From Desulfobulbaceae bacterium (GTDB lineage: Bacteria; Desulfobacterota; Desulfobulbia; Desulfobulbales; Desulfobulbaceae), in assembly GCA_024763055.1 (NCBI GenBank), contig JANTGH010000017.1, forward strand, positions 1 through 40,048: 40,048 nt of DNA, in the 5' to 3' direction. The notes under the pieces were generated by a model that saw only the letters and a list, made by a program, of their open reading frames with translations, made no database searches and was not told where the DNA came from. Every line of letters begins with the position of its first letter. Position 1 is the first letter of the stretch. Made by a program: the position numbers and the translations under genes. This document shows, one piece after another, positions 1-40,048 of the stretch.

Positions 1-1
1 C

Positions 2-1201
2 AGCCTGCAAAAACGCTCGGCAAAGCTCAGCAGCGAGGATTACCTGAACGCGTCCGTTTCTTCTGAAGCCATGCCCGGTACCAGTTACCAGGTAGAAGTG
101 CAATCCCTGGCCCAGGTACAAAAATCCGTCTCGCTGGCCGGTTTTGCCGGTAAAGAAAGCAGCAGCTTTGATACCGGTACCATCTCCATTACCGTTGGCA
201 CCACCAGTCACTCTGTTGAAATAACAGATGAGAACAACTCGCTTGAAGGGATCATGCAGGCCATAAATGATGCCGATATCGGCGTCAAAGCCGCCATCAT
301 CAATGACGGCTCCGAAAATCCTTACAGGCTGGTGCTGACCGGCGAAAACGTGGCCACTGATTTTTCCCTTGATGATTCAGGACTGAACAGCGGCACCGGC
401 ACCGATACCCTGGGCACATTTGAGGGTCCGGGAGGAACCACCAACCCGCCAACGCAGGAGGCAACCCGCGCCCATCTCTTTATCGACGGCATTGAAATCT
501 ATGGCGACTCAAACACCCTGACCGAGGCCATTCCCGGGGTTACTCTGGATCTGGTCCAGGCCAAAACAGGGGAAACGACCAATATAAGTATTTCTCTTGA
601 TAAAAGCGCCATTAAATCCACCATAGAGGAGTTTGCCAAGGGTTACAATGAGGTCATCAGCTTTATAACCGGCCAATCCGTGATTGAAGAAGAGGGGGGC
701 GGTATTTTAAGTGGGGATTCCGGAATCAATTCCATCAAGAGACACCTGCAGAATATGCTGACCACCCCTTTTTCCAATTCCGGTGTCCTGGACACTCTGT
801 CCCAGCTCGGTTTCGAGACCCAGAAGAACGGGACCTTGACCGTCAACGATGAGGTGTTATCGGCTGCCGTTGAAGATAATCTGGAAAGTGTAACCAGTCT
901 GCTTTCGGGCGAAGACGGCAAGGACGGCCTGGCCAAACAGTTTCAGGATTATCTTGAATCCATGACCAGCTCTACAACCGGCATGCTGCAGGGCCGCAAA
1001 ACCAGTATCAACAGTAATGTCAAACGAATTGACAACCGTATTGAGACCATGGAGACACGTCTTACCCAGCGGGAAAAAACACTGCGCGCACAATTTACCG
1101 CCATGGAACAATTAGTCAGCGGCTTTAATGCTCAATCTTCTTATCTCACCCAGCAGATGACAGCCATTTCAAACATCATGAATTACGGGAATAAAAAATG
1201 A
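2..1201 (+). CDS. fliD: FliD flagellar filament cap protein, 3' part
   Basis: The reading frame is open from base 2 and already reads as FliD before the first in-frame ATG at 71, so that ATG is internal and the true start lies outside the window. FliD (HAP2) caps the growing flagellar filament and helps flagellin fold at its tip. The visible part has the Ser/Thr/Gly-rich variable region and a C-terminal helical region (about residues 290-376 counted from the ATG at 71) rich in Glu, Arg and Gln, ending in QQMTAISNIMNYGNKK, typical of the D0/D1 coiled coil. Its TGA overlaps the fliS ATG (ATGA), so the two are translationally coupled in one flagellar operon. Confidence 0.95.
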   Translation, partial: SLQKRSAKLSSEDYLNASVSSEAMPGTSYQVEVQSLAQVQKSVSLAGFAGKESSSFDTGTISITVGTTSHSVEITDENNSLEGIMQAINDADIGVKAAIINDGSENPYRLVLTGENVATDFSLDDSGLNSGTGTDTLGTFEGPGGTTNPPTQEATRAHLFIDGIEIYGDSNTLTEAIPGVTLDLVQAKTGETTNISISLDKSAIKSTIEEFAKGYNEVISFITGQSVIEEEGGGILSGDSGINSIKRHLQNMLTTPFSNSGVLDTLSQLGFETQKNGTLTVNDEVLSAAVEDNLESVTSLLSGEDGKDGLAKQFQDYLESMTSSTTGMLQGRKTSINSNVKRIDNRIETMETRLTQREKTLRAQFTAMEQLVSGFNAQSSYLTQQMTAISNIMNYGNKK

Positions 1202-1650
1202 ACGGCTATACAAATAATTATCTTGAAAATCAGGTTAATACCGCCTCACCTGAGCAGCTTATGCTCATGCTTTATGACGGCGCTGTTCGTTTTGCCTCTC
1301 TGGCCATCAAGGCCATAGAAAATGGCACGCCGGACAAGAGATCATATTATATTAACAAAACCTACGCGATTCTTTCAGAGTTTGCCGCTACCCTGGATCG
1401 CAGTCAGGATGCCGGGCTCGCTGACAACCTGGATGGGCTGTATAATTACATGCAGCAGCGTCTCATGGACGCCAACCTCAACAATGATCCAGCTCCGGTG
1501 GCCGAGGTAAAAAAAATGCTTGCCGATCTACGCGGGACCTGGGCCAAGGCTATTGAAATAGATAAACAGGAAAGACACCCGACTGTTACTGCTGTAGGAG
1601 GCGCTCCCCTGGGAAAGCCTGAATATAAACCTCTTGTTGCGGCAATGTAG
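1198..1650 (+). CDS. fliS: FliS flagellin export chaperone
   Basis: This 150-residue protein has the normal FliS length and its hallmark N-terminus, NYLENQVNTASPEQLMLMLYDGA, where the conserved tyrosine and the LMLMLYDGAVRF helix cradle the C-terminus of flagellin. FliS binds newly made flagellin in the cytoplasm, prevents premature polymerisation and delivers it to the export gate. The start overlaps the fliD stop by 4 bp. The last 25 or so residues, after the four-helix bundle, are Pro/Gly-rich and probably disordered. The next small gene starts 2 bp after its stop. Confidence 0.96.
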   Translation: MNGYTNNYLENQVNTASPEQLMLMLYDGAVRFASLAIKAIENGTPDKRSYYINKTYAILSEFAATLDRSQDAGLADNLDGLYNYMQQRLMDANLNNDPAPVAEVKKMLADLRGTWAKAIEIDKQERHPTVTAVGGAPLGKPEYKPLVAAM

Positions 1651-1652
1651 CC

Positions 1653-2057
1653 ATGTCAAACCTGCACGAACTGCTGCAACGCTCGGTTGCCCAGCACAGA
1701 CAGCTCCATGATCGAATGACCGCCATTGAAAAAAGGTTGCCGATACTTGATCTTGAATCAACCGTTAAGGCTGCTGATGATATGGATATGCTGTTTTTGA
1801 CAATACAAAACACCGATCAACAAATTCTTGCAATCATGGATGCCGAGAGCGCATCAGAGCACAGTGATCTTATAGAGCAACGCATGGAACTGGGCCGCAT
1901 TCTCCTTGATCAATACAAATCCATTACCCCAAAGCTGAAGACCAGGCTTGCGGGATACAAGGCGGAACTGTTTAAAATCAGGCATGGACTGCAAACAATG
2001 GGCGGTTATGCTCCTCCACCCTCAAAGGCGGGACGGATTATCAACACCGCAAATTAA
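1653..2057 (+). CDS. Putative FliT-like flagellar chaperone
   Basis: This is a 134-residue, mostly helical, charged cytoplasmic protein with no signal peptide or membrane segment. The sequence does not closely match a family I can name. Its place right after fliS, with only 2 bp between them, is where many bacteria carry fliT or another small export chaperone such as FlgN. Predicted helices with Leu/Ile heptads (residues about 3-80, then 85-120) suit that fold. The function is inferred from position and size only; it could be an unrelated flagellar accessory protein. Confidence 0.6.
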   Translation: MSNLHELLQRSVAQHRQLHDRMTAIEKRLPILDLESTVKAADDMDMLFLTIQNTDQQILAIMDAESASEHSDLIEQRMELGRILLDQYKSITPKLKTRLAGYKAELFKIRHGLQTMGGYAPPPSKAGRIINTAN

Positions 2058-2101
2058 CCATTCATTCCCTCTATGGGCCCGCATCCTGTCCCCACTGTCT
2101 T

Positions 2102-2122
2102 AGAAAAAAACTCTTTTTTTCT
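2102..2122 (+). terminator. Possible A/T hairpin after the flagellar operon
   Basis: AGAAAAAAA (2102-2110) pairs with TTTTTTTCT (2114-2122) around a 3-nt loop, and the second arm supplies the U-run. It lies 45 bp after the fliT-like gene and before the separately expressed PilZ gene. The stem is almost all A-T, so it may be a weak terminator or chance low complexity. Confidence 0.35.
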
Positions 2123-2236
2123 TCTTTGTCTTGTGGCAAACTAAAGCTGAAGAGGAATTATATCGTCAACACAAGTGGTGATATGCCCCGTGTTCCTTTA
2201 GCATTTTTTCACAATCATTGACCGTAGGAATCAACC

Positions 2237-2929
2237 GTGCTCACGCTTGACGAAATATTCACACAGATACAAACGGGAAAGGCTGTCCGCATTGCCCTGC
2301 CCATGACGGATTCCACTGAAAAAAAACGCATCAGTTGTGTCTATCAGGAAGAAACTCCTCCTGAATTCTCACTGTTATTTACACCGGACAGCCTGCCGGA
2401 ACAGGGGATAGACAGCAACCGCAAGGCAGTGGTTCTTCTGGATATAAAAGGGCAAAGCGTTTCTTTAACAGCGGATATCAAAGAGATAATCAACAGACAA
2501 ATTATTCTCCTTATCGCCCGTGAAGTTATCAATCATGAACAGTTGCGCGAATATTTTCGAGTCGATGTCACCGCCCCTCTCGTTGCCCGTCCGGCCCTGC
2601 CCGGAAACGTGCCGGCCAATGAAAAAGAATGGCTGTTAAACGGAGAAACCATTGATGTAAGCGGCAGCGGCTTATTGGCGATATTTACAGAGCCTATCGA
2701 CCAGGGAGAACTCGTTCGGGTTGAGCTGGTCTTGCCGACCGGTGACACCACACCGATAAAGGCCGTCGCCCATGTGGTCAGAAACAGAAAAATTACAAAC
2801 AACCAACACCAGATTGCTCTTCATTTTGACAGAATAAAGTCAGAAGATAGAGACAGAATTATGGCCTGCTGCTTTGAACTGCAGCGCAAACATCTCCGGC
2901 TCAAGGTCCAGGTGAAAAATCCTGAATAA
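2237..2929 (+). CDS. YcgR-like PilZ domain c-di-GMP receptor
   Basis: This 230-residue soluble protein has two parts. Residues about 1-98 form a beta-rich N-terminal domain like the YcgR N-terminal domain (PilZN). Residues about 101-215 form a PilZ domain. Both c-di-GMP-binding signatures are intact: RxxxR at R104-R108 (REYFR) and DxSxxG at D140-G145 (DVSGSG). Proteins of this build act as flagellar brakes or motility regulators, and its place after fliD/fliS supports a motility role. The target is not visible from sequence. A 179-bp gap separates it from the flagellar operon. It converges on the CDF gene, with 8 bp between the stops. Confidence 0.88.
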   Translation: MLTLDEIFTQIQTGKAVRIALPMTDSTEKKRISCVYQEETPPEFSLLFTPDSLPEQGIDSNRKAVVLLDIKGQSVSLTADIKEIINRQIILLIAREVINHEQLREYFRVDVTAPLVARPALPGNVPANEKEWLLNGETIDVSGSGLLAIFTEPIDQGELVRVELVLPTGDTTPIKAVAHVVRNRKITNNQHQIALHFDRIKSEDRDRIMACCFELQRKHLRLKVQVKNPE

Positions 2930-2949
2930 TTTTTATGTTATTCTTCAGG
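2921..2949. terminator. Shared hairpin at convergent gene ends
   Basis: CCTGAA (2921-2926) and TTCAGG (2944-2949) form a stem across the two convergent stop codons, with an A/T-rich middle containing a T-run. It could serve as a bidirectional terminator for the PilZ gene (+) and the CDF transporter gene (-). The stem is short and A/T-flanked. Confidence 0.4.
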
Positions 2950-4095
2950 TGACCGAATATCAACCCCGGCTTCCTTAAGTAAAACTATCGCAGTCCCTTG
3001 GTGTTTTCCCGGAGTAACGACCTCATCGGGCTTAAGGGAAAGCAACCAGTTACCCACCAGTAACCCCTTTTTTCGCTCTTTCCCGACATATGGATTCTCA
3101 ACGAATTTTCGTTTGACTACCTGTTTTTTTTCCGTGTCGATTGTTTCAACAAGAAACCAGGGTGACCTGACAAAATGGTTGGAAAACTTCCCTTCCGGCC
3201 GCTCCACCGGTATAATTCGCCGGATCTTTGTGTCAGAGGAAAAATGGGGCCGAATCCTTGCCATGACAACAAGAGGAAACTTCTGCGGAATCTCCTCTTC
3301 AAGCCGGTCAGCCACATGATCAGCAAGTTTATGGGACGGGGTTTTCATAGCCACATCCATATCAATAATAAAGCGCCCTCCCGCAGTCCGGCTCAGGCAT
3401 TGTTTCACCCTTGTTATTCGTGGATGTTTTTCTACCATTGCAATAATTTTACGCTCAGTCTCCCTGTCAATGGAGGCATCAAGCAGATCTTTGAGAGCTG
3501 TGATCAGAAGAGCGGCGCCGGCTCGAAAGACAAAGAGAGAAACAACGGCCGCAGCCCAGCGATCGACAGCATATCCAAATTTTGTCGCAATAAGCCCTGA
3601 AAATACAATTCCGGTGGACAGAGCATCGGCAAGATAATCCCGTGCATCAGCCTGCAGGGCGGGTGAATGAAGCCGGCGACCTTCTTTTAACTGGTACAGG
3701 CCGAATATCAGGGCAACCAGCAGGGATACGCCGGCCACAGGCAAGGCAACAGCTACATCCGGCAACCGCTCAGTGCCGAATATCGCCTGCCGGCCAATTT
3801 CATAGGCGGCAACAATAACGGCAATTGAAGTAATGAGAGTGGCAACCGTTTCGGCCTTGTACAGGCCGTATGGAAAAGATGGATGTTCACGGCCGGCCAC
3901 GTAGAGACCGATATAGGTAGCCAGTGATGCCAGTACATCTGTGCCGGAATGGATGGCATCACCAATCAGGGCCGTTGATCCGGAAATCGTCCCGGCAACT
4001 CCCTTACTGACGGCAAGTGCCAGATTAAGCCCAATGGATACCCCAGCCCTGCCCCGCGCAGAGTGAAGGTCCTGTTTTGATTTTTCAGAGGTCAT
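2938..4095 (-). CDS. CDF cation efflux transporter with C-terminal NifX-like domain
   Basis: I place the start at 4095 (385 residues). A longer frame to 4242 exists, but its first codons lie inside a transposed MITE (4222-4329), so they are unlikely to be native. Residues about 15-205 are the six-helix membrane domain of cation diffusion facilitators. The helix-2 metal-site motif GDAIHSGTD is at D46-D53, the HPSFPYG motif at 71-77 and acidic residues ADARDYLAD at 149-157. Residues about 212-285 are the cytoplasmic dimerisation domain. Residues about 293-384 (IIPVE..GKFSNHF..SPWF through LLKEAGVDI) resemble the NifX/NifB C-terminal dinitrogenase iron-molybdenum cofactor fold. The protein probably exports Fe2+, Zn2+ or Mn2+; the feo genes are divergent from it. 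No strong ribosome binding site precedes 4095. Confidence 0.85.
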   Translation of the reverse strand: MTSEKSKQDLHSARGRAGVSIGLNLALAVSKGVAGTISGSTALIGDAIHSGTDVLASLATYIGLYVAGREHPSFPYGLYKAETVATLITSIAVIVAAYEIGRQAIFGTERLPDVAVALPVAGVSLLVALIFGLYQLKEGRRLHSPALQADARDYLADALSTGIVFSGLIATKFGYAVDRWAAAVVSLFVFRAGAALLITALKDLLDASIDRETERKIIAMVEKHPRITRVKQCLSRTAGGRFIIDMDVAMKTPSHKLADHVADRLEEEIPQKFPLVVMARIRPHFSSDTKIRRIIPVERPEGKFSNHFVRSPWFLVETIDTEKKQVVKRKFVENPYVGKERKKGLLVGNWLLSLKPDEVVTPGKHQGTAIVLLKEAGVDIRSPEE

Positions 4096-4221
4096 GAACG
4101 TAAAAAAATACTGAACTTGTGGAAATGTCGATAAAAGATGGCCTGGCAAATGTACCTGGACCGGACAATTCCAACAAGTCTTTTCTCTCTTCCGGCTCCC
4201 CTCTTCAATATTCCTGTTTTT

Positions 4222-4329
4222 GTAACTATTCAGGAGTGCCACATATTTACTTATTCAGGTCTTTGAAGCATACTTGTGCTGTTCGAGAAGACCGAAATGA
4301 GTGAAGATGGGGTGCTCCTGAACAGTTAC
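4222..4329. mobile_element. 108-bp MITE, copy 1, with 8-bp target duplication
   Basis: This is a 108-bp element with terminal inverted repeats: GTAACTATTCAGGAG at the left, and the complement of CTCCTGAACAGTTAC at the right. The flanks are an exact 8-bp direct repeat, CTGTTTTT at 4214-4221 and 4330-4337. IS66-family elements are known to have ends starting GTAA and to make 8-bp duplications. A second copy lies inverted at 25513-25620 with 6 mismatches. It has no transposase, so it must move in trans. It sits between the CDF gene and the feo promoter. Confidence 0.9.
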
Positions 4330-4352
4330 CTGTTTTTTCCTTGCAAAAGTTA

Positions 4353-4381
4353 TTGACAGTGATCATTGTTTGGTGTACCTA
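4353..4381 (+). promoter_or_regulatory. Predicted sigma-70 promoter of feoA
   Basis: TTGACA at 4353-4358 is a perfect -35. Seventeen bases on is a weak -10, TACCTA (4376-4381). The -10 is overlapped by the palindrome at 4369-4383, as expected for a repressed iron-uptake promoter. The MITE ends 23 bp upstream of the -35. Confidence 0.6.
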
Positions 4382-4383
4382 AA
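4369..4383. promoter_or_regulatory. Putative DtxR/Fur-type metalloregulator box 1
   Basis: TTTGGTGTACCTAAA is an imperfect palindrome over the feoA -10 region. It matches the second box at 4800-4814 in 12 of 15 positions, and both have the GG...CC half-sites of DtxR/IdeR-type operators (TTAGG...CCTAA). The regulator itself is not in the window. Confidence 0.55.
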
Positions 4384-4415
4384 CATCGCATCAGGAAACA
4401 TGAAAATAGAGACAG

Positions 4416-4769
4416 ATGTCTTGTGCAGTGTCATTGAGAGATAAAAAACAAACTATGACTAAAAACCATCCGGATATATCCTGTCACTGTCATCGGGGAA
4501 AAAATGGTCACTGTTTCCTTCAGGAACAACCCTGCCCTGTGGATGCCCGTCCTCTGTCAAAAGCCTGTAGAAATGGTCGTGTCAAGGTTTGCAAAATAGG
4601 TGGTAGTCGTAAAATTTGCGCAAAAATGGCACATCTCGGGGTCATGCCTGGAACGGAAATGGAACTTCTCTGTCCCCGTCGTGGTCGGCAATGCATGATC
4701 AAGGTCAATGGCGGCACTCTCAGTCTGGATGAGGCGACCGCTGATAATATTTTTGTTACAACGGTTTAG
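4416..4769 (+). CDS. feoA: FeoA domain protein with Cys/His-rich N-terminus
   Basis: Residues about 47-117 form the SH3-like FeoA domain (VKVCKIGGSRKICAKMAHLGVMPGTE... ending ATADNIFVTTV), which helps the FeoB iron(II) channel. The 45 or so residues before it hold many Cys and His (CHCHRGKNGHC, then further Cys), a possible metal or redox site that ordinary 75-residue FeoA proteins lack. The start is uncertain: ATG 4416 gives 117 residues, ATG 4455 gives 104 (MTKNHPD...). Neither has a strong ribosome site. The best Shine-Dalgarno here (AGGA at 4393-4396) precedes ATG 4400, which opens only a 14-codon frame. First gene of the feo cluster. Confidence 0.85.
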   Translation: MSCAVSLRDKKQTMTKNHPDISCHCHRGKNGHCFLQEQPCPVDARPLSKACRNGRVKVCKIGGSRKICAKMAHLGVMPGTEMELLCPRRGRQCMIKVNGGTLSLDEATADNIFVTTV

Positions 4770-4799
4770 GAAAATAGATATATTTTTTTTGCCTTTTGC

Positions 4800-4814
4800 T
4801 TAGGTGCCCCTAAA
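4800..4814. promoter_or_regulatory. Putative DtxR/Fur-type metalloregulator box 2
   Basis: TTAGGTGCCCCTAAA has perfect 5-bp arms (TTAGG/CCTAA). It lies between feoA and the small Cys-rich membrane protein gene and resembles box 1 at 4369-4383. It suggests a second, internally regulated feo promoter; no strong -35/-10 pair is obvious around it. Confidence 0.55.
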
Positions 4815-4844
4815 AAATTAAATACTACTGAAATAAATATAACT

Positions 4845-5009
4845 ATGCAGAATCTCATTGTTCTCATAATAATTATTCTGGCCGCACTCTTCATCGGAAG
4901 ACGTCTTGTGAAGGCGTTACGGTCCGGCAAAACGCCGTCATGCTGCAACGGATGTTCCGGCTGCGGTAGTGCATCCTCCCGTCCGTCAGTCCCAAAAACC
5001 TCCTCCTGA
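4845..5009 (+). CDS. FeoB-associated Cys-rich membrane protein
   Basis: This is a 54-residue protein, MQNLIVLIIIILAALFIGRR followed by a short basic stretch and the cluster CCNGCSGCG (C33, C34, C37, C40). One N-terminal membrane helix (residues 3-18), a positive turn and a Cys-rich soluble tail are the pattern of the small FeoB-associated Cys-rich membrane proteins found in feo operons of anaerobes. The Cys cluster could bind iron or another metal near the FeoB pore; this is inferred. It stands between feoA and the second FeoA-like gene, 30 bp downstream of regulator box 2. Confidence 0.82.
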   Translation: MQNLIVLIIIILAALFIGRRLVKALRSGKTPSCCNGCSGCGSASSRPSVPKTSS

Positions 5010-5097
5010 TATCTTGCTCGACAGTTCTCAGTTACAATCGTTCTAAGTATTATGATATGATTCTTATCTCTACTTAATCCATCCGAAAAAAAAACAA

Positions 5098-5265
5098 ATG
5101 ACCCTGCGAGCAATGAAAAAGGGTACAACCGGCACAATCATTCAGGTTGAAAGCAGGGCTCCTCTTTATGACCCTGTTCGACTTCGACTGCAAGGACAGA
5201 TTCTCACCCTGCATGGCAGTGAAGCAGGTCATATCGAGATGATATACATGCAGGAAGAAGCATAA
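5098..5265 (+). CDS. Shortened FeoA-like protein
   Basis: This 55-residue protein runs MTLRAMKKGTTGTIIQVE then RAPLYDPVRLRLQGQILTLH and GSEAGHIEMIYM. The first part matches the start of a FeoA domain and the rest matches its second half (APLGDP..VR..G..L.L...EA..I). The roughly 20-residue middle that normally carries the RLLELGL-PGT helix-turn is missing. It may be a reduced FeoA working with the larger FeoA encoded upstream. Its stop TAA overlaps the feoB ATG by one base (TAATG), so translation is coupled to FeoB. Confidence 0.75.
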   Translation: MTLRAMKKGTTGTIIQVESRAPLYDPVRLRLQGQILTLHGSEAGHIEMIYMQEEA

Positions 5266-7490
5266 TGAGGTCCACACTCTCTATCGCCCTTGCAGGCAAT
5301 CCCAATGCCGGGAAAACCACTCTCTTTAATCGCTTGACCGGAGCACGCCAGCATGTCGGCAATTATCCCGGGGTCACCGTAGAAAAAAAGGAAGGATTTC
5401 TCACCCATAACGGCAGGGAAATCAAAGTTACCGACCTGCCCGGCACCTATTCTCTTACCGCATATTCAGTTGAAGAACTGGTTGCCCGTGATTTTATCGT
5501 CAACCAGCGGCCCGATGTTGTTGTTGATATTGTCGACGCCTCCAATCTCGAACGAAATCTGTACCTGAGCTGTCAATTCCTCGAACTTGGCGCCCCCATG
5601 GTTATTGCCCTTAACATGGTTGACGTTGCGGAAAACCGCGGCATTGAAATCGACGCGGACCGACTTGCCCGGCTTCTCGGCGTGCCCGTGGTCCCCATTG
5701 TTGCCCGCTCGGGTAAAGGTATCGATAAACTTTTTGATGCCATTCTTGAAACCGCGGCAATAAACAACGCTGTCCATCCGATACTTCTTCGTTATGGCTC
5801 TGATCTTGATCAAACGATTACCGCATTGCTTCCCCTGATAGAAAAAAACAAGCTCCTTACCGATGACTATCCTGCCCGCTGGATTGCGCTGAAATTCCTG
5901 GAGCATGATGAACAGATCCTTGAAAAGGCAAAACAGTTAAATCCTGAACTAACAGAGGAACTCCTGCAGAACTGTGAGACGGTGACCACCCATCTGCAAC
6001 AGACCATGGAGGTCTACCCGGAAGCGGTCATTGCCGATCATCGATATGGATACATCAAGTCTGTCCTCCACCAGGGGGTCATCCGGGAAAAATTTGTCGG
6101 CGATCGGCTCTACACTTCGGATAAAATTGATAAAATCGTCACCCATAGAATTTTAGGGCCATTGATCATGGCTGCCATCCTTTTTGGCCTGTACACCTTT
6201 ACCTTTAATTACTCCACAACTCTGGTAGATTTGCTGGCCTCCCTTTTCACCCTTGCCTCAAACAGTATTGACTCTCTCTTGCCGGACGGGCCGTTGAAAT
6301 CAATGATCATCTCCGGTGTTATTGACGGTATGGGAGGAGTGCTTGGCTTTGTACCCATTATCATGTTCATGTTTTTCGGTATTGCGGTGCTGGAAGACTC
6401 AGGATATCTGGCCCGGGTCGCCTTTATGATGGACCGAATCTTTCACTTTTTCGGCCTGCACGGATCTTCGGTCATGCCGTTTATTGTTTCCGGGGGTATT
6501 GCCGGTGGTTGCGCTGTCCCCGGAGTCATGGCCACCCGGACCCTGCGCTCACCCAAAGAACGAATGGCCACCCTGCTTACCGTCCCGTTTATGAATTGCG
6601 GCGCCAAACTTCCGGTCCTGACCCTGCTGATTGGGGCCTTTTTCTCTGCCCATCAGGCCCGGTACATGTTTCTTGCCACACTTGCCGCCTGGCTGGTGGC
6701 CCTGATTGCCGCCAAATTCCTGCGCATGACAGTACTCCGTGGAGAATCCACCCCCTTTGTCATGGAACTCCCCCCTTATCGATTCCCAACGCTCAGAGGT
6801 CTTGTTATTCACACCTGGGAACGGACCTGGCAGTATATCAAAAAGGCCGGTACTGTTATCTTAGGCATTTCAATCCTGCTCTGGGCCATGATGACCTATC
6901 CCGGGCTCCCCCAGGACAAGGCCGATACATTTAAACGGCAACGACAGGAGATACGGATACAATTGCAGGGAGAACAAAAAATAAACACTGTTGAAGACAA
7001 AACTACTGATATCGGCCAGGTCTTACATGGCAATCTGGAGGCTGCCCTGGTTGAAATCAGCCAACAGGAGGCACAGGCCCACCTGCGTAATTCCTTTGCA
7101 GGCAGGATCGGCATTGCCCTTGAGTCCATCAGCCGATTTGCCGGATTTGACTGGCGAACAAATATTGCTCTGGTCGGCGGATTTGCCGCCAAGGAGGTCA
7201 TCATTTCAACCCTTGGAACTGCTTATTCTCTTGGAGATGTTGACCCGGATAATACCTCGACCCTCAAAGACCGCCTTACCGCTGATCCCCGCTGGAATCC
7301 GGTTGTGGCCCTTTCTTTCCTCGCCTTTATCATGTTTTACGCCCCCTGTTTTGTCACCATTGTCTGTATTGCCCGGGAGGCCGGCTCCTGGAAATGGGCC
7401 TTCTTTTCCATGGCATTTAACACCGGTTTTGCCTTTATTCTTGCCGTCTGCATTTATCAGATCGGCATATTTCTTGGCCTTGGAGGATAG
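5265..7490 (+). CDS. feoB: FeoB ferrous iron transporter
   Basis: This is a full-length 741-residue FeoB, the inner-membrane iron(II) uptake protein. The N-terminal G domain has Walker A GNPNAGKT (11-18), switch region NYPGVTVE (33-40), DLPG (57-60) and NMVD (117-120). A helical regulatory domain follows to about residue 280. The membrane part has two Gate-type repeats: MDRIFHFFGLHGSSVMPFIVSGGIAGGCAVPGV in the first, and WRTNIALVGGFAAKEVIISTLG in the second. A long polar stretch (about 555-620) separates the repeats, as is usual. It is coupled to the upstream FeoA-like gene. Expression is probably repressed by iron through the boxes upstream. Confidence 0.98.
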   Translation: MRSTLSIALAGNPNAGKTTLFNRLTGARQHVGNYPGVTVEKKEGFLTHNGREIKVTDLPGTYSLTAYSVEELVARDFIVNQRPDVVVDIVDASNLERNLYLSCQFLELGAPMVIALNMVDVAENRGIEIDADRLARLLGVPVVPIVARSGKGIDKLFDAILETAAINNAVHPILLRYGSDLDQTITALLPLIEKNKLLTDDYPARWIALKFLEHDEQILEKAKQLNPELTEELLQNCETVTTHLQQTMEVYPEAVIADHRYGYIKSVLHQGVIREKFVGDRLYTSDKIDKIVTHRILGPLIMAAILFGLYTFTFNYSTTLVDLLASLFTLASNSIDSLLPDGPLKSMIISGVIDGMGGVLGFVPIIMFMFFGIAVLEDSGYLARVAFMMDRIFHFFGLHGSSVMPFIVSGGIAGGCAVPGVMATRTLRSPKERMATLLTVPFMNCGAKLPVLTLLIGAFFSAHQARYMFLATLAAWLVALIAAKFLRMTVLRGESTPFVMELPPYRFPTLRGLVIHTWERTWQYIKKAGTVILGISILLWAMMTYPGLPQDKADTFKRQRQEIRIQLQGEQKINTVEDKTTDIGQVLHGNLEAALVEISQQEAQAHLRNSFAGRIGIALESISRFAGFDWRTNIALVGGFAAKEVIISTLGTAYSLGDVDPDNTSTLKDRLTADPRWNPVVALSFLAFIMFYAPCFVTIVCIAREAGSWKWAFFSMAFNTGFAFILAVCIYQIGIFLGLGG

Positions 7491-7856
7491 AAACTGTTCC
7501 AGGCAGGTCTGTCCTCTAATCCCCTGTCCTTTTGTTTATCCAAACAACCCTTACCTTGACATTTTCCGCCGGCAGACTCATAATACCCTGCAAGTTTGAA
7601 AAATACGTAATTTTTGTTGCTGATAAAGTTAGAACGTGCTGGTATTCAAGTATTTTTATAAAAAACATATCCCGAACAACACACAGGCTATTGCCTGTTT
7701 TCATTCATCACCTATCATAGTTTCTACGCAGATAATAATTTCTACTCAGACTCGCGCTCTTTACCCGACAGCACCTGCCCAATCATTGCCCGAAAACAAT
7801 GCATACTTTTATTTCCGATTCTCAGCCTGACAATATTATCAATACAAGGAAAAATC
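7491..7856 (+). promoter_or_regulatory. 366-bp intergenic region with moxR promoter
   Basis: This gap separates feoB from the moxR/bat operon. A good sigma-70 promoter, TTGACA (7556-7561), 17 bp, CATAAT (7579-7584), points towards moxR but leaves a leader of about 265 nt. The leader is A/T-rich and I see no recognisable riboswitch. AAGGA at 7848-7852 is the ribosome site of moxR. Short reading frames here have no coding look. Confidence 0.55.
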
Positions 7857-8915
7857 ATGCCTGCACAATCAATGGACAAAACATCCTTTAACCCGGCATC
7901 CGATAAGCTACCAGCCGCAGAAACTCCTCCCCCTTCTATTCAGGAGATCAATGCATCCGTCAAAGAGGCTTCTGCCTGGGTGCCCCTGCTCAAATCGGAA
8001 ATAGGAAAAGTAATTATCGGCCAGGAGCACCTGATGGACCGACTCCTTATCGGACTTCTTGCCGGAGGGCACATCCTTCTTGAAGGTCTGCCCGGCCTGG
8101 CCAAGACCCTGGCCGTCAAAACACTGTCATCCGCAATCTCCACGGACTTCAGGCGTATTCAATTTACGCCGGACATGTTGCCTGCCGATATCATCGGTAC
8201 CGAGATCTACAATCCGCAGGCAACCGGTTTTGAGGTCAAAAAAGGCCCTATCTTTGCCTCCATGATCCTGGCTGATGAAATCAACAGAGCACCCTCCAAG
8301 GTGCAGTCGGCACTGCTTGAGGCTATGCAGGAAAAACAGGTGACCATCGGCGAAGAAAGTTTCAAGCTGCCGGAACTGTTTCTGGTGCTGGCCACCCAGA
8401 ATCCCATTGAACAGGAAGGCACCTATCCCCTGCCCGAGGCCCAGATCGACCGGTTCATGCTCAAAGTGGTGGTCGATTATCCGAACCGGGACCAGGAGCG
8501 TCTGATATTGGACACTGTTGCCCATACCGATGCGGCAATGCCGGTTCAACCTATTATAACTGCACTGGATATTCTGACCGCACGCCAGGTTATCGACACG
8601 ATTTATCTTGACGACCGAATCAAGGATTATATAGTTTCCCTCATTTTTGCCACCAGGGAACCGGAAAATTATAATCTGAACCTGGAGGAATACATCGAAA
8701 CCGGTGCCTCACCCAGAGCGACTATCAACCTCAAGGTGACAGCCAAATGTATTGCCTTTCTTCAGGGCCGTGGTTATGTCATTCCTGATGATATCAAGGC
8801 TTGCGCCCCGGATGTCCTTCGACACCGAATCCGCATCAGTTATGAGGCCGAAGCCGAAGACATCAGCAGCGAGGACATTATTCGGCAAATCCTTGCGACA
8901 GTGCCCGTACCCTGA
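7857..8915 (+). CDS. moxR: MoxR-family AAA+ ATPase
   Basis: This 352-residue protein has the MoxR AAA+ core: Walker A GLPGLAKT (77-84), Walker B ILADEINRAP (137-146) and sensor 1 LATQNP (178-183), then the GTYPLPEAQIDRFMLK segment typical of the family. MoxR ATPases act as chaperones with vWA-domain partners, and every following gene in this operon encodes a vWA or Bat-type membrane protein. The first 35 residues are Pro/Ala-rich and probably flexible. A clear AAGGA site precedes the ATG. First gene of a seven-gene operon running to 16205. Confidence 0.95.
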   Translation: MPAQSMDKTSFNPASDKLPAAETPPPSIQEINASVKEASAWVPLLKSEIGKVIIGQEHLMDRLLIGLLAGGHILLEGLPGLAKTLAVKTLSSAISTDFRRIQFTPDMLPADIIGTEIYNPQATGFEVKKGPIFASMILADEINRAPSKVQSALLEAMQEKQVTIGEESFKLPELFLVLATQNPIEQEGTYPLPEAQIDRFMLKVVVDYPNRDQERLILDTVAHTDAAMPVQPIITALDILTARQVIDTIYLDDRIKDYIVSLIFATREPENYNLNLEEYIETGASPRATINLKVTAKCIAFLQGRGYVIPDDIKACAPDVLRHRIRISYEAEAEDISSEDIIRQILATVPVP

Positions 8916-8954
8916 GCCGCCTGGTTCGGTGCCGAACATTCCATAACCACAATC

Positions 8955-9869
8955 ATGGAACAACAGCTGACAAAAAACATCCTGAAAAAGGTTCGCCAGG
9001 TAGAAGTGCGAACCCGTCGCCTGGTCGATGATACCATGGCTGGGAGTTACCATTCGGTTTTTAAAGGCCGGGGCATGAATTTTAATGAAGTGCGTGAATA
9101 TGTACCCGGAGATGAAATCAGAACCATTGATTGGAATGTCACGGCCCGGACCGGTGTTCCGCATGTGAAAAAATTTTCCGAAGAACGGGAGTTGACCATA
9201 TTACTGGTCATTGATGTCAGTAATTCCGGACAGTTTGGCTCCGGGGAACAAAGTAAACGGGAAATGATGGCAGAACTGGGTTCGGTTCTTGCCTTTTCCG
9301 CCGTTCGTAACAACGATAAGGTCGGCCTGATCCTGTTTTCCGATTTTGTTGAGCTCTATATCCCTCCCAAGAAAGGACGGTCCCATATTTTGCGGGTCAT
9401 CCGGGAAATTCTCTTTTTCCGTCCCAGGGGGAAGGGCACCGACATCGGCGATGCCCTCGATTTTGTCAACCGGGTGAGCAAACGGAAATGTGTCACCTTT
9501 TTGATCTCTGACTTTTGTCTGCCCGGTGATTTTGCAGAAAGCCTGGAAACTTTGCGGCCAAAGCTGCAGATTACCGGCCGCAGACACGATCTCATAGGTG
9601 TTTTGGTAACTGATCCACGTGAGCACAAGCTTCCCGATGTGGGCTGGATAACCCTGGAGGATGCTGAAACCGGCGAGCAGGTAATGCTCAACACCAGAGA
9701 CAAGTGGACCAGAGATGCCTATGCAAACCTTGCCGGTGATCAACATGAACAGCTACGAAAAGCCCTGCGAAAGGGCTCGGTTGATCTGCTTGAACTGTCA
9801 ACGGACATTTCCTATATCGGTCCATTGATCGGTTTCTTTCGCACCCGTAGCCGGAGGATCTGCCGATGA
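8955..9869 (+). CDS. DUF58 / vWA-like protein
   Basis: This is a 304-residue protein without a membrane segment. It contains the DUF58 signature EVREYVPGDEIRTIDWNVTAR (about 45-65) and a following vWA-like beta strand LLVIDVSNSG with Asp87 in the metal-site position. DUF58 proteins are regular partners of MoxR ATPases in stress or envelope-assembly operons, though their exact role is not settled. It begins 39 bp after moxR, and its TGA overlaps the next ATG by 4 bp (ATGA). Confidence 0.9.
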   Translation: MEQQLTKNILKKVRQVEVRTRRLVDDTMAGSYHSVFKGRGMNFNEVREYVPGDEIRTIDWNVTARTGVPHVKKFSEERELTILLVIDVSNSGQFGSGEQSKREMMAELGSVLAFSAVRNNDKVGLILFSDFVELYIPPKKGRSHILRVIREILFFRPRGKGTDIGDALDFVNRVSKRKCVTFLISDFCLPGDFAESLETLRPKLQITGRRHDLIGVLVTDPREHKLPDVGWITLEDAETGEQVMLNTRDKWTRDAYANLAGDQHEQLRKALRKGSVDLLELSTDISYIGPLIGFFRTRSRRICR

Positions 9870-10498
9870 ACATCTATCCGCATTTCCCAAATCCTTTCTC
9901 TCTGCTCCGGCCGGCACTGCATTCTATTACCTCAATGCCGCCGACACAGTCATCCGTCCCCATACCGGTAATGCCGGCGGAAATACACGACATCAAGGAT
10001 GTCATTAAACTGCCCGATCCTTTTCTCTTGTGGTACTTTCTTGGAGGAGGACTGGTCTTACTGATTGTCATTGGCCTTTCTATCTATTTTCTGAAAAAAA
10101 ACAAAAGAAAACAGACGGTACCACTACCCCATGAAATGGCACTTCTTGACCTGGAATCTATCCGCAACCTGATGACTCCTGCACAGTCACGAGCCTTTGC
10201 CATAGGCATGGCTGAAGTTTTACGCAGCTATATTGGTCATCGTTTTCTGCTGTTCCAGCCTGACTTGACGACCAGGGAATTCCTGCATCAACTGACCCGG
10301 AACAATACTGAAACCAACCCACTGCTGCTTAACCATGACGACCTGCTCAATGATTGGCTAAACCATTGTGATATGGTTAAATTTGCCCGATATACCCTAA
10401 AGAAAGAGGACATGGAGCAGATGTATATCCAGGTCCGCGATTTCATCCTTTCAACACAACAAAGTGATTCAACCCGGGATGGGGGTATGGGGCAATGA
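9866..10498 (+). CDS. DUF4381-like membrane protein of the bat operon
   Basis: This 210-residue protein has a Pro-rich N-terminus, the conserved stretch EIHDIKDVIKLPDPFLLWYFLGGG, one membrane helix (about 52-70) and a basic, helical cytoplasmic tail. It matches the DUF4381 proteins found between DUF58 and vWA genes in MoxR/Bat operons. It probably anchors the complex in the inner membrane; no enzymatic motif is visible. Its start overlaps the DUF58 gene, and the next ATG overlaps its stop, so all three are translationally coupled. Confidence 0.8.
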   Translation: MNIYPHFPNPFSLLRPALHSITSMPPTQSSVPIPVMPAEIHDIKDVIKLPDPFLLWYFLGGGLVLLIVIGLSIYFLKKNKRKQTVPLPHEMALLDLESIRNLMTPAQSRAFAIGMAEVLRSYIGHRFLLFQPDLTTREFLHQLTRNNTETNPLLLNHDDLLNDWLNHCDMVKFARYTLKKEDMEQMYIQVRDFILSTQQSDSTRDGGMGQ

Positions 10499-11490
10499 AT
10501 GTCTTTCGTTTTGCCTATCCTCAGCTTCTCTGGCTTCTTGCCCTGTTACCTCTCATCGCATTTTTACGCGGCAAAAGAGGTCCTGCGCCATCACTTTTAT
10601 TTTCATCTACCTCAATTGCCCGGGTTATTGCCGACAGCAGGAAGGACAAGCCGGGAAAAATCCCCTTTCTCCTGCGGCTGCTCAGCCTGGCCCTGCTCAT
10701 TCTTGCCCTGGCCCGGCCGCAGTTTGGCAACACCACGACCACAATAGAGGCTTCGGGTATAGATATCCTGCTGGCCGTTGATGTTTCCGGCTCCATGGAG
10801 GCCAGGGATTTCACACTTGATGGAAATCCGGTAAGCCGCCTTGAGGTGGTCAAGGCTGTCGTTTCCCGGTTTATCAAGGAACGGCCCAATGACCGCATCG
10901 GTCTGGTCGCCTTTGCCGGCAGGCCCTATCTTGCCTGTCCACTATCCCTTGACCATGACTGGCTGCAAAAACGCCTTGATACCCTGAAAACAGGAATGAT
11001 TGAAGACGGCACTGCCTTTGGATCAGCCATTGCCTCGGGAACCAACCGGCTCCGCGGTCGCAAGGCAAAATCCCGCATCCTGATTCTGCTGACCGACGGG
11101 ATGAACAATGCAGGCAAGATTGCCCCTCTCACCGCCGCAGAGGCTGCCGAAACCCTTGGCATCAAGGTTTATACCATAGGCGCTGGAACCAGAGGAGAAG
11201 CTCCCATACCTGTTGTTGATCAATTCGGACGTAAACGGCTGGTGCGTATGCGGGTTGACATTGATGAAGATACCCTGCGCCGGGTGGCTGCACTCACCGG
11301 GGCAAAATATTTTCGGGCCACTGACACCAGGTCTCTTGAAAATATTTACCGAGAAATCAACAAATTGGAAGCCACAACAAGAAAAATCAAACACTTTTCC
11401 ATGTATCGTGAGTTATTCAGATATCCGGTTATTGCGGCGCTGCTTTTTCTTGGCTTTGAACTTGTTCTGACTAAAAAACGACTGCCCTGA
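10495..11490 (+). CDS. batA: BatA-like vWA membrane protein
   Basis: This is 331 residues. Membrane helices near 8-24 and 58-72 precede a vWA domain (about 88-290), and a last helix lies at about 308-325. The metal-ion-dependent adhesion site is intact: DVSGSM at 96-101, Thr in GMIEDGTAFGSA and Asp in LILLTDGMNN. The domain faces the periplasm in this topology. BatA proteins work with MoxR and BatB-E; they were first linked to aerotolerance in Bacteroides, and a chaperone or envelope-assembly role is now favoured. It is separated from the next gene by 2 bp. Confidence 0.92.
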   Translation: MNVFRFAYPQLLWLLALLPLIAFLRGKRGPAPSLLFSSTSIARVIADSRKDKPGKIPFLLRLLSLALLILALARPQFGNTTTTIEASGIDILLAVDVSGSMEARDFTLDGNPVSRLEVVKAVVSRFIKERPNDRIGLVAFAGRPYLACPLSLDHDWLQKRLDTLKTGMIEDGTAFGSAIASGTNRLRGRKAKSRILILLTDGMNNAGKIAPLTAAEAAETLGIKVYTIGAGTRGEAPIPVVDQFGRKRLVRMRVDIDEDTLRRVAALTGAKYFRATDTRSLENIYREINKLEATTRKIKHFSMYRELFRYPVIAALLFLGFELVLTKKRLP

Positions 11491-11492
11491 CT

Positions 11493-13472
11493 ATGAACAT
11501 TCCTTTTTCTCAACCGATATGGCTACTTGCCGGCAGTCTGATCTGTCTGCTGCTTATACTTTATCTGCGCATGGCAGCCATGGGAAGACACAGGGCGTTG
11601 AGCCGATTTATCGCCCCGAAAATCGGTCGAAAACTTACAGCCAATGTATCTGGTTTTCGTCGGCGAACAAAAACAATTCTTTTTCTGCTTGCCTTCTTTG
11701 CCTGCTTTCTTGCACTGGCAGGACCACAATATGGCGAGCAGTGGATAGAGGTCAAACAAAAGGGCATTGATATTCTTTTTGGACTCGATACCTCACGTTC
11801 CATGCTGGCGGACGACATCCAGCCAAATCGTCTGCAACGGGCAAAACTTGCAGTCAAAGATTTTGTTGCCCTGCTTGACGGCGACCGTGTCGGCCTCATG
11901 CCTTTTGCCGGAACCTCTTTTCTCATGTGTCCACTGACAACTGATTATGCAGCCTTTACCGCATCTCTTGATGCTGTCACTCCTGCAAGCATTCCAATGG
12001 GGGGAACGAACCTTGCTGAAGTCATTACCAAGGCAGACAAGTCACTGGCTGGTGAAGCCAATCATAAAATATTCATACTGGTTACCGATGGCGAGGACTT
12101 ACAGGGTCAGGCGCTTCAGTCGGCAGAGAAGGCAGCCGAACAGGGGATGACTATATACACGGTTGGTGTGGGAACCAAGAGTGGTGAACTCATTCCTGAT
12201 ACAAAAAACGGCGCCGGCTTTCTCAAGGATAAGGCTGGAAATTTTATTCGATCCCGGCTTGATGAACAAATCCTGAAAAAAATAGCCGAAAGTACCGGAG
12301 GGATCTATGTGCCCCTTGGGAATATGGGCCAGGGATTTACCACTATTTATCAGCAAAAGCTCAAGCTGGTGCCCAGGGAAGAACATCAGGAGCGAAAACA
12401 GCGGCAACCCATTGAACGTTTTTACTGGCCGCTTGCGGTAGCGCTCCTTCTGCTGCTTGCTGAATTCCTCCTTTCCGGCCGTAAATCAAGCTGGTCTTTT
12501 GGCATGCCCTTTATTAAAACCGCTGGGCGACGTCTCTTTAACCATCGAAAATTACTTATTGTATTCTTTCTTTTGACAATATGGCCAAAAGGTGCCAATG
12601 GTTCGACCGCTGAACAGCTTTATCATGAGGGGAAACTTGACCAGGCAGAGAAAAAATATGCAAAAGCACTGAAAAAACATCCGTCCTCGACGCTGCTTTT
12701 TAATCTGGGCAACGTTCACTACAAAAAAAAAGGCTATAAAGAGGCAATAGAATCCTTTACAAAGGCTCTTGCAACCGATGATCTTACCCTGCAGGCTAAA
12801 GCCTATTACAACCTTGGTAATGCCTGGTATCAACAGGGCACATCAACGGTGACAACTGACCCTGAACGTACGATTGACCAGTATAAAAAGGCTGTTGCCG
12901 CTTATGAAGCCAGCCTGAAACTGCAACCTGGTGATGTAGATGCCACGGAAAATCTTACAATCGTCAAAAAACAATTACAGAAGTTAGAACAACAGAAAAA
13001 AAAGAAACAGCAGGATAACGCTAACAAGCAAACAAAGGGCAACACTGATTCTGGGGGGAAAAAAAATCAGGACAAAAATAAAAAAAGCGCTGGACAGCAA
13101 GCCCGGAACAATCAACATCAGAAACAGGAGGACTCAAGTTCCGGAAAGGGAAATCAGTCAAAGAGTAAACAGCCCGGGGGGAAAGCCGACAGAAACAAAA
13201 AACAGAAAGATACCCCTGCCGGCGATAATTCACAAAAAGACAAAACGGTTAAATCATCGTCCAGTGATGCCAATGAGCTGGCTGAGGATCGGAAAACACA
13301 AGGAAGTGCCCAGGAAATGAGCAAAGAGGATGTCAAACGACGCAGTCAAGGAAAGATGACCAGGGCCGAAGCTGCAGCCCTTTTGGATGCATTGAAACAT
13401 GAAGAAGGACGACTTGAATATATTCCAGCACAAGGTTCCTCTCAAAAACAAGCTCCCGGCAAGGACTGGTAA
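11493..13472 (+). CDS. batB: BatB-BatC fusion: vWA domain plus TPR protein
   Basis: This 659-residue protein joins two Bat functions. Residues about 1-330 are BatB: N-terminal helices, then a vWA domain with DxSxS motif LDTSRSM (D99), ILVTDGEDL, and a closing membrane helix (about 307-327). A second hydrophobic segment (about 353-369) looks like the old BatC signal sequence. It is followed by TPR repeats (about 372-480). A Lys/Gln/Asn/Ser-rich low-complexity stretch (about 495-600) comes next, then the conserved BatC tail KMTRAEAAALLDALKHEE, ending in KDW. In Bacteroides, BatB and BatC are separate; vWA-TPR fusions are known elsewhere. The low-complexity part is A-rich in DNA. Confidence 0.9.
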   Translation: MNIPFSQPIWLLAGSLICLLLILYLRMAAMGRHRALSRFIAPKIGRKLTANVSGFRRRTKTILFLLAFFACFLALAGPQYGEQWIEVKQKGIDILFGLDTSRSMLADDIQPNRLQRAKLAVKDFVALLDGDRVGLMPFAGTSFLMCPLTTDYAAFTASLDAVTPASIPMGGTNLAEVITKADKSLAGEANHKIFILVTDGEDLQGQALQSAEKAAEQGMTIYTVGVGTKSGELIPDTKNGAGFLKDKAGNFIRSRLDEQILKKIAESTGGIYVPLGNMGQGFTTIYQQKLKLVPREEHQERKQRQPIERFYWPLAVALLLLLAEFLLSGRKSSWSFGMPFIKTAGRRLFNHRKLLIVFFLLTIWPKGANGSTAEQLYHEGKLDQAEKKYAKALKKHPSSTLLFNLGNVHYKKKGYKEAIESFTKALATDDLTLQAKAYYNLGNAWYQQGTSTVTTDPERTIDQYKKAVAAYEASLKLQPGDVDATENLTIVKKQLQKLEQQKKKKQQDNANKQTKGNTDSGGKKNQDKNKKSAGQQARNNQHQKQEDSSSGKGNQSKSKQPGGKADRNKKQKDTPAGDNSQKDKTVKSSSSDANELAEDRKTQGSAQEMSKEDVKRRSQGKMTRAEAAALLDALKHEEGRLEYIPAQGSSQKQAPGKDW

Positions 13473-13551
13473 CGCTTGTTTCATGATACCTGACAGGAAA
13501 AACACAGAAAGTCGACCCTGACAGCACAGGGAAATAAACATAAAGCTTACA

Positions 13552-15408
13552 ATGAGAAAAGCGATACATAATACTTTAATATTGTTATTATTGGTAACAA
13601 CAACATGGACGGCGCTGACAGCAACGGCCCTGGCTGGAGATATTTCCGTACGGGCCTCCCTGCAGCCGACCGGGTTTGCAGTGGATCAAAGTGCCCGACT
13701 GACCATAACCGTATCCGGCACAAGCTCAGCCGGACCGGAAGAGCCCCACGGGGATGGCCTGCAATTCTTCTCCCAGGGCCAAAGCACGCAGATGCAATGG
13801 ATCAACGGCAAATCATCATCTTCGGTTTCCTTTTCCTATCTGGTTCAGGCTGTATCGCCTGGTACACATACTATTGAGCCCATCACTATTAATGTTGGCG
13901 GAAAAACCTACCGCACAAAAGCCATTACATGTAAGGTTGAACCGGCCGCCGCAACCCCTGCACCGCAGAGTGGGCGACAGGGCGGCAAACCGGCCCGGCC
14001 GCCATCGTCAAGCAGGCTTCGTTCCGGTGAGGCGGACCAGATCGGTTTTATGCATATTCTACCAAAAATGGAAACCGTGTATGCGGGGGAATTATTGCCT
14101 TTCACCGTCAAGGCGTATTTTCGCCAGGGAATGCGGGTAACAATCAACTCAGCTCCCAGGCTGACAAACAACAACTTTATTCTTGAATCCCTGGACAAAA
14201 AACCTGTTCAAAGCGAAGATATTATCAATGGTACCCCATACTCCCTGCTCACCTGGAACGGAGCTGTTTCCGCTGTCAAACAGGGAAATTTTCCCCTTGA
14301 AGTGGATATGGATGTATCTTTGCTTGTGCGAAGTAGAAGACGACCTTCCTCTTCCATGTTTGGTTCTCCTCTGTTTGATGACCCGTTTTTCGATAATTTT
14401 TTCAGCGGTTATACGCAAAAGGATATCACCCTGATCAGCGAAAAACAGACAATCCGTATAAAAGATCTGCCGAAAAAAGGAAAACCAATAGAATTCACCG
14501 GCGCCATCGGTTCTTTCAGTCTTGCTGTCAAGGCTCAGCCCACAGTTGTACAGGCCGGGGACCCCATCACTCTGAAGATGATTATCCAGGGGAGCGGAAA
14601 TTTTGGTCGTGTCCAAGCTCCGGTATTTACTGGAAATGGGAACAACTGGAAAGCCTATCCCCCATCGGCGGGCAACCTGGAACAGACTGAAAAAGCAACA
14701 AAAAAGGAGTTCGAGCAGGCCATTATCCCCACCAGGCCCACCATACGGCAGATTCCCCCGGTAATATTTGCCTACTATGACCCAGACAGCGAAAAATATA
14801 TCAGCCTCCACAGTGATCCGATTGCCCTTTCCATGAAAGAAGTTTCTGCCCCTGTTTCAAAGCAGGTGGAGCCACCGACTGTCCAGCCACAATACTCTCA
14901 ACAACCGGAACAACCTGCAAAAAATGTATCAGGGGCCGCACTGGTACCAATTCACACCCGGTTCGGCAAAGGTGTGGATGAGCTGCAACCGCTCTATCAA
15001 AAACTCTGGTTTCAACTGCTGATAGCGACCGCCCTGATACTTTTACTTACGTCGCTGGTTTTGTTGCGGCGAAAAAGACGACTGGCTGGAAATCCGGAAC
15101 TTGTCGAAAAAAAGGAACTGACCCGAAAAATCGAAACATTACTTACCCAGGCGCAAGAGGCCATGCAGAGCAGGGACAGTAGAAGTTTTCTGGCAATCAG
15201 CCGCCAAATACTGCAGCAGCGATTCGGCCTCATCTGGCAGATCGAACCACAGGCCATTTGCGCCGCTGATCTTGAACGACGGCTGGAAACAGGTTCTCCC
15301 CTCGTGGAAATTTTCAAAAAAACAGAGCATACCATGTATACCGGCGAGGAACTTTCAACCAACGAGATGGAACACATTCTTCAAATCGTCAGGGAGGAGG
15401 TCCGGTAA
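13552..15408 (+). CDS. batD: BatD-like membrane-anchored protein
   Basis: This is 618 residues: a signal peptide (about 1-28, ending TALA), repeated beta-sandwich domains in the periplasm, one membrane helix (about 483-500, LLIATALILLLTSLVLL) and a cytoplasmic helical tail of about 115 residues. The N-terminal ISVRASLQPTGFAVDQSARLTITVSG and the middle SFSLAVKAQPTVVQAGDPITLKMIIQGSGNF are typical BatD repeats. BatD is the large oxygen-tolerance protein of the operon and probably a scaffold. It follows batB/C after 79 bp, the largest gap inside the operon; I see no clear promoter there. Confidence 0.92.
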   Translation: MRKAIHNTLILLLLVTTTWTALTATALAGDISVRASLQPTGFAVDQSARLTITVSGTSSAGPEEPHGDGLQFFSQGQSTQMQWINGKSSSSVSFSYLVQAVSPGTHTIEPITINVGGKTYRTKAITCKVEPAAATPAPQSGRQGGKPARPPSSSRLRSGEADQIGFMHILPKMETVYAGELLPFTVKAYFRQGMRVTINSAPRLTNNNFILESLDKKPVQSEDIINGTPYSLLTWNGAVSAVKQGNFPLEVDMDVSLLVRSRRRPSSSMFGSPLFDDPFFDNFFSGYTQKDITLISEKQTIRIKDLPKKGKPIEFTGAIGSFSLAVKAQPTVVQAGDPITLKMIIQGSGNFGRVQAPVFTGNGNNWKAYPPSAGNLEQTEKATKKEFEQAIIPTRPTIRQIPPVIFAYYDPDSEKYISLHSDPIALSMKEVSAPVSKQVEPPTVQPQYSQQPEQPAKNVSGAALVPIHTRFGKGVDELQPLYQKLWFQLLIATALILLLTSLVLLRRKRRLAGNPELVEKKELTRKIETLLTQAQEAMQSRDSRSFLAISRQILQQRFGLIWQIEPQAICAADLERRLETGSPLVEIFKKTEHTMYTGEELSTNEMEHILQIVREEVR

Positions 15409-15410
15409 AT

Positions 15411-16205
15411 ATGAATCCTTTCCACCTCCGCTTTAAACCACATATCCTGCTCTCGGCAATTCTCCTGCTGATTTTCCCAATATCGGTCGCTCAGGCGGAA
15501 AAAGATACCTTTATGCTTGGCAATCAAGCCTACATGCACAAGGATTTTACAGCCGCCATTACGTACTACCAACAAACAGCGGCAACCCGTGGCCTATCCG
15601 CCTCGCTTCTCTACAACATGGGTAACTGTTATGCACGGCTTGAAAAAACAGGTTTAACCATACTTGCCTATGAGCAGGCTCTGCGTCTTGATCATGGTAA
15701 CGCAGACATACGAAGCAACCTGCAGACAATACGCAAAAAAAACGGCATCTACCAGCAGGATAAACCCTGGTGGCAGTGGTTGTTCGATCTTCTCGGCACC
15801 AACCAATGGCTGCTGCTTTCGGGCTGTTCCTTTTTTATTTTCAGCTGTTGCCTTCTCTTGATCGCTGTTCTGGAAAAACCAGGGGTGGGGCGCATTCCCA
15901 AGGCGCTTGCCATATGTGCGTTGCTCACCACACTGCTTACCCTGCCGCCGCTGGTCTATGGCTACCTGCACTGGCAGGATGCCGTGGTCCTGACTAAAAC
16001 CCGGCTCATGATTTCACCCTTTGCCGAAGCCGATCCAGCAGGTGCAATTAAAGAAGGACAAGTCGCCCATCCCCTGAAAACCTACAACGATTACATACTT
16101 GTCACAGATTTCAGCGGGAGAAAAGGCTGGGTACCTGGGAAGGAACTGGGGTTTTTAGACGATTTTGAGGCTGCCTTGAAGAAACCGGGGCGAAGTAAAA
16201 AGTGA
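15411..16205 (+). CDS. batE: BatE-like TPR and SH3-type membrane protein
   Basis: This is 264 residues: a signal peptide (about 1-25, ending VAQA), two TPR-like repeats (about 32-105, including SASLLYNMGNCYARLEKTGLTILAYEQAL), two membrane helices (about 130-150 and 160-185) and a C-terminal SH3-like domain (about 198-250, with GWVPGKELGFL). This is the usual BatE build. It begins 2 bp after the batD stop and closes the moxR/bat operon. The end faces the aldolase gene of the opposite strand across 11 bp. Confidence 0.9.
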   Translation: MNPFHLRFKPHILLSAILLLIFPISVAQAEKDTFMLGNQAYMHKDFTAAITYYQQTAATRGLSASLLYNMGNCYARLEKTGLTILAYEQALRLDHGNADIRSNLQTIRKKNGIYQQDKPWWQWLFDLLGTNQWLLLSGCSFFIFSCCLLLIAVLEKPGVGRIPKALAICALLTTLLTLPPLVYGYLHWQDAVVLTKTRLMISPFAEADPAGAIKEGQVAHPLKTYNDYILVTDFSGRKGWVPGKELGFLDDFEAALKKPGRSKK

Positions 16206-16236
16206 CCAGGCGGAAATCACTCCTGCTTTTTATACT
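16199..16236. terminator. Possible weak terminator between convergent genes
   Basis: AGTGA and TCACT form a 5-bp stem spanning the batE stop, followed after a few bases by CTTTTTAT. It might end the bat operon, and it also lies at the end of the aldolase gene on the other strand. The stem is short, so confidence is low. Confidence 0.3.
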
Positions 16237-16861
16237 CAATAAATTTTTCTCCAACTACCCGCATCTCTTCCGAAGAGAGTAAGGGCACTTCACCAATCTG
16301 CAGGGCCTGTACATAGATCCGGGCCAGGTTTTCCACCTCAAGGGCCAGCGCAAGGACACTCTCAATATCGGTCGCAAAGCAGACCATTCCATGATGGGCA
16401 AGCAGGCAGGCGCAACGGTCGTTGTCCAGGGCCGATAACGCATTGTGCGAAAGCTCTTCACTGCCAAAAAGCGCGTAGGAAGCGCAGGCTATGGAGTCAC
16501 CACCGGCCATGGCCACCGTATAGTGACAGGGGGGAATACCCCTTTCCAGACAGGCCAGCGTCGTACACCAGGGGGGGTGGGCGTGCAGGATGGCGGCAGC
16601 CTCTTTTTTATGTTTGTAAATATCCCGGTGCAGTTGCCATTCAGAAGATGGCTTACGGGAACCGACAGGCACTCGGCCGTCCATATCCAGCTCAACCATA
16701 TCAGCTGCCGTATACCGATCGTAGTCAAGTGCTGAAGGCGTGATCAAAAAACCGTTATCGACACGCAGGCTGACATTTCCCGATGTTCCCTGGTTCAGAT
16801 CCATCCGGTTCATGGACCGGGCCGCCTGAACAAGTATATGGCGCCGGGTGTGATCAAGCAT
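16217..16861 (-). CDS. Class II aldolase (fuculose-phosphate aldolase family, Ald2-like)
   Basis: This is a 214-residue zinc aldolase. GTSGNVSLR (26-33) forms the phosphate-binding loop. E74 (SSEWQLH) is the catalytic base. H93 and H95 (HAH) plus H156 (AHHG) are the zinc ligands. These positions nearly match E. coli FucA (E73, H92, H94, H155). The family includes fuculose-, rhamnulose- and 5-deoxy-/5-methylthio-ribulose-1-phosphate aldolases and the MtnB dehydratase. The 8-bp overlap with mtnA argues for cleavage of the MtnA product to DHAP and an aldehyde (the DHAP shunt), rather than sugar degradation. AGAGAG precedes the ATG. MtnB cannot be fully excluded, but no mtnC, mtnD or mtnE is nearby. 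Confidence 0.87.
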   Translation of the reverse strand: MLDHTRRHILVQAARSMNRMDLNQGTSGNVSLRVDNGFLITPSALDYDRYTAADMVELDMDGRVPVGSRKPSSEWQLHRDIYKHKKEAAAILHAHPPWCTTLACLERGIPPCHYTVAMAGGDSIACASYALFGSEELSHNALSALDNDRCACLLAHHGMVCFATDIESVLALALEVENLARIYVQALQIGEVPLLSSEEMRVVGEKFIEYKKQE

Positions 16862-17954
16862 CGTTTTCTCTCTTTGGATATAGAGAAGACAATCCCCTGC
16901 GGCTTGCCGGACAAACTCCGCGCTCGGTAATCAGGCCGGTAACCAGCCGGGCCGGTGTCACATCAAAGGCAGGATTACCGGCAGGCGTATCAGCTGGGGC
17001 GATGCGCACACCTTCAATCTTATCATCATGCAGACCCCGAACAACAAGCACCTCCTCCGAGTCCCGTTCCTCAATGGGGATTTCCCCGACTCCATTGGTC
17101 ACCTGCCAGTCAATGGTTGAGCCCGGCAAGGCTACATAAAAGGGCACCTTGTTATCAAAAGCGGCCAACGCCTTGAGATAGGTGCCGATCTTGTTGCAGA
17201 CATCACCACTTGCCGCTGTCCGGTCGGTACCGACTATGCAGATATCAACCTCACCATGCTGCATCAGGTGACCTCCTGCATTATCAACAATGAGATGGTG
17301 ATCAATGCCGGCAGAGACCAGCTCCCAGGCCGTCAAATGGGCGCCCTGATTCCTGGGCCTGGTTTCATCAACCCAGACATGGACAGGGATACCATCGCTG
17401 TGCGCACGAAAAACCGGGGCAAGGGCTGTTCCCCAATCAACGGTCGCCAGCCAGCCGGCATTACAATGGGTAAGGATGTTCACCGGGCCGTGCTGGCCTT
17501 TTTTCTTCCAAATATCTTGAAGTAATCCGGCACCATGCCTGCCGATAGCTTTATTGGTGACCACATCTTCTTCACAGATTGCCGCGGCTTCTTTGTAGGC
17601 AGTTGAAACTCGCGCTGATCGCGGAAGCGGCGTCAGAACCGCAAGCATACGCTGCACGGCCCAGCGTAGATTCACGGCTGTCGGCCGACAGTCGACAAGG
17701 GTGTCGGCAATCTTGCCGAGCTCGGCATCATCGGCCTTTTCACGCAGCCCGAGACAGAAGCCATAGGCTGCAGTGGCCCCGATAAGCGGCGCTCCCCTCA
17801 CCAACATATCACGGATGGCGGTTGCTGCCTGAGCAAGCGTTGACAACCTGGCAACAACAAATTCATGCGGCAGTCTGGTCTGATCTATGATATCAACCTG
17901 CCATCCATTTTTTGCAAGCCAGATTGAACGATACGGGGTTCCATTTACATCCAT
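16854..17954 (-). CDS. mtnA: S-methyl-5-thioribose-1-phosphate isomerase
   Basis: From ATG 17954 this is 366 residues; a TTG at 17966 could add four. MtnA converts 5-methylthioribose-1-phosphate (or 5-deoxyribose-1-phosphate) to the ribulose form. RGAPLIGATAAYG (53-65), catalytic Cys in LTHCNAG (C164) and Asp in GTDRTAASGDVCNKIGT (D244) are all present. The downstream aldolase overlaps it by 8 bp, which makes a two-step shunt for the nucleoside by-products of S-adenosylmethionine. A kinase (MtnK) or phosphorylase (MtnP) is not visible here. Two lipoprotein genes lie just upstream, in the same direction. Confidence 0.96.
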   Translation of the reverse strand: MDVNGTPYRSIWLAKNGWQVDIIDQTRLPHEFVVARLSTLAQAATAIRDMLVRGAPLIGATAAYGFCLGLREKADDAELGKIADTLVDCRPTAVNLRWAVQRMLAVLTPLPRSARVSTAYKEAAAICEEDVVTNKAIGRHGAGLLQDIWKKKGQHGPVNILTHCNAGWLATVDWGTALAPVFRAHSDGIPVHVWVDETRPRNQGAHLTAWELVSAGIDHHLIVDNAGGHLMQHGEVDICIVGTDRTAASGDVCNKIGTYLKALAAFDNKVPFYVALPGSTIDWQVTNGVGEIPIEERDSEEVLVVRGLHDDKIEGVRIAPADTPAGNPAFDVTPARLVTGLITERGVCPASRRGLSSLYPKRENDA

Positions 17955-17974
17955 GATGGCAGCCAATCTCAGTG

Positions 17975-18370
17975 CTAATTTTTATTTTCCGGAATCAGCT
18001 CAGGAGTCCAGAAAATAACCCCTTTTTCTTCGGCTTCCTCCCAAAATCCCGGGCCATCCCATTCGATAATCTGGTCGGTATATCCCAAACGCATAACCTT
18101 GATTGTAATCTTGCCGGCATCTTCAAGCTGTTCCTTATCAAACTGATGCACTCCTCGAAAAGGAGTGTTGCCAAGATAGATCCACTCCCCGGCACAGGGC
18201 ACCTCCGGACCTGTTACCTTATAGACGATATAGGCTCCTTCCGGTTCGGAATGGATCTTCAGTCGAACTGTCTTAGTTGGTGAAGAACAACCGGCCAGCA
18301 ACGCTGACGCACATAAACAACAAACCAGCCAGCCGGCCGCCTTGCATCTTTTTCTCCAAAGAAATTTCAT
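17975..18370 (-). CDS. PEGA-like lipoprotein
   Basis: This is a 131-residue protein with a signal peptide and lipobox LLAGC (Cys at about 28). After it comes a beta-rich domain with KIHSEPEGAYIVYK, GNTPFRG and MRLGYTD, the build of PEGA-type surface repeats (a strand, PxGAxV, a second strand, GxTP). The tail (DGPGFWEEAEEKGVIFWTPE) is rich in acidic and aromatic residues. It overlaps the previous lipoprotein's stop by one base, with GAGGAGG as ribosome site. Function unknown; probably a periplasm-facing lipid-anchored protein. Confidence 0.8.
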   Translation of the reverse strand: MKFLWRKRCKAAGWLVCCLCASALLAGCSSPTKTVRLKIHSEPEGAYIVYKVTGPEVPCAGEWIYLGNTPFRGVHQFDKEQLEDAGKITIKVMRLGYTDQIIEWDGPGFWEEAEEKGVIFWTPELIPENKN

Positions 18371-18717
18371 TACCTCCTCCTCTTTTCCAGTTGAATGGTG
18401 ATGGGCTGTGCTTCCGCGGCAGCGGCTTCTCTACTTATATGGCGTTTATTAACCCAGAGAGAGGTAATCTCTTCCTTGTATCCTGTCTTTCTCAATTCCA
18501 CCGTCACGTATTCCGGCTTTTCCTCGTTGCCCTCCCATGTCACCAGCACCGGGGTCATGCCCATATTGGTATCATCTTTTAAATTTATGACCTCAGCCCC
18601 GGCCGGAGTAGTGACAAATTTAACCGAACCATAGGTCTTGGAGCCGGCACAACCGCCTAACACACCGGCGCCGGCTATAAAAAACAAAAGATACAACCCA
18701 TAAAAAAATCTCTTCAT
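18370..18717 (-). CDS. PEGA-like lipoprotein
   Basis: This is a 115-residue lipoprotein: hydrophobic signal, lipobox VLGGC (Cys at about 23), then a single PEGA-like domain (KFVTTPAGAEVINLKDDTNMGMTPVLVTW, then VTVELRKTGYKEE). It is similar in plan to the next gene, which suggests an old tandem duplication. GGAGAG stands at the right distance before ATG 18717. It is the first gene of the unit with mtnA and the aldolase, although a functional link to them is not evident. Confidence 0.8.
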   Translation of the reverse strand: MKRFFYGLYLLFFIAGAGVLGGCAGSKTYGSVKFVTTPAGAEVINLKDDTNMGMTPVLVTWEGNEEKPEYVTVELRKTGYKEEITSLWVNKRHISREAAAAEAQPITIQLEKRRR

Positions 18718-19067
18718 ATTCTCTCCTGTTGTCCGTTCATGGAGGACGAATACCGACCACGCAAGGGACGCGGGGCGTGGTCTCTTAAATTCACCCCTCC
18801 AGTTAACTACATTTTTGATAGTATAACTCGGCGAAAGATCATTTTTACCTGGCCCAGGGGGATATGGTCAAGAAAAAAGAATGACCACACCTTTTTACAG
18901 ACATCCCGAGTAGCCAAACCTCAAAAAAACCATTCAAGTCAGTACCTCAAAAAAAAAATTTTCTCTCCGGCTTCCTGGATTTTTCTTTTTCCCTGATATA
19001 AAATAATGAAGGATTCATGGAATAGATGGAATAGAATCAACTCTCTCCCAATACACGTTTCAAAAAA
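18718..19067. other. 350-bp divergent intergenic region with two hairpins
   Basis: This gap lies between the minus-strand lipoprotein unit and the plus-strand HDOD kinase. It holds a perfect 8-bp stem, GACCACGC (18755-18762) with GCGTGGTC (18775-18782), in the leader of the lipoprotein unit. It also holds TGGTCA (18865-18870) with TGACCA (18882-18887), followed by a T5 run. The rest is A-rich with no clear promoter hexamers. TATAAAAT around 18997 may be a -10 for the kinase gene. No gene is visible. Confidence 0.4.
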
Positions 19068-21221
19068 ATGGTTCAACCAAAAGATCCATATCAACCTCTC
19101 AACCGACTCAAAGTTTCAGGTAATCTACCCGTTATTCCACAGATCCTCGTTCAGCTGATTGACGCCTGCCATAAACCGGAAGTCGACCTGCAAGCGGTCA
19201 GCAAGCTCGTTAAAAAAGACGCGGCTATGGCAGCCAAGGTGCTCCAACTCTGTAATTCCGCCTTTATCGGTGCCCGCTCCTCCTTCGTGGATGTCGGCCA
19301 GGCCGTCATTTACCTTGGTGCCGATACTGTCAAGAACCTGGCCATCAGTGTATCAGTGCAACAGGTTTTTCGCCGGGTCGAAACCAATGGCCTGCTCAAT
19401 ATTGATCGCTTCTGGTATCACTCGTATCAGAATGCAATTCTGGCCCGTCGAATTGCAGAGGCTGTTTCCTATCCAAATCCATCGGAAGCCTACCTTGCAG
19501 GCCTGTTGCATGACCTTGGCAAACTCCTTCTGTGGATGGCATTTCCTGGAAAATACGTCCCTCTACTGCTCAAGGGAATCCGCTGCCATAACGGACGGCT
19601 CGCCTTTCTTGAACAGGAAAAGCTCCATATAAACCACTGTGATGCAGGAGCCTGGCTGGTCAAAGAGTGGGGACTGCCGTCTCTTATCGGTGATGCCATT
19701 CAATACCATCACCACTCTGTCGATGAAGTGGAACAGGGACTACCGCTGACACGCATTATTTTTCTTGCCGACCTTATCAGCCACAGCGATAATCCGGAAC
19801 AGGAGTGCAACGATGTGGCCGACCAGTTATTCCGCCTTGCTCCCGGACAAACTGAGCAACTCAAGGAAGGGGTAGACGAACAGGTCCAGGAGGTTGCCCA
19901 CCAATTAGGCATCCGCATTCCCGCAAACAGTAAATCAACGCTTGAGCCGGAACCGGAGAGTGAAGGCGTACACAAAGAAACCTCTATCGAACTCATCAGT
20001 CGAATTCGTGATATTACACAATTAACAGGCCTGCTTGACAACCTGCTTAAAGCAAAGGACAGGGAGCAGGTGGCCCAGATTCTGGAACAAAGCCTCAAAA
20101 TTCTTTTTAATCAGGAAACATGCTTTCTGCTCCTGTTTGACCGAAAAAATCACCAGCTCAAAGGATTTACCTCTCACGAAAACGTGCTGTATCGTGATAC
20201 CGCTTCCCTTCAATTTTCTCTAAAACGACACCATGAAAGCCTACCAGTCAAAGCTCTGGAACTCCACCAGATTCTGCACTCTTTCATGCGTCGTCCTGAT
20301 AAAGACGATACCTTGCTCGACACCGAGTTAACAGGGATTTTAGGTACGGAGGGAATGGTGATTGTGCCCATGGACTACCAACAGCAAAACGTCGGCCTCA
20401 TGGTTATCGGCATATCCAAAAACGGACATGCCAACCTGCTCACTCATGCCACCCCCCTGCAGCTTCTTGCCTCCCAGGCCGCAGTCAGCATATTTATGCA
20501 AGGTTGGCAGGAGGAGCAGAGACAGCGCATTGCCTATGAACGCCTTGAGGCCGCGGCATTACTCGCCAGAAAAATCGCCCATGAAATTAATAATCCGCTT
20601 GCTATCTTACGAAACTATCTCAAAGTACTTGATGGCAAACTCAAAGATCGAGATGAAATCCAGGAAGAGCTGACCATCCTTGACCAGGAATTTGAACGGA
20701 TAGGGAAAATTACCCACCAACTCAGGGACATCTCCACGGAAAAACAGCTTCCCCGATTGGAGGAAACCAACCTCAACCAACTCCTTGAAGATAGTATCCG
20801 CCTTTACACGGCCGGACTCCAAAGCGACAACAAAATCACTATTGATTTTCATCCCGACCCGAAGATTAAACTCATAGAAACAGACAGCAACAGCCTGAGG
20901 CAGATCATAACAAACCTCTTCAACAATGCAATAGAGGCCTTTGACGGTCGCGGAACCATTACTGTAACAACGGCACTCCATAAAAAAACCACGGGAACAG
21001 ATCAGGTGATAATCACCATCAAGGACGATGGCCCGGGTATTGACACAAATCTGCAGGAAACCCTGTTTCAGGCCGGAATAACCAGTAAAGGGGGCGGTCA
21101 TGGAGGCCTCGGCCTGGCTATCACTACCAGAATTTTGCAACAGCTTGGTGGATCCATTTCCCTTGTTCCCAAGCCCGAGGGTACCACATTTAGCATAACC
21201 CTGCCCGCAGGACCCCCCTGA
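19068..21221 (+). CDS. HDOD-GAF sensor histidine kinase
   Basis: This is 717 residues with no membrane segment. Residues about 10-270 are an HDOD domain (KVSGNLPVIPQILVQLI..., with AYLAGLLHDLGKLLLW). Residues about 310-475 are GAF-like. Then comes a HisKA helix with KIAHEINNPL (His505) and a HATPase domain with N-box NLFNNAIEAF, DDGPGID and GGHGGLGLAI. The three domains in one cytoplasmic protein suggest control of motility or gene expression by an internal signal. No receiver domain is attached; the next gene supplies two. No strong ribosome site precedes the ATG, so the start is moderately sure. Confidence 0.92.
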   Translation: MVQPKDPYQPLNRLKVSGNLPVIPQILVQLIDACHKPEVDLQAVSKLVKKDAAMAAKVLQLCNSAFIGARSSFVDVGQAVIYLGADTVKNLAISVSVQQVFRRVETNGLLNIDRFWYHSYQNAILARRIAEAVSYPNPSEAYLAGLLHDLGKLLLWMAFPGKYVPLLLKGIRCHNGRLAFLEQEKLHINHCDAGAWLVKEWGLPSLIGDAIQYHHHSVDEVEQGLPLTRIIFLADLISHSDNPEQECNDVADQLFRLAPGQTEQLKEGVDEQVQEVAHQLGIRIPANSKSTLEPEPESEGVHKETSIELISRIRDITQLTGLLDNLLKAKDREQVAQILEQSLKILFNQETCFLLLFDRKNHQLKGFTSHENVLYRDTASLQFSLKRHHESLPVKALELHQILHSFMRRPDKDDTLLDTELTGILGTEGMVIVPMDYQQQNVGLMVIGISKNGHANLLTHATPLQLLASQAAVSIFMQGWQEEQRQRIAYERLEAAALLARKIAHEINNPLAILRNYLKVLDGKLKDRDEIQEELTILDQEFERIGKITHQLRDISTEKQLPRLEETNLNQLLEDSIRLYTAGLQSDNKITIDFHPDPKIKLIETDSNSLRQIITNLFNNAIEAFDGRGTITVTTALHKKTTGTDQVIITIKDDGPGIDTNLQETLFQAGITSKGGGHGGLGLAITTRILQQLGGSISLVPKPEGTTFSITLPAGPP

Positions 21222-21254
21222 TCTTTCTTTTTTCTTAAAAAATCTATTTTCCTT

Positions 21255-21312
21255 TTGACATTATGAAATGCCTGCGTTTCTATAGTGTTATATACCATTC
21301 TTTTGGTATAAT
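21255..21312 (+). promoter_or_regulatory. Promoter region with operator-like palindrome before the hybrid kinase
   Basis: TATACCA (21291-21297) and TGGTATA (21304-21310) are perfect 7-bp arms around TTCTTT. The right arm overlaps a TATAAT hexamer (21307-21312), a possible -10. A TTGACA lies further upstream (21255-21260), but its spacing to that TATAAT is wrong. A dimeric repressor or activator could bind here. Confidence 0.4.
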
Positions 21313-21353
21313 AATAAAGATTCACTAAAGATATAATGTTCCAGTAAGGAATT

Positions 21354-23294
21354 GTGCTTTCCGATTCCCTGTTCAGGAACAAACAACACTCAATAATGGG
21401 ACATTCCGTTCTACTCATAGACGATGAACCAAATTTCTGCACGGGCCTGAAACTGCTGCTGGAAGCAGATAACTATGCAGTAGACATCTCCCATTCCGGC
21501 CAGGAAGCTCTTTTTCGGCTTGAGAATACCTGCTTTGACGCCGTTCTTCTTGACCTCGGACTTCCCGATATCAGTGGACTTACACTTGCCGGGACCCTCA
21601 AGGAAAAATATCCCGAAATTGTCGTCATTATACTCACCGGTTTTGCCACCCTGGAAAATGCCGTTGAAGCTCTCCGGGGTGGTGTATACGACTATCTCAA
21701 GAAACCTTTTGATTCTGAACAACTCCTTCGCACCCTTGCCCGTGGCATAGAATATAACGCCTTGAAACGAAAGCTTTTAAACAGCGAAAAACGCTTTCGC
21801 CAGCTTTCACGGGCGACCTGGGAGGGTATAATCATTTACGATGAAGGGAACCTGCTCCAGGCCAATAACCAGCTCTGTGAAATGTTTGGCTATGAAGAGA
21901 AAGAGCTGCTTGGCCGGCAAATTTTTGATATTTTGCTGGATCGCAATACAATCAGGGCCATGCATCTGCAGTCCGGCCCGGACACCATTGGTCCTTTTGA
22001 AGCCATAGCGATCAGAAAAGACGGAAGTCGTTTTCCCGTGGAAATACGCGTCAAGCAGATTGCCTATTCAGGGCGAAGCGCCCAGGTTGCTGCAATTCGT
22101 GATGTCACCACCAGCCAACTGGCCATGCAAAAACAGCTTGCTCTACAACAGAAACTTGCCGATGCCAAACGGATGGAATCCCTTGGTTTGATGGCCGGAT
22201 CTGTTGCCCATGACCTCAACAACATTATGGCCGGAATCATCACTTATCCTGAGCTGTTGCTCATGGACCTACCAAGAGATTTCAAATATCGTAAAGAAAT
22301 CAGGATGATCTGTGACGCCGGCAAACGAGCTGCCGCGGTGGTCAGTGATCTTCTCACCGTTGCCCGTGGCGCCAACTCTAAAAAAGAAGTCTACAACCTC
22401 AACACTCTTGTATCCGGATATATCAACTCTGTTGAATGCAGAGAGCTTTATTCCCGCTATCCGAAAATCTCCATCTCCTCGAACATGGTCCCGGACATCC
22501 TCAACATTTCATGTTCAATCGTGCATGTAACCAAGTCAATAATGAACCTTGTCAATAATGCTGCCGAATCCATAGAAGGAGACGGCAACATCCTAATTGA
22601 AACCGGCAACTGTTCGCTAAAGACACCCATTCATGGTTATGAAATAATAAAAGCTGGAGAATATGTCTTACTGACAGTTGCAGATGATGGACGCGGAATA
22701 TCTTCCAAGGATCTCCCGCGCATTTTTGATCCCTTCTACAGCAAAAAAGTCCTGGGTCGAAGCGGCACAGGGCTGGGCCTGGCAGTTGTCTGGAACACTG
22801 TTCATGATCATGGCGGCTACCTCGATGTGCAAAGCAGTATAGAGGGAACTACTTTCACCTTATATTTTCCGGTGACCAAACAAAAACCTGCGGATGCCGG
22901 ACATACACCGACCATTGATACTTACCAGGGGCGTGGAGAAAGAATCCTGGTTGTCGACGACCAGGAAAACCAACGTGAAATAGCCTGCCGTCTTCTCGCC
23001 AGACTTGGATACGAGGTCCATACTGTCTGCAGTGGAGAAGAAGCCATCGAATTTGTAAAGGAGACATCCGTTGACCTGATCATACTCGACATGATTATGG
23101 AGCCCGGTATTAACGGCTGCGAAACCTACCAGCGCATCATGGAATACAAGCCAAACCAGAAGGCCATCATTATCAGCGGCTATTCGAGTGCGGCCGATAT
23201 GGATCAGGCTAAAAAACTCGGTATAAACCACTTCATCAAAAAACCCTATACCCTCCAAGACCTCGGCCAAGCCCTCAGACTTGAAATTTCCTGA
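21354..23294 (+). CDS. Hybrid sensor kinase: REC-PAS-HisKA-HATPase-REC
   Basis: From GTG 21354 this is 646 residues; ATG 21396 (MGHSVLLIDDE) is an equally possible start. AAGGA precedes the GTG closely. The N-terminal receiver has phosphoacceptor Asp67 (LLDLGLPD) and KKPF. A PAS domain spans about 140-255 (GIIIYDEGNLLQANNQLCEMFGY). The kinase has His286 (VAHDLNNIMAG), N-box NLVNNAAESI and GTGLGLAVVW. The C-terminal receiver has Asp579 (ILDMIME) and KKPY. It contains no membrane helix. A pair of receivers around one kinase suits a phosphorelay, possibly fed by the HDOD kinase encoded 132 bp upstream. Confidence 0.94.
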   Translation: MLSDSLFRNKQHSIMGHSVLLIDDEPNFCTGLKLLLEADNYAVDISHSGQEALFRLENTCFDAVLLDLGLPDISGLTLAGTLKEKYPEIVVIILTGFATLENAVEALRGGVYDYLKKPFDSEQLLRTLARGIEYNALKRKLLNSEKRFRQLSRATWEGIIIYDEGNLLQANNQLCEMFGYEEKELLGRQIFDILLDRNTIRAMHLQSGPDTIGPFEAIAIRKDGSRFPVEIRVKQIAYSGRSAQVAAIRDVTTSQLAMQKQLALQQKLADAKRMESLGLMAGSVAHDLNNIMAGIITYPELLLMDLPRDFKYRKEIRMICDAGKRAAAVVSDLLTVARGANSKKEVYNLNTLVSGYINSVECRELYSRYPKISISSNMVPDILNISCSIVHVTKSIMNLVNNAAESIEGDGNILIETGNCSLKTPIHGYEIIKAGEYVLLTVADDGRGISSKDLPRIFDPFYSKKVLGRSGTGLGLAVVWNTVHDHGGYLDVQSSIEGTTFTLYFPVTKQKPADAGHTPTIDTYQGRGERILVVDDQENQREIACRLLARLGYEVHTVCSGEEAIEFVKETSVDLIILDMIMEPGINGCETYQRIMEYKPNQKAIIISGYSSAADMDQAKKLGINHFIKKPYTLQDLGQALRLEIS

Positions 23295-23342
23295 CATCTC
23301 CTTTACTCTTCCAGAGCAGATACTCAAACTATTCATCATAAC

Positions 23343-23372
23343 TACCGGCCATAGTGCGGTAATCCTCTTTTT
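23343..23372 (+). terminator. Possible terminator after the hybrid kinase gene
   Basis: TACCG and CGGTA form a 5-bp stem around a 9-nt loop, followed by AATCCTCTTTTTA. It is a weak candidate, 50 bp past the stop and just before a long palindromic element. Confidence 0.3.
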
Positions 23373-23533
23373 AGGGGTTTGTGACAAAAAACTTTACAAT
23401 ATTATGTAGGATTTTTGTCCATAATCAAGGCGCGTAAACAGGCTCATAGCATGTCTATGGAACTGTTTGCGTAATGCAGAGTATGGAAAAAAAGACAAGT
23501 AAGATGTAAAGATTATTGAGGAACAAGCCCTAA
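23371..23533. repeat. Long palindromic intergenic element A
   Basis: The ends are inverted repeats: TTAGGGGTTTGT at the left and the complement of TTAGGGCTTGTT at the right, with CTTTACA further in on both sides. Inside are nested arms, TTTGTCCATA with TATGGAAAAA, and GTAAACAG with CTGTTTGC around CATAG/CTATG. The whole could fold into one long hairpin. It shares an internal motif (AGGATTTTTGT followed by AATCAAGGC) with element B at 32782. It ends 17 bp before the sppA start codon. Confidence 0.75.
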
Positions 23534-23550
23534 GCTTTCGGTGAGTTTTT

Positions 23551-25407
23551 GTGAAAAAAACATTTACTATCATCGCTGTCTTTTTTATCTGGACATGGAA
23601 AATACTCAAAACCGGGATAATGATTGCCGGCAACCTGATCTTTCTTTTTTTCCTCGTTTTCCTTGTCGCTCTATTCGTTTTTCATCCCAAAACCAAAGTT
23701 CCTGACGGGGCCGCCCTTGTCCTTGCCCCGGAGGGCAACATTGTCGAAAAGCGTTCAGCGATTGATCCCATAGCGAGAACAATCAACAACTTAACCGGGG
23801 TTCCCGAGCACAAAGAGACCCCGCTACAGGATATCCTGGACGCAGTAAACACAGCTGCCGTTGATGATCGTATCCGCATGCTTGTTGTTTCCCCGTCTCG
23901 TCTTGGCAGAGTCGGCCTCAACCAGTTGCGCGACATAGGCCGGGCCATTGAACAATTTAAAGAAAGCGGTAAGATTGTCATTGCCGCCGATGACTCCTTT
24001 AATCAAACACAATATTATCTCGCTTCCTTTGCCGATGAAATCTACCTCAATCCCATGGGACGAGTCGACCTCCACGGTTTTGGCGTGTTTCGGCTCTACC
24101 TTAAGGAGCTGATAGACAAACTCCATATTCAATTTCATGTTTTTCGAGTCGGCACTTTTAAATCGGCCCTGGAACCTTTTCTTCGCGACAACATGTCAGC
24201 GGCAGCCAAAGAGGCCAATCACCAATGGCTGACCGGACTCTGGACGACCTATTGCCGGGATATCGTGAAACAGCGTGGCTTGACTGTGCCAATCATCAAT
24301 ACCTATATTAATTCAGTCGATGTCCTGCTGGAAAAAACAAAGGGTGACAGTGCGGTTATGGCCCTGAATGCCGGACTTATTGACGGCCTGAAAACCCGAC
24401 ATCAACTTGAGGATTACCTGAAAAGCGTGGTTGGCGGAAATGGTGGGGGCCCGGAATTTAAGCATATTTCCCTGTACAATTATCTTGACACCATCACCCC
24501 CTCCTATTCAACCCGTCCTGAAAAGACCCCGGCCGTAGGCATCATTGTTGCCCAGGGAAATATTGTCGGAGGACAGGGGACGGTTGGCCAGATTGGAGCT
24601 GACAAGCTCATCCGGCAGTTACAGGTGGCCAGAAGGGACAAATATATAAAAGCCGTTGTGTTACGCATCGACAGCGGTGGAGGAAGTGCCTTTGCCTCCG
24701 AGCTTATCAGGCAGGAACTGATTCGAACCCGGGAGTCCGGCAAACCTGTGGTTGTTTCCATGGGCTCAATGGCCGCCTCCGGTGCTTACTGGCTCTCAGC
24801 TGATGCCGACGCTATCCTGGCCTCACCCGTTACCTTGACCGGTTCCATAGGCATCTTCGGTGCCCTGCCGACGTTTGAAGAAACACTCGCCAGGATAGGC
24901 ATTCACAATGACGGCATAGGCACGACCTCAATGGCCGGTGCACTCTCCCCTACCCGCCGGCTCTCTCCTAACGTCTCAAAAACACTGCAACTTGGCGTGG
25001 AACACGGCTACCGACAGTTCATTAATATAGTGGCCAAGGGAAGGAACATGCCGCCTGCAAAGGTGGAAGAAATTGCCGAAGGCCGGGTCTGGGATGGAAA
25101 GACTGCCATGAAACTCGGACTTGTCGATGCTGCAGGTTCGCTGGCGGATGCCGTTTCCCGTGCCGCGGAACTTGCCGGCCTGGATACTTCGACCGGTATT
25201 TATATTGAACGTCCTTTCTCCTTTTTACAAAATATACGGCAAATCGGGGAGAATACCTTCACCTCACTGCTTAAAACCCAGCCTTTACTCACCGCCTGGG
25301 CGGTTATTCCTGCCCGGATCAGTTCACAACTTGATTTTCTCTATCAACCCGATCCGGCAAATATTTATGCCCATTGCCTGCTCTCTTCCGGGGTAATTGA
25401 TTTTTAA
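23551..25407 (+). CDS. sppA: Signal peptide peptidase SppA, 67-kDa type
   Basis: This is 618 residues. One N-terminal membrane anchor (about 25-47) precedes two tandem S49 domains in the periplasm. The catalytic pair is split between domains, as in E. coli SppA: Lys204 (VGTFKSALEPF) in the first and Ser410 (GSMAASGAYWLSADAD) in the second; the E. coli residues are K209 and S409. The enzyme cleaves leftover signal peptides in the membrane. The start is GTG 23551, with GGTGAG six bases upstream. Palindromic element A lies immediately upstream and may influence its mRNA leader. Confidence 0.95.
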   Translation: MKKTFTIIAVFFIWTWKILKTGIMIAGNLIFLFFLVFLVALFVFHPKTKVPDGAALVLAPEGNIVEKRSAIDPIARTINNLTGVPEHKETPLQDILDAVNTAAVDDRIRMLVVSPSRLGRVGLNQLRDIGRAIEQFKESGKIVIAADDSFNQTQYYLASFADEIYLNPMGRVDLHGFGVFRLYLKELIDKLHIQFHVFRVGTFKSALEPFLRDNMSAAAKEANHQWLTGLWTTYCRDIVKQRGLTVPIINTYINSVDVLLEKTKGDSAVMALNAGLIDGLKTRHQLEDYLKSVVGGNGGGPEFKHISLYNYLDTITPSYSTRPEKTPAVGIIVAQGNIVGGQGTVGQIGADKLIRQLQVARRDKYIKAVVLRIDSGGGSAFASELIRQELIRTRESGKPVVVSMGSMAASGAYWLSADADAILASPVTLTGSIGIFGALPTFEETLARIGIHNDGIGTTSMAGALSPTRRLSPNVSKTLQLGVEHGYRQFINIVAKGRNMPPAKVEEIAEGRVWDGKTAMKLGLVDAAGSLADAVSRAAELAGLDTSTGIYIERPFSFLQNIRQIGENTFTSLLKTQPLLTAWAVIPARISSQLDFLYQPDPANIYAHCLLSSGVIDF

Positions 25408-25713
25408 GCCTTCCTCTGGTATAGGTGGACTGCAATACTATACCTTAAAGACACATTCCGGATCCCCGCCCAAAAGATCGCTGGGATGACGGGACGTATA
25501 TCTTGTTTTTTCGTAACTGTCCAGGAGCACCCCATCTTCACTCATTTCGGTCTTCTTGAATAGCACAAGTATGCTTCAAAGACCTCAATAAGCAAATATG
25601 TGGCACTCCTGAACAGTTACATTCCGAAGTAAATGCAAGTTTTTTTGCATCTACCTGAAGAGTAACGTTTTTTCTTAACCTTTATCCCTGTCTTTCCTGA
25701 CTTTGGAGTTATC
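25408..25713. other. 306-bp intergenic region with hairpin, dispersed-repeat fragment and MITE
   Basis: After sppA comes a stem-loop, GGTATAG (25418-25424) with CTATACC (25438-25444), a possible weak terminator. Then 25454-25493 holds GC-rich sequence of the type GGATCCCCGCCC...GCTGGGATGACGGG, which looks like a fragment of the dispersed repeats common in proteobacteria. MITE copy 2 follows at 25513-25620. About 90 bp then lead to the solute-binding protein start; no clear promoter is seen. Confidence 0.5.
25513..25620. mobile_element. 108-bp MITE, copy 2, inverted relative to copy 1
   Basis: This is the same 108-bp element as at 4222-4329 but in the opposite orientation, with 6 mismatches (about 94% identity). 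The ends are GTAACTGTCCAGGAG and CTCCTGAACAGTTAC. The flanks, GTTTTTTC and ATTCCGAA, are not a direct repeat, so this copy is older, was inserted without a duplication, or was rearranged. It lies between sppA and the solute-binding protein gene. Confidence 0.88.
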
Positions 25714-26667
25714 ATGCGACAACTGTTTTTTCTTCTCTTTTTAGTCTGCTCCATGCTCCTGACCATCCAATCCGCAAGAGCCAATGATCCGCTTATTGTT
25801 ACCGGCAACCCGGAAGCTCCTCCAATTGCCTGGGAGAGAAGCGGAAAGCTTACCGGGGTCGGCCCCGAAGCAGCCACGCGTATCCTGGAAAATCTGAAAA
25901 TACCCTTTATCATTAAATCAACCGGGACTTGGGAACAGGTGCAGGAAAACGCAAAAAACGGCCAGATCGATATGATTGTTTCCGCGTACAAGAATAAAGA
26001 ACGTCTCCAATACATGGGATACTCAATTCCTTACCTGAAAAGTCCGGTTATTATCGTAGTCAGGAAAGGAAGTGCTTTTCCCTTTAACTCCTGGAATGAT
26101 CTTGTCGGCAAAAAAGGGGTCGCAAATGTGGGGGAAAGTTTCGGTGAAAAATTTGACACCTTTATCCGGGAAAAACTCGATATGCATTATATGCCGTATC
26201 AACGCGCCTTTGAAATGATGGACCTTGGCACCGCCGATTACCTTATTATTGATCTCTATCCAGCGATTATCTATTCAAAACTCCTCAACGTTGAGGATAA
26301 AGTTGAATTTCTTGACAATCCGGCGACAATGCAGCAGTTTCACCTGACTCTCTCAAAAAAATCTCCATTCCTTAATCTGCTGCCAAAGATAAACAAGCAG
26401 ATTGCACAAATGAAGAAAGAAGGAATCTTCATCAAAATGGCCAAAGAGCAGTACAAGAAGTGGCACCAGACCTTTTTAAAACGACAACGTTTCTACGCAA
26501 AATCACAGGCCAGGGCACAAAAAGAAAAAAGTACCTGGGATGCCGGTGCCCATGATCGAGGCCTGGACAACCTGGCCAGATTCATAGAAAGAGATCGTCC
26601 CTATATGACCGGTTTAGATTCTGTTGAGTGGTTGAGTAGAGTATTCCTTTTCTCCCTTATACATTAA
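25714..26667 (+). CDS. Periplasmic solute-binding protein (SBP family 3-like)
   Basis: This is 317 residues with a signal peptide (about 1-23, ending SARA). The mature domain reads like a type 3 solute-binding fold: GNPEAPPIAWERSGKLTGVGPEAATRILENL, then NGQIDMIVSAYKNKERLQYMGYSIPY. It probably binds an amino acid or other small ligand, either for an ABC system or as a sensor-like orphan. No permease or ATPase gene is adjacent. The last 60 or so residues (from about 255) are basic and polar, beyond the usual domain end, and end FLFSLIH. No ligand is predictable. Confidence 0.82.
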   Translation: MRQLFFLLFLVCSMLLTIQSARANDPLIVTGNPEAPPIAWERSGKLTGVGPEAATRILENLKIPFIIKSTGTWEQVQENAKNGQIDMIVSAYKNKERLQYMGYSIPYLKSPVIIVVRKGSAFPFNSWNDLVGKKGVANVGESFGEKFDTFIREKLDMHYMPYQRAFEMMDLGTADYLIIDLYPAIIYSKLLNVEDKVEFLDNPATMQQFHLTLSKKSPFLNLLPKINKQIAQMKKEGIFIKMAKEQYKKWHQTFLKRQRFYAKSQARAQKEKSTWDAGAHDRGLDNLARFIERDRPYMTGLDSVEWLSRVFLFSLIH

Positions 26668-26779
26668 ATAAAAATTTCCTGCCGGGCCCACATATCTTCC
26701 TGCCTTCTCTTGTCATGGTTTCTTTAATCCAAAAGAAAGAGTAAGAGGCGGCAAGGGATCCCGAACTTTTCCTTCTTCC

Positions 26780-27742
26780 ATGGAAACAGCCGCCTTACTT
26801 TCTGAAATCTGGCATCAGCTTGGCTGGCCGCTTGTGCGCCTGCTCATCTACATCTCTATCGGTCTGCTTTTTGCCAACTTCATCGAGGCTCTCAACTGGA
26901 CCAGAAAAATTGCCTTTATTGCCCGACCGCTGACAAAATTTGCCCACCTTTCATCTCTTGCCGGGGCCTCATTTTCCATGGCGTTTTTCTCTGGCGTGTC
27001 GGCAAACACCATGCTGTCCGAAGGGTTTAATACAAAAAAAATACATAAAAAAGAACTCATTTTAGCCAATCTGTTTAACAGTCTGCCTACCTATTTTCTC
27101 CACCTGCCGACTACTTTCTGCATTGCCGCCCCCCTCATCAAAGGGGCGGCCTTCACCTACATCGGTCTGACCTTTGCGGCGGCCCTGCTCCGTACCCTCG
27201 GCATTAGCTTTATCAGCCATTTTCTGTTACCAAAGGGAGAGAACGAAACGAAAAATCGAATAAAAACGGCTGAAAAAAGTACTCTGCGCAAAGCCTGGAA
27301 ACGGACATGGAAACGATTCAAACGGCGAATGCAAAAAATTATTCGCTTCACCGTCCCTATTTACGTTCTGTTCTATATCCTGACCCGGATTGGGATATTC
27401 AATCATTTAGAACAGTTCATGGCTGATCATCTCGCCTTCCTCTCCTGGCTGTCTCCAGCGGCCATATCTATTATCGTCCTGCATGTGGCCGCAGAATTTA
27501 CCGCCGGACTTGCAGCGGCTGGGGCCCTGCTCGCCGACGGAACCATGAACAACCGGGAAATCATTCTCGCCCTGCTGGTCGGCAATATTCTCTCTTCACC
27601 CATACGTGCCTTTCGCCACCAGTTTCCCTATTACGCCGGAATATTTAAACCTGGTCTCGCCATGCAGCTCATCCTGTTCAGTCAAAGTTTTCGTCTTATC
27701 AGTATTATGACGGTAACGCTCATCTACCTGTTGTTTTCCTGA
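26780..27742 (+). CDS. Gate / nucleoside-recognition domain membrane protein
   Basis: This is 320 residues with about eight membrane segments in two halves, separated by a very basic cytoplasmic stretch (about 170-192, rich in Lys and Arg). Motifs such as AGASFSMAFFSGVSANTMLSE and AAEFTAGLAAAGALLADGTMNNREIILALLVGNILSSP match the Gate domain, which is also found in FeoB, spore maturation proteins and nucleoside transporters. The substrate is unknown. The ATG is not preceded by a strong ribosome site. Confidence 0.82.
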   Translation: METAALLSEIWHQLGWPLVRLLIYISIGLLFANFIEALNWTRKIAFIARPLTKFAHLSSLAGASFSMAFFSGVSANTMLSEGFNTKKIHKKELILANLFNSLPTYFLHLPTTFCIAAPLIKGAAFTYIGLTFAAALLRTLGISFISHFLLPKGENETKNRIKTAEKSTLRKAWKRTWKRFKRRMQKIIRFTVPIYVLFYILTRIGIFNHLEQFMADHLAFLSWLSPAAISIIVLHVAAEFTAGLAAAGALLADGTMNNREIILALLVGNILSSPIRAFRHQFPYYAGIFKPGLAMQLILFSQSFRLISIMTVTLIYLLFS

Positions 27743-27746
27743 TAAA

Positions 27747-27770
27747 CCAGCATGGCTGGACCAATTTTTT
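27747..27770 (+). terminator. Predicted terminator after the Gate-domain gene
   Basis: CCAGC (27747-27751) pairs with GCTGG (27755-27759) around a 3-nt loop, then ACCAA and a run of six T (27765-27770). It sits 4 bp after the stop codon. The stem is short but G/C-rich. Confidence 0.45.
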
Positions 27771-27937
27771 GGGTCACAGCCACAACATAGCAGAAAAATC
27801 GACCGGAACGGCATCTCCTCTCGGCCGATTTCCTGAGAAACAGGTGGAAATCATCTTCATTTACGTTGTTTTTGACGACATCTGATCTTATAGAGTAAAG
27901 AAGAAGTTATTCAGACAATTTTTCACAGGGAGAGAAT

Positions 27938-28864
27938 ATGGAAAGAACAATACTCGTAGCCATAGACGGATCGGTATACAGTTCAAACAGTCTGGATTAC
28001 CTCATTCGTCTGTTCAAAACAGATACAAGCGTATCTATCCACCTGCTTGCCATTGTATCATCCGAGGGCAACGATCAAAACTGGAAGTATGACGTCGATC
28101 CCCTGCGTGGGCAGTTTCCGGCAACAGACAAAAAAACCAGAATCGCCATTAAATATCTGAAAGATGCCAAGGAGAGACTGGTGAGGAACGGATTTACGGA
28201 AGAACACATCAGTTTTCAAACAGAAAGCAGCAGGGCAAATATTGCGGCCTCTATTCACCATGCGGCCGTTCATGGCCTGTATGACGCCCTGCTTGTCGGC
28301 CGCAGAGGGGTGGGTAAAGTAGGTGAAATGTTTTTTGGCAGCGTCTCTTCATTCTTGATCGATAAATGTCACGAAATTCCGCTTTGGATCATTGACGGCG
28401 AAGTCTCCTCAACACGTTTTCTCCTCGCTGTTCACGCACTGCCCGCTTCTTTGATGGCAGCCGATCACCTGGCCTTTATTATGCAGGCAGATACCGAAAC
28501 AGAAATCTTTCTCTATCACTCAAACCAGCTGTTCGGCGGAGACGAAGTCGCTGCCGAGAAAGATTTTTACCCCCGATGGGGAGAGGACTGGTGCAAAGAA
28601 CACCTTGATCTGGAAAATAACCTTTTTCATGCGCACACAGAAATATTAAGGGAAGGAGGGGTTGAAAAAGAACGTATTATCCAGCTCCCGGTACAAAAAG
28701 GCCTTGATGCCAGCCATGATCTTCTTCGTCAGGCAAAAAACCATCGCTGCGGAACGATTGTTCTCGGCAGACGCGGACGTGAGGAAAGCAAAGGATTCCT
28801 GGGCGGTGTATCAGATCGTACCATGCAGAATGCTCAAAACCTGGCAGTATGGCTGGTCGGATAG
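27938..28864 (+). CDS. Two-domain universal stress protein
   Basis: This is 308 residues with two tandem Usp domains (about 1-150 and 160-308). Both keep the ATP-binding signature G-x2-G-x9-G-S/V: GRRGVGKVGEMFFGSVSSF in the first and GRRGREESKGFLGGVSD in the second. The N-terminal ILVAIDGSVYSSNSL is typical. Tandem UspA proteins bind ATP and are made under starvation or stress. AGGGAGAG precedes the ATG. It converges with the M16 peptidase gene, 7 bp apart. Confidence 0.92.
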   Translation: MERTILVAIDGSVYSSNSLDYLIRLFKTDTSVSIHLLAIVSSEGNDQNWKYDVDPLRGQFPATDKKTRIAIKYLKDAKERLVRNGFTEEHISFQTESSRANIAASIHHAAVHGLYDALLVGRRGVGKVGEMFFGSVSSFLIDKCHEIPLWIIDGEVSSTRFLLAVHALPASLMAADHLAFIMQADTETEIFLYHSNQLFGGDEVAAEKDFYPRWGEDWCKEHLDLENNLFHAHTEILREGGVEKERIIQLPVQKGLDASHDLLRQAKNHRCGTIVLGRRGREESKGFLGGVSDRTMQNAQNLAVWLVG

Positions 28865-28871
28865 TATCCTT

Positions 28872-31763
28872 TTACTTTTCCTTTGAACGCACGACCAGGG
28901 TGGCTGATTTTTTCTCCTGCAGATACTTTGCCGCAAAGTCGTTCATCTCCATACGGGTAATCGAGGCAAAATCAGTACGAATTGTCAACGGCCATTCCAA
29001 TTGCCCGGGATGACGACTTGACAATGCAAGCACCGAATTCAACCAGTATTGATTGGTCCGTTGAAGATCTTTTACTGATGTTATAACTGGTGCCAGTATT
29101 CTCTTTAATTCTCCGGCAGTCACTCCCTGACCGGCAAGCTTCCTGGCAATTGAACGAATTTTGTCCCGCACCAATGCAACCTGCTTCGGATCAACAGTCA
29201 GCAGGCATCGCAATACCCCATAGCCGTTGTCGACTCTACTTGCGGCATTGTACGCTACCGGAGAATAGGTAGCGCCAAGCTCCTCACGAACTGTTCGACG
29301 CAGCCGATCTTCAAAAAGCGAAGCCAGCACACTCAGGCGCCGGGTCCTTGCGATATTCCAGAAATCATCAGTAGGCCAGCCAACCTCAAGCATAGCCTTT
29401 TCCACTTGCGTGTCCACGGAAATGGTCTTCACCCGCCCGGAGGGAAACACGACCGGTGATTTTATTTTCGTCGGCTCATACCTGCCTTTACGGGAACCAA
29501 AATATTTACGTACCAGGGCAACCGCCTGCTCAGGATCCACGTCCCCAACAACCGATATCTCAAGCTGATCATTCTTAAATGCCTTACTCAGCCACTGCCG
29601 CACCTGCTCAAGCGTAAGTCCCATAAAATCCTCTTCAGACGGCAACCCGTAACGGGAATTGCCCCCGGCAAAGAAACGATCCCCCGTAAGCCGCAAGGTG
29701 CCTTCGACGGAGCCCTGCATGGCTTTGTACATCTGGCGAAATCGCTCCATGCTGCGACTGTACGCCTCAGGACGAAAGGCCGGATCGGTCAAGGTCGTAT
29801 AGACAAGCTGCAGCATAAGTTCCAACTCACTGCTGAGTCCCTTACCCGAAAATACAAAACTCTCGGATCCCACTGAAAAAGTAACCCGGCCATTTCGACC
29901 CGCAAGGGCGGCCTCAAGCTGCTCCCGATTCAAGTTCCCGACACCGCTCTCTTTGATAACCGCCTCTGCCAATTGCCCAAGACCGGCAACCGGCTCGGCA
30001 AGTCGTCCGTTGCCAAAATGTACGCCAAGTAAAACCTGTCGGTCTTTAAAATCTGTCTTTTTGACATTGATCCGCAAACCACCGGCCAGTACCGTGGTGG
30101 TTGCATCTATTGCCGGATGCGCAACCACCTGCACCACCGTACCATTGCCCCTTGGTGGAATTAAATAGGGAAACGCAATTTTTTCTTCTTGAAGCCAAGC
30201 CTGGACAGGAGTGGCTGCCGCTCTCGACCAGACTCGTAAAATCTGCTGCTCAGGCGTGAGATCGGCTGCCCGCAGGTCCGCTGTTCCCGCCACCTCAACA
30301 ACATGTCTTGAATGCAGCCACATCTGCTGCAATGCCTCCTTGATGTCGGCAATAGAAATCTTGGCCAAAAGAGCACCATAAAGACGTTGTTCCTGGAGGG
30401 GTGAAAGCACAACCTCATTCCTGTTTATTTTCCGGATTATATCACTGGCCAGGGTGTTGCTGTCCTGACTGTCTGCGGTCTGTACCTCCTGGTCGAGCTC
30501 TGCGTTAATCTCGTTTTTAACCCGTTCAAGTTCAGCCGCCGTTACTCCATGAGTTACAGCTTGTCTCAGTGTATGTTCAAGCAGAGAAAGCCCCTGTTGC
30601 CATGTTTCAGCATTTGTACGAGCACTGAGAACAAGGTAACCAAGCCGCTGTACAAATGTTCCGGAATAAGCCTGTGCCTTGGAGAATGGGCTGTTTTCTT
30701 TATTAACTACATGCTGTAAGCGGTTGTTGAGTAAAAGGGATGCAACATAATTTTGTAGCTGCATTCTTTCCTTCTCCATCGTATCCGCCTGCGGTTGCAC
30801 GTTCCAGGTTGCGGAAATACCGATATTCGTCAGACCGAGGTCAGGTTCATACTGATAAAAAATGTCGGTACCCGCTTCCCTGACCCTACCGAAATCAAAA
30901 CAAGAAGGTATCTTTTTGCTTGCATGAAGTTCTGAAAAATATTGATGAATACTCTCCCTTGCCTGATCAGGAGTAATATCGCCGACCAGGACCACAATCA
31001 TATTTTCAGGCCGGTACCAGGCATCATAAAAAGAGCGCAATAGCCTACTGTCTGCCGCGAGCAGAGTTTGCTCGGTTCCAATAGGGTCACGTAAAGCCAC
31101 CCGGGTACCGGTAAATTCATGTTTAAGCAGATTTTTGGAAATCCTTGACCCGGCCGAATCCCTGGTCCGCTTTTCCGCCAGGATAACCCCCCGTTCACTA
31201 TTCACCTCCGATTCAAGCAGCAATGCTCCGCGCGCATAGTCGGCAAGAACCTGCATGCCTTCATTGAGCGTTTTTTCATCTGTCCCCGGCAGCAGAAGTT
31301 TATACACGGTTTCATCATAGGAGGTGTGAGCATTTGTATCAGCACCGAAACCCATGCCGATGGATTGAAAGTATTTAATCAGGGTCCCCGGGGGAAAATG
31401 GGCGGTTCCGTTAAAGACCATATGCTCGAGATAGTGGGCAAGACCGCGCTGCTCGTCGGTCTCGTTAAGGGAACCGGCTTGAACATCAAGGTACAGGGCG
31501 ATTCTGTCCTTTGGCTCATTATTTTTCTTAATCACATAGCGAAGCCCGTTTGCCAATGTGCCGAAGACAAGATCGGAATCAGGTGATAAATCACTTGTGT
31601 CCTGGGGCCAGCCATGACTGATGCAGGGAAGCTTGGGCGCCTGGTTCATTTCGGGCGTGTGCAATCCACAGCCGGTAGTCAAAGATACCAGCAAACCTAA
31701 CAAAAAGAAAAAGGTAAGAGTCTGCGCCCTTTGAAAATTTTGCATTCGCATTCTATTATACAT
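28872..31763 (-). CDS. M16 family zinc peptidase, lipoprotein
   Basis: This is 963 residues. A signal peptide ends in the lipobox LTTGC (Cys32), so the protein is lipid-anchored. Two M16 halves follow. The first holds the inverted zinc motif HYLEH (H110, E113, H114) and the downstream acidic residue region SEVNSERGVILAE. The second half is the inactive clamp. The length and build resemble E. coli PqqL and related pitrilysin-like proteases that degrade short peptides in the cell envelope. TTGGAG stands 8 bases before ATG 31763. The gene stands alone. Confidence 0.93.
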   Translation of the reverse strand: MYNRMRMQNFQRAQTLTFFFLLGLLVSLTTGCGLHTPEMNQAPKLPCISHGWPQDTSDLSPDSDLVFGTLANGLRYVIKKNNEPKDRIALYLDVQAGSLNETDEQRGLAHYLEHMVFNGTAHFPPGTLIKYFQSIGMGFGADTNAHTSYDETVYKLLLPGTDEKTLNEGMQVLADYARGALLLESEVNSERGVILAEKRTRDSAGSRISKNLLKHEFTGTRVALRDPIGTEQTLLAADSRLLRSFYDAWYRPENMIVVLVGDITPDQARESIHQYFSELHASKKIPSCFDFGRVREAGTDIFYQYEPDLGLTNIGISATWNVQPQADTMEKERMQLQNYVASLLLNNRLQHVVNKENSPFSKAQAYSGTFVQRLGYLVLSARTNAETWQQGLSLLEHTLRQAVTHGVTAAELERVKNEINAELDQEVQTADSQDSNTLASDIIRKINRNEVVLSPLQEQRLYGALLAKISIADIKEALQQMWLHSRHVVEVAGTADLRAADLTPEQQILRVWSRAAATPVQAWLQEEKIAFPYLIPPRGNGTVVQVVAHPAIDATTTVLAGGLRINVKKTDFKDRQVLLGVHFGNGRLAEPVAGLGQLAEAVIKESGVGNLNREQLEAALAGRNGRVTFSVGSESFVFSGKGLSSELELMLQLVYTTLTDPAFRPEAYSRSMERFRQMYKAMQGSVEGTLRLTGDRFFAGGNSRYGLPSEEDFMGLTLEQVRQWLSKAFKNDQLEISVVGDVDPEQAVALVRKYFGSRKGRYEPTKIKSPVVFPSGRVKTISVDTQVEKAMLEVGWPTDDFWNIARTRRLSVLASLFEDRLRRTVREELGATYSPVAYNAASRVDNGYGVLRCLLTVDPKQVALVRDKIRSIARKLAGQGVTAGELKRILAPVITSVKDLQRTNQYWLNSVLALSSRHPGQLEWPLTIRTDFASITRMEMNDFAAKYLQEKKSATLVVRSKEK

Positions 31764-31941
31764 TCAATAACTCCAATAAGGATTGCATTCTGCATCCCGT
31801 CGACATGATCATCAGATTGCGGCCGTCAAGAGAGAATTTCTTGACCTTGGGTTGCAAACGCTGTTGATTTGACCTGACACTCTTTGATATTCATTTTTCA
31901 TGCTAAGGCAAGAAAGATTACCACAAACAAAGGCGGACATC

Positions 31942-32775
31942 ATGAAAATTCAGGGAAAAACAGCATTGGTTCCCGGAGCATCAAGAGGAATAGGCCGAGC
32001 GATTGCCCGAAAACTCGCAAAAAGAGGGGTACGGCTTGTTCTTCCCTGGTACGACTGGCCGGAGGATGTGGAGTCCATGAAACGTGAATTCTCCGCCATG
32101 CAGCAGAATCATATTTTCCTCCAGGCCGACCTGCGCCGGGAGGAAGATGTCAGCCGGCTTGTTCAAATCATTGCCGATGAGGCCGATGGTCTTGATATCC
32201 TGATCAACAATATTGAACGCGGCGGCATGCCCATTGTGCATGGCGCCTATACCCTGGAGATCAACAGAGAACAATGGCAGCGGGAGATGGAGACAACGTT
32301 GCACGCAAAGTGGCTGATCTTTAACGGCTGCCTGCCGCTCTTACAACAACGTCCGCAAGCCGCGGTCGTCAACCTTTCCTCCATAGCCGCGCTGACCGGA
32401 CGGGCGGGAATAGCCGGCCTGTTGTTTAATGACGGCTATGCGGCCGCAAACAGGGGGATAGAAACGCTGACCAGGACATGGGCAAGGCTTGGCGCGCCAA
32501 AAATCAGGGTCAATGAAATCATGCTTGGTATTATCGACACCAGGCACGGGGCGGAAACGAAAGGTTGGCAAGCCCTGTCTGAAGGACAAAGGCAGCAAGT
32601 GCTTGACCATACGCTTGTCGGCCGGACCGGAAATCCGGATGATGTGGCACAAGCAGTGATCTTTCTTTTGGAAAAAGCGGACTATATGACCGGAACAACT
32701 CTGCGCCTCGACGGAGGCTTTGTACTTGCCGGCGAAACTATCCCGTCAATGCCGCCGGGTATTCTTGAAAAGTAG
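31942..32775 (+). CDS. SDR-family protein with altered catalytic motif
   Basis: From ATG 31942 (277 residues, AAAGGCGG upstream; an earlier ATG at 31900 is less likely) this is a classical short-chain dehydrogenase/reductase fold. The cofactor loop reads VPGASRGIG, with Pro11 where Thr is usual, then the NNI strand, Ser146/Ser147 and Tyr166. The YxxxK lysine is replaced: YAAAN (Asn170). The Ser-Tyr spacing is also about six residues longer than in FabG. It could be an inactive, binding-only or altered-mechanism member. It ends in LDGGFVLAGE, typical of the C-terminus. It stands alone, and a palindromic element follows 6 bp after the stop. Confidence 0.87.
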   Translation: MKIQGKTALVPGASRGIGRAIARKLAKRGVRLVLPWYDWPEDVESMKREFSAMQQNHIFLQADLRREEDVSRLVQIIADEADGLDILINNIERGGMPIVHGAYTLEINREQWQREMETTLHAKWLIFNGCLPLLQQRPQAAVVNLSSIAALTGRAGIAGLLFNDGYAAANRGIETLTRTWARLGAPKIRVNEIMLGIIDTRHGAETKGWQALSEGQRQQVLDHTLVGRTGNPDDVAQAVIFLLEKADYMTGTTLRLDGGFVLAGETIPSMPPGILEK

Positions 32776-32781
32776 CCTATG

Positions 32782-32934
32782 TATGAGTCTGTTGATTTAA
32801 TAGGATTTTTGTTCGAAATCAAGGCATACAAAAAATTTTATCACAGGCACCACGCCTTTAGCGTGGTTCCGAGGATAAAATTTTTCGTATAACACAGAGA
32901 TCGGACGGAAATACATTAAATCAATGGACTCATA
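32782..32934. repeat. Long palindromic intergenic element B
   Basis: The ends are 20-bp inverted repeats with 18 matches (TATGAGTC...TTGATTTAAT, 32782-32801 and 32915-32934). Inside is a perfect 12-bp stem, AAAAATTTTATC with GATAAAATTTTT, and at the tip ACCACGC-CTTTA-GCGTGGT. The element fills the space between the SDR gene and a small minus-strand gene, whose stop codon lies in the right arm. The motif AGGATTTTTGT...AATCAAGGC is shared with element A. Confidence 0.8.
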
Positions 32935-33196
32935 TATCAAGTGCCCAATCCGGGATATGATGCATGATATAGTCGGAAACTATTTCTTTTTCTTCTGATT
33001 TATCCAACGGCCCCAAGTCACGAATCAACTCATCAAAGTCAAACCAGCAGATTTCCTTATCATCCTTATTATAGACGGTCAGGACGCGATGGTCAGGCTG
33101 ATGAACATCTTCTTCTTCCTGGATGGCCGCCACAATACGTACCGCCTCTTCATAAGGTAGGAAACGGACTTCCTCACTACTCATGGTTTTTTCCAC
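32930..33196 (-). CDS. Small hypothetical acidic protein
   Basis: This is an 88-residue protein (84 if it starts at ATG 33184), strongly acidic, with no signal peptide or membrane helix. I do not recognise a family. The middle (HRVLTVYNKDDKEICWFDFDELIRDLGPLD) and EEAVRIVAAIQ suggest an alpha/beta fold. It lies just downstream of rpmB, in the same direction, but beyond the rpmB terminator. Its last codons and TGA fall in the right arm of palindromic element B. Confidence 0.6.
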   Translation of the reverse strand: MEKTMSSEEVRFLPYEEAVRIVAAIQEEEDVHQPDHRVLTVYNKDDKEICWFDFDELIRDLGPLDKSEEKEIVSDYIMHHIPDWALDI

Positions 33197-33270
33197 CCTT
33201 TCGCAATTCTACGGTAATCATATTGATTGCCTGTTGTCCGGACACCTGAAACTATACTCTCGTCCCGGAT

Positions 33271-33303
33271 AAAAAAAGGCGAGAAGACAAAATCAACTCG
33301 CCT
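33271..33303 (-). terminator. rpmB rho-independent terminator
   Basis: On the minus strand AGGCGAG pairs with CTCGCCT (7-bp stem) and is followed directly by seven T. It lies 23 bp beyond the rpmB stop. This is the clearest terminator in the window. Confidence 0.88.
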
Positions 33304-33325
33304 CAAACTCTGATATATTTTAAAT

Positions 33326-33520
33326 TCAGGCGGGTTTCACCACTGCGCCTGATCGAATACAACGGGTGCAGGCATTAATGCGAACAACACGCCCTTTGTC
33401 GCTAACCGTCCGAACTTTCTGCAGGTTAGGCAGCCAGCGACGACGATTTTTGTTATGGGCATGACTGACATTATTGCCCGTTGCCGGACCCTTGCCACAA
33501 ATTTCACATACTCTTGCCAT
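33326..33520 (-). CDS. rpmB: 50S ribosomal protein bL28
   Basis: This is 64 residues from ATG 33520, with GAGGAG 8 bases upstream. A longer frame to 33631 is an upstream extension without coding character. [34 protein letters not shown] is the L28 hallmark. It is the zinc-binding (C+) form, with Cys at 5, 8, 51 and 54 (CEIC and CTRC). It is followed by a strong terminator, so it is a single-gene unit. Confidence 0.98.
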
Positions 33521-34082
33521 GGTTATATTCTCCTCAAAAGGGGTATTTTTATTGAACACTATATAATTACCAACTTTTTCATCGAATGCAAGTTTTTTCC
33601 CCCGATTTGAGTTTTTTCCAGCCGATACCAATGCTGATTTTCAACAGTCCACTGAGATAGAACAATACATTCTCCTTTTTTCTGCTTTCAACAACAGCCA
33701 CCCCTTTAAGTCGGCAACCCCATTTTCGCTCGTATCCCGGCCGCTCCACCCCATTTTTAAACGAAACCATGTTATTTTCTCGATCGTTTATGAAAAATAA
33801 AGGTAACTATTCAGCGAAAACAGTGGATTAACACTCATTTTTCCCTTGACAGGGTTTTGGGTGTTTTTTTGTAAAATCGATATTGCTTAGCCTCCGGCCT
33901 TAGATATAGAGAAGATGGCCACAAAGGCCCGAATACCTGACGAGGACAAAAGGGAACACTATCCACCGAGGGCAATTTTTTAAAATCCAACAGGAAAGCA
34001 TTTAGAGACAAAAAAACCGGTTTCAAGTCGTATGGTATAGTAATTCGTAACAGAGGACGATACTTTTTGCCACGGGAACCGG
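33521..34082. other. Non-coding stretch upstream of rpmB and across the IS remnant left end
   Basis: About 280 bp upstream of rpmB shows only A/T-rich sequence, with a possible minus-strand promoter near 33550-33580 (TATATAGT). From 33803 on it becomes the left end of the IS66-type remnant. A TTGACA at 33846-33851 may be the old transposase promoter. Short frames on the minus strand (33579-33770, 33835-34267) have no coding look. Confidence 0.4.
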
Positions 34083-34350
34083 ATGACAATTAACAATATC
34101 AATATTGAAGCAACTCTTGCAAACGCTGAGAAGATAATAGCTGAAGACAGGGGACTGTCGTCTGCTTCGAAATGACTACTTGAGAGCTTAGTTCTGGTTC
34201 TTTCCCTGATGGCTAATCGTCTCAACTTATAGCAGCAATAGTAGCAAGCCACCATCGACAGACCCAAACAGGAAAAAGAATAGTAAGAAGAAAAAGGGTA
34301 GAAAGGCCGGTGATCAAAAGGGGCATGTGGGAAAGACCCTTAAAAAATCT
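33803..34350 (+). mobile_element. IS66-type insertion sequence remnant, left part
   Basis: The region starts with GTAACTATTCAGCG (33803), whose first 12 bases equal the end of MITE copy 1, and then holds the start of a broken IS66 transposase gene (34083-34350). The right side is lost: at about 34350 the sequence changes to a histidine-kinase fragment. No right terminal repeat is seen. IS66 elements are known for ends that begin GTAA. Confidence 0.7.
34083..34350 (+). pseudogene. IS66 transposase (TnpC-like) N-terminal fragment
   Basis: The frame starts at ATG 34083 (MTINNINIEATLANAEKI), meets TGA at 34173, runs on as LLESLVLVLSLMANRLN and then shifts by one base near 34230. It continues as YSSNSSKPPSTDPNRKKN, then a Lys-rich stretch and GRKAGDQKGHVGKTLKKS. 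The NSSNSSKPPS(S/T)D plus GRKxGxQxGHxGxTL pattern is diagnostic of the IS66 TnpC N-terminus. The DDE catalytic domain is absent. This is a dead fragment with at least one stop and one frameshift. Confidence 0.85.
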
Positions 34351-34352
34351 AC

Positions 34353-34656
34353 CTGTTTCACTCCTTTAAAGAACTGCTGCACAATGCCTGGAAACATGCC
34401 GAAGCAAAAGAAATCGTTGCAACAGTTAAAAAGACAGGGCACCATGTACGACTGACTTACAGTGGATGACGCCGGCAAAGGTTTTATCCCCGAAGAGATT
34501 GAGCCGGATACCGAAGAACTCAAAGGCATAGGTCTGACCAGCATCAAGCAGTGGAGTATTGCCATTAGCGGAACGCTTTCCATAGAATCCGAATCAGGCA
34601 AGGGCGCCCGAATTTCCATAGATATTCCACTTGAACAACAAGAGGATGAGACATGA
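34353..34656 (+). pseudogene. Histidine kinase 3' fragment (NarX/DegS type)
   Basis: The kinase ATPase domain survives in two frames: LFHSFKELLHNAWKHAEAKE through HHVRLTYS, then a frameshift near 34461-34465 and DDAGKGFIPEEIEPD through GIGLTSIKQW and GKGARISIDIPLEQQ. ELLHNAWKHA is the N-box, and the GIGL and SGKGARISIDIP segments are typical of HPK7 kinases. The dimerisation and sensor parts are missing, cut at the IS66 remnant. Its end overlaps the regulator start by 4 bp, as in a normal kinase-regulator pair. Confidence 0.8.
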
Positions 34657-35155
34657 TTGCCGCATTTCTCGCCGACGATCATCAGATGTTTCGACAGGGA
34701 CTCCGCACCCTGCTCGCGACCACAAAAGATATCAAAGTTGTGGGTGAGTCCAGTAACGGCCAGGAAAGCCTGCGGCTGATAGAACAGATCAAGCCTGCTG
34801 TGGCCGTTCTTGATATTGCCATGCCCGGCCTGACAGGTATTGAGGTCGCCAAACGTCTTACCCGAGTGGCGCCAAAAACAAAAATACTGATTCTGACCAT
34901 GCACGCCGACTGCTTTTACGCTGTCGAAGCCCTGAAGGCAAACGCTCTTGGCTTCATGCTCACGGAAGAGAATTTTGATATGCTTATTGATGCCATTCGT
35001 GCGGTGGCAACATCCTGACGGAACGGGAGCGGGAAATCCTGCAGCTTGTTGTCGAGGGGTTAACCAATCAGGAAATTGCCGACAACCTGTGCATATCGAC
35101 CAGCACAGTGGATACGCATCGAAAAAACATTATGGCAAAATTGATGAACTCGTAA
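34653..35155 (+). pseudogene. Broken NarL/LuxR-type response regulator
   Basis: Residues 1-121 (34653-35018) are a receiver with Asp54 (VLDIAMPG), but the conserved lysine is Thr (GFMLTEENF). The frame stops at 35018. The LuxR-type helix-turn-helix follows in another frame (35015-35155): [20 protein letters not shown] and [23 protein letters not shown]. The linker of 15-20 residues between the domains is missing. After AKL the gene runs into palindromic element C, which gives the final LMNS and stop. It is decayed, like its kinase partner. Confidence 0.82.
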
Positions 35156-35323
35156 AAAGTCGCAACTCACTCAAAGATGGCTAAGTACAAAACACAGATA
35201 TACAGGTAAGCGTAGACTCCGAGGAGTAGTGTGTCGGAGTGGGTCATGACTATACAGGTAGTATGTCTTGAGTCATCCCGACACACACAACGCAGTAGAT
35301 CGAAGTTTTTACGACGCCATCAA
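35141..35323. repeat. Long palindromic element C, at the 3' end of the broken regulator
   Basis: The outer arms are TTGATGAACTCGTAAAAA (35141-35158) and the complement of TTGATGGCGTCGTAAAAA (right arm 35306-35323), 15 of 18 matches. Inside, GTGTCGG...ATGACT and AGTCAT...CCGAC form a second stem. It begins exactly where the LuxR helix-turn-helix would continue. A short open stretch on the minus strand ends 2 bp beyond its right edge. Confidence 0.7.
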
Positions 35324-35418
35324 AATTAGATATTCATTCCGTCGCCGGTCTCGTCAAGTACGCCATCCGTCATAAGATAGTCACCCTGTAGCAAAAATTC
35401 CCAAGGCCCGCCGGTAAA

Positions 35419-35434
35419 TCAGGGTTATCCCTGA
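35419..35434 (-). terminator. Hairpin after the FlgO-family gene
   Basis: TCAGGG (35419-35424) and CCCTGA (35429-35434) form a perfect 6-bp stem with a 4-nt loop, 8 bp after the stop of the minus-strand FlgO-family gene. There is no proper T-run after it, only TTTA, so it may be a weak terminator or an mRNA end stabiliser. Confidence 0.4.
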
Positions 35435-35441
35435 CTCTCAA

Positions 35442-36065
35442 CTACCAATACAACAGTTTATCAAGCCATGGCTCACCGGGTGCGGCTACGCCGTCCTCTT
35501 CGGACAACTGCAGGCCAAGCATCTGCAGGCTGTCGACATCAAGACAGATTCGCTTTTCGTAGACGGAAAGGATGGAACCGGCGCCAGGCTTGACAAGCCG
35601 AATGGAGAGATACATAACCCGGTTGCTCAGGGTGTAGGTTCCCACAACAACGGCCTGAGCCCGTTGTTTTTCTTTTAATTCCATCAGGTCACGGGAAAGC
35701 AGGAACTCCCCTTCCCCGGAATTTATAACCACATTGCGCCGCAGCTTGACTTCATTGACCGCAACCCCCTGCCTGACGAATTCTGCGGTAATGGCATTCT
35801 GCAGGCTGCGGCCGAAACTGGAACTGTCCTTGAGATTATCGTTATTGACCGGAGTGGAGATGAAAACCGGCTGGTTTGGCCGGCGTGGCAGCAGCGGGGG
35901 AAAGGACTGGGTAATCAGGGTATCGCTGATGTCTTTGCCAAGAGAAACCAGGTTGACATCAGCGCCTAAAAACTCTTCAAGTCGGGTGCAGTTCAATCGG
36001 CTGCAACCGGTAAACAACAGGACAGGGACAAAAACAACGGCGCTTATAAAAAGAAAATTTTTCAT
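35442..36065 (-). CDS. FlgO-family lipoprotein
   Basis: This is 207 residues with a signal peptide and lipobox LFTGC (Cys at about 20). The FlgO-like domain follows (about 40-190): DISDTLITQSF, FISTPVNNDNL, FGRSLQNAITAEFVRQGVAVNEVKLR and RAQAVVVGTYTLSNRVMYLSIRLV. FlgO is an outer-membrane lipoprotein near the flagellar base in Vibrio; members also occur in non-flagellar settings as general outer-membrane proteins. It follows another lipoprotein gene in the same direction (94 bp gap) and is likely expressed with it. Confidence 0.85.
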   Translation of the reverse strand: MKNFLFISAVVFVPVLLFTGCSRLNCTRLEEFLGADVNLVSLGKDISDTLITQSFPPLLPRRPNQPVFISTPVNNDNLKDSSSFGRSLQNAITAEFVRQGVAVNEVKLRRNVVINSGEGEFLLSRDLMELKEKQRAQAVVVGTYTLSNRVMYLSIRLVKPGAGSILSVYEKRICLDVDSLQMLGLQLSEEDGVAAPGEPWLDKLLYW

Positions 36066-36159
36066 TGGCTTACAGCAGAAGATTGATGTTGGATTATATC
36101 TTTGCAGGCAAATGTTACCGTTTATCCAAAGGCCACCTTGAAAGTGGCTGTCCTGCTCA

Positions 36160-36837
36160 TCAAAAGCGGGTACTGGTCAGTTCAAGTTCATCGGCAGGCG
36201 CAACCTGTTGGTACTGCCGGACATCGGCATCGTTAATATAGTAAATATCTGATTTTCGCATAAGATACAAATTGTCATGAACTATCGAGGTAGTAATAAT
36301 AACCTCATAATGCCCATTGACCACAGAAGTTGATAGCAAGGAATCGGCGGCGGCTGCCCCGGCAATTGCGGCAATCTCAAAGGGAGCATTGCGAAAGACC
36401 ATGATTCCCGTTGTCAAGGCCGTCAACACGCCTGGTTTTGGCCACTGGTAGCGGTTTGCCTGATGATACACGACCTGGACCTTATAATCGACAATCAGGC
36501 CCTTTGCATCTTTTTTTGCCTTGGTCGGCACCCCGAAATTCACTAACTGGGTTATGAGCAGGTCGTTAAATCCTTCATCAAAGGAAAAGGTTCCACCCAT
36601 TGCCCCACAGGCCCCGGGTTGGCCGCATCTGTGCCGGACATAGACCGGTGTGTCGAGAAGGCCCCGGCTAACAAGCTCACTGTTAATCTGGTTGGCAACG
36701 TCATTTGCCAGCACATCCCAGTGATGGACGGCCTGCATTTTCTGCTGCTCGCTGAAGGCGTAACCGGCCGGCTGCGGAATGCGGGTGCAGCCGCTCACGA
36801 GCACAACACACAGACAAAGAAAAAAAATCTTCCCCAT
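36160..36837 (-). CDS. Lipoprotein of unknown function, partner of FlgO-like protein
   Basis: This is 225 residues with lipobox LVSGC (Cys17). The mature part has a Cys pair (RCGQPGAC, about 70-77), a hydrophobic stretch (about 135-170, rich in Ala, Gly and Ile) and a C-terminal beta-rich region (HYEVIITTSIVHDNLYLMRKSDIYYI). I do not recognise a named family; its place before the FlgO-like gene suggests they work as an envelope pair. CAGGGAGCAGGT precedes the ATG. Confidence 0.75.
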   Translation of the reverse strand: MGKIFFLCLCVVLVSGCTRIPQPAGYAFSEQQKMQAVHHWDVLANDVANQINSELVSRGLLDTPVYVRHRCGQPGACGAMGGTFSFDEGFNDLLITQLVNFGVPTKAKKDAKGLIVDYKVQVVYHQANRYQWPKPGVLTALTTGIMVFRNAPFEIAAIAGAAAADSLLSTSVVNGHYEVIITTSIVHDNLYLMRKSDIYYINDADVRQYQQVAPADELELTSTRF

Positions 36838-36963
36838 ACCTGCTCCCTGACTGAATTAAAAAACCATTCTCCCGATAACGCAACACAGGTAGAACCATAT
36901 AAAAATAATTATAGCATACGTATCGGCAGGTAGGCGAACGGAATATACATTTTTTTTTAAAGG

Positions 36964-37401
36964 TTACAGTAAATTATTAATCCGTGTTTCCAATTCGGAC
37001 GCCGGGACCGCGCCTACGGCCTGGTCCATAACCTGACCATTCTTAAAAAAGATCAGGGTGGGCACACCGCGGATCTGAAATTTTGCCGGAGTCATCTGAT
37101 GACGACTGGTGTCGAGTTTGCAGATAACCACCCGGCCTGCATACTGCCGGGCCAGATCAATAATTACCGGAGCCAGCATTTTGCATGGGCCGCAGGTGGG
37201 CGAATAAAAATCCACCAGCACCAGCTTGTCCGTGGAGCCGATGACCTGCTGAAAATTATGATCGCCAAGCTCTACCACTGTGCCGCCGGCACCGGTAAGC
37301 GAAGCGCCGCAACGGCCACATTTCGGCGTTAAATGCTGTTTATCGGCCGGGATCCTGTTTTTTGCCCCACAGGAAGGGCAGACAATTAAAGTATCGCTCA
37401 T
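36964..37401 (-). CDS. Thioredoxin with N-terminal zinc ribbon (TrxC-like)
   Basis: This is 145 residues. A zinc ribbon is formed by C8, C11, C28 and C31 (CPSCG and CGRCG), as in E. coli thioredoxin 2. The thioredoxin domain has the CGPC redox site (C70-C73); the usual Trp before it is Thr (SPTCGPCK). The cis-Pro loop RGVPTLIFF is intact. It reduces protein disulfides in the cytoplasm and, in TrxC, responds to oxidative stress. AGGAG stands 8 bases before the ATG. Confidence 0.93.
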   Translation of the reverse strand: MSDTLIVCPSCGAKNRIPADKQHLTPKCGRCGASLTGAGGTVVELGDHNFQQVIGSTDKLVLVDFYSPTCGPCKMLAPVIIDLARQYAGRVVICKLDTSRHQMTPAKFQIRGVPTLIFFKNGQVMDQAVGAVPASELETRINNLL

Positions 37402-37530
37402 TTTCGTTCTCCTGCTTGTTCACAATAAAAGAGTCCTCATTCCTGTTTGGACCTGAATTCCTGTTTGAACAAAACCATAAGCATTAGACAGCGTTCGTCC
37501 AGCAATCCGTCGAAAAAAAAACCTTCCCAT

Positions 37531-39783
37531 CTACGAGGTCAATACCCGATAAATTTCGGGCATTCTGGCCGGAAGCTTTCGGACATCGTTGATAAAGATA
37601 TAATTCACTTCGCCATACATATGGGCCATGTAATCGTGGGCATGCTGATCAATAGTGATGCAGAAGGGATGGATACCGGCCGACTTGGCTTCGAGCAGGG
37701 AATGCCTTGTGTCTTCAATGGCATATTCTCCCTTATATTCGTCATAATCCTCGGGCTTGCCGTCGGACAGGGTAATCAATAACCGGATGCGGGCATCAAT
37801 TTTCTGAAAAATCGAGGTCATATGACGAATCGCCGGGGCCATTCGGGTATACTCACGGGGCGCAATGGCTCCGATACGGCGGCGAACATCATCGTTATAG
37901 GCTTCATCCAGGTGTTTAACATGAAAGGTTTCGCAGCGCAGACGACGCATCCCGGAAAATCCGTAAATACCATAGCGGTCGCCTAAGACTTCCATGGCCT
38001 CGCAGATAAGCACCAGTGACTCCTTGATTGCCGTACCCACCCATCCCTCAGTTGAGTTGGACATATCAACAAGAAAGAGAACGGCAATATCGCGCTCGTC
38101 ACGCTGCAGACGAATAAACAGCCTGTCCGACGGCGGTAGACCGGCCCGGGTATCGGCAAGTGATTCAACCAGGGCATCCACATCGATATCATCCCCATCC
38201 CGCTGCCTGCGAAGAAATCGTTCCCGGCAGCGCATCATTTCAAACTGGTGGCGTAACCGCACGATCTGTCCTCGATATTGAGACAGCGTTACGGGAACAA
38301 AATTTGATTGCACCGGTTCGATTTCCTGTTCAGTCAGCATGCACCAGTTTTTCCGAAACCCTTTTCTTCGATAATCCCATTCATCATAGGTCGCCCGGGT
38401 ACTTATAATCGGCTGCTCCATGGCCGGGATTTGTTTTCCGGCAGCCATATACTGCCCAGCCCTGCCGACAGCGCTGGTTACATGCAAAGCGGGGTTCATG
38501 CCGAAATCCGACTCCATTTCGCGGGTCATCTCCTGCAATTCATCAGGCAGTTTGGACGATTCATTGGCTATGGTCAGGTAGAGCGTCTCCTCTGCGTCCT
38601 GCGCACTCTTTCGAGCGTGCTCAAGGACAATGGCCTGATCTCCATCACCTCCACTACCCTCCTCTCTCTGCTGCTGCTCTCCAAGAAGACGTCTTGCCTC
38701 GGGCAGACGCAACAACAGCAGGGAAAGGGCCTCGACAAATTCTTCCTCAATGTCTTTTTGCTGTTGCCTGCGGGCGGCATAAACCGCCTGTAAACGGATC
38801 TCCCCCTGAACAACAAGCGGCTGCCTGTCGAGGACGTACTTCTCGTGACTTGCCTGCTCATATAATGATCGACAAAGATCAATACTCGCCCCGGCCTCGC
38901 AGTCATCCACAGAAAGCCGGGCCAGGACATCCGCCAGCCATGGCGCAGTCAGCGCTGTTGTCGATTCCGGCAGACAGCATGCTCTCTCAAGTGCGGCAAA
39001 GAAGCCTGCCTGACCCGTCAAGGGCGGAGATGTGGATAAAACCTGCCGAATCTCACGGGTCGCGCGCATCAGACCGGGAAGTTCACGCTGCAGAAAAAAA
39101 CCGGCCCGTAATGTCTCCAGGCAATGATACAACCGCGCGGCAAGCAACGGATCGGGGAAGGAATCAAAGAACCGTTGCAGATGTTGAGCAGGTAAACTAT
39201 CTGCGGTATCGGCAGAAATTTCAGGAAAAAACGTCCCCTGGTGAATAAAGCTCCACTGGTACCCGGCAATGAGTTTATAGAGAAGAATATTTTCCTCCTC
39301 ACTGGCAAACAAGGTCAGTTCGTCAGGGAGATACATGGTCCGGGTGTCTGTTGCGGCCACAGGGGAAGACGCGATTTCCAGTCCTTTTCCGGAAAGCCCC
39401 TGGATATAGGGCCGCAGCCATCCCTCGATATCGATAAGACGAACCCCCATCTCGCCGCGCAGACGACAGACAAAATTCTGCTCCACATCAACCATAAACT
39501 GTTGAGCTGCCCGCAGACCGCCGGTTTCATAGTGATCAAGGGTTGCATTGACCCAGGCGGATAACTCCGATTCCCGAATACAGGAAAGCGCCTTTTTCAC
39601 CTGGCCGAGATAGTTGTAGCACAGGGAATTCGAGATCGGCCAGATGATCGGAACCTGCGCCAGAATACATTGCGCGGCCGGCTCATCAACAAGGCATTCA
39701 ACGGCGTCCTCGACTTCCCAAATATTTGGTAAATCAGGGGCTACCAGTTGACGGAAACGGTCTGTGAGTTCACCCAGATTCAT
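37531..39783 (-). CDS. NorD/CbbO-like vWA protein
   Basis: I place the start at ATG 39783 (MNLGELTDRF, 750 residues); a longer frame to 39852 overlaps the ATPase gene. The long helical N-terminal part (to about 480) precedes a vWA domain. Its metal site is DMSNST (D573) with TLSDGKPED further on, and the stretch YGIYGFSGMRRLRCE is typical of NorD and CbbO. These proteins pair with a NorQ/CbbQ AAA+ ATPase to insert metal or activate a target such as nitric-oxide reductase or RuBisCO. The partner gene is immediately upstream. No target gene is visible in the window. Confidence 0.9.
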   Translation of the reverse strand: MNLGELTDRFRQLVAPDLPNIWEVEDAVECLVDEPAAQCILAQVPIIWPISNSLCYNYLGQVKKALSCIRESELSAWVNATLDHYETGGLRAAQQFMVDVEQNFVCRLRGEMGVRLIDIEGWLRPYIQGLSGKGLEIASSPVAATDTRTMYLPDELTLFASEEENILLYKLIAGYQWSFIHQGTFFPEISADTADSLPAQHLQRFFDSFPDPLLAARLYHCLETLRAGFFLQRELPGLMRATREIRQVLSTSPPLTGQAGFFAALERACCLPESTTALTAPWLADVLARLSVDDCEAGASIDLCRSLYEQASHEKYVLDRQPLVVQGEIRLQAVYAARRQQQKDIEEEFVEALSLLLLRLPEARRLLGEQQQREEGSGGDGDQAIVLEHARKSAQDAEETLYLTIANESSKLPDELQEMTREMESDFGMNPALHVTSAVGRAGQYMAAGKQIPAMEQPIISTRATYDEWDYRRKGFRKNWCMLTEQEIEPVQSNFVPVTLSQYRGQIVRLRHQFEMMRCRERFLRRQRDGDDIDVDALVESLADTRAGLPPSDRLFIRLQRDERDIAVLFLVDMSNSTEGWVGTAIKESLVLICEAMEVLGDRYGIYGFSGMRRLRCETFHVKHLDEAYNDDVRRRIGAIAPREYTRMAPAIRHMTSIFQKIDARIRLLITLSDGKPEDYDEYKGEYAIEDTRHSLLEAKSAGIHPFCITIDQHAHDYMAHMYGEVNYIFINDVRKLPARMPEIYRVLTS

Positions 39784-39799
39784 AAAAAGAACAAAAGGA

Positions 39800-40048
39800 C
39801 TAAAATAATGCGGCGGCCATCTCATCAATAGCAGCCAGCAGTTCGGGATCATCGGTCAATGACTCGGTCACTGCGGCCCGGCAGGCAGTGCGGACATCAA
39901 TCCCCTGACTGATTAATTTTCCCACCTGGATGAGGAGCCGGGTACTGGCCCCTTCAGCAAGGCCGGAATCTCTCAGCCCGCGCGTCATAGTCGCAAATTT
40001 GACCAGCAGGCGGGCCAGTTCCTGATCCACATCGCCTTCACGGCGGAC
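39800..40048 (-). CDS. NorQ/CbbQ-like AAA+ ATPase, C-terminal part
   Basis: The frame is open to the window edge, so the gene begins outside; only the last 82 residues are seen. VRREGDVDQELARLLVKF, then GLAEGASTRLLIQVGKLISQ and TESLTDDPELLAAID match the C-terminal helical lid of CbbQ/NorQ ATPases. Walker motifs are outside the window. It is followed after 16 bp by the NorD-like gene, the standard Q-D order. Confidence 0.82.
   Translation of the reverse strand, partial: VRREGDVDQELARLLVKFATMTRGLRDSGLAEGASTRLLIQVGKLISQGIDVRTACRAAVTESLTDDPELLAAIDEMAAALF

Follow-up and report, generated by a model that had tools for sequence, protein, structure and literature searches.

Bacterial MITEs are commonly regarded as neutral remnants confined to a single species or genus. 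The REP/BIME sequences, i.e., palindromes of 20–40 bp, depend on a Y1 HUH enzyme for their movement and are not flanked by target duplications. Regulatory roles have been proposed for the hairpins of ERIC and NEMIS (PMC2229807, in part), and QMITE2 is not confined to Coxiella burnetii (PMC5896051, in part). Among the IS66 elements, ISDge4, a member of the ISBst12 group, has the ends GTGACTACTCAGCA/GTAACTGCTCAGCA, an 8-bp repeat and a single ORF (PMC12898284, in part).

The stretch of DNA analysed here (hereinafter the window; 40,048 nucleotides) contains a small palindromic element with the following features:

4214..4221, no strand: left 8-bp target duplication CTGTTTTT, from reading of the sequence
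4222..4329, plus strand: short-form mobile hairpin, 108 bp; plus is the strand of G.T wobble pairing, and the hairpin covariance model R1 gives 109.2 bits on plus and 61.1 bits on minus
4222..4233, plus strand: left end GTAACTATTCAG, positioned where the 152-bp form has its inner end; position 7 is A
4265..4290, plus strand: apical region GAAGCATACTTGTGCTGTTCGAGAAG, well conserved across the hairpin family
4318..4329, minus strand: right end GTAACTGTTCAG, from the 12-bp end search
4330..4337, no strand: right 8-bp target duplication CTGTTTTT, from reading of the sequence

An earlier note made from these letters alone had described a 108-bp element at 4222–4329 with 15-bp terminal inverted repeats and an exact 8-bp target duplication. 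The coordinates are correct, the duplication CTGTTTTT is present on both sides (4214–4221 and 4330–4337), and the terminal repeats agree in 14 of the first 15 positions (GTAACTATTCAGGAG / GTAACTGTTCAGGAG), with the element starting with GTAACTATTCAGGAG and finishing with CTCCTGAACAGTTAC. The whole element is a near-palindrome, with 42-nt arms that are 79% complementary, and its single-strand DNA fold has a z-score of −8.5, with none of the 200 shuffled sequences being equally stable. Sites that match GTAACTATTCAG with at most one mismatch are found four times in the window, compared to the expectation of 0.15. One of these sites, at 25609, marks the end of another copy, on which the earlier note is silent:

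25505..25512, no strand: one side of the 8-bp target duplication that flanks the second copy (GAAAAAAC when read on the strand of that copy), exact
25513..25666, minus strand: second copy, full-length, 154 bp, consisting of the hairpin (25513–25620, 108 bp) and the left arm with the outer end (25621–25666)
25667..25674, no strand: the other 8-bp duplication of the second copy, an exact match to 25505..25512

Comparison with further copies indicates that the element is mobile, as had been proposed, but that 108 bp is the length of an exceptional short version of an element that measures about 152 bp and has three end repeats. Typically, the unit (151–154 bp) consists of an outer IS66 end, a left arm of about 45 bp (range 42–47, mostly 44 or 45) and the 108-bp hairpin with an end on each side, so that each full unit carries an outer left, an inner left and a right end, of which the outer one starts with GTAACTATTCAG. 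The genome from which the window comes (350 contigs) contains approximately ten near or moderate relatives of the 108-bp sequence, most of them preceded by a further ~45 bp. Copies from this genome, from its relatives and from contigs of named genomes were gathered as the best model matches and exact loop-pattern matches, so that the sample favours typical copies; after removal of 59 partial, 22 edge-cut and 49 duplicate entries from the 313 matches, 183 distinct copies remain. The earlier note had suggested that the flanks of other copies be inspected for 8-bp duplications, and at the outer boundary a duplication matching in at least 7 of 8 positions is indeed present in 150 of the 183 copies (exact, 8/8, in 121 of these). 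At the inner boundary, such a duplication is found in only four copies (the window copy, L340, L248 and L151; exact in three), and 29 copies have it at neither boundary. When the right flank is shifted as a chance control, the same threshold is reached in 4 of 915 comparisons for the outer boundary and in 0 of 915 for the inner one. Given that the inner boundary is used in 4 and the outer boundary in 150 of the 183 copies, the window copy represents a rare short form. The duplicated targets are A+T-rich at positions 2–7 (77–84% A+T). The element thus has the features tested that define MITEs: it is short (108 bp here, 151–154 bp in most full copies), has terminal inverted repeats and no transposase gene, is dispersed in multiple copies (at least 14 R1 matches among the 15 candidates scored in its own genome), and is flanked at many copies by a target duplication of fixed length, 8 bp.

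The three ends differ in one position. Among the 97 long copies whose ends all belong to the GTAACTATTCAG type, A occupies position 7 in 92 outer ends and G in 90 inner ends, and the right ends are divided between A (58) and G (39). The left end has A at this position in all four short copies, versus 6 of the 97 inner ends of long copies (Fisher p 5e-5, not corrected for relatedness). We read this contrast as indicating that the inner end is normally weak as a left end but can be used if position 7 is A. Three copies that belong to neither the outer nor the inner class blur the rule, namely L281 (no outer arm, G, duplication 6/8), L177 (A, 5/8) and L215 (A, no duplication). The same genome also contains a second 151-bp element with similar ends and an unrelated hairpin, in two copies, one (L029, C307:3001-3151) with the exact 8-bp duplication TGATTTTT and the other (L028, C166:6986-7136) without a duplication; different bodies may thus be mobilised through one kind of end.

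The hairpin is widespread within the order of sulfur-cycling bacteria to which this bacterium belongs. A search with the covariance model R1 (E≤1e-3) identifies it in 160 of 257 genomes of the order, representing 54 of 69 genera, and in a phylum sample of 395 genomes (E≤1e-5), eight of the nine matched genomes, including the genome studied here, are within the order and one is outside. Exact matches to the apical loop are found in at least 117 stretches of named genomes. Among the 80 loop matches listed, most come from Desulfobulbaceae, Desulfurivibrionaceae, Desulfocapsa and Desulfobia or from records named only Deltaproteobacteria, Proteobacteria or Pseudomonadota; a Flavobacteriaceae MAG and a Calditrichaceae MAG also carry the match, which we suspect to be a binning error because the names of these bins resemble those of the carriers. 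In viral contigs, no exact loop-pattern match is detected. Assemblies of carriers often break in or beside the element (e.g., in L121, L132 and L164 the loop match is less than 60 bp from the contig start), so that draft genomes probably understate the number of copies.

Analysis of an alignment of 38 non-redundant hairpins (A4; 500 shuffles) reveals extensive conservation of pairing. Paired cells account for 92.7% of the total, versus 82.2% in shuffled alignments and at most 43.8% in slid versions, and two-sided changes are present in 30 of the 44 stem pairs; none of the 500 shuffles reaches either the observed paired fraction or the count of two-sided changes. The compensatory changes thus exceed both the shuffled and the slid controls, with arm-to-arm copying as a possible cause. 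The imperfect pairs are asymmetric between the strands. On the strand that reads the outer arm first, there are 220 G.T versus 34 A.C among 1664 cells (38 of 38 sequences), and a strand-neutral comparison, in which each core is paired with its own reverse complement (56 of 150 outer-form cores that pass a <88% identity filter), gives 379 G.T, 79 A.C and 446 other mismatches (56 of 56 sequences). The predicted RNA fold energy is −55.9 kcal/mol on the plus strand versus −37.9 on the minus strand (41 of 41). The left arm lacks a consistent structure: a second hairpin formed by this arm is seen in the genome studied here and in L057 and L061, but the mean z-scores over 37 arms (−0.9 on plus, −0.6 on minus) do not support it as a general feature. 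No promoter-like site is apparent in the two window copies. A search of Rfam at the gathering score identifies no family for five loci; at E≤1, the sole matches are to microRNA-precursor models, with scores well under the gathering thresholds of these models.

The main rival to selection on one strand is palindrome correction combined with base composition: the covariation and the wobble bias would both be mutational, with template switching repairing the palindrome and a G+T-rich stem supplying the G.T pairs, so that RNA selection would be unneeded. Long palindromes are prone to correction by template switching, and arm-to-arm copying could yield apparently compensatory changes without selection. 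An insert of 17 bp is, as expected under such copying, present in both arms in mirror orientation in 6 of 152 hairpins (by eye, at facing places in L397, L398 and L415), but it is confined to the 3′ arm in ten further hairpins and to the 5′ arm in six. Composition likewise explains part of the asymmetry: shuffling within columns gives an expectation of 264 G.T and 82 A.C, that is, a ratio of 3.2, which places part of the G.T bias in the G+T-rich composition of the stem. The observed ratio, however, is 6.5, twice the composition expectation, with A.C at 0.41 of the expected number and G.T below its own expectation as well (0.83). A strand-wide mutation bias is not supported, given that the hairpin has a G+T fraction of 0.559, compared to 0.446 for the left arm next to it. 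Recent changes were examined in 132 of the 154 outer- and inner-form copies, aligned at a length of 104–112; the singletons come from the 10 clusters with at least three members. Singletons at paired sites include 19 G.T, 13 A.C, 12 Watson-Crick and 19 other combinations, with G>A being the commonest recent change, whereas the cluster consensus sequences contain 350 G.T versus 40 A.C (odds ratio relative to singletons 6.0, p 2.6e-5, for cells that are not independent). The near-balance of the singletons against the skew of the consensus suggests that G.T is tolerated and A.C is removed. We read this pattern as pointing to one-strand selection, which would most simply act on RNA, and consider the purely mutational explanation rather unlikely.

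The exact 17-mer GGTAAGCGTAGACTCCG (35205–35221 in the window) is itself a dispersed sequence, found in 84 of 257 genomes of the order and in 31 of 69 genera, with up to 74 copies per genome, compared to 0 copies of the reversed control in every genome listed. Together with close variants, it is present inside 24 of the 152 hairpins, in either arm or in both, and it also occurs in other sequence contexts, sometimes in tandem, with A as the preceding base in 86 of 91 contexts. Comparison by eye of sites containing the 17-mer with uninterrupted siblings reveals no visible target duplication. The 17-mer is reminiscent of the very small dispersed repeats known from cyanobacteria.

Selection on one strand could also act on single-stranded DNA, e.g., on a hairpin within a copy-out transposition intermediate, rather than on RNA. 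The hairpin folds well as DNA, and the lack of orientation bias to genes among 103 copies points to a function inside the element. This explanation nevertheless appears unlikely given that the tolerance of many G.T wobbles is more characteristic of RNA and that DDE transposases which leave 8-bp duplications normally act on double-stranded ends.

The same 103 copies bear on the possibility that the hairpin is a host-selected regulatory device between genes, such as a terminator, a site for RNase III or RNase E, or an mRNA stabiliser, comparable to the roles described for ERIC and NEMIS (PMC2229807, in part). Indeed, the copies are intergenic, with only two inside an ORF of at least 100 aa (by crude mechanical ORF calls). 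An orientation-dependent effect on neighbouring genes was considered and rejected, with no bias detectable among the 103 copies: 29 and 29 are in the two tandem arrangements, 21 are between convergent and 16 between divergent genes, four are far from genes and two have incomplete contexts. The window copy is located between a cation-efflux-like gene on the minus strand and a feoA-like gene on the plus strand (names from ORF reading), directly before a block that precedes the feoA-like gene and is shared almost unchanged with G004 and G005, a placement that favours the regulatory explanation; the site of insertion, however, is not common to G004 and G005, and neither of the two window copies has a terminator-like T run. 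Combined with the absence of an orientation preference, this makes host regulation quite unlikely. The element-serving role, in which the hairpin acts for the element itself, is favoured over a role in the expression of neighbours because there is no preferred orientation to the neighbouring genes.

The conserved block (4338–4386) contains TTGACA at 4353–4358 and the inverted repeat TTTGGTGTACCTAAA, whereas the rest of the intergenic region has diverged from G004 and G005; it may be a regulated promoter next to which the element inserted. With R1 at E≤1, no copy is detected in the matching regions of G001, G002, G004, G005 and G006 (L360–L364), of which only those of G004 and G005 (L361 and L362) align across both flanks. 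In these two genomes, the intergenic region is too diverged for a single CTGTTTTT to be readable at an empty site, and the alignment score with G004 is not higher for the emptied window (222.5) than for the filled one (241.0). The absence of an R1 copy from the G004 and G005 regions fits an insertion of the window copy after the split from these species.

As to the enzyme responsible for mobility, the window contains the remains of a candidate autonomous element:

33803..33814, plus strand: left end GTAACTATTCAG, belonging to an autonomous element of the mobilising type that has decayed, from the 12-bp end search
34083..34350, plus strand: N-terminal remnant of a DUF6444-bearing IS66-type transposase, with broken frames and without the C-terminal part

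The ATG of the remnant (34083) lies 280 bp downstream of the end at 33803, as described in the earlier note. The remnant matches the DUF6444 type with 24.5 bits, below the 27-bit cut-off, and is, over 88 residues, 59% identical to the translation of an open frame of 477 aa from the same genus. By eye, the decayed element (33803–34650) stops inside the apparent C-terminal part of a sensor histidine kinase, and this stretch is followed by a response-regulator frame (34653–35018). In the draft genome that contains the window, no intact transposase of the single-ORF DUF6444 type is detected, the relic being the only trace.

Intact elements of this type are found in relatives. The single-ORF IS66 elements have the ends GTAACTATTCAGC and 8-bp duplications (e.g., 8 of 9 copies, 1713–1714 bp, in G060), and 12 of the 20 loci that encode proteins related to the remnant show GTAACT..TCAGC-type ends together with an exact 8-bp duplication (8 of 9 in G060, 2 of the 3 read among 8 matched in G038, and one each in G032 and G094). 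The remaining eight loci lack an exact duplication; L096 and L106 have the ends, whereas in L102, L103 and L108–L111 no convincing end pair is seen. All four transposases scanned contain DDE_Tnp_IS66 and DUF6444 with scores over the Pfam cut-offs. The link to IS66 proposed in the earlier note is thereby upheld, given that its 12-bp end is present in intact IS66 elements with exact 8-bp duplications, and the outcomes that it named as contrary, i.e., ends or duplications of another family, or absence of the 12-bp match from intact IS66, did not appear. The assignment is narrowed, however, to the single-ORF, DUF6444-bearing type (the ISBst12 group); the only three-ORF IS66 match of the genome studied here (C325) was rejected as a source on account of its GTAAGCG ends.

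The notion that the element is derived from IS66 is borne out for the ends only; in the interior, no IS66 sequence is identified. An nhmmer search of the IS66 loci L068–L112 with the hairpin profile yields as the sole match a copy inserted in L109/L084, and a blastn search of 22 IS66 loci with one full copy gives nothing at E≤1. The copy in L109 is read as a chance insertion at the gene start because the related IS66 genes L108 and L111 lack the element, and not as the 5′ part of the type-B IS66 gene. L108 (G005:C356) and L111 (G177:C12), which have GTAACCGTTCACCGGG ends, contain an extra upstream gene that, by eye, resembles DUF4338 (DruA-like). Furthermore, G060, with nine IS66 copies of the mobilising type, has no R1-detectable member of the hairpin family. 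Since derivation from IS66 is seen for the ends only, ‘IS66-mobilised’ is the safer and preferred name, and the element would be mobilised in trans by a single-ORF DUF6444 IS66 transposase.

The family has two further end types. The second, GTAACCGTTCACC, is found in 35 copies and matches both ends of an IS66-like element in G005, for which no exact duplication is detected; the third, GTAACTATCCAGCTC, is found in G098 in three copies with an outer arm of 24–25 bp and duplications matching in 8, 7 and 6 of 8 positions, and agrees with the ends of the G094 IS66 element over 14–16 bp. Thus, the ends appear to vary with the types of IS66, whereas the layout is constant. That the mover is a transposase of another family and the 12-bp likeness to IS66 is a convergence is highly improbable, for although the stretch shared with the IS66 elements read is only ~12–16 bp, each of the three end variants has its own IS66-like match (GTAACTATTCAG in G060, GTAACCGTTCACC in G005 and GTAACTATCCAGCTC in G094).

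Taken together, these observations are best compatible with an IS66-mobilised, non-autonomous element that is the short form of a three-end family of ~152 bp and whose hairpin is kept on one strand, most likely as RNA; we consider this explanation to be likely correct. Under this scenario, single-ORF DUF6444 IS66 transposases would act on ends of ~12 bp (GTAACTATTCAG) and insert at A+T-rich sites, with duplication of 8 bp. In the full family unit, the outer left and right ends would normally be used, whereas in the window copy the left end would be the one at the inner position, which has A at position 7 in place of the more common G, so that the hairpin alone moved. The pairing of the hairpin body on one strand would have been maintained throughout an order of bacteria, with RNA as the most likely form, and the transcript or single strand of the element may serve the element itself. 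A more specific possibility, which we put forward tentatively and with some doubt, is that the family is a mobile RNA gene, in which a one-strand hairpin transcript is needed for the persistence or mobility of the element, and the ends are changed to suit the available IS66-type transposase while the RNA body and the three-end layout are kept.

In the literature covered (titles and abstract openings, with few subscription journals), no description of the hairpin family is found, and the link to IS66 and the ISBst12 group, the three-end layout with two mobile lengths, and the order-wide conservation of pairing with a one-strand wobble bias appear to be new. Given one hairpin body in 160 of 257 genomes, with ends that vary along with IS66-type partners, RNA selection on MITE hairpins becomes testable, and so does the feature that would switch an element between two mobile lengths, namely position 7 of the inner end.

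With respect to the known systems, REP/BIME with a RAYT was considered and rejected, because the family consists of 108- and 152-bp units with 8-bp duplications. The ISBst12 group, exemplified by ISDge4, shares the GTAACT..TCAGC-type ends and the 8-bp duplication and encodes its transposase in a single ORF (PMC12898284, in part); in contrast, the hairpin element has no transposase, no recognised IS66 sequence in its body, and a third, internal end. QMITE1 and QMITE2 of Coxiella burnetii are MITEs reported as sources of small RNAs, and QMITE2 resembles the hairpin family also in having large and small versions and direct repeats of 7–11 nt, but differs in the variable length of these repeats and in an internal GTAG REP (PMC5896051, in part). 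The Correia/NEMIS elements of Neisseria are likewise small, come in two sizes (107 and 155 bp) and form RNA stem-loops but, compared by description, have TA termini and 24-bp terminal repeats (PMC2229807, in part). The ERIC/IRU repeats of enterobacteria are similar to the hairpin family in their length of ~127 bp, the highly base-paired transcript and the spread through a whole group of bacteria; ERIC, however, has TA termini and 7-bp terminal repeats, whereas the family described here has three ends, two mobile lengths and 8-bp duplications (PMC2229807, in part, for ERIC).
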